Of a stretch of DNA of 64,000 bases, positions 1 through 64,000 are shown piece by piece. Position 1 is the first letter of the stretch. Every line of letters starts with the position of its first letter. Under the pieces are notes generated by a model. It ran no database searches. It saw nothing but the letters and a program-made list of their open reading frames with translations, and was not told the DNA's origin. The translations under genes and the position numbers were made by a program. The stretch is from Natronorubrum sediminis (GTDB taxonomy: Archaea > Halobacteriota > Halobacteria > Halobacteriales > Natrialbaceae), in the NCBI RefSeq assembly GCF_900108095.1, contig NZ_FNWL01000001.1, positions 682,001 through 746,000 on the forward strand, read 5' to 3'.

Positions 1-856
1 GTGGTGCCGGGGCGACGAGCTCGAGTTCGGCGGTGAGCAGGCCCCAGGCTTTGTACGTGAAGACGGCGGCGCCGACCGTGATCGCGATGAACAGGCCGAC
101 GACGTAGCCGGCGATCAGGCCGAGCAGTCCGTACCCGACGAGCAAGAGCGCGGCAGTGGCGACGAAGCGAACGATCGGGCGGACGAGATCCCGCATAATG
201 ACCCGGTACTGCAGTTTTTTGATGCTGTAGTAGGAGGTCAAGAGGACGTTGTAGATCGCGAGCATCGGAATCGTCACGGACAGCAAGAGCAACGCGACGT
301 TCATCGCCGGTTCCTGAAAGAGTTCGGCGACGTAGGAGGCGCTGATCGCCAGGGCGAAGGCGACCAGCGAGGAGGTCACCAACACGGTCGCCGTCACCTG
401 CACGATCACGCCTTTGGCTTTGCCGTACTCCTCGTTGTCCAGGTATTGCGGGACGAAGTAGTCGATCGCCAGGGGTAATCCGAGATTCGCGAACACCTGC
501 ATGAAGAGGATCACGGACGTCGCCAGCACGAACAGTCCGTACACCGATGGGCTGACGAAACGAGTCATCAGCATGACGATGGCGAACCCGAGAATGCCGT
601 TGATGACGTTCCCCACGAACGTGATGCTGCCTTGTTTTGCGAGCGTCGAAACGCCCTCGTCGTGGTCGTCTCCCGTTGTACTGGACGTCCGTTCTTGCGA
701 ATCTGAGCCGCCGTACTCGAGATCGTCCGGCGTCGTTGTGTCAGCCTCCGAACCCGATCCCGTGTCGGAGTGGATGCCCTGTTCGGCGCCAGCCTCGCCA
801 TCGCCGCTGGACTCGCGCCCGGTGTCGCCATCCCCGTCAGGATCGGTATCTGTCAT
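1..856 (-). CDS. Polysaccharide/oligosaccharide flippase (Wzx/MATE-like), N-terminal part
   Basis: The frame opens at an ATG (complement of 854-856) and stays open through the left edge, so only about 285 N-terminal residues are visible. The first ~68 residues are hydrophilic, rich in D, E, S, T and G, and probably cytoplasmic. They are followed by alternating hydrophobic helices with polar turns, including FVGNVINGILGFAIVMLM and the stretch SVILFMQVFANLGLP. This layout is typical of lipid-linked oligosaccharide flippases, which move glycan-lipid intermediates across the membrane for S-layer or archaellin N-glycosylation or for exopolysaccharide. The long acidic N-terminal tail is unusual for the family. 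A second, full-length flippase lies at 47392-48861. The family call is firm; the substrate is unknown. Confidence 0.8.
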   Translation of the reverse strand, partial: MTDTDPDGDGDTGRESSGDGEAGAEQGIHSDTGSGSEADTTTPDDLEYGGSDSQERTSSTTGDDHDEGVSTLAKQGSITFVGNVINGILGFAIVMLMTRFVSPSVYGLFVLATSVILFMQVFANLGLPLAIDYFVPQYLDNEEYGKAKGVIVQVTATVLVTSSLVAFALAISASYVAELFQEPAMNVALLLLSVTIPMLAIYNVLLTSYYSIKKLQYRVIMRDLVRPIVRFVATAALLLVGYGLLGLIAGYVVGLFIAITVGAAVFTYKAWGLLTAELELVAPAP

Positions 857-954
857 ATCAGGTCCTTCCTCGAGTTCGAGCAGTCGTCGTTTGCAACGCC
901 CACACCGGCGATTCACGGCCGGAAACGGTCACTGCACGTACCGGAGACGGGCGA

Positions 955-1344
955 TTAGACGCCCATCGCCGGCTCGAGTTCGTATGTCGTCACATCTCTG
1001 GCGTCCTCTCCAAACCGCGGGAATTCGATCTCGAAGGGCCACTCGTCGCCCGAGGAGACGTCCTCGTCGACGTGTTCGATGACGGCCTCGAGTTCCTCGC
1101 CGTCCTCGTCGTAGAACGTGGCGCGAATCTCGAGGTACGAAAACGCTCGGTCGCCGACGTTTCTGGCGGCCCCCCAGACCACCACGCGTTCGTCGTCGGT
1201 GCCGGGATCGTCTCGCACGAGGTCGTGCCAGACGATTTCGACGTCTCCGGGCTCCGTGATCTCCTCTCCGTTGTCCTCGAAGTACTCGAGGCACCCCGAG
1301 AGGGGGATAAGGCCGGCACACGCGAGAAACGCGCGACGATGCAT
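955..1344 (-). CDS. Small secreted lipoprotein, FxLYD-like domain
   Basis: The 129-residue protein begins with two arginines, a short hydrophobic stretch and a lipobox (LSGC, Cys18), so it is probably a lipid-anchored protein exported by the Tat or Sec route. After the Cys, about 110 residues form a beta-rich domain of the type IVWHDLVR...VVWGAARNVGDRAFSYLEIRATFYDEDGEEL. This resembles FxLYD domains, small Ig-like modules of archaeal and bacterial surface proteins. No catalytic residues are apparent. It is transcribed in the same direction as the flippase fragment and lies about 100 bp upstream of it. Function unknown; the FxLYD assignment rests on sequence pattern alone. Confidence 0.75.
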   Translation of the reverse strand: MHRRAFLACAGLIPLSGCLEYFEDNGEEITEPGDVEIVWHDLVRDDPGTDDERVVVWGAARNVGDRAFSYLEIRATFYDEDGEELEAVIEHVDEDVSSGDEWPFEIEFPRFGEDARDVTTYELEPAMGV

Positions 1345-1403
1345 CTGTCGAGTATTGTGGTGGACGAGCCTTCAGCGTTCGGGTCGCCAACTGATTACCG
1401 AGG

Positions 1404-1455
1404 TGTCAACTCCAGCGTCCCGATTTCGGACCTGAATTTCTCGCACGTGTTGACA
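1404..1455. promoter_or_regulatory. Possible operator upstream of thi4 (spaced inverted repeat)
   Basis: TGTCAAC (1404-1410) and its exact reverse complement GTTGACA (1449-1455) flank 38 bp in the thi4 upstream region. A T-rich box (around 1488-1495) lies about 29 bp before the start codon. The repeat could bind a regulator, but 7-bp matches at this spacing can occur by chance. Confidence 0.25.
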
Positions 1456-1520
1456 ACGGCCTGAACACTCCGTCGAGGGCGCGATAGACTTTTCACCACA
1501 GAGTGCTACCACTTGGTTGT

Positions 1521-2450
1521 ATGAGCGAATTCGAACAGTTCAGCGACGTCGGAGAAGCGGACGTAACGCGCGCGATCGGACAGGAGTGGACCGAGGAGTT
1601 CATGGACTTCTCGGATTCGGACGTGATCATCGTCGGCGGCGGCCCGTCGGGGCTGACGGCCGCGAAGGAACTGGCAGAGCGCGGTGTGAAAGTGATGGTC
1701 GTCGAGAAGAACAACTATCTCGGCGGGGGCTTCTGGCTCGGTGGCTTCCTGATGAACAAGGTCACCGTCCGCGACCCTGCACAGAAAGTTCTCGACGAAC
1801 TCGAGGTCTCCTACAAGGAATCCCAGGACAGCGAAGACCTCTACGTGGCGAACGGACCGGAGGCCTGTTCGGGGCTCATCAAAGCCGCCTGTGACGCGGG
1901 CGCGAAGATGCAGAACATGACCGAGTTCACGGACATCGTCATCCGCGAGGACCACCGTGTCTCGGGAATCGTCATGAACTGGACGCCGGTCCACGCGCTG
2001 CCTCGAGAGATCACCTGCGTCGATCCAATCGCCGTCGAAGCCGACCTCGTCATCGACGCGACGGGGCACGACGCGATGGCGATCACCAAACTCGACGAGC
2101 GCGGCGTGCTCGACGTCCCCGGCATTCAGGACGCAAAGGAGCGCGGGAAGGTTATGGATCAGACCGATTCGGACACCTACGGTGCACCAGGCCACGACTC
2201 GCCCGGTCACGACTCGATGTGGGTCGGTAAGTCCGAAGACGCCGTCGTCGAGCACACCGGTCTCGTTCACGACGGCTTGATCGCGACCGGAATGGCGACT
2301 GCGACGACCTACGGCCTCCCGCGCATGGGCCCGACCTTCGGTGCCATGCTCGTTTCGGGCAAACGCGCCGCCCAGGTCGCCCTCGACGAACTCGAGGTCG
2401 ACGCCGATCCCGTCGAACTGACCTCGCGTGCGGCCCCCGCAGACGACTAA
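1521..2450 (+). CDS. thi4: Thiazole synthase Thi4 (ADP-thiazole biosynthesis)
   Basis: Thi4 makes the adenylated thiazole half of thiamine from NAD and glycine. The 309-residue protein has the Rossmann FAD/NAD-like motif [17 protein letters not shown] (about 35-51), the glycine-rich segment [10 protein letters not shown] and the C-terminal [20 protein letters not shown]. Cys166 in the segment EITCVDP matches the catalytic cysteine of yeast Thi4 and the essential cysteine (C165) reported for Haloferax volcanii Thi4. Sulfide-using methanogen enzymes have His there. This one may therefore donate its own sulfur or receive it by a relay. The start at 1521 gives the usual [11 protein letters not shown]-terminus; an in-frame alternative lies six codons upstream. 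No TPP riboswitch is visible. Regulation by ThiR (7277-8176) is likely. Confidence 0.95.
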
Positions 2451-2526
2451 CGTCGCCTGAGGTCTCGTTTTTCACCGGTAGCGAGCGAAACGCCGAGTGG
2501 ACGGCCTCTTTTGTTCCGCACCGACG
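2451..2526. terminator. Convergent intergenic region with T-rich termination signals
   Basis: This 76-bp gap lies between the converging thi4 and hydrolase genes. It contains a T5 run (about 2468-2472) for plus-strand transcripts and a second T-rich tract near 2511-2516. Haloarchaeal termination typically uses such runs. The call rests on position and composition only. Confidence 0.35.
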
Positions 2527-4095
2527 CTACTGCCACCAGTACCCGTCGGAATCGTCGATGAGTTCCGCATCTTGTGCACGCTCGAGGAGGTCGTCGGCGT
2601 CCTTGCCTAAGAGGTAGCCGCTCTCGACGGCGTCGTCGACCGCGTCTTCGAACTGCGCGACGTACTCGTCGTTCGACTCGTACAACTCCTCGAGCGTGTC
2701 GTCATCGAAGGGCATCGTCTGGCCCTCGAGGTCGCAGCTTCTAGCGTCGTACTCGGCGACGGGGACCTCGATCGACGGGAGTCGGACGCCCCCGTGTACG
2801 TTCCCGTGTTCGTCGGTCACCACGGATCCGTCCTCGCGTTCGATGCGTGGCGCGTCGTCCGGTTCGGTGTCGTCTTCGACCCAGGTGCGAAGGGCCTCGA
2901 GCGCCGCGCTGTAGGCGTAGCGGGCCGGGAAGTAGTTGCCCCCGCAATCGCCGTACTCGCCGTCCTCGAGTGTGCCGAAGTCGCCCGCGGCGGTTTCGTC
3001 CCACTCGGCGTCCTCGCCACCGAAGTCGCGAGCGATCATCGCCGCGTTCCACGAGGAGAGCCAGTAGTTCACGTGGGAGGCGCCGGCCACCTCCCAGAGC
3101 CTGAACTGACCGGAATCGTCTGGCGGGTCGCCACCACCAATATCACCGAACAGTCCCTCGGCCTCGTCCTCGGTGTTCAACCAGAGGACGGGCACGAGGT
3201 CGTCTCGGTAGTCCGTGACGGCGCTGGCGGCCGGAAGGTAGCCGTCGATATTGCCGTACTCCTCTTGGACGTCGGTGATGAGACTCGCCATGTAGCCCGC
3301 GGACTGAGACTGGCCCGTCGCGAGGACGTACTCGACGTCGAGTCCCGCCAACGGATCACTATCGTCGCTGCTACCGGTAGAGCCCAGACTCGAGTCGTCC
3401 GCACCCCCTGTGCGCAGTCCTTCGACAACCTGTGAGAAGATGTCCAGTGCGTAGTCGTCGCCGGGATGCTCGAGATCGCCGTAGCGTTCTGGATCCCAAG
3501 CGACCAGATTTTCGCCCTCGCCAGACCCGAGATCGCCGATCGGCGACGACGTATCGACACCGACCGCCTGTGCAGAGACGACCGCAACGGCGTACCCTTC
3601 CCGCATCAGATACTCGTACGCATTTATCCAGGTGACTGGCATATCGATACCCGTCGAGACGTTGCTCCAGTCCGCGAGCAAGTGGCCGTTGAAGTCGGCC
3701 TCGTCTTCCGGTCGATAGACGATCGCTCGAGTTTGGTACTCGTCTTCGTCGGCGAGGCCGCCGAAGGTACCAAAGTAGGTATCGCTGCGCGCAGTGCCCG
3801 AGAAGAAGTACTCTTCCTCGGTGTACCCGTACGACTCGACGTCGTGGACAGCTGCCGTCTGGGGATTTCCGGTCTGGCTTCCGCCGTCGATCGGTCCCTC
3901 CATTTCCGGCAAGGCCACGTCGTTTCCGTGGTCGGATGCACTTGCACTTCCGACCATAGCGCTACCGGCGACGAGTCCACTCACTCCAGCGAGGACGCTC
4001 CGGCGAGCCACCGTCTGCTCGAGTCCGCGACGGTCGCTCGTTTCGGGTTCCTCACTGGGCGCTGACGGGTCGCGTCTGTTAGTATCGTGTGACAT
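2527..4095 (-). CDS. Tat-exported alpha/beta hydrolase (Abhydrolase_10-like)
   Basis: This 522-residue protein has a twin-arginine leader (VARRSVLAGVSGLVAGSAMVGSASA, residues about 30-54, described here rather than cleaved experimentally), so it should fold in the cytoplasm and be exported by Tat. The mature part resembles the large alpha/beta hydrolase domain family that contains a GxSxxG nucleophile elbow; here the elbow is ATGQSQSAGYMAS. The motif GASHVNYW downstream could supply the catalytic His. The C-terminal ~80 residues are very acidic. Substrate unknown; esters or lactones would fit the fold. The gene stands alone between thi4 and the epimerase. TatA is encoded at 36953-37270. Confidence 0.8.
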   Translation of the reverse strand: MSHDTNRRDPSAPSEEPETSDRRGLEQTVARRSVLAGVSGLVAGSAMVGSASASDHGNDVALPEMEGPIDGGSQTGNPQTAAVHDVESYGYTEEEYFFSGTARSDTYFGTFGGLADEDEYQTRAIVYRPEDEADFNGHLLADWSNVSTGIDMPVTWINAYEYLMREGYAVAVVSAQAVGVDTSSPIGDLGSGEGENLVAWDPERYGDLEHPGDDYALDIFSQVVEGLRTGGADDSSLGSTGSSDDSDPLAGLDVEYVLATGQSQSAGYMASLITDVQEEYGNIDGYLPAASAVTDYRDDLVPVLWLNTEDEAEGLFGDIGGGDPPDDSGQFRLWEVAGASHVNYWLSSWNAAMIARDFGGEDAEWDETAAGDFGTLEDGEYGDCGGNYFPARYAYSAALEALRTWVEDDTEPDDAPRIEREDGSVVTDEHGNVHGGVRLPSIEVPVAEYDARSCDLEGQTMPFDDDTLEELYESNDEYVAQFEDAVDDAVESGYLLGKDADDLLERAQDAELIDDSDGYWWQ

Positions 4096-4240
4096 TCACC
4101 GACAGCTACCGCCGAGCGCCGCCTAATTATTTTCCCTCCGTTATGAGATGTATTATATCGGCCTCTCGGTTGGCGATGGCCCGGAGTCGGCACACGCGAA
4201 AACCCACACCGTTTTCGCGATTCGCACGCAGCCTTCGGGT

Positions 4241-5131
4241 ATGAACCTCGTCGTTACCGGCGCAATCGGCGGTGTCGGGAGTTGGCTCGTCGATCACTTC
4301 GCCGAGGCAGGTCACGATGTCGTCGGCGTCGACCTCGAGCAACCGCCTCGAGAACGCGAGAACGCGACGTTCCTTGCGGCCGACCTCACCGAGCAGGGGC
4401 AGGCCTGGGACGCCGTCCTGTCGGCCGACCCGGATGCGGTGGTCCACACTGCGGGCGTTCCGCGAATGGGTGTCACGACCGGCACCGAGACCTTCGCAAC
4501 GAACGTCTCGAGTACCCACCACGTCTTCGAAGCCGCGGGTCGGACCGGCGCGGACGTGGTCTGGACCTCGAGCGAGAGCCTCTACGGGATGCCCTTCGCC
4601 GCGAAGCCGTTCGTCCCCGATTACCTCCCGATCGACGAGGCGCACCCGAAACGGCCGGAAGACGACTACGGGGCGTCGAAACTCGTCGGCGAGGAACTCG
4701 CGGCGAAGACGGTCCGGAAACACGATGTCTCGGTCGCTTCGATCCGGCCGACGTGGGTGCAGTACCCGGGTGAGTACCGAGCGAGAGCGGCGTGGACGCC
4801 GTTCGATCCCGAGACGGCCGAGCGAAGCGGCTGTTTCTGGTCGTACGTGGATATTCGCGACGTCGTCTCGATCGTCGACGCCGCGCTCGAGGCCGATATC
4901 GACGGCCACGAGCAGTACCTCGCGGCGGCCGCGGAGAACGGCCTCGGCAGGCCGACCGCAGCGACCATCGAGGAGGTTTTCGGCGACCTTCCTGAAGAGT
5001 GTGCACTCGAGGGCGAGCAGTCGGCGTTTTCGACGGCCAAAGCCCGGGACGAACTGGGGTGGGAACCGACCCACTCCTGGCGCGAGGCCGAAACCGAAGT
5101 CGTCGAGGGTCCATCGTTCGTCGATTCTTGA
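4241..5131 (+). CDS. NAD(P)-dependent epimerase/dehydratase (extended SDR)
   Basis: Starting at the ATG at 4241 the protein has 296 residues and begins directly with the dinucleotide-binding motif VVTGAIGGVGSWL. An open frame runs 31 codons further upstream, but that extension has no family features. The extended-SDR active site is present: WTSSESLYG (Ser110/Ser111) and Y143-x3-K147 in DDYGASKLVG. The family acts on nucleotide sugars or related carbonyl substrates using NAD(P). The substrate cannot be read from the sequence. It is followed by an unrelated gene 98 bp downstream on the same strand. Confidence 0.88.
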   Translation: MNLVVTGAIGGVGSWLVDHFAEAGHDVVGVDLEQPPRERENATFLAADLTEQGQAWDAVLSADPDAVVHTAGVPRMGVTTGTETFATNVSSTHHVFEAAGRTGADVVWTSSESLYGMPFAAKPFVPDYLPIDEAHPKRPEDDYGASKLVGEELAAKTVRKHDVSVASIRPTWVQYPGEYRARAAWTPFDPETAERSGCFWSYVDIRDVVSIVDAALEADIDGHEQYLAAAAENGLGRPTAATIEEVFGDLPEECALEGEQSAFSTAKARDELGWEPTHSWREAETEVVEGPSFVDS

Positions 5132-5229
5132 ACCTCACCTGTCCCAGGCAGACGATATCCGCAGTTGTCGTGCAGTGACGGGAAACGGCGACCGCAAACG
5201 TTTCACCGAGTGGTACGACTAGGTAGTAC

Positions 5230-5997
5230 ATGGTCGATAGCGTCATCCTCTATCGGGCACCGTCGACGGTCGTGGAGACGGACGAACTCGGCGAGTGGCT
5301 CGCGGGCCGAATCGAGGGGTCAGTGACCGTCCGCGACCGATTTCTCGACGTCCATAGAAACGACGACCTCGCCGAACAATTCGCCCAGGCTCGAGTCCGT
5401 TCTCCACACAACAGAGAGACGGGCAACACGTTGCTGGGAACGATTCGGTACGAAGAGCGCGCCCTCGAGGACCCCGAACGCGAGGGCGGCGTGCTCTACG
5501 ACGGCATCCAAATTCAGCGCGCGCTCAACGCAACACTGCCCATCGACGAGCGCGGCCTCGAGACGCTGCACGTGCCGATTCTCGACCGGGCGATCGGAAC
5601 CTGGGGGAGCCACGACGGGCGCTGGCACAAGCGCGTGAACGTCCTCGGCCAGCCCGCACTGGTCTCCGTGCCGGGACTCTACGAGGCCCCCGCGAAGCCA
5701 GAATCGTACTACAAGGAACAACAACGTCACGCTCTCCTTTCGGGTGATACGCCACCGCGGGAGGTCCTCGAGAACCAGGTCGACGGCGAGTTCCTGATCG
5801 AGGACGACCCGCGGACGACGGATGCGCTAAAGGGGTACGTGTTACAGGCGTATCACTACCTCGAGACCGGCGAAGCGTTTTGCGAGCGAGAAGCGTGTCG
5901 CCTCTTCAACGCCCACTACCACGAGGAGTTGATCGACGCGCAGTTGCGCGAGCCGTTGTTCTGTCCGAACCACGACCGGGTGTACGGCGACTCCTGA
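5230..5997 (+). CDS. Putative zinc metallopeptidase-like protein (DUF6775-like)
   Basis: This 255-residue soluble protein resembles a haloarchaeal family annotated as a putative metallopeptidase (DUF6775, recalled from memory and not checked). The best-marked part is the C-terminus, where C218, C223, H229, H231, C245 and H248 sit in the pattern GEAFCEREACRLFNAHYHEE...FCPNH. This could form one or two zinc sites related to archaemetzincin-type Cys/His clusters, but no HExxH motif is present, so proteolytic activity is doubtful. The middle contains LHVPILDRAIGTWG and VNVLGQPALVSVPGLYEAP, which look like a conserved beta-rich core. No operon partner is evident. Confidence 0.6.
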   Translation: MVDSVILYRAPSTVVETDELGEWLAGRIEGSVTVRDRFLDVHRNDDLAEQFAQARVRSPHNRETGNTLLGTIRYEERALEDPEREGGVLYDGIQIQRALNATLPIDERGLETLHVPILDRAIGTWGSHDGRWHKRVNVLGQPALVSVPGLYEAPAKPESYYKEQQRHALLSGDTPPREVLENQVDGEFLIEDDPRTTDALKGYVLQAYHYLETGEAFCEREACRLFNAHYHEELIDAQLREPLFCPNHDRVYGDS

Positions 5998-6087
5998 GCG
6001 GGACGCCTCAGCGGACACAGCTTCACACTCGAGGCCGTCCAGCCACGCGATTTTCGGATCGAAACGACTGCCCGAACCGGAGCCCTC

Positions 6088-6096
6088 TTTTATTTC
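6088..6096 (+). promoter_or_regulatory. TATA-like box of the thioesterase gene
   Basis: TTTTATTTC is centred about 26 bp before the ATG at 6118. This is the spacing expected for a leaderless haloarchaeal transcript. Confidence 0.5.
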
Positions 6097-6117
6097 AGTC
6101 GTCTTCGACAACACACA

Positions 6118-6528
6118 ATGAGTGAGAAGTTCACCACCGAGGTCCCCGTTCGGTTTCGCGACCTCGACCCCCACGATCACGTCAATCACGCCGTCTACGC
6201 GAGCTACATCGAAGCCGCCCGCATCGACTACATCGAGGAGGTGCTCGGCGTCCGTCAACAAGAGGCTGCATTCGTCATCGCCAACCTCGAAATCGACTAC
6301 AAGCGGCCGGTAACCCTCGACGACGAGCCAGTCGTCGAACTCGCCGTGACAGACCTCGGTAAGAGCAGTTGCATGATGGAGTACGAAATTCTGACCGACG
6401 ACGGCGTCGCCGCGACGGCCGAGACCACGATAGTCAACACCGACGCCGAGACCGGCAGACCTGAACCACTGCCGGACGACATCGTGACTCGCATCAGCGA
6501 GTTCGACGGGTTGGCACCACCAGCGTAA
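6118..6528 (+). CDS. Acyl-CoA thioesterase, hotdog fold (4HBT/YbgC type)
   Basis: The 136-residue single-domain hotdog protein carries the family signature RFRDLDPHDHVNHAVYASYI near the N-terminus. Asp17 is at the catalytic position used by 4-hydroxybenzoyl-CoA thioesterase relatives, and the His/Asn cluster follows. The family hydrolyses acyl-CoA thioesters in the cytosol as dimers or tetramers. Length is normal. The gene has its own TATA box and no operon partner. The acyl specificity is unknown. Confidence 0.88.
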   Translation: MSEKFTTEVPVRFRDLDPHDHVNHAVYASYIEAARIDYIEEVLGVRQQEAAFVIANLEIDYKRPVTLDDEPVVELAVTDLGKSSCMMEYEILTDDGVAATAETTIVNTDAETGRPEPLPDDIVTRISEFDGLAPPA

Positions 6529-6564
6529 GTACCGACTCCCCTTCTGCCGAACTGGTTTTGCTCT

Positions 6565-7275
6565 TCACTCGAGTCGCGCGCCAGTGAGCCTGACGACACC
6601 GAAAACGTGCGTTTCGTCTACGATAGCTGCCGAACGCGTTCGCAAGTGCTCGTGAGCGGCGTCGATTTTGGCGTCCAAGTGAAGGTGTGGCTCGTTCTCG
6701 TAGCGAAACTTCGTCGTCGGCGGCGTCGAGAGGATCACGATGGCTCGAAAGACGGCGTTGACCGGCAGCGCGTACCACTCCTGGCTTCGCGCGGCGTTCG
6801 CGAGGACGACGTTCCCGTCGGGACCGACGAGGTCACACCAGTCGTCGACGGCGGCCCCAGGATCGTCGAGCATGCCGACGACGAACGTTGCGAGGACGGC
6901 GTCGACAGCCGTATCGTCGACTTCCGGTGCGAACGGTGGCTGGGTCGCATCGCCGCGAACGACGTGAACGTTGTCGTACTCACTCGTCAACTCGCGCGCT
7001 CGCTCGAGGACAGGCCCCGTAAAGTCGACACCGACCACCGTGCCGTGGTGGCCGACTTGCTCGCGGAGGTACGGCAGGTTCGCTCCCGTGCCACAGCCCA
7101 TCTCGACGACGGTGTCGCCGGGCTCGAGTTGGCAGGCCGCGGCGGCCCGTCGTCGCAGCGCGGGGATTCCGGGCGTTCGTCGGGCGATGAGGTCGTAGAG
7201 GCCAGCCCAGCGGCCGTAAAACTCCTGGGCCGTCTCGGTTTCCATCCGCGAGAGTGTCGAGCGAACTGACGACAT
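6565..7275 (-). CDS. Class I SAM-dependent methyltransferase
   Basis: The 236-residue protein shows the class I methyltransferase motif I (DTVVEMGCGTGANLPYL), motif II (VVGVDFTG) and a motif resembling VHVVRGDATQPPF. It belongs to the UbiE/methyltransf_11 group; the substrate is unknown. Its start codon lies 1 bp after the stop codon of the upstream thiR gene, so the two are almost certainly cotranscribed. That makes it a candidate thiamine- or cofactor-related function, but the enzyme family itself gives no such hint. An in-frame ATG ten codons in (METETAQEFYGRW) is an alternative start. Confidence 0.85.
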   Translation of the reverse strand: MSSVRSTLSRMETETAQEFYGRWAGLYDLIARRTPGIPALRRRAAAACQLEPGDTVVEMGCGTGANLPYLREQVGHHGTVVGVDFTGPVLERARELTSEYDNVHVVRGDATQPPFAPEVDDTAVDAVLATFVVGMLDDPGAAVDDWCDLVGPDGNVVLANAARSQEWYALPVNAVFRAIVILSTPPTTKFRYENEPHLHLDAKIDAAHEHLRTRSAAIVDETHVFGVVRLTGARLE

Positions 7276-7276
7276 G

Positions 7277-8176
7277 TTAGATCAGGGATCGAACCGTGTC
7301 CGCAACCGACTCCGCGTCGGAGCCGAGGATGTAAATCAGCGGCTCGATTCCCATCCCGCCGGTCTGGTACAGTACCGTCACGTCGTCGTCGTCCTCGATC
7401 ACCGCGCCGACGCTCGAGGCGATGTCGTCCGTTTCGTCGAACTCGGCGGTTGCGTGACCTTCTTCGGTTAGATCGGCGAGCGTGTCCGAGTCGTACGCGA
7501 TGTTGATCGCCGCCGTCGCCTCTGAGCCGTGCGCTCGCGCCGCAAGAACCACGTTTGCGACGTGCTCGGAGACGCCGAACTCCGGTTCGGCGGGCACCGT
7601 GGTTCGGCCCTTCACGTCGAAGATGCGTCCGGGGACGCCGGCCACGTCGTCGATATCTGTCGCGTCGGGAACACACGCGACCAGGTTCGAACCGACTGCG
7701 GGAATGAGGCTCGTGAAGCCACTCGAGTTCTCGAGAATACGAAGGCCCCGCCGGAGCGACGAGAGCACGCGTTCGCCCGTTCTGAGTTCGCTCTCGGGGT
7801 CGTGAATGCGGAAACTCGAGCCGTGGTCCGCGAGGTCGGGGACGGCTTCCTCGTGGAGTTGGGCGAGGAGATCGCCGCCGGCCTCGAGTTCGCGGATGAG
7901 CACTTCGATTTCGATGAGCGCCTGAACGCGAGTCGTGTCGCCCGCGGCCAGTCCGTCGGCGAGTTCCCCGACCAGCATCTCGACGCGCTCGTCGTTGGCG
8001 ATGCGGTCGTTGGTCGCCACGTCGCCGTGGGCGTACTTCGAGACGGCACTCTGGCTGATCCCGAGCACGTCAGCGACGTCGCTCTGTGTGAGTCCGCGTT
8101 CGCGGAGTTCCCCGGCGAGTAGCGATCGGACCGTCGGGAGAAACTCGTCGACGACGATCTCTTCGACGAATTGCAT
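7277..8176 (-). CDS. thiR: Thiamine-responsive transcriptional regulator ThiR (HTH + ThiN)
   Basis: The 299-residue protein has an N-terminal Cro/XRE-type helix-turn-helix (residues about 22-52; LTQSDVADVLGISQSAVSKY) and a C-terminal domain (about 120-299) like ThiN, the archaeal thiamine-phosphate synthase domain. Archaeal ThiR proteins with this architecture repress thiamine genes such as thi4 and thiC, using ThiN to sense thiamine phosphates. thi4 lies 5.7 kb away in this window. The C-terminus keeps the segment TVLYQTGGMGIEPLIYILG typical of ThiN. A perfect palindrome next to its TATA box suggests autoregulation. It forms a two-gene operon with the methyltransferase. Confidence 0.88.
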   Translation of the reverse strand: MQFVEEIVVDEFLPTVRSLLAGELRERGLTQSDVADVLGISQSAVSKYAHGDVATNDRIANDERVEMLVGELADGLAAGDTTRVQALIEIEVLIRELEAGGDLLAQLHEEAVPDLADHGSSFRIHDPESELRTGERVLSSLRRGLRILENSSGFTSLIPAVGSNLVACVPDATDIDDVAGVPGRIFDVKGRTTVPAEPEFGVSEHVANVVLAARAHGSEATAAINIAYDSDTLADLTEEGHATAEFDETDDIASSVGAVIEDDDDVTVLYQTGGMGIEPLIYILGSDAESVADTVRSLI

Positions 8177-8198
8177 TACCGGAGACTACGACCGCCGG

Positions 8199-8226
8199 CA
8201 AAATAACTTGTGGGTCCTCGGACCCA
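8199..8226 (-). promoter_or_regulatory. thiR promoter: TATA-like box plus palindromic operator
   Basis: On the minus strand TTATTTT (8200-8206) is centred about 27 bp before the thiR ATG, fitting a leaderless transcript. Immediately upstream lies a perfect palindrome: TGGGTCC (8211-8217), a 2-bp spacer, GGACCCA (8220-8226). It covers the position of the TFB recognition element, so a bound protein would block initiation or recruit the machinery. Autoregulation by ThiR is inference. Confidence 0.6.
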
Positions 8227-8397
8227 GCGGTTGGCGATCGCCAGTGGTGGGTGGATCCATGGGAGAGGCTCATTACGATCTCTGGGTGGGATTTTATTAG
8301 ATCTGCGGGTGGCACGGAGAGTACGTCTCGTAGCTGTTTGCGGGTCCCAATCGTTGCTCCGCCTTCAGACTGCCTCTCTCACCTATTTCGAGTAGAC

Positions 8398-9387
8398 ATG
8401 ACACCGAACTCGACCGACGAACGCCCGGACCGTCGAAACATCGGCTCTCGAGCGGAGCAACTCGATCGAGAGCGGACTGCGTTCGAACGGGTTCGGCTTT
8501 CCCGTAACACACTGAAACGGCTCGCGTTGGTTTGCGCGTTGTACCTCGGCGTTCTCCTGGCAATCTACGCGACCGTCGCCCGGACCGCTGGTCGGGCTGA
8601 GTTCCAGATAATCCCCATCGTAGTCGTTATTGCCTTCGTCTTCGAGGGGCTCGATTCGTCGGCTGGAATGGGGTTCGGAACGGCGCTAGCCCCGCTTTTA
8701 TTCATTCTCGGCTACGAACCGCTGCAGGTCGTTCCAATTCTCCTGCTTTCAGAGATGTTGACGGGACTCGTTGCCGGATTCGTCCACAACGAGTTCGATA
8801 ACGTACACTTCGAACTGGACCCAAGCAACGACGCAACCAAGTTAGTCGCGCTGTTTGCGACCGTCGGTTCGGTCGCCGTATTCACCTCAATCGTGCTCGT
8901 CTACGCAGCAGTCGAGCTCAATACGAACCTCATCAAAATGTACGTGGGAGGCGTCGTCGTCCTCATGGGCGCGAGCGGACTCGTTCGTGCGAAAATTGGC
9001 CCGAGTCTCACGTACCGGCCAAAGCTGTTGGTCGGCTTTGCCGTCCTGGCAGGAGTGAATAAGGGTATCGGCGGCGGAGGATACGGGCCCGTGATTACTC
9101 TCGGACAACTCTTTTCGGGCGTCTACGAGAAGAGTGCGACGGCGATCACGACCCTCTCCGAAGGAATCGTCTCGTTGGTCGGCGTCATCACGTTCTTTTT
9201 GATTACGATTCACGGGGTATCGATCGATCCGCTGCTTCTCCCGTCGATATTCGTCGGGGGATTCCTCGCAGCAATCTTCGCCCCGTATCTCGTGCGAATC
9301 GTCCCGAACGCGGTGTGGCGATACGTCATTCCCGGGTACGCGTTCCTCATCGGTATCTCAGCAATCGTTCTCGGTCTGGACGCCTAG
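8398..9387 (+). CDS. TSUP-family membrane transporter (TauE/SafE-like)
   Basis: Starting at the ATG at 8398 the protein has 329 residues. A ~45-residue charged N-terminus is followed by about eight hydrophobic helices in two sets, each opening with a small-residue-rich motif (FEGLDSSAGMGFGTALAPLLF and VNKGIGGGGYGPVITLGQLF). This two-repeat pattern is that of the TSUP/sulfite exporter family, which exports or imports sulfite, sulfonates or other small anions. The open frame extends 49 codons upstream without family features. The next gene is an MgtE-type transporter in the same direction 151 bp away. The substrate is unknown. Confidence 0.85.
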   Translation: MTPNSTDERPDRRNIGSRAEQLDRERTAFERVRLSRNTLKRLALVCALYLGVLLAIYATVARTAGRAEFQIIPIVVVIAFVFEGLDSSAGMGFGTALAPLLFILGYEPLQVVPILLLSEMLTGLVAGFVHNEFDNVHFELDPSNDATKLVALFATVGSVAVFTSIVLVYAAVELNTNLIKMYVGGVVVLMGASGLVRAKIGPSLTYRPKLLVGFAVLAGVNKGIGGGGYGPVITLGQLFSGVYEKSATAITTLSEGIVSLVGVITFFLITIHGVSIDPLLLPSIFVGGFLAAIFAPYLVRIVPNAVWRYVIPGYAFLIGISAIVLGLDA

Positions 9388-9538
9388 TCTAGACGGTGGG
9401 GTATCGTCGGGATATCTGGGTTATCGGTGACGTCCCCACCCAGGCGGTAATCTCGGTTTGATTACATTTTCTGACAAACACTCCTCGGAGTGAGCAGCGA
9501 CCCGTATTATCCGTATTGGGCCTGTACGTGCCTTGGAG

Positions 9539-10504
9539 ATGGCGTCACGAAGTATAGACGGACCGATCAGGAGCATCACGTCTACGGCGGTTCCCACGTG
9601 CCAGCCGGCGGACACTCGAGCAACCGTCCTCGACCAACTCGTCGGTCGGACGTGGGAAAGCGCGGATACGATCTACGTCCTCGAGGAGGGGACGCTCATT
9701 GGTCGTCTCGATATCACTACCCTTCTTCGATCAACCGATGACGTCCCCGCCTCACGGTTGATGGAGATACCACGTGCGCAGCTACGCCCCAGTACTGACC
9801 GGGAACACGCCATACTTCTCGCCATAACGGAGGATAGAGACGAGATTCCGGTCGTCGACAGCGACGGGCGGCTCATCGGTGCCGTGACCTCCCAGGCCAT
9901 CATCGATACGATGCACAAGGCGCACGTTGAGGATATACTCCTCCGTGCAGGGGTCCAAAAGACCGGGCGTCAGATGCTGGACGACTCGTCCGCTCGCGTT
10001 CGAATCGCTGTCCGGAGCCGGGCACCGTGGCTTCTGTTCGGTCTGGTAGCCGGATTGTGCCTCAGCCTAATCTCGAGCCAATTCGAGGCGACCATAGAAG
10101 AGACGATCGCTCTCGCATTCTTCCCGCCCGTTATCGCATACATTGCCGATTCAGTAGGAACGCAGTCAGAGGCCATCGCGATCAGGGCGTTTGCGATCGC
10201 TGACGTCGATTATGGGAGTTACGTTCATCAGGAACTGCTCGTCGGGATTGTCCTCGGCACCATGATCGGAATTCTCGGCGGCGTTGGAGCGTCGGTTATC
10301 GCTAACTCGTCGCAGATCGGTGTCGTCGTCGGACTGTCGCTGTTCGTTTCGAGTACCCTCGCGACCGTTCTCGCCTCCCTCATCCCGATTGGATTCATTA
10401 TGTTAGATGTGGACCCGGCCCTCGGCAGTGGTCCGCTCGCCACTGCGCTTCAGGACGCCTTTAGCATTGCAATCTACTTTCTGTTTGCACTTCTCTTACT
10501 TTGA
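9539..10504 (+). CDS. MgtE/SLC41-type divalent cation transporter with CBS domains
   Basis: From the ATG at 9539 the protein has 321 residues. Residues about 20-125 form a CBS-domain pair-like region (TIYVLEEGTLIGRLDITTLL; IPVVDSDGRLIGAVTSQAIID), and residues about 155-321 form the five-helix MgtE membrane domain. The pore-lining motif, usually a PxxxGNxGxQ pattern, appears as FFPPVIAYIADSVGTQSEA. The conserved DPALGSGPLATALQDAFSI near the C-terminus carries the acidic selectivity residue of the family. The N-terminal MgtE superhelical domain is absent, so this is a short form. Mg2+ or another divalent cation is likely. A TTG two codons upstream is an alternative start. Confidence 0.85.
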   Translation: MASRSIDGPIRSITSTAVPTCQPADTRATVLDQLVGRTWESADTIYVLEEGTLIGRLDITTLLRSTDDVPASRLMEIPRAQLRPSTDREHAILLAITEDRDEIPVVDSDGRLIGAVTSQAIIDTMHKAHVEDILLRAGVQKTGRQMLDDSSARVRIAVRSRAPWLLFGLVAGLCLSLISSQFEATIEETIALAFFPPVIAYIADSVGTQSEAIAIRAFAIADVDYGSYVHQELLVGIVLGTMIGILGGVGASVIANSSQIGVVVGLSLFVSSTLATVLASLIPIGFIMLDVDPALGSGPLATALQDAFSIAIYFLFALLLL

Positions 10505-10912
10505 TCCGCGCGTTTCGAGGGAGAATCACCAGGAAGTTCATCGTTCGAGGAGTGCGAACCTGATTGCAGGCCGTCCGTCGACGCTCGAGAGTTTCGGCTC
10601 ACGATTGTGACTGGTACCGACTGGAACGCCACGGCGTGATCGGTAATGATTGTTAACTTGACTCGTGCACCCGCCGATCGAATACGTTTTCCACCGACCG
10701 TATACCCCGATCTTGCAAAGGTTGTTCTCGCCAGTGATAGTCGACGCCGTCGTTGAAGGCCAAATTAGCGAACAGGACCCCACATCAGATCGCAGATCCA
10801 CTCGCTCGAGTCGCCATACGCGACCGTTCGCTATACACGACCATCCGTCACACGATCGTTCGCCCCGCGTGAATGAGGATGGTTTTTCTGTGACGCCATC
10901 CACACGTCGAGT
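10505..10912. other. Intergenic stretch without a convincing gene
   Basis: The 408 bp between the MgtE-type gene and the small membrane protein hold open frames on both strands, but their products are basic and Ser/Arg-rich, unlike the acidic proteome around them. I see no RNA gene or repeat here. A T-rich patch near 10886 lies close to the position expected for the next gene's promoter. Confidence 0.5.
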
Positions 10913-11146
10913 ATGGGATCAGGGAGATCACTGCCCAGAACGCCGATCGAGTGGTACATGCTCGGCCTCCTTCTCGTCGTCCTCAACGTCGGGATCTTGC
11001 TCGTCACCGGCCATCCGTTGCTCGAGGCGGTGGCGATGGGGCTGTTTTACGGCCTCATGCTCGCGTTACTCATCGTTGTGGCAGCGGGCGTCTGGAGCAC
11101 CGTCCGCGGCGACGAAGAGACGCCGGATGCCGATTCGATGGAGTAA
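10913..11146 (+). CDS. Small two-helix membrane protein
   Basis: This 77-residue protein has two hydrophobic helices (WYMLGLLLVVLNVGILLVTG and EAVAMGLFYGLMLALLIVVAAGVW) and a charged tail rich in D and E. It looks like many small uncharacterised haloarchaeal membrane proteins. No enzymatic motif is seen. The acidic tail and the hydrophobic pattern support a real gene, but function is unknown. Confidence 0.65.
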   Translation: MGSGRSLPRTPIEWYMLGLLLVVLNVGILLVTGHPLLEAVAMGLFYGLMLALLIVVAAGVWSTVRGDEETPDADSME

Positions 11147-11226
11147 CCGAATTCGAATACCCTCGCGGATGATCTGAGGGACTCACCGATTGGTTTGCGC
11201 ACAGATCCGAGCGAATCGCCAGCCGG

Positions 11227-12222
11227 TTATTCTCGTCGTCGATAGGTTCGCGCGCCGTCCTTGCAGTCGTAGGCGACGAGTCCCCGATTCTCGAGCGTGC
11301 CGAGCGCCCCCAATGCGTCCATTACTGGTGCCGTATACTGAACGCTACCCGCTCGTTCCACGGCGATCTCGAGGGGCGTCGCGGGTTCGACTCGTTCGAG
11401 CGCCGCGAGCGTTTCCTCGAGCAACCGGTCGAGTCGCTCACGGGTGCGCGTCGCGACGCGTTTCGGGTCCGTGAACGTCGGCCCGTGGCCCGGAAACGCG
11501 TGCGTCGCGCTCGTCTCGAGGAACCGATCCATCGCGTCGTAGTAGCGATCGACGCCCTCGTACGCGCCGCGATCGATCCCGGCGTGGAACGTCCCCGCGC
11601 GGAACGGTTCGATAAGCGCGTCGCCGGAGAATAGGGCCGTCGTCCCCTCGAGATCGACCTCGTAGCTCAGGTGGTTTTGCTCGTGTCCCGGCGTCTCGAA
11701 CGTACGGAACTCGTGCGTGCCGATCGAAACCGACGTTTCGGGCTCGATCGGCTGCGTTGTCGCCGGGTCGAGCAGCCGCCGATCCCGGTGAAAGGAGTCG
11801 ACTTCGGAGTCGACGATCTCCTCGAGATCCTCGCCGGTGTAACCCGTCGACCGGGCCGTCTCGCGAACGGTCGAGCGAACCGTCTCGGGGTCTCGCTCGA
11901 GGCGCTCGAGCGACGCCGCCGGACCGTGGATCGTCGCCCCCGCGTCGGAAAGCGTCGGCACCTGCCCGATGTGATCGCTGTGGGCGTGCGTCACGAGCAC
12001 GTGGTCGATATCTGCAGGCGAGTAGTCGAACTCGGCGAGGCTTCGCTCGAGTGTCGCTTCGGAGGCGTCGGTCTGTCGGCCGGCGTCGATCAGTATGGGT
12101 TCGGGGCCGTCGAGGAGGTAGGCGGCGACGTGTTTCGGCGGCCACGGGACGTCGAACTCGAGACGATGAAGCGTCGAGAACGCAGATTTGCCTCGAACAG
12201 CACCGTCGGCGTCAGTCGTCAT
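11227..12222 (-). CDS. Metallo-beta-lactamase-fold hydrolase with C-terminal helical domain
   Basis: The 331-residue protein carries the MBL zinc motif H79-x-H81-x-D83-H84 (VTHAHSDHIG), a later ETPGHEQNHL, the bridging Asp in LFSGDALIE and a last His in AFPGHGPTF. The C-terminal ~90 residues resemble the winged-helix-like LACTB2-type extension (VMDALGALGTLENRGLVAY). The group includes glyoxalase II-like thioester hydrolases and LACTB2-like nucleases. All zinc ligands are present, so it should be active. The substrate is unknown. It is divergent from tfe with about 200 bp between the two. Confidence 0.85.
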   Translation of the reverse strand: MTTDADGAVRGKSAFSTLHRLEFDVPWPPKHVAAYLLDGPEPILIDAGRQTDASEATLERSLAEFDYSPADIDHVLVTHAHSDHIGQVPTLSDAGATIHGPAASLERLERDPETVRSTVRETARSTGYTGEDLEEIVDSEVDSFHRDRRLLDPATTQPIEPETSVSIGTHEFRTFETPGHEQNHLSYEVDLEGTTALFSGDALIEPFRAGTFHAGIDRGAYEGVDRYYDAMDRFLETSATHAFPGHGPTFTDPKRVATRTRERLDRLLEETLAALERVEPATPLEIAVERAGSVQYTAPVMDALGALGTLENRGLVAYDCKDGARTYRRRE

Positions 12223-12390
12223 CGACTCGAAAACGGCGACGGACGACCGTGAATGTTACTCTCTACCGTCTCACCGAATAGCAAGACTGCGGTCGGATGC
12301 GGACGGGGAGCATACCGGATGGTGGACACGCTCGGCCAGCGTGGCAACGAAGCGTGGGCAACGCCGGCCTGTGCGCCGTCGCTCACAAGA

Positions 12391-12398
12391 CTTAATGG
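12391..12398 (+). promoter_or_regulatory. TATA-like box of tfe
   Basis: CTTAATGG is centred about 28 bp before the tfe ATG, which suits a leaderless transcript of the tfe, DUF2110, DUF5803 unit. Confidence 0.45.
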
Positions 12399-12421
12399 CC
12401 AGACGCCGTTACGGGTGGGTA

Positions 12422-12949
12422 ATGGCTTTTGAGGACCTGCTCGAGGATCCAGTCATCCAAAAGTACCTACACGAGCTGGTCGGTCCCAAAGGAATGCCCG
12501 TCGCGGCCGCGCCGCCAGACGGGGAAGTGACCGACGAGGAGCTCTCTGAGGAACTGGATCTCGAGTTGAACGACGTGCGGCGGGCGCTGTTTATCCTGTA
12601 CGAAAACGACCTCGCGACGTATCGCCGACTGCGAGACGAGGACTCGGGGTGGCTCACCTACCTCTGGACGTTCCAGTACGACAACATCCCGGAGAATCTC
12701 GAGGAAGAGATGTATCGCCTCTACGACGCCCTCGAGGATCGCCGCGAGTACGAGCGAACACACGAGTTCTACCTCTGTGAAATTTGTTCCATCCGCTTCG
12801 AGTTCGGCGAGGCGATGGACTTTGGCTTCGAGTGCCCCGAGTGTGGCTCGCCGCTCGAATCGATGGACAACGACCGACTCGTCACCTCGATGGACGACCG
12901 CCTCGACGCGCTCGAGGACGAACTCAACATCGACGGTGCGGACGCCTGA
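12422..12949 (+). CDS. tfe: Transcription initiation factor E, alpha subunit (TFE)
   Basis: The 175-residue protein is the archaeal homologue of TFIIE-alpha. It helps TBP/TFB-bound RNA polymerase open promoters. The N-terminal winged helix (residues about 8-80) is followed by a helical linker and a zinc ribbon with C119-x2-C122 and C138-x2-C141. Length is normal. The start at 12422 gives the typical MAFEDLLEDPVIQKYL. The reading frame runs 78 codons further upstream without family features. The stop codon overlaps the next start (TGATG), so it is cotranscribed with the DUF2110 gene, a common haloarchaeal arrangement. Confidence 0.95.
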   Translation: MAFEDLLEDPVIQKYLHELVGPKGMPVAAAPPDGEVTDEELSEELDLELNDVRRALFILYENDLATYRRLRDEDSGWLTYLWTFQYDNIPENLEEEMYRLYDALEDRREYERTHEFYLCEICSIRFEFGEAMDFGFECPECGSPLESMDNDRLVTSMDDRLDALEDELNIDGADA

Positions 12950-13653
12950 TGGTCGTACTCGCAACCAAACTCTACGTCGAGGGCGACGCCCGCGAACGAT
13001 CGCTCGATTCCCTGCGATCGCTCGTCGCCAACGAGGTCGGCGACCTCGACGTCGAGTTCGACATCGGCATCCGCCACGACGACTTTCCGTCCGTGACCGT
13101 CGAAGGTGAAGACGCGACCGTCGCCAGAAACGTCCTCCGCGAGGAGTTCGGCGAAATCGTCCCCGACCTCGAGGTGGGTGAAACCTACATCGGCACGCTC
13201 GAGTCCTGGGACGACGACGGGTTCGTCCTCGACGCCGGACAGGGTGACGGCGTGCGTATTCCAGCGGACGAACTCGGACTTGGCCCGGGATCGCCCGAAC
13301 AGATTCGTGAACGCTACGGATTGGTCCAGCACCTGCCACTCGAGTTCGTCTACGGTGGTGAGGGATCCGACGCAGGCGACGATGGAGCGTCTCCGAGTCG
13401 ACTCGCCGACGAAGCCCAGGACCGACTCTACGAGTGGACGCGCGGCGACGGCCGACTCAACGTCAACAGCGCCACGCGAGCGGAAGTTCGAGCGACGCTC
13501 AACCGCGCCGGCCACGCGCAAGATTACGTCACCGTCGAGCGACTCGGCTTGCTCGAGCAGAGCGTCATCTGCACCGAGGGGACCGACCCACCCGGACTGT
13601 TAGCGAGCGTCGGCGAGTATCTCCCAGCGGAGCTCCGCTGTGTCGTTCCATAA
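12949..13653 (+). CDS. DUF2110 family protein
   Basis: Starting at the ATG that overlaps the tfe stop codon, the protein has 234 residues. It begins with MVVLATKLYVEGDARERSLDSL, continues with an OB/RNA-binding-like segment (ETYIGTLESWDDDGFVLDAGQGDGVRIP) and a helical middle (LFEWTRGDGR-like, here LYEWTRGDGRLNVNSATRAEV), and ends in a segment resembling a stress on translation-type fold. DUF2110 is conserved beside tfe in archaea, so a link to transcription or RNA is plausible, but the function is not known. The tfe overlap decides the start. Confidence 0.85.
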   Translation: MVVLATKLYVEGDARERSLDSLRSLVANEVGDLDVEFDIGIRHDDFPSVTVEGEDATVARNVLREEFGEIVPDLEVGETYIGTLESWDDDGFVLDAGQGDGVRIPADELGLGPGSPEQIRERYGLVQHLPLEFVYGGEGSDAGDDGASPSRLADEAQDRLYEWTRGDGRLNVNSATRAEVRATLNRAGHAQDYVTVERLGLLEQSVICTEGTDPPGLLASVGEYLPAELRCVVP

Positions 13654-13654
13654 T

Positions 13655-14428
13655 ATGAATCGACGGCTCGTCCTCGGCGTTATCGCGGTTTGCTTGCTCG
13701 TCGGTCTCGCTGGATGTTCGATGTTCTTCGGTGACATCTCCGACGAGGAACTCGATCAAGAGCAGGAGTACGACGACCTCAGAGACAGCGACGCCGACGT
13801 CGCCATCGATATCGAAAGCGGCGGCCTGTTCAGTAGCGGCGAGTTCCGCGCAGTTTACGACCTCGAGGAGCGCGAGGAGATCGCATTGTATCGGTCGAAT
13901 ATCCACGCCGACGAACCACTCGATATTCGCGCCGTCAGGTACTGGGATTCGGACGGAACCGAAATAACGGGCTCGGAACTCGAGGTCGATCAGGGTCAAG
14001 AACACACCGTCGTGACGTTGCCAGACGAAAACGGAACGCTCGCGTTCACCGGCGACGCCGGACGGCACACGTTCGATCTCCCGGCGTACGTCGAGGGCTC
14101 CTACGAAGTAACCCTGCCGCCGGGATATCGTAGCTCTGCGTTCCTCTTCGGAGAGGTCACGCCGGGGGGCTACGAACGCGACGTCGTCGACGATCAGGAA
14201 CACCTGACCTGGGAGGAGGTAGATAGCACGCTGGCGCTGCAGTACTACCAGACACGTGACATCCCGATATTCCTCGGTCTCGTCACGGTCGTCAGCGTCA
14301 TCGGCGGAATCGGTATCGCCTACTACTACCGAAAGGTCAAACGGCTCAAAGAGCAACGCGAGGAACTCGGACTTGACATCGATATCGACGACGACGATAA
14401 CGACGGCCCGCCGCCGGGAATGCGCTAA
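13655..14428 (+). CDS. DUF5803-like membrane-anchored lipoprotein
   Basis: From the ATG at 13655, 1 bp after the previous stop codon, the protein has 257 residues. It has a lipobox-like leader (LLVGLAGCS), a beta-rich extracellular part of about 190 residues, a C-terminal transmembrane helix (PIFLGLVTVVSVIGGIGIAYYY) and a short charged cytoplasmic tail ending in a run of Asp. The family is known in haloarchaea next to DUF2110 (DUF5803, named from memory). An alternative start lies five codons upstream inside the previous gene. Dual anchoring, lipid at the N-terminus and helix at the C-terminus, is the notable feature. Function unknown. Confidence 0.78.
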   Translation: MNRRLVLGVIAVCLLVGLAGCSMFFGDISDEELDQEQEYDDLRDSDADVAIDIESGGLFSSGEFRAVYDLEEREEIALYRSNIHADEPLDIRAVRYWDSDGTEITGSELEVDQGQEHTVVTLPDENGTLAFTGDAGRHTFDLPAYVEGSYEVTLPPGYRSSAFLFGEVTPGGYERDVVDDQEHLTWEEVDSTLALQYYQTRDIPIFLGLVTVVSVIGGIGIAYYYRKVKRLKEQREELGLDIDIDDDDNDGPPPGMR

Positions 14429-14511
14429 CGCCTCTCCTCGCGCGAAATCGTTCTTTTGTCCCAACCGTCCGAGAAAGCGAAGTGGTCGGCGTCTGATGAT
14501 GAACTACCGAA

Positions 14512-14970
14512 CTACTCGTGGATCGCGCGTTCGTCGAGCCAGATTACGTCCTCGTCACCGATTTCGATCCGTCCTTTGACGTGGGCGAGTCCTGTTCCCG
14601 TTTGTGTCGCCTCGAGGTCGGCCGGTTGGACCCGTTTCGTGACGTCGACCTCGTCGACGAGCCACCCGTGGGTACGCTCGGTATCGTCGCTCGGGGCGAA
14701 GACGATGAGTTTTGGCTCGTCGACGCGGGACGTCGTTCTGGCAGCCGAGGAAAAGGCTCTAGGGAGGTCGACGACCTGGACGTGCGTCCCGTCAACCGTG
14801 ACGGACCCGGCGTTCCACGGATCTGACGCGTCGGCGAGCGCCTCGTCGTCGGAGACGCCGAAGACCGAGGCGACGGTATCGGCATCGACGCAGTATCGGT
14901 CGTCTGTGAGGTCGAAGGTGAGAACGGTAACACGTTCGTTGGTATCGTCGGGAGGTGGCGACGACGGCAT
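14512..14970 (-). CDS. cheW: CheW-domain chemotaxis coupling protein
   Basis: The 152-residue protein is a single CheW domain, an SH3-like double barrel that couples CheA to receptors. It matches in its opening strand (VTVLTFDLTDDRYCVDADTV), the mid-domain segment (VDGTHVQVVDLPRAF) and the terminal GRIEIGDEDVIWLDE. It is on the opposite strand to the rest of the che genes and diverges from the second CheW (15115) across 144 bp, where both promoters must lie. It is a second, diverged coupling protein that could serve a different receptor set. Confidence 0.85.
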   Translation of the reverse strand: MPSSPPPDDTNERVTVLTFDLTDDRYCVDADTVASVFGVSDDEALADASDPWNAGSVTVDGTHVQVVDLPRAFSSAARTTSRVDEPKLIVFAPSDDTERTHGWLVDEVDVTKRVQPADLEATQTGTGLAHVKGRIEIGDEDVIWLDERAIHE

Positions 14971-15114
14971 GCTGTTCTGATCGTTTTCTCCACTGGAATA
15001 AAGTGTTTAGGTTTCGAGGCGTCGAACCCGCTGTGTCACGGGCGGTGTGGCGCGGTCGTGGCGTGTCGGTGGAGTCAATGTTTTATTGATGGAATGTGAT
15101 TGACGAGCAAGAAC

Positions 15115-15915
15115 ATGACTCCGGACCTCTCCGAACGACTCCTCGGAATCGACATCGACGACGCGTCCGACGGTGGTCGAAACGGCGAAGGCGCCAGCCC
15201 GGTCGACCAAGAGGAGCGCGAACAGTTCCTCTTCGTCGGACTGGGCGAACACCGTTTTGCGTTGCCGATTGACGCGGTACAGACACTTGCAGACGTTCCC
15301 GAGGACGTGACACGCGTCCCGCGTTCTCCCAAACCGATCGAGGGCCTGATGGACCTTCGCGGAGAGATTACTGCGGTCGTCGACCCGCACGTTCACTTTC
15401 CGGACATCGAAGCCGACGAGCGAAACGGACGCGAGCGATTGCTCGTGTTGGATCGACCGACCGATCAGCAATCAGCAGCCATTCGAGTCGACGACGTGAT
15501 CGGCGTCGAATCGATCGGTGTGAGCAAGGTACACGACAAATCGACCGTCGAAGACCGACCGTTTTCGGGCGACTCGTTGGCACACCCACTCGTCGATGCG
15601 CTCATCGAACAGGAACGCTCACCCTCGACGCAATCGATCCGTGCCTCGAGGCCAACGGGTACCGACACCGCGAATCCACTCGATCTACCCGCCGACTCCA
15701 GTGACACGTCACTGTCAACGATGCAGGATCGGATCGACGGCGACACTCGAGAAAGCGACGGCGAGTCGTTCGAACTCGAGTCGACGGAGCACTCGAACGA
15801 ATCGGCGCAGTCGTCGGTCGCCGCTGACACAGAGACGCCCCGGGAAGTCGTTCTCGAGGCGACGCCGCTGCTCAACGTCGAACGATTGTTGTTGGCGTCT
15901 GGCACGCAAACGTAG
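15115..15915 (+). CDS. cheW: CheW with long acidic C-terminal extension
   Basis: The 266-residue protein has the CheW domain in residues about 38-165 (EQFLFVGLGEHRFALPIDAV...GLMDLRGEITAVVDPHVHF...AIRVDDVIGVESI). A further ~100 residues rich in S, T, D and E follow, ending in a short hydrophobic patch (VVLEATPLLNVERLLLAS). Ordinary CheW proteins stop after about 150 residues. The final patch could be a docking helix. It heads the che cluster, 143 bp before cheY. The ATG at 15115 is preferred over a TTG five codons earlier. Confidence 0.88.
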   Translation: MTPDLSERLLGIDIDDASDGGRNGEGASPVDQEEREQFLFVGLGEHRFALPIDAVQTLADVPEDVTRVPRSPKPIEGLMDLRGEITAVVDPHVHFPDIEADERNGRERLLVLDRPTDQQSAAIRVDDVIGVESIGVSKVHDKSTVEDRPFSGDSLAHPLVDALIEQERSPSTQSIRASRPTGTDTANPLDLPADSSDTSLSTMQDRIDGDTRESDGESFELESTEHSNESAQSSVAADTETPREVVLEATPLLNVERLLLASGTQT

Positions 15916-16026
15916 CGGATCTGGCGCGCGAACGTCCGGAAATCGGAGTCGGGTTTGTAACAGGGTCTTCGTTCCGTATTCGATGTTTATCACAGTTGAT
16001 AATAGGGAGACAGCATTTATGGTAGT

Positions 16027-16034
16027 CGTATTTC
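16027..16034 (+). promoter_or_regulatory. TATA-like box of the cheY transcript
   Basis: CGTATTTC is centred about 28 bp before the cheY ATG within an AT-rich intergenic region. It is the probable promoter of the long cheYBACCDR unit. Confidence 0.45.
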
Positions 16035-16058
16035 TATCAGCGTTTGGTGTACTACTGA

Positions 16059-16421
16059 ATGTCGACAGGGGTGCTCATCGTGGACGATTCTCATTTTATG
16101 CGGAATTTACTGCGCCAAATTTTGGAACAGGAATACCGCATTCTCGGAGAAGCGTCTAACGGAGCAGAAGCAGTGAAACTGTACAAAGAACACGAACCCG
16201 ACATCGTCATGATGGACATCGTGATGCCCAAGTGTAACGGCATCAAGGCGACCGCGGCGATCAAAAAGATCGACCCGAGCGCTCGCGTCATCATGTGTAC
16301 GAGTGTCGGCCAGCGTGAGAAAATGAAACTCGCCGTGAAAGCTGGTGCGGACGGCTACGTGACGAAGCCGTTCGAAGAACCCAGCGTCAGAAAGGCCCTC
16401 ACAGACGTCGCTACGGCATGA
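16059..16421 (+). CDS. cheY: Chemotaxis response regulator CheY
   Basis: This 120-residue single receiver domain has the acidic pair D9/D10, phospho-acceptor D53 (in VMMDIVMP), the switch Thr/Ser at T81-S82 and K103 in VTKPF. Phospho-CheY in archaea signals to the archaellum motor through CheF, which is not in this window. The stop codon overlaps the cheB start (ATGA), so translation is coupled. All key residues are present. Confidence 0.97.
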   Translation: MSTGVLIVDDSHFMRNLLRQILEQEYRILGEASNGAEAVKLYKEHEPDIVMMDIVMPKCNGIKATAAIKKIDPSARVIMCTSVGQREKMKLAVKAGADGYVTKPFEEPSVRKALTDVATA

Positions 16422-17665
16422 CGCGAGTACTCGTTGTCGACGACTCGAAGTTCATGCGGACAGTCATCGCCAACGCACTCACGGATGCCGACTACGACGT
16501 CGAAACCGCAACGAATGGGTCAGAAGCGATCGAAGCGGCCGCCGAATTCGATCCCGCCGTCGTCACGATGGACGTCGAAATGCCCGAGATGGGCGGTATC
16601 GACGCCGTCGAGCGAATTATGGCGACGAATCCAACGCTAATTCTCATGCTCAGCGTCCACACCGACGAAGGAACTGAGTCCACGCTCGACGCACTCGAGC
16701 GAGGAGCCGTCGATTTTCTACACAAACCCGACGGATCGGATTCGCGGACCGTGACCCACCTGAGCGAGGACGTCGTCGACAAGGTCGACGATCTAGCCGA
16801 CGCAAACGTCTCGTCGATCGCTCTCGCGCGCGCTTCGGCGTCCGCGTACGCGACGCGTTCGAATCACGCGAACGTCGAGGCAACGACTGATCGGGCGCTC
16901 GCCGGTGGACGAACGAACGCAGCAGGCGGCACCGAAACGCGCGTCGGAACGGCGACGAATCGACCAGCAGGCCCGCGGTTCGGAGGGGCGACGAGCGCCG
17001 GATCGCGACCCGAAGACGGTGACGACGCTGCCGGTTCGCTAACGCCGCCCGAACTCGAGGGACCGCACGCAGACGATCCGACGGTCGTCATCGGCGCCTC
17101 GACGGGCGGACCGAAGATCGTGGAAGGCCTCTTCGCGCGCCTTCCAGTCGACCTCGAGGCGAAAGTGCTGGTCGTCCAGCACATGCCAGCGGGGTTTACC
17201 GAACGGTTCGCCGAGCGATTGGACGCGCTCAGCGAGTACGACGTCCGCGAAGCGACCCATAGAGCGTCGGTCAGGTCCGGCGAGGCGGTGGTCGCACCGG
17301 GCGATTCCCACCTCGAGGTACTGAACAACGTCGGCGGCCGTCTCCGACTCGGATTGGACGACGGCGAGCGGATCCACGGCGTTCGTCCGGCGATCGACGT
17401 GACGATGGAGTCGGCGGCCGAACACGTTGTCGACCCACTCTGTGGCGTCGTGTTGACGGGCATGGGACAGGACGGTGCGACAGGCATCGAGGCGATCAAA
17501 ACAGCTGGCGGGCACACCATCGCACAGGACGAAGCGACGAGTCCGGTCTTTGGCATCCCCTGTCAGGCGATTCAAACGGGGTGCGTCGACGATATCGCAC
17601 CCGCGACCGAACTCGTCGAGACGATCGTCGACGCGTTCGATACGGACGGTGAGACCGATGAGTGA
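16418..17665 (+). CDS. cheB: Chemotaxis methylesterase/deamidase CheB
   Basis: The 415-residue protein has an N-terminal receiver (phospho-acceptor D52 in VVTMDVEMPEMGG), a ~100-residue acidic, low-complexity linker (about 130-215) and the C-terminal methylesterase with catalytic S228 (GASTGG), H255 (QHMPAGF) and D352 (TGMGQDG). CheB removes methyl groups from receptor glutamates and is activated by CheA. The linker is longer than in most bacterial CheB proteins. The gene overlaps cheA by 8 bp. Confidence 0.96.
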   Translation: MTRVLVVDDSKFMRTVIANALTDADYDVETATNGSEAIEAAAEFDPAVVTMDVEMPEMGGIDAVERIMATNPTLILMLSVHTDEGTESTLDALERGAVDFLHKPDGSDSRTVTHLSEDVVDKVDDLADANVSSIALARASASAYATRSNHANVEATTDRALAGGRTNAAGGTETRVGTATNRPAGPRFGGATSAGSRPEDGDDAAGSLTPPELEGPHADDPTVVIGASTGGPKIVEGLFARLPVDLEAKVLVVQHMPAGFTERFAERLDALSEYDVREATHRASVRSGEAVVAPGDSHLEVLNNVGGRLRLGLDDGERIHGVRPAIDVTMESAAEHVVDPLCGVVLTGMGQDGATGIEAIKTAGGHTIAQDEATSPVFGIPCQAIQTGCVDDIAPATELVETIVDAFDTDGETDE

Positions 17666-20600
17666 CTATCTAACCGACTTCGTTCAAGAGAGCGAGGAAC
17701 GAATTACGGAGCTGAACAACGCGTTGCTCACCTTAGAGCGCGACCCGACGAACGACGACGCACTGGAGAACATCTTCCGCGTCGCACACACGCTCAAAGG
17801 CAACTGCGGCGCGATGGGACTCGAGGAAGGCAGTGATCTCGCACACGCGATCGAAGATCTGCTCGATGCAGTCCGGCGGAACGAACTCGAGGTGACGTCC
17901 GAACTGATGGACGTCGTCTTCGACGCCGTCGACGAACTCGAGGCGATGATCGACGAGGTCGCTGCGACCGGCGAAATCGAGACGGACCCTACCGCGACGA
18001 TCGACAGGCTCCGTGCGTCCCTCGACGACGAATCGACATCGAGCGCGCTCGCGATTCCCTCCGCGAGGGAGATCGAAACCGTCCTCGAACGGTTCGAACC
18101 ACCCGCAAACGACGACCACGACGCCTACTTCGTTCGCCTCGATATCGCCGCACGCGAGAACGTCAACAACGGCGTTCTCGTCGTCAAGGCGCTGATCGAC
18201 GCGTTCGATCTGATCGGCACCGATCCGCCACGTGCGGAGATCGAAGCCGGTAACTACGGCGGGCAGTTCGACGCCGTCTTCGGCAGTGCCGTCGGCGAGG
18301 CCGCCATTACGTCCGGCCTCGAGCCGGTCGAAGAGGTCGACACGTTCCAACTCATCAACGTCACCGAGCAATTCGACCGTGTGGCGTCGAGCCAGGCAGC
18401 CGACGCGGACGGTCAAGCCCCAGCGGACCAACCCGGTACCGGAATGTCGTCGGAAGAAGCGCAAGATCTCGAGGTCGACGAACTCCTCGACGAGTTCGAC
18501 GAGTTCGACAACCTAGACGAGATGGTCGAGGACGTCGACGACGACGGCCTCGATGCCTTCGACGAAATGGGCGAGGCCGGTTCGTTCGACGAACTCCTCG
18601 ACGACGAGGAACTCGAGGAGACGGAGCAACCGGCCACCGCTGCTGACGACGGTGACGAGCGACAGACAGCGGAGACTGCCACCGACTCGTCCCCAGACGA
18701 CGACGGAGACGAGTCCGTCGACGACGCCAGCAGCGTGTTCAACGAACTCAAAGACGAAGTCGAGATGGTCGGCTTCGACGAGTTGCAGGACGAACTCAGC
18801 GAACTCGAGTTCGACGAGTTCGACAACGACGACGAAGTGGACATGGACGAACTCCTCGGTGACGATGTCGACCCCGAGGACGATACATTCCTCGACGGGA
18901 CGAGTGACGACGAACTCACCGAGGACGCACTCGAGGATGCGGTCGACGACGTGCTGGTGGACGAGCCAATCGAAGAAGGCGGTAGTGACGATGGCGAGAC
19001 GACTGAGCCAGTCAACGGCGAGACAGTCGACGACGAGACGAGCGGCGACACCGATGTCATCGACGACGAACTCGAGGCACTCGAGGACGACTCCTCGAAT
19101 GACGAACCCTCGGTGTCTCCGGCACCGTCCGAATCGGCGACACCGTTCTCGGACGAGCAAGCGGGTACTGCCCCTGCCGGAGACCACTCGGACGAACTCG
19201 AGAATGCAGATGCTGTCTCCGGTGATCTCTCGCCGGACGAGGGCGACGAGCACTCACTCGACACCGCGTCCGACTCGATGACCGCCGATTCGGCCAACGA
19301 AACCGATTCGGAATCCGACGAAGAGCGCCAGTTTGCGTCGGGCGAGGAGTTCGATGCCCCGGACCGAGCATTCGACGAACCGGCCGACGAAGATGAGGGA
19401 ACGGCCGACGGAATCGTCACGCCAGTCGACAGCCTCGAGCAGCGAAATACTGACGAAGAGACACTCGACGACGGTGAAGCGGCGACCGACGACAGAGAAG
19501 CAACGATCGATGACAGCGAAGGAGCGGCCGACGATCTCGAGGAGACTGACGAGAGCGTCGAAGAGACAGCTGTCGGTACCGAAGAGTCGGACGGGGACGA
19601 ATACGCATTCGAGACCGCTGAAACCGATGACGGCGAACAGCCCGCTGTCGGCGACGATACCGACTCGGACCCGGAATCGACCCCAGCATTCGACAATTCG
19701 GATGCAACGACGGCCGACGCACCGCTCGAGTCGGACTCGAGTGACCACTCTGACGAGGAGTCTGCGTCGTCCGCCACCGACGATACAACACTGTTCGAGA
19801 TGGACGGCGCTGTTCGTGACGAACCAGTCGTTGACGAGGCACTCGAGGCGGCCGACAATGAGAAGGACGAAACACCGACGCCATCGGACGACTCGGAACC
19901 GGATTTCGAGGCACTCGAGAGCGAGGCGACGACCGAAATCGACGATGGATCCGGTGAAACTGAACCGATCGACGACGGCGAACAGTTACCGTTTGAGTCC
20001 GCTGAGAAATGTAGCGACGGGCAGACTGACGAGGTCAGCGAAGAAGGCGACGAGCAGCCAGTCGGCGATTCGATAGCCGGATCGACCGATGAATTTGTAA
20101 GCGAGAGAACGAACGGTACCGATAGAGTCGCGGACGATACCGACGAGATGTCGGCCAACGTGGCGGATGACACCGATGTAGTGACAGCCGACTCCGATGC
20201 GCCAACGGCTGACGCGACAGACGTGGCCGACGATGGCAACGATGGCGACGAAGACGCCGCAATCGACGACTCCTCCGAAACTGCCGACGTCGTCGAAACC
20301 AGTACCGCAAGTCCCGATTCTGAAACACCGTCCGACAGTGGGTTCGACGTAGCTGAAGACCCCGACGATGCAGGTGAAAGCGCCGAGACAGTCACAGAGA
20401 GCGCCGAGACAGTCACAGAGAGCGACGAAACGGCTGACGACTCGCCGTCGACGTCATCGATCAACGAAGAATCCACAGCCGAAACGTCGACCGACGACTC
20501 GAGTGTGGTGTCGTTCAGCGAGGACCGAGACGGCGGATCGGACGACGACGCCAGCGACGATTCGTTTGCCGAAGAAGCCGCCAGCGACGATCCGTTTGGC

Positions 20601-22229
20601 GACAAAGCCGCCAGCGACGATTCGTTTGCCGAAGAAGCCGCCAGCGACGATCCGTTTGGCGACAAAGCCGCCAGCGACGATTCCTTCGTTGACGACTCAC
20701 TCGAGGACGATCCGTTTGCCGAGGATGAGCGGACGGCTGACCCCTTCGACGATGATTCGTTCGACGACGATTCGTTTGCCGATGATCCGTTCGCCGACGA
20801 TTCCCTCGAAGACGATCCGTTCGAGGCGTCTTCGTCGTTCGATGACGACGACACGTTCAGCGATGAGTTCGGCGACGACCTCGAGGTAGGTGCGAGCGGA
20901 TTCGATGCACCGTCCTCGAGTTCGACCGACGGTGCGTCGACGACGTCTTCGCCGGACCCCGCTGCTGGTGACTCGTCTACGACGGATTCGGGTGAGACCG
21001 TCGTCGAGCGGGTCGAGGAACCCGTGTTCGAGGTCCCAGATCTCACGATTCCGGACGCAGGGGACAGATCGGACGTCGGAACGGAAACTGACGAGATTCA
21101 GTCCGTTCGCGTCGATGTCGAACAGATCGACTCCCTGCTCACGCTCGTCGAAGGACTGGTGACGAGTCGCGTCCGACTTCGCCACGCAGTCTCCGAAGGC
21201 GAAGAGAAAGCGTCGCTCGAGACGGAACTCGACGACCTCGAGGACCTCACGGCGGACTTACAGGAGACGGTGATGAACGTTCGTCTCGTGCCGTTGCAGA
21301 CGGTCACGAACCGTCTGCCGCGGGTCGTTCGAGACATTGCGCGCGAACAGGACAAACAGGTCACGTTCGAGATGAACGGTGAGGACGTCGAACTCGACCG
21401 GAGTATCCTCGACCGAATCGGTGACCCGTTGATCCACCTGGTTCGAAACGCCGTCGATCACGGAATCGAACCACCAACCGTGCGTGAGGATGCGGAGAAA
21501 CCGGCGGACGGAACCGTCGAAGTCCACGCAGAGCGCAAACGCGACCGCGTGGCGATCACCGTCGAAGACGACGGAAGCGGTCTCGATCCGGATCGCCTCC
21601 GGAACGAAGCCGTCGAGGCTGGCGTGCTCTCCGAGGAAGACGCACGCGAGTTGCCCGACGACGACGTCTACGAACTCATCTTCCACGCTGGCCTCTCGAC
21701 GGCCGAAGAGGTGACCGACGTCAGTGGTCGCGGCGTCGGGATGGACGTCGTCGAGCGGACGATCGAAGACCTCGACGGCACCGTCGATATCGACAGCGAG
21801 CCGGGTGCAGGAACGAGTGTCACGATGACGCTCCCCGTCTCGGTCGCGATCGACGACATTCTCTTCCTCGAGTGCGGTGGCGAAGAGTTCGGCATCCCGA
21901 CGGAGACGGTACTCGATATCGAACCGGCAACGCGCCTGGAAACGAGAGACGACGCGACGGTACTGGTCGATGGCAACGACGAGTACGACGTCGTTCGACT
22001 CGACGAAACCCTCGAGACGCCACACCAGGCTGGTGACGACCACGGAATGGTCGTTCGGATCCGCACGGACGTGCGTCCGATCGCAATTCACTGCGATCAC
22101 GTCCACGGCCAGCAGGAAGTCGTCGTAAAGCCCTTCGAGGGCTTTATGAGCGGTCTTCCCGGCCTCAGCGGGGCAACAGTCCGAGGACGCGGAGAAGTGG
22201 TCAACATCCTTGACGTGACAACCCTATGA
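17658..22229 (+). CDS. cheA: Chemotaxis histidine kinase CheA with giant acidic linker
   Basis: From the ATG at 17658, which overlaps the end of cheB, the protein has about 1,523 residues. Domains in order: HPt with phospho-accepting H44 (RVAHTLKGNC); a P2-like domain (about 130-245); a roughly 880-residue linker (about 257-1140) of D, E, S, T with perfect repeats; P3 dimerisation (about 1150-1225); P4 kinase with N-box (HLVRNAVDHG, near 1260) and G-box (VEDDGSGLD, near 1304; DVSGRGVGMDVV); and P5 CheW-like (about 1390-1523). CheA autophosphorylates in response to receptors and passes the phosphate to CheY and CheB. The catalytic parts are intact. Most CheA proteins are 550-900 residues, so the linker is the anomaly. 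A frame extending 61 codons upstream is inside cheB. Confidence 0.96.
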   Translation: MSDYLTDFVQESEERITELNNALLTLERDPTNDDALENIFRVAHTLKGNCGAMGLEEGSDLAHAIEDLLDAVRRNELEVTSELMDVVFDAVDELEAMIDEVAATGEIETDPTATIDRLRASLDDESTSSALAIPSAREIETVLERFEPPANDDHDAYFVRLDIAARENVNNGVLVVKALIDAFDLIGTDPPRAEIEAGNYGGQFDAVFGSAVGEAAITSGLEPVEEVDTFQLINVTEQFDRVASSQAADADGQAPADQPGTGMSSEEAQDLEVDELLDEFDEFDNLDEMVEDVDDDGLDAFDEMGEAGSFDELLDDEELEETEQPATAADDGDERQTAETATDSSPDDDGDESVDDASSVFNELKDEVEMVGFDELQDELSELEFDEFDNDDEVDMDELLGDDVDPEDDTFLDGTSDDELTEDALEDAVDDVLVDEPIEEGGSDDGETTEPVNGETVDDETSGDTDVIDDELEALEDDSSNDEPSVSPAPSESATPFSDEQAGTAPAGDHSDELENADAVSGDLSPDEGDEHSLDTASDSMTADSANETDSESDEERQFASGEEFDAPDRAFDEPADEDEGTADGIVTPVDSLEQRNTDEETLDDGEAATDDREATIDDSEGAADDLEETDESVEETAVGTEESDGDEYAFETAETDDGEQPAVGDDTDSDPESTPAFDNSDATTADAPLESDSSDHSDEESASSATDDTTLFEMDGAVRDEPVVDEALEAADNEKDETPTPSDDSEPDFEALESEATTEIDDGSGETEPIDDGEQLPFESAEKCSDGQTDEVSEEGDEQPVGDSIAGSTDEFVSERTNGTDRVADDTDEMSANVADDTDVVTADSDAPTADATDVADDGNDGDEDAAIDDSSETADVVETSTASPDSETPSDSGFDVAEDPDDAGESAETVTESAETVTESDETADDSPSTSSINEESTAETSTDDSSVVSFSEDRDGGSDDDASDDSFAEEAASDDPFGDKAASDDSFAEEAASDDPFGDKAASDDSFVDDSLEDDPFAEDERTADPFDDDSFDDDSFADDPFADDSLEDDPFEASSSFDDDDTFSDEFGDDLEVGASGFDAPSSSSTDGASTTSSPDPAAGDSSTTDSGETVVERVEEPVFEVPDLTIPDAGDRSDVGTETDEIQSVRVDVEQIDSLLTLVEGLVTSRVRLRHAVSEGEEKASLETELDDLEDLTADLQETVMNVRLVPLQTVTNRLPRVVRDIAREQDKQVTFEMNGEDVELDRSILDRIGDPLIHLVRNAVDHGIEPPTVREDAEKPADGTVEVHAERKRDRVAITVEDDGSGLDPDRLRNEAVEAGVLSEEDARELPDDDVYELIFHAGLSTAEEVTDVSGRGVGMDVVERTIEDLDGTVDIDSEPGAGTSVTMTLPVSVAIDDILFLECGGEEFGIPTETVLDIEPATRLETRDDATVLVDGNDEYDVVRLDETLETPHQAGDDHGMVVRIRTDVRPIAIHCDHVHGQQEVVVKPFEGFMSGLPGLSGATVRGRGEVVNILDVTTL
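20551..20683 (+). repeat. cheA: Perfect 60-bp tandem repeat inside cheA
   Basis: A 60-bp unit at 20551-20610 is repeated exactly at 20611-20670 and starts a third time. It encodes alternating ASDDSFAEEA and ASDDPFGDKA decapeptides. A second pair of 21-bp repeats lies just upstream (about 20383-20424). The lack of any sequence difference between the copies suggests recent duplication and length variation in the CheA linker. Confidence 0.9.
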
Positions 22230-22263
22230 TGACAAATACCGAATCAAGCAGACGGAGGAACCC

Positions 22264-22869
22264 ATGACGTTACAAGTCGACATTCGAAAGCTGAGTTTCA
22301 TCAACGAAATGGCGAAAGTCGGGACGAACGGCGTCGCCGACAACATGAGCAAGCTGACGGGCGAGGACGCCCAGATGGAGGTGACGAAGACGAACTTCGT
22401 CGACGTCGATGACATCAAATCTCAGGTCGATCCCGGAAATCGTATCGGCGTTCGCGTCCGATTACTCGACCCGCCACACGGGCACATCCTCATTCTCTTC
22501 CCCGAAGAGAGTGCGAAGAAGATCACCGCGATCATGCTCCGTGACGTCGTCGACGACATGTCGGACGTCTCGAGCAAGATGGCACGCAGCGCCGTCGAGG
22601 AGATGGGAACGATGATGTCGAGTGGCTTCATCGACGGCTGGGCCGACGTGTTGGGCCGAGCGATCGATATCGCCGCTCCACAACTCGTCTACGCACCGAC
22701 TGGAGAAATCGTTACGCGAACTGCCGGGCTCGGTAGCGACGACCTCGCGTTGTTCTTCGATTCAGACCTGACCGTGCCGAGCTATCAGATCGAGGCGGAG
22801 ATCTACGCGTTCCCCGACCTCGAGGAGTTCGTCGAAATGGTCAACGCGATGGAAGTGCAATCGGCATGA
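22264..22869 (+). CDS. cheC: CheC-like protein lacking the phosphatase Asn residues
   Basis: The 201-residue protein has CheC length and fold signatures (LSFINEMAKVGTNGVADNMSKL; SAVEEMGTMMSSGFIDGWADVL). CheC dephosphorylates CheY with paired Glu/Asn residues (E-x2-N). Here the first site reads E15-M-A-K18 and the second E113-M-G-T116, so both Asn positions are substituted. It may be a binding or regulatory subunit, for example for CheD, rather than a phosphatase. The following gene starts inside its stop codon region (4-bp overlap), so expression is coupled. Confidence 0.9.
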   Translation: MTLQVDIRKLSFINEMAKVGTNGVADNMSKLTGEDAQMEVTKTNFVDVDDIKSQVDPGNRIGVRVRLLDPPHGHILILFPEESAKKITAIMLRDVVDDMSDVSSKMARSAVEEMGTMMSSGFIDGWADVLGRAIDIAAPQLVYAPTGEIVTRTAGLGSDDLALFFDSDLTVPSYQIEAEIYAFPDLEEFVEMVNAMEVQSA

Positions 22870-24122
22870 GACTCGACGTTAACGCGCTCGGGACCTTTTA
22901 TGAAATGGCCCGAGAAGGAGCCGGACTCGCCGCGGGTCGACTGACACACATGACCGGTGTCGAGACGAAAGTGGGCGTGACGAAGCTGAATTTCATGCGC
23001 GGTAGAGAGATTCGTCGCGATTTCGAGGACTCGACAGAAAAAGTCGCCGTCCGCGTCAAACTCACCGGAACGATCGACGGCTACTCGATGGTCGTGTTCG
23101 AACGAGCGAACGCGCTTCGCGTCGTCGAAACGCTGATGGCGGAGTCGAATCGGGACGGCGACATCAACGTCGACGACGAGTTCGACGAGATGACCGAAAG
23201 TGCCGTGACCGAGGTCGGCAACATCATGAACAGCGGGTTCATCGACGGCTGGGCCGATGTCTTGGAAACGGTTATCGACGTGTCGACGCCCGAATTCGTC
23301 GAGGGTGAAACGGCGGAGCCCTTCTTCGACGATATCGACGATGCACCAGCAGCGGACGACTTCGCGTTGCTCTTCCAGAGCCAGATCGAAACCGTCGGCA
23401 GCGAAATCGGCTTCAGCCACTACCTGTTCCCAAAACGGGAATCGATGGCCGCCCTCCTCTCACAGCTTCGGACGACCGGCGGGATCGAGTACGGCAAACT
23501 CGACGGTTTCGACCGGATGGCCGAACAGGGCGCAGAAGAAATCGCGAAAACGGCGACGACGCTGACCGGCATCGACACGAGCATCGAAATTCGCCGGCTT
23601 AACTTCCTCTCTCTCGAGGCCATTCCCGAGCAAGTCGCCGAGGAGAAACTGGTGGGCGTCGCCTTCGAATTTGACGGACTACCTAGTGGCTATCTCCTCT
23701 TCTTGTTCGACGAAGACTCCGCACAGGAGATCGTCGATGCGATGGTCCCGATGGAACTCGACGAAGACGGCTTCGGCGAGATGGGCACGAGCGCCATCAA
23801 AGAACTCGGAAACATCATGGCGAGTGGCTTCCTCGACGGCTGGGCCAACGTGTTGGATACGACGATCGACCACTCCCCTCCCGAGTTCATCCACGATATG
23901 GGGGCTGCAGCCGTCGATCCAGTCATTATCCAGTTAGGCGAGAACCAGGAGTTCGCGTTCGTCTTCGACACCGTCGTCGTCGCCGACGGGCGAGAGTTCG
24001 ACTGTGACGTCTACGCGATTCCGGACGAGGACGACCTCGAGCGAGCACTGAACGATCTGGATATCGATCGAATCGAAGAGACGCCGACGACTGCTGAATT
24101 TCAGGATATCGAGAACGCATGA
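22866..24122 (+). CDS. cheC: CheC double-domain protein
   Basis: This 418-residue protein is two CheC domains in tandem (about 1-205 and 206-405). The second-site motif is complete in both: E116-x2-N119 (TEVGNIMNSGFIDGWADVL) and E313-x2-N316 (KELGNIMASGFLDGWANVL). The first-site positions at each domain start are degenerate (EMAR, RMAE). It is therefore the likely CheY-P phosphatase of the cluster, with one active site per domain. Together with the preceding CheC it places three CheC domains in a row. It overlaps cheD by 4 bp. Confidence 0.92.
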   Translation: MRLDVNALGTFYEMAREGAGLAAGRLTHMTGVETKVGVTKLNFMRGREIRRDFEDSTEKVAVRVKLTGTIDGYSMVVFERANALRVVETLMAESNRDGDINVDDEFDEMTESAVTEVGNIMNSGFIDGWADVLETVIDVSTPEFVEGETAEPFFDDIDDAPAADDFALLFQSQIETVGSEIGFSHYLFPKRESMAALLSQLRTTGGIEYGKLDGFDRMAEQGAEEIAKTATTLTGIDTSIEIRRLNFLSLEAIPEQVAEEKLVGVAFEFDGLPSGYLLFLFDEDSAQEIVDAMVPMELDEDGFGEMGTSAIKELGNIMASGFLDGWANVLDTTIDHSPPEFIHDMGAAAVDPVIIQLGENQEFAFVFDTVVVADGREFDCDVYAIPDEDDLERALNDLDIDRIEETPTTAEFQDIENA

Positions 24123-24640
24123 AGACCTATGGAACAGAACCGGGCGCGCCAACACCCGTCCAGGTCGGGATCTCCGAACTGGTCGTCAGCGACGGCGACG
24201 ACACGCTCAAATCGTACGGACTTGGCTCGTGTCTCGCAGTCGCGTTGTACGATCCGGACACCGCAATTGGCGGGTTAGCACACGTGATGTTGCCCGATGG
24301 CGACGCCGCTGAAAACAGCGACCGAAAGCCAGGAAAGTACGCCGACACCGCAATCCGCGCACTACTCCGACGGATGGTCGAGCAAGGTGCAAGTTACACG
24401 ACTGTCGAAGCAAAAATCGCCGGCGGCAGCGATATGTTCGAGTTCGAGAGCTTCGGCAAGGGCGTCGGTCAGCGAAACGTCACCGCCGCGAAAGAGGAAC
24501 TCGAGAAACTCGGCGTCCCCATTCTCGCCGAAGACGTCGGGGGCGAGTACGGACGGACCGTCGAGTTCGAACTCGAGACGGGAACGCTCCTCGTCCGGAC
24601 GGCCGACGACCGTGCCGAAAACGGAGTGACGAAACTGTGA
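24119..24640 (+). CDS. cheD: Chemoreceptor glutamine deamidase CheD
   Basis: The 173-residue protein has the CheD catalytic Cys38 (SYGLGSCLAVALYD) and His55 (GLAHVMLPD), plus the conserved KIAGGSDMF and GRTVEFELETG segments. CheD deamidates receptor glutamines and in many species binds CheC, which fits its position straight after the two CheC genes. It overlaps both neighbours by 4 bp. Confidence 0.95.
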   Translation: MKTYGTEPGAPTPVQVGISELVVSDGDDTLKSYGLGSCLAVALYDPDTAIGGLAHVMLPDGDAAENSDRKPGKYADTAIRALLRRMVEQGASYTTVEAKIAGGSDMFEFESFGKGVGQRNVTAAKEELEKLGVPILAEDVGGEYGRTVEFELETGTLLVRTADDRAENGVTKL

Positions 24641-25485
24641 GTGACGAGGCGTTCGAATCCCTCCTTTCGTACGTCGAGTCTGAGTTATCGTTCGCGACCA
24701 GCCACTACAACGACAGTTATCTCGACCGACGGGTTTCCTCGCGAATGCGCCGAACACAGAGTGCGAATTACGCCGAGTATTTCGAAACCCTCCGAAACAA
24801 TCGCGACGAACAAGAAGCACTGCTCGAGGCCCTGAGCATCAATGTAACCGGCTTTTTCCGCAATCCAGACGTCTGGGACGGGATCCGGGACGTACTGCGG
24901 TGCCTGAGTGCGAACAACGAAACCGTGTGGGTCTGGAGCGCCGCCTGTGCGGACGGCCGCGAACCCTACTCGGTCGCGATGCTCGCCCACGATGACCCCC
25001 AAATCGACGAATCGTCGCTTCGAATCGTCGGAACAGATATCAGCGAACCAGCACTGGAAACGGCTCGAAACGGCGTTTACGAGGAGTCTCGAACGGTCGA
25101 TTTCGACGACCAACTCTCGTTTCTCGACGACGCCAGTCCGTACGTCGAGCGAGACGGACGAACGTATCGCATCGACGAGTCGATCAAACGAAGCGTCTCG
25201 TTCGAGCGCCACGATTTGATCAACGACGAACCGAAAACGGGATTCGACCTCGTTATCTGTCGGAACCTGTTTATCTACATCGACAACGAGTACAAACAGC
25301 CGATGTTGCGAACGATTGCCCGTTCGCTTCGTCAGGATGGCTTCCTCGTAATCGGGAAAGCGGAGACCATTCCGCCGACGCTCAAATCCGCATTTTCGGT
25401 TCGTGACGCGCGCCTCCGAATCTACCATCGCGAGCCACTCGAGACGAATACGCTCGCTCGAGAGCAACCGGAGTCGAACCCCTAA
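24637..25485 (+). CDS. cheR: Chemotaxis receptor methyltransferase CheR
   Basis: This 282-residue protein has the CheR N-terminal helical domain (LDRRVSSRMRR) and the SAM-binding domain with the INVTGFFRNPDVW segment, motif I-like VWSAACADGREPYSVAM and FDLVICRNLFIYID. It adds methyl groups to receptor glutamates, opposing CheB. Translation starts at GTG overlapping the cheD stop codon (GTGA). It is the last gene of the core che operon; the next gene has its own promoter-like box. Confidence 0.96.
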   Translation: MSDEAFESLLSYVESELSFATSHYNDSYLDRRVSSRMRRTQSANYAEYFETLRNNRDEQEALLEALSINVTGFFRNPDVWDGIRDVLRCLSANNETVWVWSAACADGREPYSVAMLAHDDPQIDESSLRIVGTDISEPALETARNGVYEESRTVDFDDQLSFLDDASPYVERDGRTYRIDESIKRSVSFERHDLINDEPKTGFDLVICRNLFIYIDNEYKQPMLRTIARSLRQDGFLVIGKAETIPPTLKSAFSVRDARLRIYHREPLETNTLAREQPESNP

Positions 25486-25581
25486 CTCCGTCGGATTTCG
25501 GATGGCAGCGAAACCCGTCGGCCGTCCAGTTCCTGAAACACACAGTTGCTTACATATCGATGGGGCGAATAGTCGTCTGCG

Positions 25582-26754
25582 ATGAGTGCACTCGACCTCG
25601 AGTCGTTCGTCGAACGGACCCAAGCGGTCGTCGACGCCACGCCCCCTGTGACCACCGGCGAAACGAGGGCCTGGCTCGTCGAACCCCTCCTCGAGGCACT
25701 CAGTTGGGACGTCCACGAAGCGTCGTGTCGGACGAACAGAGCGGTCGACGGAACCCATTTCGAGTACGTCTGTACGATCGATGGCATCCCCGCGTTGCTC
25801 GTCGCGACCGAATCCTTCGACGACACACTCGAGAAGTCGCGTGCCGCGTCGCTCGTCGAGACGATGGCGTGGACGGGAATCGACCGGACGATCTATACTA
25901 ACGGTCGGGATCTGCTCCTTCTCGCTGGCACTACCGAAATCGACCGACTGGTGTGTGATTGTTCGGAACTGACGGCCTACGAGTCAGCGCTCGAGCACTA
26001 TACGCGAGCCCAACTCGAGGAACGTCTCGGGACAGACACGCGCGAACACGTCTCGAGACGACTTGCGATCGAGCGAGCGACGCTTCTCGAGACGTTTTCC
26101 GACGAACTCACAGCGATCACGGGAACCTCGATGGACCACACAGCAGCGTTCGAAGCTGCAACGGAACGGTTTCTCGACCAGCTTATCACCTCGTTTTCGG
26201 CCGACACGAGCGGCGAGTCGGAACACGAGGACATCTCGCGCGACGTCTTGATGGAGTTCTCCGAGGGATCGGTTATCGGCGACACGCCTACAGACGAAGC
26301 TAGTGCGTCAACCCCCGAAGACGTGGACACGGACTCGAGTCCGGAATCCGATCCGGCCGATCGCGAAAACGATCACCCCTCCACCGACCGGAACGAGGAT
26401 GACAGTCAGGAGTCGTCGTACGTCGTTCGCTTCTTCAACGAACGGGGTTCGATCGGAGCAATCGGTCACTCGAGTCCCGAAACGGCACTCGTCGGAACCA
26501 CGGAGTACCTCTTCGAACGTGGTCTCTCCGGCGTTACCGTCCCCTGGCATCCAGACGACGACGCCGATCGAGCCGTGTTGAACGCAAACGCGGTCCACCC
26601 CGACGGCACGCCGATGGAAACCCCACACCAGCTTTCGAACGGGCTGTACCTCGAGGCGAGCGGCGACGAAGAAACACAGGCGACACGGATCGAGGAGTTA
26701 GTTTCGCGAGCAGGATTACGGGTGATGTTGAGCGGCGAGTGGACTCGAGAGTGA
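25582..26754 (+). CDS. Protein with degenerate HsdR-N-like nuclease fold
   Basis: The 390-residue protein starts with about 150 residues arranged like the N-terminal PD-(D/E)xK domain of type I restriction HsdR proteins: LVEPLLEALSWDV, then FEYVCTIDGIPALLVATES, then MAWTGIDRTIYTNGRDLLLL. The usual Asp and ExK residues are replaced (FEY; ATES), so it is probably not a nuclease. An acidic linker (about 215-280) leads to a C-terminal domain (about 280-390) with AVHPDGTPMETPHQLSNGLYL. A TATA-like box near 25550-25556, about 28 bp before the ATG, suggests separate transcription from cheR, 96 bp away. Function unknown. Confidence 0.7.
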   Translation: MSALDLESFVERTQAVVDATPPVTTGETRAWLVEPLLEALSWDVHEASCRTNRAVDGTHFEYVCTIDGIPALLVATESFDDTLEKSRAASLVETMAWTGIDRTIYTNGRDLLLLAGTTEIDRLVCDCSELTAYESALEHYTRAQLEERLGTDTREHVSRRLAIERATLLETFSDELTAITGTSMDHTAAFEAATERFLDQLITSFSADTSGESEHEDISRDVLMEFSEGSVIGDTPTDEASASTPEDVDTDSSPESDPADRENDHPSTDRNEDDSQESSYVVRFFNERGSIGAIGHSSPETALVGTTEYLFERGLSGVTVPWHPDDDADRAVLNANAVHPDGTPMETPHQLSNGLYLEASGDEETQATRIEELVSRAGLRVMLSGEWTRE

Positions 26755-26781
26755 GCGCTTAGAAGAGAGTTTGAGACGCGT

Positions 26782-27594
26782 TTAGTACTCGAAGCCGACT
26801 TCGACGAGCGTGATGACGATATCACCGTCGGCTTCGCATGTTCCCTCGAGTGAATTATCCTCGTTGTCGAACCCGTTGGAGCCAACCATACTTTCCCACG
26901 CAGCTTCGTATTCTGTGTCGTCCTCGACTTGGACCGTAACTTCATCGTTGTCGTAGACCTTCGTATCACGATTGATTTCAGTCATCGTCACCCCTGTGCT
27001 GTCGCTTGGGTTGATCGATTGATCGTCCGCAGTGACTGATGCGAGTGTAATCGATGCTGCTGATCCTTCCTCACATCGAATTTGGGGTTGCTTGAGATCT
27101 GTGCTCCACTCCGATCTGTCTTCGTCGGCTCGGACGAGGCCTCCACCTTCGTAGGCGATGGTGTCACCGTGTGCAGTGTAGGAGAACTCTCCAAGGTCGA
27201 TTGTGCCATCTTCTCCGTAGGCATTAAACAAATCGTTGTCTCGTTCTTCAATCGACTCCCCGTTATCACCGACCTCTATGTTCACCGTCGTCCCACCCTC
27301 ATCGACGGCAATAGTCCCCTCACGCATCGTGAGTTCACCGTAGCGGTCGTTGACACCCCCGTATCGAAGAACGTCGTTGAAGTTATCGGTCAGCGACTCC
27401 ATCGCTCGTTCGGCGTTGTTGAGCTGTTCGGTCTCCTGATAGTCGTTCATCGCCTGGAACCCCACCGTGTACAACAAGCCGACGGAGAGGAAGATAATCG
27501 AGAAGACGAGGATGAACCCGAGCACTTCCGACACACCTCGATCGGTATTAGTGGGACTCGAGTCCGGACGTTGCGTTCGAGAACGGTCGATCAT
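26782..27594 (-). CDS. Pilin-like protein (DUF7289-like), last gene of pilus operon
   Basis: The 270-residue protein begins with a charged leader, an RGVSEVLG motif and a 25-residue hydrophobic helix (FILVFSIIFLSVGLLYTVGF), the pattern of an archaeal type IV pilin N-terminus. The remainder is an acidic, beta-rich extracellular part with two Cys. It overlaps the preceding operon gene by 4 bp. I recall similar proteins as DUF7289, but this is not checked. Of the five small proteins in the operon it is the most like a major pilin. Confidence 0.75.
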   Translation of the reverse strand: MIDRSRTQRPDSSPTNTDRGVSEVLGFILVFSIIFLSVGLLYTVGFQAMNDYQETEQLNNAERAMESLTDNFNDVLRYGGVNDRYGELTMREGTIAVDEGGTTVNIEVGDNGESIEERDNDLFNAYGEDGTIDLGEFSYTAHGDTIAYEGGGLVRADEDRSEWSTDLKQPQIRCEEGSAASITLASVTADDQSINPSDSTGVTMTEINRDTKVYDNDEVTVQVEDDTEYEAAWESMVGSNGFDNEDNSLEGTCEADGDIVITLVEVGFEY

Positions 27595-28079
27595 CGGTCG
27601 CCCTCCTCAATCATAATCTGACCATCGCTGTTCGTGCTAATCTCGATCGATCCGCCAGAGACTCGATCGCTATCGTCGATATTGTCAGCCGAAACTGGAA
27701 CGTGAACCGTCACGTCCACCTCGTGTGCTGCTAGCTCGAGACATGCTCCATCGTCGATGAGCGGCGCATCTGTGACTTCACAGTCGTCGTATAACTCGAC
27801 TGTGTACTGCGAATTCGAGACGCTAGATGGATGATCAGCGACGATCGTCGCTGAATCACCATCTTCTGACGCGATCTGGTCGACATTGTCGATTTCGCCG
27901 GCGAGTCGCTCGCCGACAGTCTCGAGTGAGGTCTCCGTCGACCGTTCGGTTTCCGCCTCGAGCATCGCGCTCGCACCCATCATCAACATCGCGATGAGGA
28001 TCGTCGTAATTCCGATCGTCAGCACGTGCGTCAACGCGGCCGTTAGTCCGCGATCCCGTTCGTGATTCGGACCAATCAT
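27591..28079 (-). CDS. Small pilin-like membrane protein (DUF7266-like)
   Basis: From the ATG at 28079 (overlapping the stop codon of the upstream gene) the protein has 162 residues. It has a short basic leader, RGLTAALTHV, a hydrophobic helix (LTIGITTILIAMLMMGASAML) and an extracellular acidic domain with two Cys (DDCEVTDAPLIDDGACLEL) that may form a disulfide. An alternative start lies five codons upstream. Same operon as PilB/PilC; likely a minor pilin or assembly-platform partner. The DUF number is recalled, not verified. Confidence 0.72.
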   Translation of the reverse strand: MIGPNHERDRGLTAALTHVLTIGITTILIAMLMMGASAMLEAETERSTETSLETVGERLAGEIDNVDQIASEDGDSATIVADHPSSVSNSQYTVELYDDCEVTDAPLIDDGACLELAAHEVDVTVHVPVSADNIDDSDRVSGGSIEISTNSDGQIMIEEGDR

Positions 28080-28528
28080 TGTTCCTCCGGACACTGTTCA
28101 TCGGTGATGTCTTGAACCTCTTCGTTGGTAATTTTTCGAGTCTGTTCGTAACTGAGATCGGTAGAATCGTAACTAATGACCACACTCAAGTTATCACCAG
28201 AGTCTACATTCCACCCGTCTTCATTTTCGGGAGATATATTCACTGCTCCCGAACCGGATTCAGCCGTCGTATTCTGATACTGATTAGCAAACGCCTCGAT
28301 ATCTGCAGGGGTATCTTCCCCAGCGTGCTCCACTGCACAGGCAACTCCATGCGTCACCTCGAGTTCGATCTTATCCGCAGTTGCTGCACTCTGAGACGTG
28401 TCGCCGGCCGAAATCGTTTCCGTGAAGAGGACGCCGTTGAAGACGATGACGATGCCGAGAATAATGAACGCGAGCGTAATGGCACCGATGAGGATGACCT
28501 GTCCGCGGCCGGTCGATTCGGTTACCAT
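28076..28528 (-). CDS. Small pilin-like membrane protein (DUF7261-like)
   Basis: The 150-residue protein has the leader TGRGQVILIGAITLAFIILGIVIVF followed by an acidic outer domain with Cys residues near positions 60 and 147. The RGQ motif plus one long hydrophobic helix is shared with its neighbours. It overlaps both flanking genes by a few bases, which implies coupled translation. Function in the pilus is inferred from context only. Confidence 0.72.
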   Translation of the reverse strand: MVTESTGRGQVILIGAITLAFIILGIVIVFNGVLFTETISAGDTSQSAATADKIELEVTHGVACAVEHAGEDTPADIEAFANQYQNTTAESGSGAVNISPENEDGWNVDSGDNLSVVISYDSTDLSYEQTRKITNEEVQDITDEQCPEEQ

Positions 28529-29145
28529 ACGATCACCCGCACTTCGACGACGTTGTAAAGTGAGTCATCGGAATCGGCATCTGGAATCGATGGGTTCGAT
28601 GCCTCAGAAAGCGAGTCACTACTGTCCGTTACCAGCTGATCATCGTACAGTGAAACGGTGTAACTGGCTGAGACAGCGTTCGATGATGGAGAACCTTGAT
28701 AGACTAGCGACCTATTTTTTGTTTCGTCAGACTCGTTATTGTAGTGGAGTTCGACGTTGTAGTTTTGCCCACGTTCGTCGAATCTGTCGTAGAGAATCTC
28801 ACCGAGTTCCGACTCGTTACTGAAATTACCCGGGCTGTACACGTTATTTCCGTGTGGATCGACGAGGCTATCGTCAGTTCCCTCGAAACCACCGTCTCCG
28901 TCCCAGTATCGCACCATCTCCGAAAGCGAGTTATTGTCCGTATCCTCCGCAGCAACGACCAGCGCGTCCTGTGCTTCCTGTTGCATCTGTGCCTGAACCG
29001 TCCGATCTGCTGCACCGCCTGTCGTCGGGGTGATGACGACCGACTGCAACGCGAGTAAGATTGCGACGAGGACCACCATCGCGCTGATGAATCCCTCGAG
29101 CGTGTAGGCCTGCCCGCGCTCAGTGGCGTTCGATTTCCGTCTCAT
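28522..29145 (-). CDS. Small pilin-like membrane protein (DUF7288-like)
   Basis: The 207-residue protein carries RGQAYTLEGFISAMVVLVAILLALQSVV at its N-terminus, a Q-rich helical neck (QAQMQQEAQDAL) and a beta-rich extracellular domain with several N-x-S/T sites. The helix and neck layout resembles pseudopilins. It overlaps the next gene by 7 bp, and its start lies 1 bp after the previous stop codon. Specific role unknown. Confidence 0.72.
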   Translation of the reverse strand: MRRKSNATERGQAYTLEGFISAMVVLVAILLALQSVVITPTTGGAADRTVQAQMQQEAQDALVVAAEDTDNNSLSEMVRYWDGDGGFEGTDDSLVDPHGNNVYSPGNFSNESELGEILYDRFDERGQNYNVELHYNNESDETKNRSLVYQGSPSSNAVSASYTVSLYDDQLVTDSSDSLSEASNPSIPDADSDDSLYNVVEVRVIVW

Positions 29146-29146
29146 G

Positions 29147-29680
29147 TTACCAGACCCTCACGACGAGTCGACACGTGTCGCACTCAGGATCATTTTCAGA
29201 ATCATCAACCGAGACGATCCGAGACGAACTCGCGGCCGATTCGTCGTCGTAGTCGTCCCCAACTGTAAGGTCACTCGTATACTCTCCCTCAAGGTCTTCT
29301 ATCGTGACGTTGACTCGGTCGTAGACGATCCCGTCGCTCTCGCGTAGGCCGAATTCGTCGGCGAACTCCGATTGGTTCTTATCATCGTATTTATCCGCTA
29401 ATTCGACCCACTCGAGTTCGTTACCGTCCCCCGAGTCGTTCACGATATGATCCGCAATGCGATCTGCCTGTGCCGTCTGGCCGCCGCTGGCCGAGGAGTC
29501 AAACGGCGTCAGGATCGTCGGCAGGAACGAGAAGACGAACGCGATGGCCAGGATGAACACGCCGATTCCGATGGCGAAATCCTGCGTAGTCTGCCCACGA
29601 TTTTGCAACGAGATCGAGACCGTCCGCTGGCGGCGGGTTCTCGAGCAATTCCGTTCCGTTCCTGTTCGATCTCGTCCCAT
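29147..29680 (-). CDS. Small pilin-like membrane protein (DUF7287-like)
   Basis: The 177-residue protein has a 28-residue basic leader, RGQTTQDFAIGIGVFILAIAFVFSFL and an acidic extracellular part ending in CDTCRLVVRVW, a CxxC pair that could form a disulfide. It starts 1 bp after the pilC stop codon. The leader is longer than in its neighbours, and later ATG-free codons do not offer a better start. Part of the pilus operon. Confidence 0.72.
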   Translation of the reverse strand: MGRDRTGTERNCSRTRRQRTVSISLQNRGQTTQDFAIGIGVFILAIAFVFSFLPTILTPFDSSASGGQTAQADRIADHIVNDSGDGNELEWVELADKYDDKNQSEFADEFGLRESDGIVYDRVNVTIEDLEGEYTSDLTVGDDYDDESAASSSRIVSVDDSENDPECDTCRLVVRVW

Positions 29681-29681
29681 C

Positions 29682-31751
29682 TTAGGCCACCATCGTCCAC
29701 GCGATCAGTGCGACCGTTGCCAGCGATACGGCGTACTTGATCCCGCTCAGCAGGTCCGCGTCTCGCATGTATCCACAGATGAATCCAGACATGATCGCCT
29801 GCAGCGTGACGGCGTGAAAGAACACCAACGACAGCATCTGGATGTCGATCGCTTCGGTCATGTCCATGCCTTCCATGTCGCCACCGCCGCCGCCGGCATC
29901 GGCATCGGCATCGGCTTCGCCACCCTCGAGTCCGGCCATCGTCTCGATGAACTGCGTCTGGAGAATCGCCATGACGGCGAGGACGGTCAGGAACGTCATG
30001 ACGATGATCACGACCTGCATTCGAGTTCGGGACTTTCGTTCACGTTCGATATCGTCTTGATTCTCACTCGCCTGTGCTGCCGTTCGAAGCACGTCGGAGA
30101 TCTGATTCGACGCTTCCTGTGCCTCGGTGATCAATCGCGTAATCCGGGCCAACCGCGGAATGTGATACTTGTTGTTGAACTCGATGAGCGCCTGTTTGAG
30201 TCCCGTTCCGTAGTTGACTTTCGTGTGCATCATCTCGAACTCGCGAGCTAACTTCCCGCTCGTCGTATCGGAGACCGCTTTGAGCGACTCGAGTAAGGTC
30301 AATCCGGTGTCGTTCGAACTCGAGAGTTTTCGAAGGTCTTCCGAGAGTTGGCTCATGACCGAGTTTCGGTGACGGAAGTTCCACTCACGGAAGATGGCGA
30401 GTGGAATCCCCATGATGTACAGCGGGGCGTAGATGTAGATGAACGTCCCCCAGATCGGGTTGTCGAGCATTCCCTGCCAGGAAAGCGGTGCCGATCCGGT
30501 CATCATCGCGCCGGTGACGATTACCAGCGTGAGGGGGGCCGTCAACCCGAGCGTGTAGAGCGGGTTGTCTCGGAAGAAGATGTGTGGCCGCTGGAGGATC
30601 TTCTTCGTCTCGTGGGTCCCCTCGCGTTTCTTGATGCGACTGAAGACGCTGTGTTCGCCTGTGAACTGCTCGACGAGCCCAAGGTCTAACAGCCCATCAT
30701 CTCGGGCAGTCTCGACACGCTGACTGCCGCCGTCCATCTCGAGGTACCCATCACCGGGTTCGTCCTGTTTGACCGTCGAAACCATTACCAGAAACCCAAT
30801 TCCAGTCATCGGGATCAGCCCGTAGACGGTCATGAAGATCATCGAGTCCTCGACGTTCGCATCCGGGATCATCTGCATCGTGACCATGATGATGATCAAC
30901 AACAGCGGAAACAGCGACAGCGTCATGTACATCTCGCCGAACAACTCGAGCGTCTCGAGGGTGATCTCCTGTTCTTGTTTGGAGGTCCGCAGGTGCTTTT
31001 CTTTCTTGTCCTCGAGGAAGCTCTCCATATCACCACCGCTGTTGACGATCGAGAGCATGTCCGTCAGAAACTGCGAGAGTTCGTCACTCGGCGTCTCGAG
31101 TGCCTGTGTACGGATCGCCGTTCGATAGTCGACGTCGAAGTACTCGGTCTCCTTGACGATGCTCTGGAACTCTTTTGCGACCTCTCCGTAGGTGTCGTCG
31201 GCTTCTGCCATCGCCTCGATGATCTCGAGTTGGTTGAGTCCGCCGACCGACAGGGCGTACATGAACGAGACGGAGTCGGTCAGCAACATGTTGATCTCGC
31301 GCTTGCGAGTGGACGCTCGAGAGTACGGAATTGCGACCAGCGAACCGAACCCGAGTGCGAACCCAATCGACCCGAAGACGAGACCGGTTACGAAGACGAG
31401 CGCGGGGATCCGAAGCGTTTCGATGAGGTTGAGCACCGTCTGGCTCCCCACGGGAATACCGAGTAACTCGTCGATTTGAATGAGACCGGTCGCGAAGAGT
31501 CCGTAACCGAGAACGAGTCCGAGGATCCACAACGCGAGGCCGCTGATGAATCCGATCCCGAGCGAGCGAGACAGGTACAACTCGACCGTATCGGTCATCC
31601 GGGACTGGGCGAGTTTCGTCTCGACGTCTTTGACGAACGTGCTATCTTCGTCGAAGAGGCGCTCGTAGAGCGGATAGAACGCTTCTCCGAGGAGATCGGT
31701 GCCACCCGAAAGACTACCCGAGTCGCGGTTGCCACCGGTTTGGAGGCTCAT
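29682..31751 (-). CDS. pilC: Type IV pilus assembly membrane protein PilC (T2SSF, double domain)
   Basis: The 689-residue protein contains two T2SS-F domains, each a helical bundle followed by membrane helices: the first around SVSFMYALSVGGLNQLEIIEA to LSIVNSGGDM (about 155-260), the second around LSSSNDTGLTLLESLKAVSD to LRTAAQASEN (about 465-570). About nine hydrophobic helices are visible. It is the inner-membrane platform on which PilB drives pilin addition. It starts by an ATGA overlap with pilB. A DADADAGGGGG low-complexity stretch lies near the C-terminus. Confidence 0.92.
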   Translation of the reverse strand: MSLQTGGNRDSGSLSGGTDLLGEAFYPLYERLFDEDSTFVKDVETKLAQSRMTDTVELYLSRSLGIGFISGLALWILGLVLGYGLFATGLIQIDELLGIPVGSQTVLNLIETLRIPALVFVTGLVFGSIGFALGFGSLVAIPYSRASTRKREINMLLTDSVSFMYALSVGGLNQLEIIEAMAEADDTYGEVAKEFQSIVKETEYFDVDYRTAIRTQALETPSDELSQFLTDMLSIVNSGGDMESFLEDKKEKHLRTSKQEQEITLETLELFGEMYMTLSLFPLLLIIIMVTMQMIPDANVEDSMIFMTVYGLIPMTGIGFLVMVSTVKQDEPGDGYLEMDGGSQRVETARDDGLLDLGLVEQFTGEHSVFSRIKKREGTHETKKILQRPHIFFRDNPLYTLGLTAPLTLVIVTGAMMTGSAPLSWQGMLDNPIWGTFIYIYAPLYIMGIPLAIFREWNFRHRNSVMSQLSEDLRKLSSSNDTGLTLLESLKAVSDTTSGKLAREFEMMHTKVNYGTGLKQALIEFNNKYHIPRLARITRLITEAQEASNQISDVLRTAAQASENQDDIERERKSRTRMQVVIIVMTFLTVLAVMAILQTQFIETMAGLEGGEADADADAGGGGGDMEGMDMTEAIDIQMLSLVFFHAVTLQAIMSGFICGYMRDADLLSGIKYAVSLATVALIAWTMVA

Positions 31752-34700
31752 GAGTTCGTCTCCTCGCTGTCGTCTAGCGTTGACTCGCCGTCAGTCGTCT
31801 CGTGGTCGGGCGTGTCGGCATCGGCGGCCGACTCGTTGTCGTCGACCGTCTCGTCATCGTCGGCCGTCTCGTCATCGTCGACCGTCTTATCGTGAGAGAA
31901 AATCGAATCGTCCGTCTGCACCTGATCGGTCGAGTCGAAGAGTGAATCGTCGTCGTCTGGCGTCTCGTCGGTCTCGGAGAAGACCGAGTCAGTTTCGTCT
32001 TCGAAGAGCGACTCGTTCCCCCCAGTATCGACAGCTGCGGCGTTGGCTGTCTCCTCAAGCGATGCATCCTCGCCAGTGTCCTCTTCGGCGACGTCCCCCT
32101 CTGACTGGCTGGTTCCGTTATCGTCAGCATCCCCATCTTCGAGAGCAGTCGTCGATTCTCCCTCCCCAACATCGGCTTCTTCACTCGAGTCTGGCGGTGC
32201 AGCGGGTATCGCTTCGTCGTCACTAGTCTCGCCTGACGACGCGGCTTCTGTGGGATCGCCAGCCATCGGTTCAGGCGAAGACGACGGGTCGTCCTCGTCG
32301 TTTTCCGTCGCCTCGTCTTGGTCATCATCCGACGCGTCACCTAGTTCGATCGTCGGTGGATCGACACTCTCGTTCTCCTCCTCGTCCGAATCACCTAATT
32401 CGATCGTTGGAGGGTCCGCACTCTCCGTATCGTCGACCTTCGAATCACCTAATTCGATCGTTGGAGGGTCCGCACTCTCCGTATCGTCGACCTTCGAATC
32501 ACCCAATTCAATCGTTGGCGGGTCGATGCTCTCAGTTTCGTCTGGATCTGGCTCGCCGGCATCGGCCGGTTGGGTGTCGTCGCTCTCCGACTCGTCCGAT
32601 TCGGTTGTCGACGAGTCACTCGTCGTCGATGGTGACTCGTTGACTGCCGTGTCTTCAGATTGCACGTCCCGAATGGCCGTCTCGATGTCGTCCGTTTTGC
32701 TGCCAGCGTCGGTACTCTTCGACGGGTCGTTCCCATCAGGGTCGAAGATCGACTCGAAATCTCCGTCGGGAAACAGTGACTCGGTGTCGAGATTGTCCGT
32801 CGACGGTTCGGCCTCGAGCGACTTCGATTCGGCCGGTGAATCGGTCGACTCGAGTTGATCGATCGTCTCTCCCATATCGTCGAAAAGGCCGCCGAGATCA
32901 TCTTCGTCGGGATCGTCCGACGGGAATATCGTCGCCGATTCGTTTGGAGTCGACGCCGCTGGGGTCGATGCTGATTCACCTGCTCCCGTTGACGATTGCT
33001 CCACAGCGGTTTCTGCGGACTGTGTATCGGCTGTACGCCGTCGTTGGTTGGAATCGCTCTGGTCCTCTCGACTCGAGGAGGCTGACGCGTCGGCTGTCGT
33101 ATCGACTTCGCCGGAAGCGCCGATTTCGAACCCAGTGTCATCGCTGAGCCACGCCGGTTCGCGTTCGCCATCCGCTGTCTCGACACCGAACGCGCTCGAG
33201 CCGTCGTCGAGTTCCCACTCGTTTTCGTCGACGGCACCGTCGGCACTCTCCTCGAAGTCGAAGGCGTCACCATCGCCCTGTTCGACGTCGATTGGTTCTT
33301 CGTCCTCGATGTTGCCGAGTGCACTCGCGAGACCGCTTGGCACTTTCCCGCGATACTCTTCGAACAGCGACTCTTCGGCGCGCTCGAGGATGTCCATCGA
33401 GAGGTTGTACGTCTCGCTGCTCGCATCCGGTCGCGGAACGAGTTCTTCTTTCTCCTGATCGACGTCGATCAGGACGCTCTCCATCTCTCGCAGGTCGGTG
33501 AGACTCTCCTCGAGTTGTCCGTTTGCGATGAGCGTGAGAATCGTATCGGGGTCGTTGATGAACGCCTGTGCGGTCGCCGCTACCTCCGCGTACGTGTTGA
33601 GACCGTTTTTGATGAGGTATGCGAGGATAACTTCACGCTTGAACAGTTCTTCTTGAAGTTTCTCGTTGCTCCACCCACGATCGAACTGGATCTCGTCGAG
33701 GGTGTTCGAGTCCCCCATCTTGAGGTACTCGTCCGTCTCCGCTTGCCACTGGTAGACGTCCTGGACGTTGATCTCGTCGTGTTCGGCCTCGTAGTGGTTG
33801 ATCTCGGTCAGCGATTTGTTCCGGCGAACCTTCCGGCCCTGTACCCGCGTCTGGGTCTGAATCGAAACCAGATCCAGCGCGGTGAACATCGTCTTCGAGA
33901 CGTTGATCGGATCCGTCGTGAACCGTTTGAGGACCTCGTCGACGGAGTCCGCGTGGAAGGTAGTGTAGGTGGTGTGGCCCGTCGACATGACCTGGAAGAG
34001 CGTCCGTCCTTCCTCACCACGGATCTCACCCATCACGATGTAGTCGGGACGCTGTCGGAGCGCGGCTTCCAGCAAGTCGAACTCGTCGACGTCACCCTGT
34101 TCGTCGTCGGAGAACGACGGCCGCGTAACGCTCGCGATCCAGTTTCGCTGTGGCAACTCGACCTCGCGGGTGTCCTCGATGGAGACGATTTTCGCGCTGC
34201 TCGGAATGAACAGCGAGACGGCGTTCAGGGAGGTCGTCTTCCCCGATGCCGTCCCGCCGGCGAAGATCAGACTCTTGTGGTTCTCGATGGCGAGCCAGAG
34301 GAACGCCATTTCGTCGAGTGAGAAGGTGTTCCAGTTGATGAGGTCGATCGGGGTGAACGGCACGTCCTTGAACTGGCGGATCGTGTAGTTCGTCCCGTGA
34401 TCCGACACTTCTTGGCCGAGTGTGAGCTGGGCACGAGAGCCGTCGGGCAATGTTGCGTCGACCTGTGGGAGCCGTTTACTGATCCCTTTGCCCGAACGCT
34501 GGGCGAGTTTGACGACGAAATCGTCGAGTTCGTCGTCGCCGTGGTAGATGTTCGAAATGATCTGTTCGTACTCGGAGTGGTAAACGAAGACGGGGGAGTT
34601 GTACCCGTCACACGAGACGTCCTCCACGTTGATGTCGTGTTTGATGCCGTCGATTCGCTCGTATCCGATGAAGTTTCGCTTGAGCTGGTAGAGTAACTTC

Positions 34701-35998
34701 TCGACTTGGTACTCATTGAGCGTATCCGGATCGTCAGCGAGAATCGCCGGTTCGGGGCGAACCTCGATACCCTCGAGTTGCGTCGTTTCGGGGTCGCTCA
34801 TCGGCTCCAGTTCCCCTTCGGACGCCGCTTCGTCCGTGTCGTCCTTGGCAGAACCGTCCTCGTCGGCCTCGTCGGACTCGTCGGACTCGTTGGATTCGTT
34901 GGATTCGTTGGATTTGTTGGATTCGTCGTCGAGGATGTTCTGGAGACTCTGTAGGTCCCCCAAACTCTGGAACGTCTCGAGAATGCTCTGTTGTGTGCCA
35001 CCTCCCGTCTTCTCGAAGAGGTCGTATCGTTTCAACAGGCGACGCGCCTCGTCTTCGATGACGACTCGGCGACCGTCTTCGGTCGCTTTCTCTTTGATCC
35101 CGTCGTCAGAGTACTTGATTGCCGTTCTGAGTTTACCCGAGAGGAACTCCTGTAGTTCCAACTCGATCTCGTTCAGATACGGCTCGACCATGTAGTATTT
35201 CTTCTCGTTTTCCTTCTCGGAGTGGAAGATGACGACGTAAGCGTAGGGTTTGTTGACCCAGTAGCGTTCGACCTCCCGGAAGTGGGTCTTCTTGTCCATC
35301 GGGACGGCCTTCTCGAGGTCGTACCGATTCGAAACAGTCGTGTTCCCGTCGACGCTCGAGAAGAAGTCGTCTTCGTCGATTTCGTCTTGGATGTTGACCG
35401 TTCGTTCCTCGACGAGTTCGTCGAGTTCCATCGCGGCTTCGTCGCCGGCGAACAACCGCTGCTCGAGCGTCTCGGGGTCGAAGCCGAGTGCCTCCTCTTT
35501 GTCGTGACGGATAATCTCGCCGTCGCCGTCGCGCGGGCGGGAGCCGTCGTCGTCGTAGTAGTACTCCCACTTGTAGTGTTCCCACGTCCAGACGTCTTTG
35601 GTGACCGGCGTCGTCTCCGGGTCGACGTACTCGAGAAAAATGTCCTGCAGGACGTCAGCATTGTCGCCGGCGACGGGCATCGTCTCCGAGCGGAGGTCGT
35701 CCGGGTGGATTCCGAGATACGCTGTGGGGTCGAAGTCGACGCGATCCCAGTCCGCGCCGGTCGGAACCGTCTGCGATTCGTCGGTGTCGAGTCCGAGTTG
35801 CTCGTCACCCGTGGGTTCGTCGGGGTATAGCGTCGATACCTCGGTTCCGTACCCGTGTTCGATCATGAAGTCCTCCCACGTGTACTCGCCGACGCGAGCA
35901 CTGGGATTCGCGTCTGCATCAGCACCCGACTCGAGATCGGATTCCTCTCTCTCAGAAAAGTCCCCAGAATCCGATTGGTCGGCGTCGTCAATAGCCAT
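31748..35998 (-). CDS. pilB: Type IV pilus assembly ATPase PilB with long acidic C-terminal tail
   Basis: The 1,416-residue protein is a GspE/VirB11-type secretion ATPase. The N-terminal ~380 residues are acidic and include an N-repeat tract (near 34888-34926). The catalytic core has Walker A GGTASGKTT (about residue 583) and the Walker B region IVMGEIRGEE (about 654). After about residue 903 the protein is a D/E/S/T tail of roughly 510 residues with 18-residue repeats (about 32334-32545). Archaeal PilB proteins usually end soon after the ATPase. The start at 35998 (MAIDDADQSD) is preferred over an ATG seven codons upstream. It powers the pilus system encoded by the following genes. Confidence 0.93.
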   Translation of the reverse strand: MAIDDADQSDSGDFSEREESDLESGADADANPSARVGEYTWEDFMIEHGYGTEVSTLYPDEPTGDEQLGLDTDESQTVPTGADWDRVDFDPTAYLGIHPDDLRSETMPVAGDNADVLQDIFLEYVDPETTPVTKDVWTWEHYKWEYYYDDDGSRPRDGDGEIIRHDKEEALGFDPETLEQRLFAGDEAAMELDELVEERTVNIQDEIDEDDFFSSVDGNTTVSNRYDLEKAVPMDKKTHFREVERYWVNKPYAYVVIFHSEKENEKKYYMVEPYLNEIELELQEFLSGKLRTAIKYSDDGIKEKATEDGRRVVIEDEARRLLKRYDLFEKTGGGTQQSILETFQSLGDLQSLQNILDDESNKSNESNESNESDESDEADEDGSAKDDTDEAASEGELEPMSDPETTQLEGIEVRPEPAILADDPDTLNEYQVEKLLYQLKRNFIGYERIDGIKHDINVEDVSCDGYNSPVFVYHSEYEQIISNIYHGDDELDDFVVKLAQRSGKGISKRLPQVDATLPDGSRAQLTLGQEVSDHGTNYTIRQFKDVPFTPIDLINWNTFSLDEMAFLWLAIENHKSLIFAGGTASGKTTSLNAVSLFIPSSAKIVSIEDTREVELPQRNWIASVTRPSFSDDEQGDVDEFDLLEAALRQRPDYIVMGEIRGEEGRTLFQVMSTGHTTYTTFHADSVDEVLKRFTTDPINVSKTMFTALDLVSIQTQTRVQGRKVRRNKSLTEINHYEAEHDEINVQDVYQWQAETDEYLKMGDSNTLDEIQFDRGWSNEKLQEELFKREVILAYLIKNGLNTYAEVAATAQAFINDPDTILTLIANGQLEESLTDLREMESVLIDVDQEKEELVPRPDASSETYNLSMDILERAEESLFEEYRGKVPSGLASALGNIEDEEPIDVEQGDGDAFDFEESADGAVDENEWELDDGSSAFGVETADGEREPAWLSDDTGFEIGASGEVDTTADASASSSREDQSDSNQRRRTADTQSAETAVEQSSTGAGESASTPAASTPNESATIFPSDDPDEDDLGGLFDDMGETIDQLESTDSPAESKSLEAEPSTDNLDTESLFPDGDFESIFDPDGNDPSKSTDAGSKTDDIETAIRDVQSEDTAVNESPSTTSDSSTTESDESESDDTQPADAGEPDPDETESIDPPTIELGDSKVDDTESADPPTIELGDSKVDDTESADPPTIELGDSDEEENESVDPPTIELGDASDDDQDEATENDEDDPSSSPEPMAGDPTEAASSGETSDDEAIPAAPPDSSEEADVGEGESTTALEDGDADDNGTSQSEGDVAEEDTGEDASLEETANAAAVDTGGNESLFEDETDSVFSETDETPDDDDSLFDSTDQVQTDDSIFSHDKTVDDDETADDDETVDDNESAADADTPDHETTDGESTLDDSEETNS
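32334..32545 (-). repeat. pilB: 54-bp tandem repeat inside pilB
   Basis: Four units of 54 bp encode the 18-residue motif with core DPPTIELGDS. The second and third units (32388-32441 and 32442-32495) are identical at the nucleotide level; the outer two have diverged. The repeats lie in the acidic tail after the ATPase domain. Confidence 0.88.
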
Positions 35999-36019
35999 TA
36001 GCTTCATCCAAACTCTCAC

Positions 36020-36531
36020 CCTTCAAAAGATTCATCCACACAGTACCATATCTGATAATCACACAGACGGCCCCGAGTTTCTGTATTCTCGATTTCTGTA
36101 AGTCCGTAACCGTCGCGTTCTGTGAGATATAACAGGGATGGGATGATATGTGCTCACGACCAAACCTCTATGATCATATCATAATATCTATAGATGAACT
36201 TGGATAGACTCCTTCACTGTGACTGCGACCGACGCTGGGTCACGACGAGTGAGAGCGACGCGGTAGCGAGAACACAAACTCGTAACCGTTCACAGACGAC
36301 ATTTTCTCAACGGACACGTTGTAGAACGTTTTCAGTGATACCACTCACACCAACGCGTGGCGTTCCAACGTGGAGTAGCCCCATTCACCACGAGCGGGGT
36401 ATCTAGCTAATCGTGCCACCGACCGCTCGGAAGACGTCGGCTCGTTGCTCGAGTAGGGGTACTCGAGGGAGCGACTCCCCGTTCCCGTGGATTGAGAGGT
36501 GTACGGACAAGAGAGACGAACGTCGGTTCGC
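36020..36531. other. Non-coding, partly AT-rich stretch upstream of pilB
   Basis: 36020-36200 is clearly richer in A+T than its surroundings and contains several TATA-like words, including the palindrome TATGATCATA (near 36169). The pilB promoter must lie here. The only open frames beyond 36190 encode short basic peptides unlike the acidic proteome and are not called as genes. No RNA gene was seen before the tRNA fragment array. Confidence 0.5.
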
Positions 36532-36862
36532 GGGCGTGGCGGACAGGCGCGGCGGGATTCGAACCACGGTCGTTTCGCTACGCTTCACTCTCTGATTCGA
36601 ATCCGTGCCCGTCCGCTTCTCACGTCCGTTCGTCGCGGACAGGCGCGGCGGGATTCGAACTAAAATCAGACGTGCTCGCTTCGCTGTGCGCGACTGATAG
36701 GCTTCGATCCCTCCCGATCCGTTATCGGCTTCGCTCTGCCCAGCACGATAACGGGCGTGGCGGGATTCGAACCACCTGAACTTCGCTCGCTGTTGCTCGC
36801 TCGTTCCGTCGTTCAAGAATCCCGCCATGCCGGTTCGCTCGCCACAACGTGGCTCGCTGCAC
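36532..36862 (-). repeat. Array of tRNA 3'-end fragments
   Basis: Cores of the tRNA T-arm, shared as GCGGGATTCGAAC, occur at 36552-36564, 36648-36660 and 36761-36772, and again in the intact tRNA-Arg. Copies 1 and 2 share a perfect 26-bp direct repeat (36539-36564; 36635-36660). Copy 3 (36753-36773) equals the last 21 nt of the tRNA gene (36863-36883). An extra 11-bp piece of the acceptor end is at 36532-36542. Spacing is about 96-115 bp. The sequence between copies contains runs such as CTTCGCTCGCTG. This looks like accumulated attachment-site scars or duplicated tRNA ends. Confidence 0.75.
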
Positions 36863-36934
36863 GGGCGTGGCGGGATTCGAACCCACGATCAGAAGGTTAG
36901 GAACCTCCTGCCCTCTCCGCTAGGCCACACGCCC
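36863..36934 (-). tRNA. tRNA-Arg (anticodon CCU)
   Basis: The minus strand folds into a complete cloverleaf. The acceptor stem GGGCGTG pairs with CACGCCC, there is a D-arm, and the anticodon stem GGAGG/CCTTC encloses the loop TTCCTAA with anticodon CCT. The T-arm is GTGGG-TTCGAAT-CCCGC. The length is 72 nt, with no intron and no encoded CCA. It reads AGG codons, which are rare in this genome type. It lies just upstream of tatA on the same strand. Confidence 0.95.
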
Positions 36935-36952
36935 CTCGAGAAAAGAAATCGG

Positions 36953-37270
36953 TTAGCTGGATTCGGCTTCCGTCTCGGTTTCTTCGGTGACTGGCTCTGT
37001 GTCGACGAAGTCATCTTCTGCCTCGTTGATTTCCTCGCTGTACTCCTCTTCGAACTCCTCGTCAGTGCCGTCGAACTCCTCTCGCATTTCCTCGAGTTCC
37101 GATTCGACCTTTTCACGCCCTTTCTGGAATTCGCCCATCGCTTCCCCCGTCGATCGGGCGAGCTTCGGGATCTTGTTTGCCCCGAAGAGCAAAATGGCGA
37201 TGAAAAGGATGATCAGGAGTTCCGGACCCCCTGGGATAGGGGCGAACAGCGGTGCGATTTCGACTACCAT
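36953..37270 (-). CDS. tatA: Twin-arginine translocase subunit TatA/E
   Basis: From the ATG at 37270 the protein has 105 residues. It has a short outer N-terminus, one hydrophobic helix (ELLIILFIAILLFGANKIPKLAR) with the FG-x2-K/R-x-P hinge typical of TatA, an amphipathic helix (STGEAMGEFQKG) and a long acidic tail. It forms the Tat pore that exports folded proteins, the dominant export route in haloarchaea; the hydrolase at 2527-4095 is a likely client. A longer frame starts 9 codons upstream. tatC is not in the window. Confidence 0.93.
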   Translation of the reverse strand: MVVEIAPLFAPIPGGPELLIILFIAILLFGANKIPKLARSTGEAMGEFQKGREKVESELEEMREEFDGTDEEFEEEYSEEINEAEDDFVDTEPVTEETETEAESS

Positions 37271-37576
37271 CTCTATGCGTGGCTTATCCGCTGGCAATTA
37301 TAACCTTTTTGGACCGCACAGTAAAACGGGACTCCACGAACGTCCGTTTCAGCGGGACCTCCGAGCTAATTACACCTGTGTCACTCGAGAATGTATTATC
37401 GCATCCCGTGTGATCGACGAGGGAGTAACTCGCTGTAATGGTGATACGTGTCCGCTCTAGTATGTGTGTGTCTACCGACCACTCCCTGCGATCGGAGCGT
37501 CTGAGGGGCGATCTCGGTGGGGCTACTGGTTCCGCGAACGAAACTGTCTTTCCCAGTTATCCGCAACTACCCACTG
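37271..37576. other. Intergenic stretch between tatA and peroxiredoxin
   Basis: This 306-bp divergent spacer must hold both promoters. Nothing else stands out: no repeat, RNA gene or acidic small frame is visible. Confidence 0.5.
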
Positions 37577-38056
37577 ATGCCTGAAACCGGAGACACAGCA
37601 CCAGACTTCACCGCACCGCTCGCAACCGGCGACGTCGAGTCCATCACGCTCTCGGAGCGCCTCGAGGACGGCGCGCCGATCGTACTCGCGTTCTTCCCGG
37701 GCGCGTTCACCGGCGTCTGTACGACCGAGATGTGTACGTTCCAAGACCGTCTCGCGTCGTTCAACGACCTCGACGCGAGCGTCTACGGCGTCAGCCGAGA
37801 CTCGCCGTTCGCACTCAACGAGTTCCGCGAGCAAAACAACCTCGAGTTCGGACTGATCAGTGACTTCAACCAGGAGATCATCGACGACTACGGAATCGCG
37901 ATGGACTTCGCCGACCTCGGCGTCTACGGCGTCGCAAAGCGCTCGGTCTTCGTCGTCGACGGCGACGGCGAAATCGCCTACTCGTGGGTCAGCGACGACC
38001 CCGGTGTCGAACCCGACTACGACGAAGTCGAAGCCGCCGTCGAAGACGCTGCGTAA
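37577..38056 (+). CDS. Peroxiredoxin (Bcp/AhpE-like)
   Basis: From the ATG at 37577 the protein has 159 residues with a thioredoxin-like fold. The peroxidatic Cys48 lies in the signature PGAFTGVCTTEMC, and Cys53 is spaced like the resolving Cys of Bcp-type enzymes (C-x4-C). It reduces hydrogen peroxide and organic peroxides. Frames extending 20 codons upstream show no family features. It stands alone, with an HD-domain gene downstream. Confidence 0.92.
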   Translation: MPETGDTAPDFTAPLATGDVESITLSERLEDGAPIVLAFFPGAFTGVCTTEMCTFQDRLASFNDLDASVYGVSRDSPFALNEFREQNNLEFGLISDFNQEIIDDYGIAMDFADLGVYGVAKRSVFVVDGDGEIAYSWVSDDPGVEPDYDEVEAAVEDAA

Positions 38057-38111
38057 GGGCTACTAACGCGAGAGGGACTGCTGATCGACTGCACGACCCG
38101 ATTGCCGTAGG

Positions 38112-38119
38112 GCTTTTTT
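38112..38119 (+). promoter_or_regulatory. TATA-like box of the HD hydrolase gene
   Basis: A T-rich box (CTTTTTTA) is centred about 26 bp before the ATG at 38142, consistent with leaderless transcription. Confidence 0.45.
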
Positions 38120-38141
38120 AGTCGGCTATCGACGTTCTCGT

Positions 38142-38957
38142 ATGAGCGATTCTGCTGGCGACGACCCATCGCGTCGTGTCTACCGTCCTAATGTGGACCA
38201 TCACTTTCCCGACGAGAAGTTGAACACCGTCCTCGAGTTCCTCGACGACGACGAAGAGATTGAAGCCTACCTCGAGGCACAGAACGTCAACGCGGTCGAC
38301 CGAATGCGCTACAACGACCACGGCACGAAGCACATCGAGATCGTCCGAAATCGGGCGCTGTGTCTCTACGACCTTCTCAAGGCTGGGAACGTCGATTTCA
38401 ACGGCGCGCGCCAGCAGGGATTGGCCGAGGCAGACGAGTCGGTCATCATCGCACTCGCCGCGACCCTCCACGACATCGGACACGTCGTCCACCGCGACGA
38501 ACACGCGTTTTACTCGATTCCGCTGGCTGCCGACGTCCTCGATCGAGTCCTCCCCGAGTTCTACGACGTCGCCGAGACGGTCCGGATGAAAGGCGAGGTC
38601 CTCCACGCAATTCTCTGTCACCATCGCACCGAGACGCCGCTGACGACGGAAGCGGGCGTCATCCGCGTCGCCGACGCCCTCGATATGGAGCGCGGGCGCT
38701 CTCGTATCCCCTACGAACACGGTGGGCGCGGCATCAACACTCTCTCGAGTCAGGCGATCAATCAAGTCACCCTACAAGAGGGCGATAGCAGCCCGGTAAT
38801 GGTCGAAATAGCGATGACCAACGCTGCCGGCGTCTACCAGGTTGATAATCTCCTCAAGGCGAAACTCGAGGGCTCCGGCCTCGAGGAACAGATTCGGATC
38901 GTCGCCGTCAACACGAACGAAAATCGCGAGCAGTTAGTCGAGCGAATCGAACTGTAA
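38142..38957 (+). CDS. HD-domain metal-dependent phosphohydrolase
   Basis: The 271-residue protein has HD-superfamily metal ligands in H64 (NDHGTKHIEIVRNRAL region), the HD pair of ATLHDIGHVVHRDEH and the later VIRVADALDMERGRS. HD proteins hydrolyse nucleotides or phosphoesters. The C-terminal ~70 residues are a beta-rich domain with no obvious homology. The substrate is unknown. It is conserved among haloarchaea by general look, but I cannot name the subfamily. Confidence 0.85.
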   Translation: MSDSAGDDPSRRVYRPNVDHHFPDEKLNTVLEFLDDDEEIEAYLEAQNVNAVDRMRYNDHGTKHIEIVRNRALCLYDLLKAGNVDFNGARQQGLAEADESVIIALAATLHDIGHVVHRDEHAFYSIPLAADVLDRVLPEFYDVAETVRMKGEVLHAILCHHRTETPLTTEAGVIRVADALDMERGRSRIPYEHGGRGINTLSSQAINQVTLQEGDSSPVMVEIAMTNAAGVYQVDNLLKAKLEGSGLEEQIRIVAVNTNENREQLVERIEL

Positions 38958-38981
38958 CGCTCCAGTGGCCACCTTCACCGA

Positions 38982-39206
38982 TTAGGTGAGGTGGTATCCG
39001 GATTCCGTCCGCTCGAGGTGGCCTCGGCTTCGAAGAGTACCGATAATCGAGAGCGCCGTTCCTTTCTTGAGTTCGAGATCTGCACAGAGCGCTTCGGTCG
39101 TCGTCCCACCGACAGCACCGATGTACAGATAGATCAGTTTCGCTCGAGGCGACTCGAGGTCGTTGGGCACCGCGACGCTGTGTCGGGATTCGTCGTATCG
39201 TTGCAT
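38982..39206 (-). CDS. Small winged-helix DNA-binding protein (TrmB-like)
   Basis: From the ATG at 39206 the protein has 74 residues: MQRYDESRHSVAVPNDLESP followed by a winged helix-turn-helix (AKLIYLYIGAVGGTTTEALCADLELKKGTALSIIGTLRSRGHLE). Such stand-alone wHTH proteins, similar to the TrmB N-terminal domain, are common transcription regulators in haloarchaea. A frame extending 8 codons upstream is an alternative. It converges with the HD gene across 25 bp. The target is unknown. Confidence 0.78.
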   Translation of the reverse strand: MQRYDESRHSVAVPNDLESPRAKLIYLYIGAVGGTTTEALCADLELKKGTALSIIGTLRSRGHLERTESGYHLT

Positions 39207-39362
39207 ACGAAACTGGCTCAGTTTCGACAATAATAAATCTACGTATCGACGATAGTCGAAATATCAGGGGCGGCTTCGGGTTGTTTGGGCACACGTGACA
39301 GATACCGGAACAATGCCGTCGGAAGTCAGCAGATTTTCCTTCCTCCCCTTCCGTGTCTCGAT

Positions 39363-39557
39363 ATGAATTACGAACTCGTCTTGTTAGGTCTCCTTACAGG
39401 AACGATCACCGGTGCGTTCTTCGCCCTCGTCGATGTGCCGATTCCTGCTCCACCTGAGTTGCCCGGATTGATGGGTATCGTTGGGATCTATCTCGGGTAC
39501 AAACTCGTCGAGGCCACGGACGTGAGCACGGATATCGCTGGCTGGCTTGGACTCTAA
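39363..39557 (+). CDS. XapX-domain small membrane protein
   Basis: From the ATG at 39363 the protein has 64 residues with two hydrophobic helices (ELVLLGLLTGTITGAFFALV and PGLMGIVGIYLGYKLVE) joined by a Pro-rich turn (VPIPAPPELPG). This is the XapX/DUF1427 pattern of small membrane proteins of unknown function. Longer frames start 26 codons upstream without support. Confidence 0.8.
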   Translation: MNYELVLLGLLTGTITGAFFALVDVPIPAPPELPGLMGIVGIYLGYKLVEATDVSTDIAGWLGL

Positions 39558-39596
39558 ACAGTCGCGACGATTCGTCGGTTGACGAAGTTTGGGTCG

Positions 39597-40901
39597 TCAG
39601 GGGTCGATGTCGAGATCGGCTGCAAACTCGCGGGCCCGCTCGCGGATCGATTCTGCGTCTGCGACCAACACGTCGCCGTCTCGCACGAGCACGTCACCGT
39701 CGACCATCGTAAACTGCACGTCGTCGCCGCGAGCCGCGAAGACGAGGTGGGAGTGTACGTCGTGAATCGGCGTTCCGCGCGTCACGTCCGTCTCGAGGCC
39801 GATGATGTCGGCTTTCCACCCTTCGCGAAGCGCACCGACGCGCTCGAAGCCGGCCGCCTTCGCGCCGTTTATCGTCGCCATCTCGAATACCGTCTTCGCG
39901 GGAAGCGCCTGTGGTTCGAGACGGTCGACCTTCTGGAGGAGCGAGGCCTGGCGCATTTCCGTGAACGGATCGAGCGTGTTGTTACACGGCGGGCCGTCGT
40001 TACCCAGCGCGACGTTGATCCCTCGCTCGAGGTAGTCGTCGACGGGTGCGACGCCGCTCGCGAGCTTCATGTTCGAGGACGGACAGTAGGTCACGTGCGT
40101 CCCCGTCTCGGCGAGTACCTCGCGCTCGCTGTCGTCGGTCCAGACACAATGTGCCAGGACGACGTCCTCGCCGGTCAACCCGACCTCGTCGAGCCAGTGG
40201 ATGTTTCGTTTGCCCGTTTCGTCCTCGACTGTCGCGACCTCGTCGCGATTCTCGCTCGCGTGGGTGTGAATCGTCACGCCGTCGTAGGCGTCTGCAAGTT
40301 CTCTCGTCTCTCGAAGGCACGTCTCGGTACAGCTAACGGCGAATCGCGGCGTCAGCGCATATCGAATTCGGCCGTCCTCGACGCCGTGATACCGACGGAT
40401 GAGCCGTTCGCTCTCCGCGAGCGCCTCGTCGGTCTCCTCGAGCAAGCCCGGCGGCGAATCCTTGTCCATCATCACCTTTCCGAGTCGCCCGCGGATGCCG
40501 AGTTCACGGGCCGCCTCGAAGGCCTCCTCGGCGTGAGAAACCGACAGGTGGTCGACGCACGTCGTCGTGCCGCTTTCGATCATCTCGAGGTATCCCAGTT
40601 CCGCGGCGACGCGCATCTCCTCGGCCGAGAGCGACGCCTCCATCGGCAACACGTACTCGAAGAGCCACTCGAGCAACGCAGTGTCGTCGGCAATGCCGCG
40701 ACCGAGACTCTGGACGGAGTGTACGTGCGCGCCCACCGTTCCCGGCGCGACGAGGTCGAGGGCGTGATGTTCGTGCTCGGGATAGGACTCGAGACAGGTC
40801 GTTCGGTCGTCGACGGCGACGATTCTATCGTCCTCGACGACGACCGCGCCGTCGTGAAGTACAGTGTCAGCGTCGACGATAACCGTCCCCGACAACAACA
40901 T
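39597..40901 (-). CDS. Amidohydrolase, adenosine-analogue deaminase type (5'-deoxyadenosine/MTA/SAH)
   Basis: The 434-residue protein has the amidohydrolase metal ligands: H59-x-H61 (VGAHVHSVQS), a later HTHASEN and LAHCVW, and the Asp in ALGNDGPPCNNTLDPF. This is the MtaD/DadD group, which deaminates 5'-methylthioadenosine, S-adenosylhomocysteine or 5'-deoxyadenosine in salvage of radical-SAM and methylation by-products. N-terminal beta strands (residues 1-55) are the usual composite domain. The metal ligands are intact, so it should be active. The exact substrate cannot be decided from sequence. Confidence 0.87.
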   Translation of the reverse strand: MLLSGTVIVDADTVLHDGAVVVEDDRIVAVDDRTTCLESYPEHEHHALDLVAPGTVGAHVHSVQSLGRGIADDTALLEWLFEYVLPMEASLSAEEMRVAAELGYLEMIESGTTTCVDHLSVSHAEEAFEAARELGIRGRLGKVMMDKDSPPGLLEETDEALAESERLIRRYHGVEDGRIRYALTPRFAVSCTETCLRETRELADAYDGVTIHTHASENRDEVATVEDETGKRNIHWLDEVGLTGEDVVLAHCVWTDDSEREVLAETGTHVTYCPSSNMKLASGVAPVDDYLERGINVALGNDGPPCNNTLDPFTEMRQASLLQKVDRLEPQALPAKTVFEMATINGAKAAGFERVGALREGWKADIIGLETDVTRGTPIHDVHSHLVFAARGDDVQFTMVDGDVLVRDGDVLVADAESIRERAREFAADLDIDP

Positions 40902-40944
40902 ATCGAGAGAGGATAGCCGGCCCCGCCGCTTAGCTCTGTGGATC

Positions 40945-41133
40945 TCAGGACGAGCCGACCGACAGTGACGCCTTCGATAGTCCCCACGCGAGACAGATCA
41001 GGGTCGCGAACGTGATGTAGCCGACGCCGAGTGGGAGAAACAACAACGGCAGATAATCGGCGAAGAGGTATCCAGCGACGAGGAGTACTGGAATCAGGAC
41101 GAGATTTATCCGGACGAATCGCTCGAGACCCAT
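40945..41133 (-). CDS. Small two-helix membrane protein
   Basis: The 62-residue protein has a basic N-terminus (MGLERFVRIN), two hydrophobic helices (LVLIPVLLVAGYLFADYLPLLF and GVGYITFATLICLAWGL) and a short Ser-rich tail. It lies on the minus strand between the amidohydrolase and sdhA. The alternating hydrophobic pattern and codon use support a gene, but function is unknown. Confidence 0.6.
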   Translation of the reverse strand: MGLERFVRINLVLIPVLLVAGYLFADYLPLLFLPLGVGYITFATLICLAWGLSKASLSVGSS

Positions 41134-41227
41134 CTACCTCCTATAATCGGCAGAAAACACAAAGCTTTGCTGATCTCGAGTGAATCCTCGAATCGCGGCC
41201 GAGAAGAGAATCGACGGCTGGTGTGGA

Positions 41228-43117
41228 TCAGTAGCTGCGGACTTTCGGCTCGTAGGTCTTCTCCTCGCCCTCGAGGATCACCGGGCGATAGAAGATGTTC
41301 GGTTCGCCATCCTCCCAGGAGATGAGCGTGTGTTTGAGCCAGTTTTCGTCGTCACGCGTCTGGTTCTCCTGTCGCCAGTGTGCACCGCGGAACTCGTTAC
41401 GGACGAGTGCGCCGAGTGCGATCGTTTCGGCGACGTCGATCAGGTTTCGCGTCTCGATGGTCTGCTGGAGGTCGGTGTTGAACGTCGTGGATGGATCGTC
41501 GACGTAGACGTCCTGGTACTCCTCGCGACACTCCCGAATGAGGGTCAGTGCTTTCTTAACGCCCTCCTCGGTTCGGAAAACGTTGACGTAGTCGGTCATC
41601 GCGTTTTGGAGCTTCTGGCGGATTTCGGCGTGTTGGACGCCCGTATCCTTGTCCATCAGCGAGTCGACGTGTACTCGAGCGTCTTCGACCGTCTGTTCGA
41701 GGACGCCGTCTGCGTCCGCCACGACACCACCGTCGGAGCGGGCCTCCGACGAGGATCGCGAACCGTCGGTTCGCTCACCACCGTCGGCAGCGACGTCGTC
41801 CGCGGTCCCGAGGCCGGCAGCGCCGGGCTGGACTGGGAGTTCGGTGTCGGTCTCGTCTTCGACGTCGTCGCCGTAGCCGGTCCGGATCTCCGGTTCGCCG
41901 AGATCCTTGCCAGCAGCGTGGTAGCCGGCGCGCTTGCCGAAGACGATGAGTTCCGGCAGCGCATTGCCACCGAGTCGGTTCCCGCCGTGGACGGAGACGC
42001 AGGCACACTCGCCCGCTGCGTAGAGGCCGTCGATACAGGTTTGACCGTTCTCGTCGACCTCGATGCCGCCCATCGCGTAGTGTTGGCCAGGCTTGACTGG
42101 CATCGGCTCGATGAGGCCGTCGACGCCTTCGAAGTCCTCTGCGAGGTGCAGGATGTTCTCTAGGCGGTCGAGAATACGCTCTTCGCCAAGGTGGCGCATG
42201 TCGAGGTGGACGTACTCGTCCTCGACGCCGCGGCCCTCCTGTACTTCGGTGAGTTCCGCACGCGCGACGACGTCACGGGAAGCGAGTTCGCCGGAGTTGT
42301 TCGCGTATCCGTGCTCGAACATGAACCGCTCGCCGTCGTTGTTGTAGAGAATGCCACCTTCGCCACGGACACCCTCACTGATGAGGACGCCGGTCGATGG
42401 GAGCGAGGTCGGGTGGAACTGGATGAACTCCATGTCCTCGAGTGGCGCGCCCGCACGATACGCCATCGCGTGACCGTCGCCGGTACAGGAGACGGCGTTG
42501 GTGGTGTGATCGAAGGCCTGGCCGGGACCACCGGTCGCGAGAACGACGCCGTCGTTCGCCTTGAAGCCTTCAATGTTGCCCGTTTGGACGTCGTAGGCCA
42601 CGATGCCGTGGCAGTCGCGTTCGTTCGGATCGTCTTCGTCGCTGACGGCGAGGTCCATGACGTACCACTCGTCGTAGACCTGAATGCCGCGTTTGACGAC
42701 CTGCTCGTACATGACGTGCAGGAGGTGGTGGCCGGTTTCGGCACCCGCGTAGGTCGTCCGCGGGTACGAAAGGCCACCGAAGGGACGCTGGGAGACGCGG
42801 CCGTCCTCTTCGCGGGAGAACGGCATTCCCCAGTGCTCGAGTTTGATCGTGTCTTCTGGGGCGTCCTGTGCGAGGGTCTCGACTGCCGGCGCGTCGCCGA
42901 GGTAGTCCGAGCCCTTCATCGTGTCGTAGGCGTGGAGTTCCCAGTCGTCGCCTTCCTGCAGAGCGGCGTTGATTCCCCCTTCCGCTGCACCCGTGTGGCT
43001 GCGAACCGGGTGGAGTTTCGAGACCAGTGCGACGTCCGCACCCGCCTCGTCCGCTGCGACCGCAGCACGGAGGCCGGCACCGCCTGCGCCGACCACGATA
43101 ACGTCGTGTTCGTACAT
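41228..43117 (-). CDS. sdhA: Succinate dehydrogenase flavoprotein subunit SdhA
   Basis: The 629-residue protein starts with the FAD-binding motif DVIVVGAGGAGLRAA. The segment HPVRSHTGAAEGGINAAL carries H41, the likely site of covalent FAD attachment. The catalytic part includes FHPTSLPSTGVLISEGVRGEGG and HLGGNALPELIVFGKRAG-like text (here NRLGGNALPELIVFGKRAGYH). It oxidises succinate to fumarate and passes electrons to SdhB. A roughly 50-residue low-complexity insert (about 425-470) is unusual for the enzyme. It is the last gene of the sdhCDBA operon. Confidence 0.95.
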   Translation of the reverse strand: MYEHDVIVVGAGGAGLRAAVAADEAGADVALVSKLHPVRSHTGAAEGGINAALQEGDDWELHAYDTMKGSDYLGDAPAVETLAQDAPEDTIKLEHWGMPFSREEDGRVSQRPFGGLSYPRTTYAGAETGHHLLHVMYEQVVKRGIQVYDEWYVMDLAVSDEDDPNERDCHGIVAYDVQTGNIEGFKANDGVVLATGGPGQAFDHTTNAVSCTGDGHAMAYRAGAPLEDMEFIQFHPTSLPSTGVLISEGVRGEGGILYNNDGERFMFEHGYANNSGELASRDVVARAELTEVQEGRGVEDEYVHLDMRHLGEERILDRLENILHLAEDFEGVDGLIEPMPVKPGQHYAMGGIEVDENGQTCIDGLYAAGECACVSVHGGNRLGGNALPELIVFGKRAGYHAAGKDLGEPEIRTGYGDDVEDETDTELPVQPGAAGLGTADDVAADGGERTDGSRSSSEARSDGGVVADADGVLEQTVEDARVHVDSLMDKDTGVQHAEIRQKLQNAMTDYVNVFRTEEGVKKALTLIRECREEYQDVYVDDPSTTFNTDLQQTIETRNLIDVAETIALGALVRNEFRGAHWRQENQTRDDENWLKHTLISWEDGEPNIFYRPVILEGEEKTYEPKVRSY

Positions 43118-43118
43118 A

Positions 43119-43994
43119 TTACCAGAACTTCAGGTTTTTCTTGACTGCTTCCCGCTTGAGCTCCTGAATGTGCTCGGTGAGCGGGATATCTTTCGGACAC
43201 ACTTCCGTACAGGAGAACTGCGTCTGACAGCGCCAGACGCCGTGTTCTTGCTCGAGGATCCGGAGTCGGTGTTCCTTGACGTCCTCGGGTTCACGATTGT
43301 CCATCGCGAACCGGTAGGCCTTGTTGATCGCGGCCGGGCCGAGGTACTCGTTGTCCCCTGCAGCAATGTTACACGAGGACATACAAGCACCACACCAGAT
43401 ACATCGGGTCGACATCTTGACCTTCTCGCGGTTCTCCCGCGTCTGGCGCTGTTCTTCGAGGTCGCTCGAGTCGGGCGTCTCCTCGTTTTGGAAGTACGGC
43501 TCGACGGTGTGCATCTGGTCGTAGAAGTGATCCATGTCGACGACCAGATCCTTGACGACCTCCTGGTGTGGCAGCGGTTCGATCCGAACCGGGTGCTCGA
43601 GGTCGGCCATCTGGGTTTTACAGCCCAGTCGTTGCTTGCCGTTGACGAAGAACGCGTCCGACCCACAGACGGCCTGTCGACAGGAGTGTCGGAAGGTCAG
43701 CGAGGAGTCGTAGTGGTCTCGGGCGTACATGACCGCGTCGAGGACGGTCATCCCCTTCGAGAAGGGGACGTGGAAGTCGTCGAAGCGCGGTTCCTGTTTG
43801 CCCTCGACTTCGGGATCGTATCGGAACACTTTGATGAGGACTGTCTCGCCCTCGAGTTCCGACTTGTCGGCCGTCGTCTGGTCGATCTCGCCGTCTTCTT
43901 TTTCCTTCTCGTCGACCGGCGATTCGGCCCCCCGCATTTCGGGGTCTTTCGGTGCTTCTTGACTCTCGGGTTGTTCGGGTTGTTGCGTACTCAT
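43119..43994 (-). CDS. sdhB: Succinate dehydrogenase iron-sulfur subunit SdhB
   Basis: From the ATG at 43994 the protein has 291 residues. Residues 1-50 are an acidic extension. The [2Fe-2S] cluster ligands are C105, C110 and C125 with Asp at the fourth usual position, as in other SdhB proteins. The [4Fe-4S] and [3Fe-4S] ligands are in RCIWCGACMSSCN (C198, C201, C204, C208) and CQTQFSCTEVCPKDIP (C256, C262, C266). It transfers electrons from SdhA to the membrane subunits. An open frame extends far upstream inside sdhD and is not used. Confidence 0.94.
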   Translation of the reverse strand: MSTQQPEQPESQEAPKDPEMRGAESPVDEKEKEDGEIDQTTADKSELEGETVLIKVFRYDPEVEGKQEPRFDDFHVPFSKGMTVLDAVMYARDHYDSSLTFRHSCRQAVCGSDAFFVNGKQRLGCKTQMADLEHPVRIEPLPHQEVVKDLVVDMDHFYDQMHTVEPYFQNEETPDSSDLEEQRQTRENREKVKMSTRCIWCGACMSSCNIAAGDNEYLGPAAINKAYRFAMDNREPEDVKEHRLRILEQEHGVWRCQTQFSCTEVCPKDIPLTEHIQELKREAVKKNLKFW

Positions 43995-43996
43995 AC

Positions 43997-44359
43997 TTAC
44001 CACCCCGCCATCTCGACTGCAACGTAGGTTCCCTGTGCGATGAGTGCCACACTCGCAATGACAAGCACTGCGAGGACGACTTTCTTCTGGGTTCCAGCGA
44101 GTCCTTGGTTGACCAGGGCGTTGTAGACGCCGTTGACGCCGTGGAAGGTCCCGGCGATGAGGAACAGGACCATCGTCAGGAAGTAACCGACGTTCTCCAT
44201 GCGTGCTTGGGTCCCTGCGAACGTTACGTCGGCCGCGTGGTTCACGAAGTGCAAGAGGAAGAAGTGGAATGCGAGAACGATGACTAAGAACGCCGCCGTA
44301 ACGCGCTGAAGAAGCCACGCAGTCCCACCAGGGGCAAACGAAGAGTATCGTTCCGCCAT
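43997..44359 (-). CDS. sdhD: Succinate dehydrogenase membrane subunit SdhD
   Basis: The 120-residue hydrophobic protein has three membrane helices: residues about 15-38 (LLQRVTAAFLVIVLAFHFFLL), 58-78 and 95-115. His residues in helices one and two (LAFHFFLLHF; GTFHGVNG) could ligate haem b or line the quinone site. Its start codon overlaps the sdhC stop codon, and its stop codon is 2 bp before sdhB. Anchor subunit of the complex. Confidence 0.9.
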   Translation of the reverse strand: MAERYSSFAPGGTAWLLQRVTAAFLVIVLAFHFFLLHFVNHAADVTFAGTQARMENVGYFLTMVLFLIAGTFHGVNGVYNALVNQGLAGTQKKVVLAVLVIASVALIAQGTYVAVEMAGW

Positions 44360-44754
44360 TAGATCGTCACCCCGTCCATGAAGGTTGGGACACTCGCGAT
44401 GGTGATGATCGCCGTCAACACCAGCGAGGCGTAGAAACTCTTGTCCTGTGCGTCGAGGCCGACACCGAGGTCGACCATCAGCAGGCGGAGTCCGTTCAGG
44501 ATGTGGAACACTGCCACGGCGAGCAGACCGACCTCGAGCACGCGGATGATGAACAGCGACTCGAGACCCTGAATGGTGTTCGTATACGCCTCAGGACTGG
44601 TTAACGCACTACTCAACACGGCGATGTGAGTGAACAGGTAGCCGATAAGCATCCACCCGGTGAACTTGTGGAAGATCCACGCCCACATGCCGGCTGAGAA
44701 CTCCTTCCAGCGACCGAAGTCCTCGATGAGACCGCGATTGTAAGACTGACTCAT
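44359..44754 (-). CDS. sdhC: Succinate dehydrogenase cytochrome b subunit SdhC
   Basis: The 131-residue protein begins with a basic segment and [24 protein letters not shown]-like text, the SdhC signature for quinone/haem binding (Ser and Arg near WIFHKFTG). Two further helices follow, with His in LFTHIAVL and [12 protein letters not shown]. It is the first gene of the sdhCDBA operon. Confidence 0.93.
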
Positions 44755-44783
44755 ACGCTCATGTTGTCCGTTAGACCGCGGGG

Positions 44784-44791
44784 GTATAGAA
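44784..44791 (-). promoter_or_regulatory. TATA-like box of sdhC
   Basis: On the minus strand a TCTATA-type box (44785-44790) lies about 33 bp before the sdhC ATG, leaving a very short leader. Confidence 0.4.
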
Positions 44792-44962
44792 GTTACTTTT
44801 GTCGCTCTAAGGCAGCCCTCTCCGAGCCAGTTTGCCGACGACGAACACGGTTGCTAGCGAATTCGAGGTGTACGAGACTGGAACGCGTGTTACTACGGCC
44901 CTCGCGAAGACCAGACACACCATCTTGTGGGGAGGTAGTCGGTGGAATCATCCTGTGAGGAG

Positions 44963-46075
44963 TTAGTCGGTGGAATCGTCGTCGAAGTCCTCGCCGGTCG
45001 AGTGGAGTTCCGATTGTGAACTCGTCGTCGTTCGCTCGCGCTCGAGTGCCGTTCGAGTGACCTCCGAGAGGCCGACGAGGTGACACAGCGGATTGCCCGG
45101 ATAGACGACCGGGTTCTCGAGAACGCCGACGATGAGGCCGGTAAACGGGGCTTCGACGGAGACGATATCGTCTTCTTCTTTGAACGGATTGGTGATCGAA
45201 CAGATAACCTCGCCCGCTCGAACGAACGCGCCGCGGCCGTGTTTCATGTCGACGATCCCGCCGGCGTCCGCGCGAAGCCACGTCTTCTCGTTCTCGTCGT
45301 CGATGACGGTTCGCCAACCGGGCCAATGCACCGACGACTCTCTGTGGAGACCGAACTCAGCGAGGACGCTCGCGACGCCGGTGAGTGCACGGTCGATGAG
45401 TCGACGCTGGAAGCGGTGGGCTTTGCCCATCTCGACGGTAATCGTCGGCACGCCAGCCTCGGTGGCTTCTCGCCTGAGCGTACCCGAGGGACCTTCGCCA
45501 GCGATGATCACGTTCGAACTAAACGCCCTCGCGAGACGATTGACCAGTCGGTCGTCGGTCTTCGCTCTGACGTGAAGCATGTTGGTTCGTCCGCGCGTCG
45601 ACGTGTGGAAGTCGATGCCGAGATCGCACGGTTCGATGAAGTTCGTGAAGATTCGATGGGCCATCCGGCGAGCGCTGGTCGAGCCCTCCCGGCCCGGGAA
45701 CGAACGGTTCAAATCGCGATCGTAAATCGGCAGGTACCGTTCCTGTGCGAGAAAACCGGGAACGTTCATCACGGGGAGACAGACCAACGTGCCGTAGAGA
45801 TCCGAGTGATCCCAGTCGTGGGCGACCTCGCGAACGACTTCGATTCCGTTGAGTTCGTCGCCGTGGGCCGCCGCCGAGAGGAAGACCGTCGGGCCGGGCT
45901 GTTCGCCGTTGATGACCGTGACGGGAATTCTGACCGGGTCGCCGAGGTAGGTCTCGCTGATCCCATACCGGATGTTGGCCGTCTCGCCGGGATCGATCCG
46001 TCCACCGTCGTACGTAAACGCCTCGGCTAAGGGGTCGGAGCCGTCCCGTGTTGACCCACCCTTCTCGTCGCTCAT
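44963..46075 (-). CDS. Succinylglutamate desuccinylase/aspartoacylase-like zinc hydrolase
   Basis: From the ATG at 46075 the protein has 370 residues. The zinc-binding motif AAHGDELNGIE supplies H71 and E74, and IDFHTS supplies H157; the M14-type catalytic Glu appears later in VTIEMGKAHR-like text (here ITVEMGKAHR). The C-terminal ~90 residues form a separate beta domain. Family members hydrolyse amide bonds of amino-acid derivatives. In many genomes they accompany RimK-type ATP-grasp ligases, and one lies at 48955-50313. An ATG 46 codons upstream gives an implausible N-terminus. Confidence 0.85.
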   Translation of the reverse strand: MSDEKGGSTRDGSDPLAEAFTYDGGRIDPGETANIRYGISETYLGDPVRIPVTVINGEQPGPTVFLSAAAHGDELNGIEVVREVAHDWDHSDLYGTLVCLPVMNVPGFLAQERYLPIYDRDLNRSFPGREGSTSARRMAHRIFTNFIEPCDLGIDFHTSTRGRTNMLHVRAKTDDRLVNRLARAFSSNVIIAGEGPSGTLRREATEAGVPTITVEMGKAHRFQRRLIDRALTGVASVLAEFGLHRESSVHWPGWRTVIDDENEKTWLRADAGGIVDMKHGRGAFVRAGEVICSITNPFKEEDDIVSVEAPFTGLIVGVLENPVVYPGNPLCHLVGLSEVTRTALERERTTTSSQSELHSTGEDFDDDSTD

Positions 46076-46270
46076 GAGAGTGACTCCGATGGTGTCACTG
46101 TTGAATCTTCGCCTCGACAGACGCGGATCCCCTATTCGGAAGGGGTGCCTTTCAGTCGAATCTCTCGCGAAACGCTCTCCCTCGAACCCGTCACCGTCGA
46201 TGTCATTCAACAACTGGAAAAACTAACCACGTGGGTATACGTTTAGTAGGAGGGCATGGTAGCACCTGCT

Positions 46271-47020
46271 ATGGAAATTCGTGAAGCGACCGACGACGAC
46301 ATCGAAGCGATCCGGTCGATCGCACAACGTTCGCTGAAATCGACGTACACGGACTTTCTCGAGCAAGATACCGTCGACGACGCAGTCGAACAGTGGTACG
46401 GCGACTCCTTTAGCGACCAGATCGCCGACGACCACTCACTCGTGTTGGTCATCGAGCGCGACGGCGACGTGATCGGCTTCTCCCAGAACGATCTGATCGG
46501 CCAACGCTACCGAACCGGGCGAATCCTCTGGCTTCACATCGACCCCGACACTCGAGGGAGCGGAACGGGCGTTCGACTGCTCGTTCGCACGCGGGAACTC
46601 CTCCTCGAGGAGGGCGCAGAACAGATCCAGTGTCTCGTCCTCGCGGACAACGAGGGCGGCAACGAGTTCTACACGAGCCACGGGTTCGAGCAGGCCGGAC
46701 AGCGCGAGGTCGACATCGGCGATGAAACCTTCACGGAGAACGTCTACGTCGAGAGCGAGATCGGTGACGAGGGCTGGGGTGCCGTCGACGAACTCGAGGT
46801 CGACGGCGAGCAGATCTACGTCAGCTACGGCGAGGCCGCTCGCGGCGCGGAGGCACCGTTCTACCGGACCTACGAAACCGAGGACCGGGCGGAACTCTAC
46901 GCCTGGTTCTGTGGCAACTGTGACTCGATCGATAACACGATGGACACCATGGGTCGCATCGAGTGTAACGTCTGTGGCAACCGTCGGAAAGCGACCCGGT
47001 GGGACGCGTCCTACCTCTGA
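46271..47020 (+). CDS. GNAT acetyltransferase with C-terminal zinc ribbon
   Basis: From the ATG at 46271 the protein has 249 residues. The GNAT acetyl-CoA binding motif appears in LHIDPDTRGSGTGVRLLVR (about 88-106), followed by the usual C-terminal GNAT strand EFYTSHGFEQAG. After an acidic stretch, C214-x2-C217 and C232-x2-C235 form a zinc ribbon (WFCGNCDSI; IECNVCGNR). The ribbon could bind nucleic acid or protein. The ATG at 46256 in the same frame is an alternative; a TATA-like box near 46236 fits 46271 better. Confidence 0.85.
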   Translation: MEIREATDDDIEAIRSIAQRSLKSTYTDFLEQDTVDDAVEQWYGDSFSDQIADDHSLVLVIERDGDVIGFSQNDLIGQRYRTGRILWLHIDPDTRGSGTGVRLLVRTRELLLEEGAEQIQCLVLADNEGGNEFYTSHGFEQAGQREVDIGDETFTENVYVESEIGDEGWGAVDELEVDGEQIYVSYGEAARGAEAPFYRTYETEDRAELYAWFCGNCDSIDNTMDTMGRIECNVCGNRRKATRWDASYL

Positions 47021-47391
47021 GAGCTTCGAAGACGACCCGAGACAGTGGTTTGTGGTCGCTCGGTCCTCGGTGATTGTCCGTCAAATACGAATACCATGAG
47101 TACGCGATTGTCTCTTCAGCGAATCGTTCGGTTCAACCGCAAATAGATCAGTGTAGGCGACGGTTACCGCCGCGTTCGGGCGTCGTTTCCATCCACATTC
47201 ACCGTTTGGACTGGGTCTCGAAGCCGTCTGTCGGAGCCGACTGCTAATCGGGTCGGGCGAGCGTCGCAGCCAAAGCAGGCCACCACCACGCACAGTTGTC
47301 ACTGCATTACAATTGAGCGGATCGTTAACCGATCAACTACGTTGGTCTCGCTCGCCATTTCGACGGCCGAACGCTCACCCATACATTTCGA
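47021..47391. other. Intergenic stretch without a convincing gene
   Basis: This 371-bp spacer lies between the GNAT gene and the flippase. I see no acidic frame, RNA gene or repeat; a short T/A-rich patch near 47325 could contribute to the flippase promoter. Confidence 0.5.
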
Positions 47392-48861
47392 ATGAGTAGA
47401 CAGGAGCACATCGTCCACGGATTCAAAGCAACGCTCGTCGCTCGAGCAGTCTACATGATCTCGAGCGCGCTGTTGATGTTCTTGCTGGCGCGGTACCTGC
47501 TCGATCCCGATGGCTACGGCACGTTGTACTGGGTGATCGGCATTCTCGCCGTCGTCCAGTTGGTCGCAGACCTCGGCATCGGCAAGTCGGTCGCGCGCTA
47601 CGTCTCCGAGTACAGCGAGAAAGATCCCGGGCAGATTCCACACTTACTCACCTCGACGATCACATTCAAACTCGTCATCATCTCGGTCGTGGGCTACCTG
47701 CTGTTCGTCTTCCACGAACACCTCGCGATCGCGTTAGGCGACCCTTCGGCCGCGCCGTTTCTCGCAGTCGGCATCCTCTACGTCGTCGCGATGTCGTTTT
47801 CCACGTTCACGCAAATCGTCTTCCAAGGGTACAACCAACTTGTCTACAGCGCGGCCGTCCAGGCGTTCAGCGGCTTCGCGCGCCTCATCTTCGCCATCGC
47901 GTTCGTGTTGTTCGGCCTCGGGGCGCTCGGGGCCTTACTCGGCTACATCGTCGGCTACGCACTCTCTGCCGTCGCCGGCCTCCTCGTGCTCTACTACAAG
48001 TTTTACCGCCGCCACGAACCGGCCGAAGAGTACGAGGAGGGACTCTCGAGGCGGTTGCTCGAGTACAGTATTCCGCTGACGGCGACGCGAAGCGCGAACG
48101 TCATCGACAAACAGATCGACACCGTCCTCGTCGGGGTGTTTCTGACGCCGACGGCGGTCGCGTTCTACACGCTCGGCAAGCAGATTTCAGACTTCGTGCT
48201 CGCGCCGGCGGAGTCGCTTGGCTTCACCATCTCTCCGAACTTCGGCGAGCAGAAGGCCTCGGGCCAACTCGAGCAGGCGCGACGGATCTACGAGACAGCG
48301 CTGTCGAACACGCTGTTGTTGTACATTCCAGCAGCCGTCGGCCTCGCCATCGTCGCGGAGCCGTTCGTGACGATGACGTTCGGTGCCGACTACGCTGGGG
48401 CAGTACCGGTCCTCCAGATTCTGTCGGGCTTCATCGTTTTACAAGCGATCACGAACTTAACGAGCGACAGTCTGGACTATCTGGGACGTGCCAGACATCG
48501 GGCTATCGCGAAGGGGGCAACCTCCGTCGCGAATCTCGGACTCAACATCGCTCTCATTCCGACCATCGGCGTCGTTGGCGCGGCGGCCGCGACGGTCGCG
48601 ACGCACACCGTTTACGTCGCCGTCAACCTCTACATCGTCCATCTGGAACTCGACCTCCGATTGCTCCGTCTGGGGCGGTCGATTGGGTTGGTCTGTCTCA
48701 TCACCGGCGTCATGGCCGTCGCCGTGATGCTCGTCACGCCGATGGTCTCGAGCGTCGTGATGCTTTTTGGCGCTATCGCACTCGGCGCGTCCACGTGGGC
48801 AATCCTCGCCGTCGCGAGTGGGTTAGTCGATCCACGAGAGGTTCGTGCGGCGATTAGCTAA
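47392..48861 (+). CDS. Polysaccharide/oligosaccharide flippase (Wzx/MATE-like)
   Basis: The 489-residue protein shows about twelve to fourteen hydrophobic helices throughout, beginning with VARAVYMISSALLMFLLARYLL and including GLGALGALLGYIVGYALSAVAG. It is of normal length for an oligosaccharide flippase of the MOP superfamily. It moves lipid-linked glycans across the membrane, presumably for surface glycosylation. It is a paralogue, in function at least, of the truncated gene at the left edge. Confidence 0.88.
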   Translation: MSRQEHIVHGFKATLVARAVYMISSALLMFLLARYLLDPDGYGTLYWVIGILAVVQLVADLGIGKSVARYVSEYSEKDPGQIPHLLTSTITFKLVIISVVGYLLFVFHEHLAIALGDPSAAPFLAVGILYVVAMSFSTFTQIVFQGYNQLVYSAAVQAFSGFARLIFAIAFVLFGLGALGALLGYIVGYALSAVAGLLVLYYKFYRRHEPAEEYEEGLSRRLLEYSIPLTATRSANVIDKQIDTVLVGVFLTPTAVAFYTLGKQISDFVLAPAESLGFTISPNFGEQKASGQLEQARRIYETALSNTLLLYIPAAVGLAIVAEPFVTMTFGADYAGAVPVLQILSGFIVLQAITNLTSDSLDYLGRARHRAIAKGATSVANLGLNIALIPTIGVVGAAAATVATHTVYVAVNLYIVHLELDLRLLRLGRSIGLVCLITGVMAVAVMLVTPMVSSVVMLFGAIALGASTWAILAVASGLVDPREVRAAIS

Positions 48862-48954
48862 CGACGTATCAAAATCGACGATATCGTCACTGAGCAAGCA
48901 CGTACCGACGTTTGACGACCGCATACTTTTCCGTTGCCTCGTCGTGGACGTGAT

Positions 48955-50313
48955 ATGGCTGCGACCGATACTCATCCTGTGGACGACCCCGTTACCGTCG
49001 GGGTGTTGAGTCTCCACACGAGCAAGGAGACGAAAGCAATTCTGAACGCCGTCGACAAACTGGGCCACGAAACCGAGTGGCTCCGGACGGAGAACACCTC
49101 GATCAGCGTAACCGACGGCAGCGTCGTCCTCGAGCCACACGTCGACGTCATCGCGAACCGAGTGTTGCTCTCGAACACCGAACAACCTGCTGAGGAACTC
49201 GGCATCGTGAACACGTTCGCACAGCTCGTTCCGACGCTCAACGAACCCTCGACGGTTCTCACGGCGATCCACAAGCTTTCGACGGCGACGACGCTCGCGG
49301 CGAACGACGTCCGAACTCCCGACGTCACGCTCGCGTTGAACAGCGAGCAGTTGAACGCCGTTCGAGACAGATACGGGGAAGAAGCGGTTTACAAGACGGC
49401 AATCGGAACCCACGGCGGCGGGACGTGGAAAGTCAGCGGCGACGATCCGATCAACGCCAAAGTCGGGAACCGATACGCGTTCTTACAGCAACTGATCGAC
49501 CGAGACGACGCCCGCCACCGGGACGTCCGTATCTACGTCGTCGACGGCGAGATCATCGCGGCGATGTATCGATACGCCCCCGATAACGACTGGCGGACGA
49601 ACGTGGCACTCGGCGGTGACGTCGAAGACGCGACCGACGACCTCCCAGAAGAAGCTCGAGAGATGGCGCGACGGGCGGCTAACGCGATTGGACTCGACTA
49701 CGCCGGCGTCGACCTCGTCGAAGGCGACGAAGGGTGGTTCGTCCTCGAGGTGAATCCGACGGCTGGCTTCAAGGGACTCTTTTCGGCCACGCACGTGAGC
49801 CCAGCACCCTACATCGCCAAACTCGCCATCGAACGCGCCGGCGGCGACGTCGACGACGAACGCGTCGAGGAACTCTCGGCGGTCCTCGACGATGCCCAGC
49901 CCGCGGCACAGCCGGTTCAAACGCCACAAACTGAACCCGAGGCGAGCGTCATCGGCTACACCGAAGAAATCGTGCTCTCGGGGACCAGCGGTTCGACGTC
50001 CGTCTACGCCAAGTCCGATACCGGGGCGACTCGGACGAGCATCGATACGGCTCTCGCCGCAGAGATCGGAGCAGGGCCGATCAAGTCGATCACGCGCATT
50101 CGCTCTGGCAGTTCCAAGACGGCCAAAAGCCGACCCGTCGTCGACGTCGTCGTCGGCGTCGGCGGCAACCAACACACCGTCACGGCGAGTGTCGAGGATC
50201 GCAGTCACATGGACTATCCCGTTATCCTGGGTCGCGACATCCTCGGGAACTACCAGGTCGACGTGAGTCGTCGTGTCGACGGCGACACCCCCGATACGCC
50301 CGAAGAGGAGTGA
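48955..50313 (+). CDS. RimK-type ATP-grasp ligase fused to a retropepsin-like ATP-dependent protease domain
   Basis: From the ATG at 48955 the protein has 452 residues. Residues about 90-300 are a RimK-like ATP-grasp ligase (AVYKTAIGTHGGGTWKV, MGYADGVDL-like text here ANAIGLDYAGVDLVEGDEGWFVLEVNPTAGFKGLF). Residues about 330-440 are a RimK/LysX-associated aspartic-protease-like module with D355-T-G-A (YAKSDTGATRTSIDT) and a later VILGRDILG. RimK ligases add amino acids such as glutamate to peptides or proteins. The fusion of ligase and protease in one chain is notable. An M14-type hydrolase with related genomic company is at 44963-46075. Confidence 0.85.
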   Translation: MAATDTHPVDDPVTVGVLSLHTSKETKAILNAVDKLGHETEWLRTENTSISVTDGSVVLEPHVDVIANRVLLSNTEQPAEELGIVNTFAQLVPTLNEPSTVLTAIHKLSTATTLAANDVRTPDVTLALNSEQLNAVRDRYGEEAVYKTAIGTHGGGTWKVSGDDPINAKVGNRYAFLQQLIDRDDARHRDVRIYVVDGEIIAAMYRYAPDNDWRTNVALGGDVEDATDDLPEEAREMARRAANAIGLDYAGVDLVEGDEGWFVLEVNPTAGFKGLFSATHVSPAPYIAKLAIERAGGDVDDERVEELSAVLDDAQPAAQPVQTPQTEPEASVIGYTEEIVLSGTSGSTSVYAKSDTGATRTSIDTALAAEIGAGPIKSITRIRSGSSKTAKSRPVVDVVVGVGGNQHTVTASVEDRSHMDYPVILGRDILGNYQVDVSRRVDGDTPDTPEEE

Positions 50314-50510
50314 GCGTCGCTCCTAGAAACCGAGTAACTCCGCAGACGCGGAAGGCGACGCCCACGAGAAAACGAGAAACTGGCGTTTCGACGCGGTTAG
50401 GTGTCGGATGTCGCCAGTCGTACTGTCTCTACCGCCGAAACCGAGACTAAAAAAGTTCTCGAGGAGCGAATTTTATTTCCTATGCCACGAAGACAACACC
50501 ACCGGATTAG

Positions 50511-52730
<2,220 letters not shown>

Positions 52731-53138
52731 TCGCTCTCGACGTATCGGCCTCGAGAGTCGGGCTGTTCGGCCCGCCGTGTTTCGACTGCGGATTTTCTTT
52801 CGACGTACCCGGCCACCTGTCAGCGACGAAAATACGTCCACGCTGAAGGACAGCCTCGAGTCTCGAGACTGATGTCGTCGCCTCAGGCTCGTTGACGGAC
52901 GACTGCGAGGGACCTTCGCCTCGACTGTGCAGTTCAACTGGTACATCCGCTTCGGAGACCGGCAACCGGACGTACCGTGAGCGGTCGCTCGCAGACGGCA
53001 CGTGCCAGTCACCCTCCGTCCCGACACCTCGTCTGCAGCCAACATACCGGGGGTCGACACTGCGTCAGCGAGTGACCGAGGGGCGAAAAAATCACCGTGA
53101 GTTGCGTACGCAATTCGTTCAGCAACCGAAACGAGAGG
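52731..53138. other. Intergenic stretch between katG and the surface-protein gene
   Basis: These 408 bp lie between two converging genes. A T-rich patch (near 52793) after katG may serve as terminator. Open frames here are basic and unconvincing. No RNA gene or repeat was seen. Confidence 0.5.
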
Positions 53139-55037
53139 TTACCGATCGAAACGCGCCCACATCGCTATCGAGAGGAGTGCGACGAGGGCGGCGACTGCAC
53201 CGAAGCCGGGGATCGAGTCGTCATCGTCCGACTCGTCGTCGTCGCCTACGTCGGTCTCGAGGTAGTTGTCGACTTCTTCCATGTCGAGTCGCGGGTGATC
53301 TTCGTCCCAGTCGCCCGGCATGTGGATCTCGGTGTCGTCCGCGACGATCGAATGCTCGCGGATGTCGTCTTCGTCGTCATCGTCGTCGGCCATGTCGGTG
53401 ACGTAGACGTAGCCGGCGTCGTCGTCGCCGTAGATGTGTTCGACCGTCAGTCCGTGGTAGCCGTCCTCGAGGTGATCCTCGAACGCACCGAGGTCGTCGA
53501 AGGAGGCACCGGTTTCGAAGGTAACCGTTCCGTCGTCCATATCGAGGTCGAACTGCATGAGTTCGAGGTCAGCTTCGTCGAAGGCGGAGACGAGCTCGAG
53601 TGCGTCGTCGTCGACGGTCGGGTCGTTCTGGAGGTCGTTGGCCATCGTCGTGATCGCCGTTTCGATGATCGCCTCCTGTCCGACTTCGAGTCCCATCTCG
53701 AGGTCGATTTCGTCGCCGACCGTTTCCGCGTGAGCGTCGATCACGAACTCGGGCGAGTCGATATCGCGGTCCGCGAGTTCGTCGGTGTAGGCGTCCCAGT
53801 TGTCAGTCTCGGAGGTGACGTCGACGACGAATTCTTGCGATCCGCCGGCTGCGTCGAACGTCACGTCCCACTCGGTCGTCTCGGTGAGGTCGGCCGCTGC
53901 CTGGGCCTCGTACATCTCCTCGTAGTCGTCGAACTCGTCGGCCGCGTCGTCGTCCATCTCGTCGCTCGCTTCAGCGAGGTCCATCATCGCGAAGGCAGAC
54001 GATTCGAAGCCGCTGAACGCGACGTCCCAGTGGCCGTCGACGGTCGTGTCGTCCTCGGCGAACGCGAGTTCGAACGTCTCGAGTTCGGCGTCGAGGATAT
54101 CCGCGGCGATCTCGTCGGCCTCACTTTGCGTTACGTCGAGTGTCGGATCGGTCGCGAGATCCTCTGCGACGAGTTGCTCGAGGCCGTCTTTGGCGTTCTC
54201 GAGTTCGACCGTGTACTCGATGTCGAGGTGACCGTCGCCCATCGCGTTGACGTTCTCCTCGAAGTCGTGGTCGTGGATTGTGACCGTGACGTCGCTGCCG
54301 AGGTCTTCTGCGACGACCTCGAATTCGTCCTCGAGGGTCGCCTGTGCAGCGTCCTCGGTATCCCAGTCGTGGGTTTCGAACTCGATGATCACGTCCTGTT
54401 GTGCCATCTCGAGCGTGTAATCGTCACCCGTCTCCGTGATCTCCAGATCGAGGCCGATCTCGGGTGAATCAGGGGGTGCGTTGTGTGACATGTCGAACTC
54501 ACCCTGCGTGGCGAGATCGTCTGCACCCATTACGACGGAACCACTGGTCGAGATGGACTCGTCAACGGTCGCTTCCGGCGGCGAGTCGGAGGCGGCGAGT
54601 GCCAACTCGAGGTTCGCGTCGAAGTCGTTCGTCGACTCCGTTTGCTCACCAGTGACGTCCATCGAGAAGTCCTCGACGTCAGCCGGTCGATCGGCGGCGA
54701 GCGAGCCTGAGGACTCGAGGCCATCGTTGTCGAGGGCCATCGAGAACGCAGCGGAGACGTCGTCTTCGATCTCGTCGGTGACGAGCGCGTACGCCACCGA
54801 CTCGGAGATATCGACGCCGAACTCACCGCTCGCTTCGTCGTCGATCCCGTCGTCTTCGTCGTAGACGAGGACGGCCCCACCGTCGTCGTCGACGAACACC
54901 TCGTCGGCAGGCTCGGCTTCCTCCATCCCTGTGTCTGCCACAGCAGTGCCTGCTGCGACCGACGTGATCATGATGAGAGCCATCATGACTGCACCTATAC
55001 GGCTAACCGTTGCACCACTAACAAAGTCCCTTCCCAT
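53139..55037 (-). CDS. Secreted acidic repeat-region protein with PGF-CTERM anchor
   Basis: From the ATG at 55037 the protein has 632 residues (a start seven codons upstream gives 639). The Sec-type leader VSRIGAVMMALIMITSVAAGTAVA is followed by a very acidic extracellular part of about 560 residues, then SIPGFG, a hydrophobic helix and Arg at the end. PGF plus helix plus basic end is the archaeosortase A sorting signal. The ectodomain is related to that of the divergent gene at 55128. Both share blocks such as VFVDDDGGAVLVYD, a TxxWDV strand and NWDAYTDEL. No known family recognised. Probably a surface protein processed and lipid-anchored. Confidence 0.8.
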   Translation of the reverse strand: MGRDFVSGATVSRIGAVMMALIMITSVAAGTAVADTGMEEAEPADEVFVDDDGGAVLVYDEDDGIDDEASGEFGVDISESVAYALVTDEIEDDVSAAFSMALDNDGLESSGSLAADRPADVEDFSMDVTGEQTESTNDFDANLELALAASDSPPEATVDESISTSGSVVMGADDLATQGEFDMSHNAPPDSPEIGLDLEITETGDDYTLEMAQQDVIIEFETHDWDTEDAAQATLEDEFEVVAEDLGSDVTVTIHDHDFEENVNAMGDGHLDIEYTVELENAKDGLEQLVAEDLATDPTLDVTQSEADEIAADILDAELETFELAFAEDDTTVDGHWDVAFSGFESSAFAMMDLAEASDEMDDDAADEFDDYEEMYEAQAAADLTETTEWDVTFDAAGGSQEFVVDVTSETDNWDAYTDELADRDIDSPEFVIDAHAETVGDEIDLEMGLEVGQEAIIETAITTMANDLQNDPTVDDDALELVSAFDEADLELMQFDLDMDDGTVTFETGASFDDLGAFEDHLEDGYHGLTVEHIYGDDDAGYVYVTDMADDDDDEDDIREHSIVADDTEIHMPGDWDEDHPRLDMEEVDNYLETDVGDDDESDDDDSIPGFGAVAALVALLSIAMWARFDR

Positions 55038-55127
55038 TATTGGATAATTGTCATTCACCTATATGTTACTTTCGAATATATTGATAGTGATTGGCAACGA
55101 AGTCGTGATACGAACGTCCAAACACGT
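55038..55127. promoter_or_regulatory. Shared divergent promoter of the two surface-protein genes
   Basis: The 90 bp between the divergent starts hold an AT-rich core. CATATAG (minus strand, near 55060-55066) lies about 26 bp before the 55037 start. TATATTGATA (near 55077-55086) lies on the plus side about 45 bp before 55128. The two promoters are nested, so the paralogs are likely regulated together. Confidence 0.5.
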
Positions 55128-57131
55128 ATGAAGATCGGGTTAGAACCGACAGCACGAATGGCCAGTTTCGGACGTTCGAGCGCGCTACTCGTCGGGATAC
55201 TCCTCGTGACGAGTCTGGGGGCCATCGGGGTCACTGGAGCACACGCTGACTCGGACGAACCGGTCCCTGAGGAAATCCTCGAGGAGATCGACGCGACGGA
55301 AGACGTCGAAGCGGTATACGTGTCCGACGATGGCGACGCGGTGCTCACGTACGACTATCCACACGAAGCGTCCCAGACTGGAACGACACTCGAGGGGCAG
55401 TTCGGTCTCGACACGGATCCTGGGGTCGCGTACACGCACTACACTGGAGCCGTCGATGAAGACGAACGCGGCGTAACCGGTGAGCTGTCGATGCACTCCG
55501 ACCGCGATGGCGTCTCGAGCGTCGGTGACGTACTGATCGAAGATCCAGCACCGATCACGGACCTCGAGGCGGCCATCGACGTGTCACAAACCGACACCGA
55601 GTCGACCTCGAGCGGTGACGTGCAGGCGACCGTCGCCGATCACGACCCCGATTACGACGCACTCGAGACGACCGGCGAGCTAGAAATGACCTCGGAGTCG
55701 ATCACCAGTTCGGGAACGCTCTCGCTCGTCGAGGCCGAGATCGACGGCGTGCCGGCCGGCACGGACTCACTCGAGGCGACCGTCGTCGAGCGCGACGACG
55801 GCTACTCCCTCAAGGTGAGCGAGCGACGGGTCATCGAGGACTGGGAGACGGATCGATGGGAGACGCGCGAGGACGCCGGCGAGTCCCTCGAGAATCGGTA
55901 CTCGAGTATCGCCGTCGGGCTAGGTGGGACGGCCGACGGTGAGATCGAGTCCTACGACTACTCGGGCGACGGTGACCAGAATATCGTCGAGTACGAGTAC
56001 CACGTCGAGTACACGGGCGTCACGGACGAGGTGGCGGCGGCCGCCGTCTCGCTGGTTCAACAACAGGCCGAGACCGAACTGGACGAGACCGAAGCGCAGG
56101 CGATGACCGATCGACTCGCAGAAGCGACCGTCGAGGAACTCCACCTTACCGTCGATAGAGACGGCGAAGCGACCGACATCGAGTGGGACCTCGAGGCCGA
56201 CGCCCACGACGAGGTCGTCCTCGGAACGGTCGAACTCGCCGACTCGCTCGAGTCGGTCGACGACGATCTCGCAGATCGCTTCGACGACGTCAGCGAGACG
56301 CTCGAGGTGCGTGCGGAAACGGATCTGAAACGGACGACGTCGTGGGACGTCACGGCCGAGCGAGCCGACGGCCTGACGATGGTCGACGCGACCTGGGAGA
56401 GCGACACCGAAAACTGGGATCGACACGCGAGCGCGCTCGAGGAGCGCGATCTCGAGGCGCTCACGCCCGATCGCACGATGACGTTCGACGCGGCGTCGAC
56501 CGAGGACGGTCTCGAGGTCGTCTACGACTCCGAGACCCGGGAGAACGGACTACTCGAGTGGTCGCCCGACGGCCTCGGGGAGGTCGGGACGGTACTGGGT
56601 GTGGAGTTCGGCCTCGGAGACGTGGGAGTCGACACTGACGATGTGGTTCCGATGTCGACCGTCGACGAACTGTCGCAGACGGCCGAACTCGCGAGAACCG
56701 ACCTCACGATCGACGACGGGACGTTCGAACTCGAGGGCGCAGCGGCTGATCCGGACGCGACACTCGAGTCGTCCCCAATCGGGAGCGAGGACGAACTGAC
56801 GGCGTCAGAACTCCACGTCGAGACGATGGGTGGCTCGAGTACTGTGTACGTCGTCGCCGACGGGTTCGTCGGCGCGGACCCCACCGAAGCGGAGGTTCGC
56901 GACCACGAACAGGTCGGTTCGGAGACGACCGTCTCCATGTCCGGCGAGGAAGAGCCCGACGTGCCCGAAATCGACTACGACCGCGTCGAGACGCTCCTCG
57001 AGACCGAACTGGACCGCGGCGAGACGTCCGAACTCAACTGGAGCGGTGTCGGTGCGGTACTCGTCGTGTTGAGCAGCCTCGCCACGGTCGCGCTCGGATT
57101 CTACGCCGCTCGCCCACCGTCGCGCGAGTGA
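55128..57131 (+). CDS. Secreted acidic protein with C-terminal TM anchor, paralogue of the divergent neighbour
   Basis: The 667-residue protein has a signal-type segment (SSALLVGILLVTSLGAIGVTGA), a ~590-residue acidic extracellular part and a C-terminal helix (GVGAVLVVLSSLATVALGFYAARPP) without the PGF signal. Its ectodomain is similar to the protein at 53139-55037: EAVYVSDDGDAVLTYD, TTSWDVTAE and DTENWDRHASALEERDLEA align with that paralogue. No known domain is recognised. It lies 68 bp before the RND-permease gene in the same direction. It may present a substrate or assemble with the permease; that is inference. An ATG ten codons in is an alternative start. Confidence 0.8.
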   Translation: MKIGLEPTARMASFGRSSALLVGILLVTSLGAIGVTGAHADSDEPVPEEILEEIDATEDVEAVYVSDDGDAVLTYDYPHEASQTGTTLEGQFGLDTDPGVAYTHYTGAVDEDERGVTGELSMHSDRDGVSSVGDVLIEDPAPITDLEAAIDVSQTDTESTSSGDVQATVADHDPDYDALETTGELEMTSESITSSGTLSLVEAEIDGVPAGTDSLEATVVERDDGYSLKVSERRVIEDWETDRWETREDAGESLENRYSSIAVGLGGTADGEIESYDYSGDGDQNIVEYEYHVEYTGVTDEVAAAAVSLVQQQAETELDETEAQAMTDRLAEATVEELHLTVDRDGEATDIEWDLEADAHDEVVLGTVELADSLESVDDDLADRFDDVSETLEVRAETDLKRTTSWDVTAERADGLTMVDATWESDTENWDRHASALEERDLEALTPDRTMTFDAASTEDGLEVVYDSETRENGLLEWSPDGLGEVGTVLGVEFGLGDVGVDTDDVVPMSTVDELSQTAELARTDLTIDDGTFELEGAAADPDATLESSPIGSEDELTASELHVETMGGSSTVYVVADGFVGADPTEAEVRDHEQVGSETTVSMSGEEEPDVPEIDYDRVETLLETELDRGETSELNWSGVGAVLVVLSSLATVALGFYAARPPSRE

Positions 57132-57199
57132 CCCGTGCGAAACTGAAAGTCACGTCGAACTGAAAGAAGTATACGCGTTCCGAACAGTTGTCACGACTG

Positions 57200-60100
57200 A
57201 TGAACGGGGGGAGACAGGACGAGCCGACACGGTTCACCCGGCTCGTCGACGCGATTACGACGCAGACGACGGTCGTGATCGTCTCGATTCTCCTCCTCAC
57301 GGCCGTCTTCGGTGTCGGAATCGCGTTTCTCGAGTACGATAGCTCGCTCGAGCAATTCGAGAGCGAGACGAAAGAGGCGGAGACGCTCGAGTACGCGACT
57401 GCGAATTTTTCGACGCAAGAAGAAGCGAACACGACGGTCACGGCGGTGATCGTCAGCGACGACGACGCGCTCGCGAAGGAATCCCTCCTCGAGTCGCTCG
57501 AATTCCAACAGGCGCTGCACGAAAACGAGACCGTCACCGAGACGCTGGCAGCGGACTCGCCGACGATCGGCGTCGAAAACGTCGTCGCCACGAGCATACT
57601 CCGCGAGGACGACGTCGACACGCTCGTCGAGCGCAGAGACGACCTCGAGGAACGTGCGGACGAACTCGACGAAACGGAAACCGATCTGCGCCAGGCTCTC
57701 GAGTCGGTTCGCGGCCTCGAAGCCGACTACGCGGACCTAAACGCTTCCTATGAGAACGACGAGATCGACGAAGAGACGTACCAGACTCGTGCGGGCGATC
57801 TTGACCAAGAACTCGAGTCGGTTCGCGAGGAAGCAACGACTGATCTCGAGGACGATCAGACGCAGTCATTCGACCGAGCGATGGGAAGCGTTCGAGCCGT
57901 TCAATCAGAGATCAACGCCACCGAGCGGGCGTATGCGGACGGTGAGATCAAGACGGAGGCGTACGACGAACGAACGGATCGACTCGAGAACGACCTCGAG
58001 ACAGCGTACACCGACGGCACGGTCGGCGTGCTCGGCGACGAGTACGACGAACTGTGGGCAGAACAACGGGAGCTGGAGGACCAGCGAGACGACCTCGAGT
58101 CCCTCGATCAGCCCCCACTCGAGGAGCAGATTTCGGCGCTCGAGTCGATAGACGAGTCGGCCTATGAACGCCATCTCGAGGAACTCGGCGACGAGGAGTC
58201 GCCAGCCGTCGACGAGTTCGCGACGACGTTGCTCCCCTCGTCGTACGAGGTTGGAGACACACAGGCCGAGAAGCGACTAACCGTTCTCAGGCACGCACAG
58301 GCGGGAGTGGACGGAGAGGAGGACGGGGACGTGAACGCGGATACGGATACGGATACGGATTCGACCGGCGACCGACTCGTCGAGAGCGAACTCGCCGTAC
58401 AGCAACTGGCAGCGGATCACGGCGACGCGAGCGGCGGCGAATACGTCGTCTTCGGCCCCGGAATCGTCTCGGACGAGATCGACCGGGCGATCGTCGACAG
58501 CCTGATTTTCGTCGGCCCGCTCGCACTCGGCGTCGTCCTCGTCTCGCTGGCCGTCGCCTACCGCGACCCGATCGAGGTCGCACTCGGCGTCGCCGGCATC
58601 GGAACGGTGCTCGTCTGGACGCTCGGATTCATGGGCTGGGCCGGGATCACGTTCAACCAACTCTTCGTGGCGATTCCCGTCCTCTTGATCGGGCTCTCGA
58701 TCGACTACGCGATCCACGTCTTCATGCGCCATCGCGAGTCGCGCGAGACGGCGGCCACGGCCGTTCGACCGGCGATGGCGCTCGCGCTCACCGGTGTCGG
58801 CGTCGCCCTCCTCTGGGTCACCGCGACGACGGCGATCGGCTTTCTGTCGAATCTGGTGAGCCCGATCGCGCCGCTTCGCGAGTTCGGCCTCGTGAGCACG
58901 GTCGGCATCGTCGCGGCGCTGCTCGTCTTCGGCGGCCTGATGCCGGCGATCAAAATCGAACTCGACGAGTCCCTCGAGCGACGGCGACCCGCTCTCGGAA
59001 TCGAAGATGGCCCCGTTCGAAGCGCGTTATCGGTCGGTGCGAGCGCGGCCCGCGTCGCGCCGCTCGTCGTCCTCGTCCTCGTCCTCGCGGTCACCGCGGG
59101 CGGCCTCTACGCGGCGGGTTCAGTCGATACTAACTTCGACGAAGACGACCTTCTCGCCGAGAATCCGTCGTGGACCGAACACGTTTCGACGACCGACCGA
59201 GACTACCAGGCGACGGCCGGATACGAAGCACTCGAGGATGGCTTCGAGTACCGGGACGCACAGGCCCAAATCGTCGTCTCGGGCGACGTGACGGACGGCG
59301 ACACGCTCGAGCGAGTCGATTCGGCACGGATGCAGGTAAGCGAGAGCGAGTCGACCGACGCGGCGCACTCGGCCGGCGCGGACGACCAGAATCCGCTGAC
59401 GGTGATGGAATCCGTCGCCACAGAGGACGAGTCGTTCAACGCGTCGTTCCACCTCGCCGACCGGACGGGTGACGGCGTTCCCAACCAGAATCTCGAGGGG
59501 CTGTACGACCACCTGTTCGAAAGCGATCCCGAGGCTGCGAGCGAAGTGATCCACCGCACGAGCGATGGCGAGTACGAGTCGGTTCGTCTGCTCGTCTCCG
59601 TTCGCGGGGACGCGCCGGCCGAAACGGTGACGAGCGACGTGCAATCGGCAGCGGCGATGGTCGACGACGGTGGCGCGGACGAGCGCTGGAACGCGAGCGC
59701 GACCGGCCCGCAGATCGTCGAGCACACCGTCGAGGAGAGTCTGCTGGACGGAATTTTCGAGAGTCTCGTGATCACTCTCGTTGCGGTTTTCGGGTTTCTG
59801 ACGGCTGCATACTATCTCACCGGCCACAGTGCGTCTCTGGGAATCGTCACACTGTTGCCGGTCGCCCTCGCCGTCTGTTGGATCGTCGGCACGATGGCAC
59901 TACTTGGGATTCCGTTCAATATACTGACCGGAACCGTCACGAGCCTCACGATCGGACTCGGCGTCGCCTACAACATCCACGTGAGTTCGCGCTTCGTCCT
60001 CGAGCGTCGGAGACGAGGAGACGCCGCCGACGCGCTCTCGCGAACGATGGCTGGCACGGGCGGCGCACTGTTTGGTAGCGTGGCGACGACGACGCTCGGC

Positions 60101-60295
60101 TTCACCACGCTCGCGCTCGCGTTCCTCCCCGCCGTTCGCCAGTTCGGCTTCGTGACGGCGCTGACGATCGCGTACGCATTTTTCTCGAGCATCCTCGTCC
60201 TGCCCACGCTGTTGCTCCTCTGGGCGCGCTACGTCGCTGATGGCGGGGAGAACGACGACGCCCAGAATGGCCAGCGTAGCCAGAATGGCCGGTAA
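57200..60295 (+). CDS. RND/MMPL-family membrane permease with coiled-coil ectodomain
   Basis: From the ATG at 57200 the protein has 1,031 residues. A first helix (VIVSILLLTAVFGVGIAFL) is followed by an extracellular domain of roughly 380 residues rich in long charged helices, including a predicted coiled coil (LDETETDLRQALESV to LEEQISALES, about 150-310). A membrane block of helices follows (LIFVGPLALGVVLVSLAVAY; SIDYAIHVFMRHRE), then a second extracellular loop and a final membrane block (LGVAYNIHVSSRF). This is the two-fold RND arrangement, usually proton-driven export of lipids or hydrophobic compounds. A TTG four codons upstream is an alternative start. Confidence 0.88.
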   Translation: MNGGRQDEPTRFTRLVDAITTQTTVVIVSILLLTAVFGVGIAFLEYDSSLEQFESETKEAETLEYATANFSTQEEANTTVTAVIVSDDDALAKESLLESLEFQQALHENETVTETLAADSPTIGVENVVATSILREDDVDTLVERRDDLEERADELDETETDLRQALESVRGLEADYADLNASYENDEIDEETYQTRAGDLDQELESVREEATTDLEDDQTQSFDRAMGSVRAVQSEINATERAYADGEIKTEAYDERTDRLENDLETAYTDGTVGVLGDEYDELWAEQRELEDQRDDLESLDQPPLEEQISALESIDESAYERHLEELGDEESPAVDEFATTLLPSSYEVGDTQAEKRLTVLRHAQAGVDGEEDGDVNADTDTDTDSTGDRLVESELAVQQLAADHGDASGGEYVVFGPGIVSDEIDRAIVDSLIFVGPLALGVVLVSLAVAYRDPIEVALGVAGIGTVLVWTLGFMGWAGITFNQLFVAIPVLLIGLSIDYAIHVFMRHRESRETAATAVRPAMALALTGVGVALLWVTATTAIGFLSNLVSPIAPLREFGLVSTVGIVAALLVFGGLMPAIKIELDESLERRRPALGIEDGPVRSALSVGASAARVAPLVVLVLVLAVTAGGLYAAGSVDTNFDEDDLLAENPSWTEHVSTTDRDYQATAGYEALEDGFEYRDAQAQIVVSGDVTDGDTLERVDSARMQVSESESTDAAHSAGADDQNPLTVMESVATEDESFNASFHLADRTGDGVPNQNLEGLYDHLFESDPEAASEVIHRTSDGEYESVRLLVSVRGDAPAETVTSDVQSAAAMVDDGGADERWNASATGPQIVEHTVEESLLDGIFESLVITLVAVFGFLTAAYYLTGHSASLGIVTLLPVALAVCWIVGTMALLGIPFNILTGTVTSLTIGLGVAYNIHVSSRFVLERRRRGDAADALSRTMAGTGGALFGSVATTTLGFTTLALAFLPAVRQFGFVTALTIAYAFFSSILVLPTLLLLWARYVADGGENDDAQNGQRSQNGR

Positions 60296-60338
60296 CTCGA
60301 GGGCTGTCGCCGAATTGGGATGTCGCCTCACTCGAGTC

Positions 60339-61775
60339 CTACTCGGCGTCGCGTTTGCTCTCGAGGATCACTTCTTCGTCGGTGATCTCGGTGATTTCCG
60401 AGGCGTCGACCGGGTACTCGTCGTCGCCGTGGCCACCCCAGTTGAGTCGCGCCTTGAGTCGATCCGTCAGTCCGGGCTCGGGGTCGATGTAGGCCGTCTG
60501 TGCGTCGATTTCCGTCACGATTCCGACCTGTTCGCCCGTCTCGTCGACGACTGCTTTCCCCTGTTCGTCCGCTGAGAGTTCGGTCGGCCCGGCGGCTCCC
60601 GTCGCTCCCGCTCCGGGTGGGCCTGCTTCGTCAGCCCGCTCCGCGTCAGCACCCGTTTCGCCGGGCGCTTCCGCCATCGGTTCGTCTTCGCTGAGTTGCT
60701 CGGAACCCGCGTCAGCCGTCGCGTCGTCGTCCGCCATCGGTTCGTCCCCAGCCATCGTCTCGTCCGCATCCATCGGATCACCGCCGGCTAGCGACTCGCC
60801 GCCAGCCACGCCGCCAGTCGCCGGAGCGTCTATCGCCTCCATCGACTCGTACTCCTCGACGTCGATGATCTCCCCCTCGAGCAGGTCGCTGCCGATCACC
60901 TCGGACTCGAGCAACTCGGTCTCCTCGAGCGTAAAGCGCATCATCGAGCGCTCGTCGATCTGATCCTCGAGGGTTCGGCGTTCGAGCAGTTCGCTCTGGA
61001 CGGTGTCGCCTTCGCCGCGCTTGCTCTCGATAACCTCGCGATCGACGACCTCGTCGGCAGCGACATCGGAGCGAACCACGTCGCTCTCGAGGATCGAGCG
61101 CTGGACGCTCTCGAGTTCGACGTCGGTCTGAATCTCGTCTCGCTCGACCTCGTCGTGTTGTTCGATGTCGACGTCGACCACTCGACTCTCGACGATGTAG
61201 CGTTCGATTTCCTCGATGGTCTCGAGTCGGGATTCGTCGGTGGTCACCTCGATTACGTCGGCGCTCACGAATTCGGTGTTCACAACGTCTCTGCTCAACA
61301 GTTCGCTCTCGACGACGCGTCGCTCCGTGAGTTCGGTGTCGACGACCGAACTCTCGATCGTGTCGCGCTCGACGACTTCGGTCTCGACGACCTGCGTCTC
61401 GACGATTTCGGTCGTCACTGTCTCACCCTGTCGAAGCTGATCCTCGAGTTCACTGCGACCGATCGAGGCTCGATCGAACGCCATTTCGCGCTCGACCAGT
61501 TCGAAGTGGCCGAGTTCGTCTCCGGCGGCCGGTTCGTCGTGATAGACGAACACGAGGTCCTCGTCTCGGAACGTCTCCATGAAGCCCTCCCACGTGTGCT
61601 CTTCTTGGTCCTCCTCGATCGCTCCCTGCCGTGCGAAGGAGTGGCCGTGCCCTTCGCCGCCGTGAGTCGAGACGGGAACCGCCTCGCGCGATTCGGCCCA
61701 TTCGCGAATTCGCTCGGGATCGGTCGTCATTCGCCGTTGTCCGCCCCCGTCGTCGGTTGGTCTCTCGTTTGCCAT
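60339..61775 (-). CDS. Pentad-repeat protein with C-terminal PRC-barrel domain
   Basis: From the ATG at 61775 the protein has 478 residues. Residues 20-100 resemble a small haloarchaeal domain (IREWAESREAVPVSTHGGEG; HTWEGFMETF; LVFVYHDEP). Residues about 121-310 are about 38 five-residue units of the form S/T-D/E-V/L-V/I-E/D (for example TEIVETQVVETEVVERD, SDVVRSDVAADEVV, SELLERRTLEDQI). The two hydrophobic residues recur strictly every five positions, suggesting a beta-helix or pentapeptide-repeat fold with a very acidic surface. A Met/Gly/Asp linker leads to a PRC-barrel (about 408-475). A frame extending 43 codons upstream is unused. Function unknown. Confidence 0.8.
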   Translation of the reverse strand: MANERPTDDGGGQRRMTTDPERIREWAESREAVPVSTHGGEGHGHSFARQGAIEEDQEEHTWEGFMETFRDEDLVFVYHDEPAAGDELGHFELVEREMAFDRASIGRSELEDQLRQGETVTTEIVETQVVETEVVERDTIESSVVDTELTERRVVESELLSRDVVNTEFVSADVIEVTTDESRLETIEEIERYIVESRVVDVDIEQHDEVERDEIQTDVELESVQRSILESDVVRSDVAADEVVDREVIESKRGEGDTVQSELLERRTLEDQIDERSMMRFTLEETELLESEVIGSDLLEGEIIDVEEYESMEAIDAPATGGVAGGESLAGGDPMDADETMAGDEPMADDDATADAGSEQLSEDEPMAEAPGETGADAERADEAGPPGAGATGAAGPTELSADEQGKAVVDETGEQVGIVTEIDAQTAYIDPEPGLTDRLKARLNWGGHGDDEYPVDASEITEITDEEVILESKRDAE

Positions 61776-62028
61776 CTCGATTCCGACCCCGGCCAGCGAA
61801 CACTTGAGTCGGTGTGGCCGTCTCGACAACTCAGTATGAGATTTCTCGCATCCGGACGACCGGCTTGCATACTCGCGCGCGTAATCGGTGATTGGCCGGT
61901 CCAAACAGTGTGCGCGAGTCGACGACGACTGACGGAAGTCCTGCGTTACTCCGATCCTCGAGGCTGACGCTCGACTCCCGTTACCCCGTTACACGGCGAA
62001 CGAACGCCGATTGCAGCAGAGTTGGCAG

Positions 62029-62622
62029 TTACTCGGACTCGTACTCCGCCCAGATGTAGCGAGTCGCGACGCTTCGATAGGGGCGCCACGCCTCGGCGAT
62101 CTCGCGCATCTCACCTCGAGTCAGTTCCTCATCCCCGTTGGCGTACAACTGCTCGATGCCCCGGCGAACGGCGAGGTCACCCAGCGGAAGCACGTCCGGG
62201 CGTTCGAGGACGAACAGGAGGTACATGCGCGCCGTCCACTCGCCGACGCCTTTGATCTCGGTGAGCGCGTCGACGACCTCGTCGTTCGTATGGTCGGCTA
62301 ACCCCGATCTCGAGTAATCGCGTTCTCGAAACGCTCGCGCGGCGTTTCGGATGTATTCAACCTTGCTTCGCGAAAGTCCGGCGTCCCGAAGGGCCTCATC
62401 GTCGGCCTCGAGCACCGATTCGGGTGTGACATCGTCCGAGAGCACGTCGAAGACGCGCCCCCGGACCGCGGCGGCGCTCGCGGTCGAAAGCTGCTGATTG
62501 ATGATCGAGATGCACAGTCGCTCGTACTCAGTCCAGTTCGGCTCGACGTAGGGATCGTGCTTCTCGACGAGCGTTGCCATCACGGGGTCCGCTCGGAGCA
62601 CGGGTTCGGCCTCCGCTAACAT
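62029..62622 (-). CDS. DNA-3-methyladenine glycosylase family protein (HhH-GPD)
   Basis: The 197-residue protein has the helix-hairpin-helix segment EIKGVGEWTARMYLLFVL (residues 122-139) followed by the catalytic Asp149 in PLGDLAVRRGI, the pattern of AlkA/Mag-type glycosylases. It removes alkylated purines from DNA. It lacks an iron-sulfur motif. The length is short for the family but complete. No operon partner is evident. Confidence 0.88.
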   Translation of the reverse strand: MLAEAEPVLRADPVMATLVEKHDPYVEPNWTEYERLCISIINQQLSTASAAAVRGRVFDVLSDDVTPESVLEADDEALRDAGLSRSKVEYIRNAARAFRERDYSRSGLADHTNDEVVDALTEIKGVGEWTARMYLLFVLERPDVLPLGDLAVRRGIEQLYANGDEELTRGEMREIAEAWRPYRSVATRYIWAEYESE

Positions 62623-62768
62623 TCTCGTGACAGAAACGGTAGTGTCGAAGCCTCATAGGCGTCTCGGTGGGTGAGAACTCGGGACGACACAGAACGGATC
62701 AGAAGACAATACGAATCGAGGTCGGGACAACGCTGAATTTACTTCGCACACAACAGAGACCGAGAAGG

Positions 62769-63293
62769 ATGCAACCGATCGTCCACCTCGTCGTCGGCTA
62801 CATCTGCTATCGGGAGTTCGTTCGGTATCGAGACGGGGGGCCTCCGAACGACGTGCCGGTCCTCGTCGCCGTCTTCGCGGCCGGCCTCGCCGATTTCGTA
62901 GACAAGCCACTCGCGGCCGCAGACATCGCACCCGTCGGACGGACCGTCGGCCACTCGCTGGTGTTCGTCGTTCCGCTACTCCTCCTCGTCTGGGTGCTCG
63001 CGACTCGACGAGCGCGTCGCGACCTCGGTTTTGCCTTCGCAATCGGCTACCTCTCCCATATCGCGACGGACGTTCCTTGGCACGTGCTGTCGGGTGATTT
63101 CCACGAACTCGGCTTTCTCTTCTGGCCGCTCACGCCGATGCCACCCTACACCGGCGTCAAGCCGTTAGGGACCATCCCCGGACTCGAGGCCGAGGTGACG
63201 ACGCTCTGGCTCGAGGCCGCAATTCTGGTTGCGGGAGTGACTCTTTGGTGGGTCGACGGGCGTCCCGGACTCGGTGCGCTACGCCGCGATTGA
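62769..63293 (+). CDS. YdjM-like membrane-bound metal-dependent hydrolase
   Basis: From the ATG at 62769 the protein has 174 residues with four to five hydrophobic helices. Metal-binding residues typical of the YdjM/DUF457 group occur in AAGLADFVDKPLAA, VGRTVGHSLVFV and GYLSHIATDVPWH (His and Asp pairs). The family is membrane-bound and metal-dependent by annotation, with no established substrate. An open frame extends 34 codons upstream without support. Confidence 0.8.
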   Translation: MQPIVHLVVGYICYREFVRYRDGGPPNDVPVLVAVFAAGLADFVDKPLAAADIAPVGRTVGHSLVFVVPLLLLVWVLATRRARRDLGFAFAIGYLSHIATDVPWHVLSGDFHELGFLFWPLTPMPPYTGVKPLGTIPGLEAEVTTLWLEAAILVAGVTLWWVDGRPGLGALRRD

Positions 63294-63389
63294 AAGCCTC
63301 GACGAGCGCGAGAGATGTCAATCATTTGCCCTTCTGGAGCCCTGTTGCAGCGATAGATTGAGGTGACTCATGCGCGAATGTGTTCGCGT

Positions 63390-63548
63390 ATGCAAGAACT
63401 CGTACTTCACGCCGGACACGAACACCCCAATCTCATCTGGGTTCTCGTTCCCAGCCTGCTAACGTTCATCGCAGGACTCGGAATCGGCACGTTTTCCGAA
63501 CGAACGCGAGAGTGGATCCACTCCCAGACCGAACCGAGCAGCGAGTAA
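63390..63548 (+). CDS. Small membrane protein
   Basis: From the ATG at 63390 the protein has 52 residues: a His-rich N-terminus (ELVLHAGHEHPN), one hydrophobic helix (LIWVLVPSLLTFIAGLGIG) and a charged tail. It lies immediately next to the heavy-metal ATPase gene on the opposite strand. The His cluster could hint at metal contact, which is speculative. Alternative starts lie four and nine codons upstream. Confidence 0.5.
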   Translation: MQELVLHAGHEHPNLIWVLVPSLLTFIAGLGIGTFSERTREWIHSQTEPSSE

Positions 63549-63567
63549 CCCGAACGAAGCGCACTCG

Positions 63568-64000
<433 letters not shown>

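Follow-up and report, generated by a model that had tools for sequence, protein, structure and literature searches.

A branch of an unnamed haloarchaeal surface-protein family co-occurs with one clade of RND permeases in Natrialbaceae

Introduction

Haloarchaea have no outer membrane, yet each encodes several RND permeases. The closest known counterpart of the system reported here is that of Haloferax volcanii, where the RND permease HVO_A0467 is encoded in an operon with HVO_A0466, a secreted, fibre-like protein with four Ig folds by prediction and a C-terminal transmembrane helix (PMC11349517). This type of pairing is widespread and the phylogenies of partner and permease correspond; for a Haloferax RND permease, a hydrophilic siderophore has been proposed as the export substrate (PMC11349517). 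That an RND permease may work with a surface partner tethered to the membrane is thus a known idea.

The window analysed here is a stretch of 64,000 nucleotides from Natronorubrum sediminis. An initial annotation, made from its sequence alone, proposed that two paralogous surface proteins and the neighbouring RND permease could form an export or surface-assembly complex that had not been described. As judged from the sequences such a complex is plausible, and its layout recalls the Haloferax pair: P0002, like HVO_A0466 (a COG1361 'RND-T-associated protein'), is predicted to be secreted and to end in a C-terminal transmembrane helix, and its gene lies directly upstream of an MMPL-type RND permease gene, which partner genes of this kind overlap or abut. 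Since the analogous pair is already in print, the novelty of the locus is narrower than proposed: the partner family, its tie to one RND subclade, a change of anchor and the presence of a second paralog, which bears a PGF-CTERM tail and has no counterpart in the HVO_A0466/HVO_A0467 layout, are new.

Results

Two paralogous surface proteins with different anchors

The first gene of the locus (53139..55037, minus strand) encodes P0001, here also called FAM-A, an acidic secreted protein of 632 residues counted from its ATG, with a PGF-CTERM tail. A 90-bp intergenic region (55038..55127) separates its start codon from that of the divergent gene for P0002, or FAM-B (55128..57131, plus strand; 667 residues). 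The alignment of the two proteins spans their full length, with 28% identity and an E value of 5e-38. Both are acidic, with D+E at 30.5% and K+R at 1.4% in P0001 and at 25.5% and 4.3%, respectively, in P0002, and both begin with a signal-peptide-like helix in their AlphaFold2 models.

Their C-termini differ. P0001 ends in a PGF motif, a hydrophobic helix and a basic tail, and this sorting signal for archaeosortase recognition (residues 606-626; 53160..53222, minus strand) scored 30.7 bits against TIGR04126, above the cut-off of 24.5; PF18204 also scored above its cut-off. By its tail, P0001 resembles other PGF-CTERM substrates and would be expected to be cleaved by archaeosortase A and attached to a lipid. 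Neither PGF-CTERM model matched P0002, whose tail, NWSGVGAVLVVLSSLATVALGFYAARPPSRE, holds a plain transmembrane segment at approximately 57039..57107 (plus strand).

The ectodomains were not covered by any Pfam or NCBIfam family, and Pfam found none in an alignment of 24 relatives. A profile search of solved structures returned a single match, to the gp41 coiled-coil (5e-4), which we read as a match in helix composition and rejected as a relative. On the evidence of their sequences, P0001 and P0002 belong to an unnamed family of haloarchaea. The initial annotation, which recognised no family for them, was thus right for the named databases and too strong otherwise, since family members occur in 58 of the 243 genomes that we sampled from the order.

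Kinship with the COG1361 partners was rejected as well. Those whose genes adjoin RND genes on plasmids of Haloarcula and Halobacterium carry CARDB and NEW3 domains, and Pfam detected no such Ig-like domains in P0001, P0002 or the 24-member alignment; a comparison of P0002 with these partners gave an hhalign probability of 0.5% and a BLASTP E value of 1.1.

Three further genes lie around the locus. A catalase-peroxidase-like gene (50544-52730, plus strand) adjoins it, as it does in another genome, G200 (L073). A gene for a 459-residue protein (48934-50313, plus strand) appears, by eye, to encode a RimK-like ATP-grasp domain followed by a protease-like second domain (YAKSDTGATRTSID). Directly 3' of the permease gene and on the opposite strand, a gene for a 521-residue protein (60339-61904, minus strand) encodes a long series of short repeats of the VVE/VVD type.

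The adjacent permease is a relative of HAE3-type RND proteins

The stop codon of P0002 is 68 bp from the ATG of P0003 (57200..60295, plus strand), a permease of 1031 residues. The MMPL model matched P0003 over two stretches (1.1e-31), and Patched models matched each half; a simple hydropathy scan recovered 11 of 12 transmembrane helices, arranged in two MMPL halves. Its score against the HAE3 model TIGR00921, 190.2 bits, is below the curated cut-off of 351.9, which makes it a relative of HAE3 proteins rather than a member by that model. Among proteins of solved structure, it is closest to HpnN, Patched and NPC1, the first two being the best matches.

With HAE3/MMPL proteins such as HpnN, MmpL, Patched and NPC1, P0003 shares the motif in transmembrane helix 4 that carries an aspartate. 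This motif, GLSIDYAIH (58691..58717, plus strand), lies in the N-terminal half, and sequence comparison found its Asp, the probable proton relay, in nearly all of the 79 RND sequences compared. At the matching motif in helix 10, GLGVAYNIH (59954..59980, plus strand), Ala replaces Asp, as in most of these relatives. By analogy with the RND family, one Asp and one Ala at these places would fit a proton-driven pump with a single acidic relay. P0003 differs from the HAE3/MMPL proteins in its long, heptad-rich first ectodomain: hydrophobic residues recur along the first extracellular loop in a heptad-like pattern that is most coiled-coil-like around residues 121-240 (57560..57919, plus strand). The description of the locus in the initial annotation, from the two divergent acidic paralogs with one PGF-CTERM signal and one plain helix to the permease 68 bp downstream with a long coiled-coil ectodomain, was therefore accurate.

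In permease trees, P0003 and the other permeases encoded beside FAM-B fall in one clade, RND2, apart from the ubiquitous haloarchaeal permease RND1; in the largest tree, the 21 RND2 sequences stood apart from the other 58 (branch support SH-aLRT 100). RND2 is a relative, and probably a duplicate, of RND1. In many genomes of Natrialbaceae RND1 is encoded between a ribonuclease Z gene and an overlapping gene for a TrmB-like regulator, with a pelota gene nearby (L123-L142). One genome that has no member of the surface-protein family (G036, L245) encodes a divergent second RND protein in tandem with RND1.

The three genes form a conserved cluster

FAM-A, FAM-B and the permease were found together in seven genomes from four genera: that of the window, three others from its genus (G200, G306, G309), and G258, G240 and G305. 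All seven FAM-B genes adjoin the RND permease gene on the same strand, and all seven are accompanied by a PGF-CTERM paralog. Two gene orders occur. FAM-A diverges from a FAM-B-RND2 pair in G258 and in the genomes of the window's genus, while the order is RND2-FAM-B-FAM-A on one strand in G240, a match to Haloterrigena turkmenica DSM 5511, and, as inferred across a contig break that leaves the genes at two contig ends, in G305. In G306 and G258, the FAM-B and RND2 genes share a 4-bp overlap. The cluster is located in differing neighborhoods and, in Natronorubrum aibiense (G306), on the plasmid NZ_CP045490.1, where the genes are annotated as encoding a PGF-CTERM protein, a hypothetical protein and an MMPL transporter. 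We rejected the idea that the three genes came together by chance, since the cluster persists across these changes of gene order and place.

Most members of the family stand alone

Members were found in 74 of 125 genomes from the window's own family, and no member was found in six of the ten species of its genus. A scan of named organisms placed members in Natrinema, Halopiger, Haloarchaeobius, Haladaptatus, Halorientalis, Haloglomus and others; the first such scan, with P0001 as the sole query, gave no match. In most genomes the family is represented by one gene, which encodes a PGF-CTERM tail and has no permease gene closer than about 9 kb. The commonest neighbor (31 genomes) is a divergent gene that we named from its sequence as a putative tRNA methylthiotransferase, and this neighborhood looks like the ancestral place of the family. 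Since most members are single genes with no permease nearby, the suggested link to a permease fails as a general claim, and the ectodomain must have a role that is independent of an adjacent RND protein. Adjacency to an RND gene, as seen for the COG1361 partners, is a property of the seven FAM-B proteins and not of the family at large.

In a tree of 87 family members, these seven proteins form one clade (SH-aLRT 99), nested within a clade of 22 rows (SH-aLRT 100) whose remaining rows are single genes; we refer to the latter as the wider FAM-B clade. FAM-A proteins form a clade of 10 rows (SH-aLRT 100) that extends to three single genes from genus g5, where FAM-A occurs alone. The anchor follows the tree: the PGF-CTERM signal is kept in 57 of the 65 other members, where a few of the apparent absences come from misplaced gene ends or from close variants like LPGYG, vs. 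2 of 22 in the wider FAM-B clade. P0002 and 20 of the 22 proteins of this clade thereby differ from the archaeosortase substrates that P0001 resembles. Elsewhere in the family, G248 (L181, 7562-11773) and G243 (L182, 7928-12117) carry same-strand tandem pairs of family genes with no RND gene nearby, one copy of each pair without the PGF motif, apparently from a duplication separate from that in the window.

FAM-B and RND2 co-occur even when unlinked

The wider FAM-B clade is represented in 22 genomes of Natrialbaceae, and RND2 was found in 20 of them. Conversely, 20 of the 21 RND2 sequences come from these 22 genomes. The remaining sequence is from G321, a genome that is 53% complete, and a congener, G320, carries a fragment of a family member that lies closest to the wider FAM-B clade. 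RND2 was not found at an E value of 1e-60 in G249 and G250, where FAM-B-like genes are present. Where FAM-B was absent, the additional RND copies retrieved were RND1 or belonged to other types, the weaker matches having been classified in part.

In 13 genomes without the cluster, RND2 is distant from FAM-B (and in 12 of them is in tandem with RND1), so linkage alone cannot account for the pairing. Shared ancestry might. A general haloarchaeal surface protein, S-layer-associated or otherwise structural in the envelope, could have no transport role at all, a few Natrialbaceae copies having become linked to a permease in a mobile cluster. Such an account, which we think unlikely, draws on the many single PGF-CTERM genes beside unrelated housekeeping genes, such as that for the tRNA methylthiotransferase, and on the differing locations of the cluster, one of them a plasmid. 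Fisher's test on the counts (20/2 vs. 1/102, the 1 being G321) gave 7e-20, a value that ignores ancestry. Using the RND1 tree as a stand-in for the species tree, which offered seven independent contrasts, we found six concordant independent pairs, no discordant pair and one tie (p = 0.031). With the linked clusters left out, four pairs remained, three concordant, none discordant and one tied (p = 0.25), too few for significance, which again suits the general surface protein. Against it, FAM-B and RND2 distances were correlated in a mirror-tree comparison (r = 0.84, 0 of 5000 permutations) and co-varied beyond the RND1 distances, with a partial r of 0.63 once the latter were removed (0 of 5000 permutations). 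The finding of RND2 in 20 of the 22 genomes of the wider FAM-B clade and in a single half-complete other, together with the persistence of the same three genes despite a change of gene order, also argues against it. The link to a permease therefore holds for a defined subset with FAM-B, in which the co-occurrence extends to unlinked genes, and not for the family as a whole.

Predicted structures suggest a long open beta-sheet

AlphaFold2 models were built from alignments of the relatives found by the locus search, with the wider FAM-B clade not included, and had a mean pLDDT of 77 and pTM of 0.68 for P0001 and of 69 and 0.64 for P0002. Both models share a topology of about 12 long antiparallel strands in a meander, free of helices, then about five hairpins with helices between them, a low-confidence stretch and the C-terminal helix. 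Unlike the Ig-fold fibre of HVO_A0466, they mix long strands and helix pairs. Residues in the strands strongly alternate between hydrophobic and polar, giving the predicted sheet one hydrophobic face.

Foldseek searches against the PDB and viral models gave no global match, with TM-scores of about 0.1. For both models, the top VIA-align hit was the FMO protein (Z = 6.2 and 6.3; the trust level is 8), followed by PIG-T. The FMO protein is a single sheet filled with pigment; with Z under the trust level, we treat the resemblance simply as a lead towards an open sheet that holds a ligand.

Discussion

We think it probable, with some reserve, that P0001, P0002 and P0003 act as one cell-envelope unit in which FAM-B is a dedicated, membrane-tethered extracellular partner of RND2. 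RND2, powered by the proton gradient by way of the Asp conserved in helix 4, would carry a substrate to the outer face of the membrane. Held beside the permease by its transmembrane helix, FAM-B would receive or gate the substrate at the coiled-coil ectodomain of RND2, and FAM-A, on the lipid anchor predicted from PGF-CTERM processing, may take the substrate on or act at a distance. A longer history also strikes us as an even call: a non-Ig family with an open beta-sheet would have become the dedicated partner of RND2, exchanging its PGF-CTERM anchor for a transmembrane one when a duplication of RND1 gave rise to RND2; in some lineages it would have been packaged with RND2 and a paralog on a lipid anchor as a transport unit of three genes.

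A sharper form of this partner reading, which we put forward tentatively, is that the family proteins are carriers of lipids or other hydrophobic molecules, bound by the open beta-sheet. LolA, LppX and Bst proteins such as BstB are carriers that serve envelope transporters, and the likeness to them that we propose is one of role, an extracytoplasmic carrier tied to a permease; profile searches, Foldseek and VIA-align gave no sequence or reliable fold match between P0001 or P0002 and carriers of this type. Both models have the long meander, helix-free over its first twelve strands, with one hydrophobic face, and share FMO and then PIG-T as their best, if weak, structural neighbors. HpnN, Patched and NPC1 handle sterol-like molecules, and the kinship of P0003 with them, taken with the sheet, suggests a hydrophobic substrate, which we might speculatively seat in the curved beta-sheet of the partner. 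On the other side stand the Z scores under 8 and TM-scores of about 0.1, the fact that a hydrophobic face is common to any soluble beta protein, and the hydrophilic siderophore proposed for the Haloferax permease (PMC11349517).

Adjacency by itself would also fit FAM-A and FAM-B being cargo, exported or displayed by the permease as its substrates or clients, and not parts of the machine, but we consider this very improbable. The signal-peptide-like helices of both proteins and the PGF-CTERM of P0001 imply that they are exported through the Sec or Tat route, and the majority of family members belong to genomes without RND2. RND proteins of the MMPL/HAE3 type transport small molecules and lipids and, to our knowledge, not folded proteins.

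If FAM-B is indeed a dedicated partner of RND2, the recruitment of such a surface partner by archaeal RND permeases would have happened at least twice. A second partner family, unrelated to the first, would follow one RND subclade across Natrialbaceae, with the change of anchor visible along its tree, and FAM-A, FAM-B and RND2 together would offer a compact set of genes through which to trace the substrate genetically.
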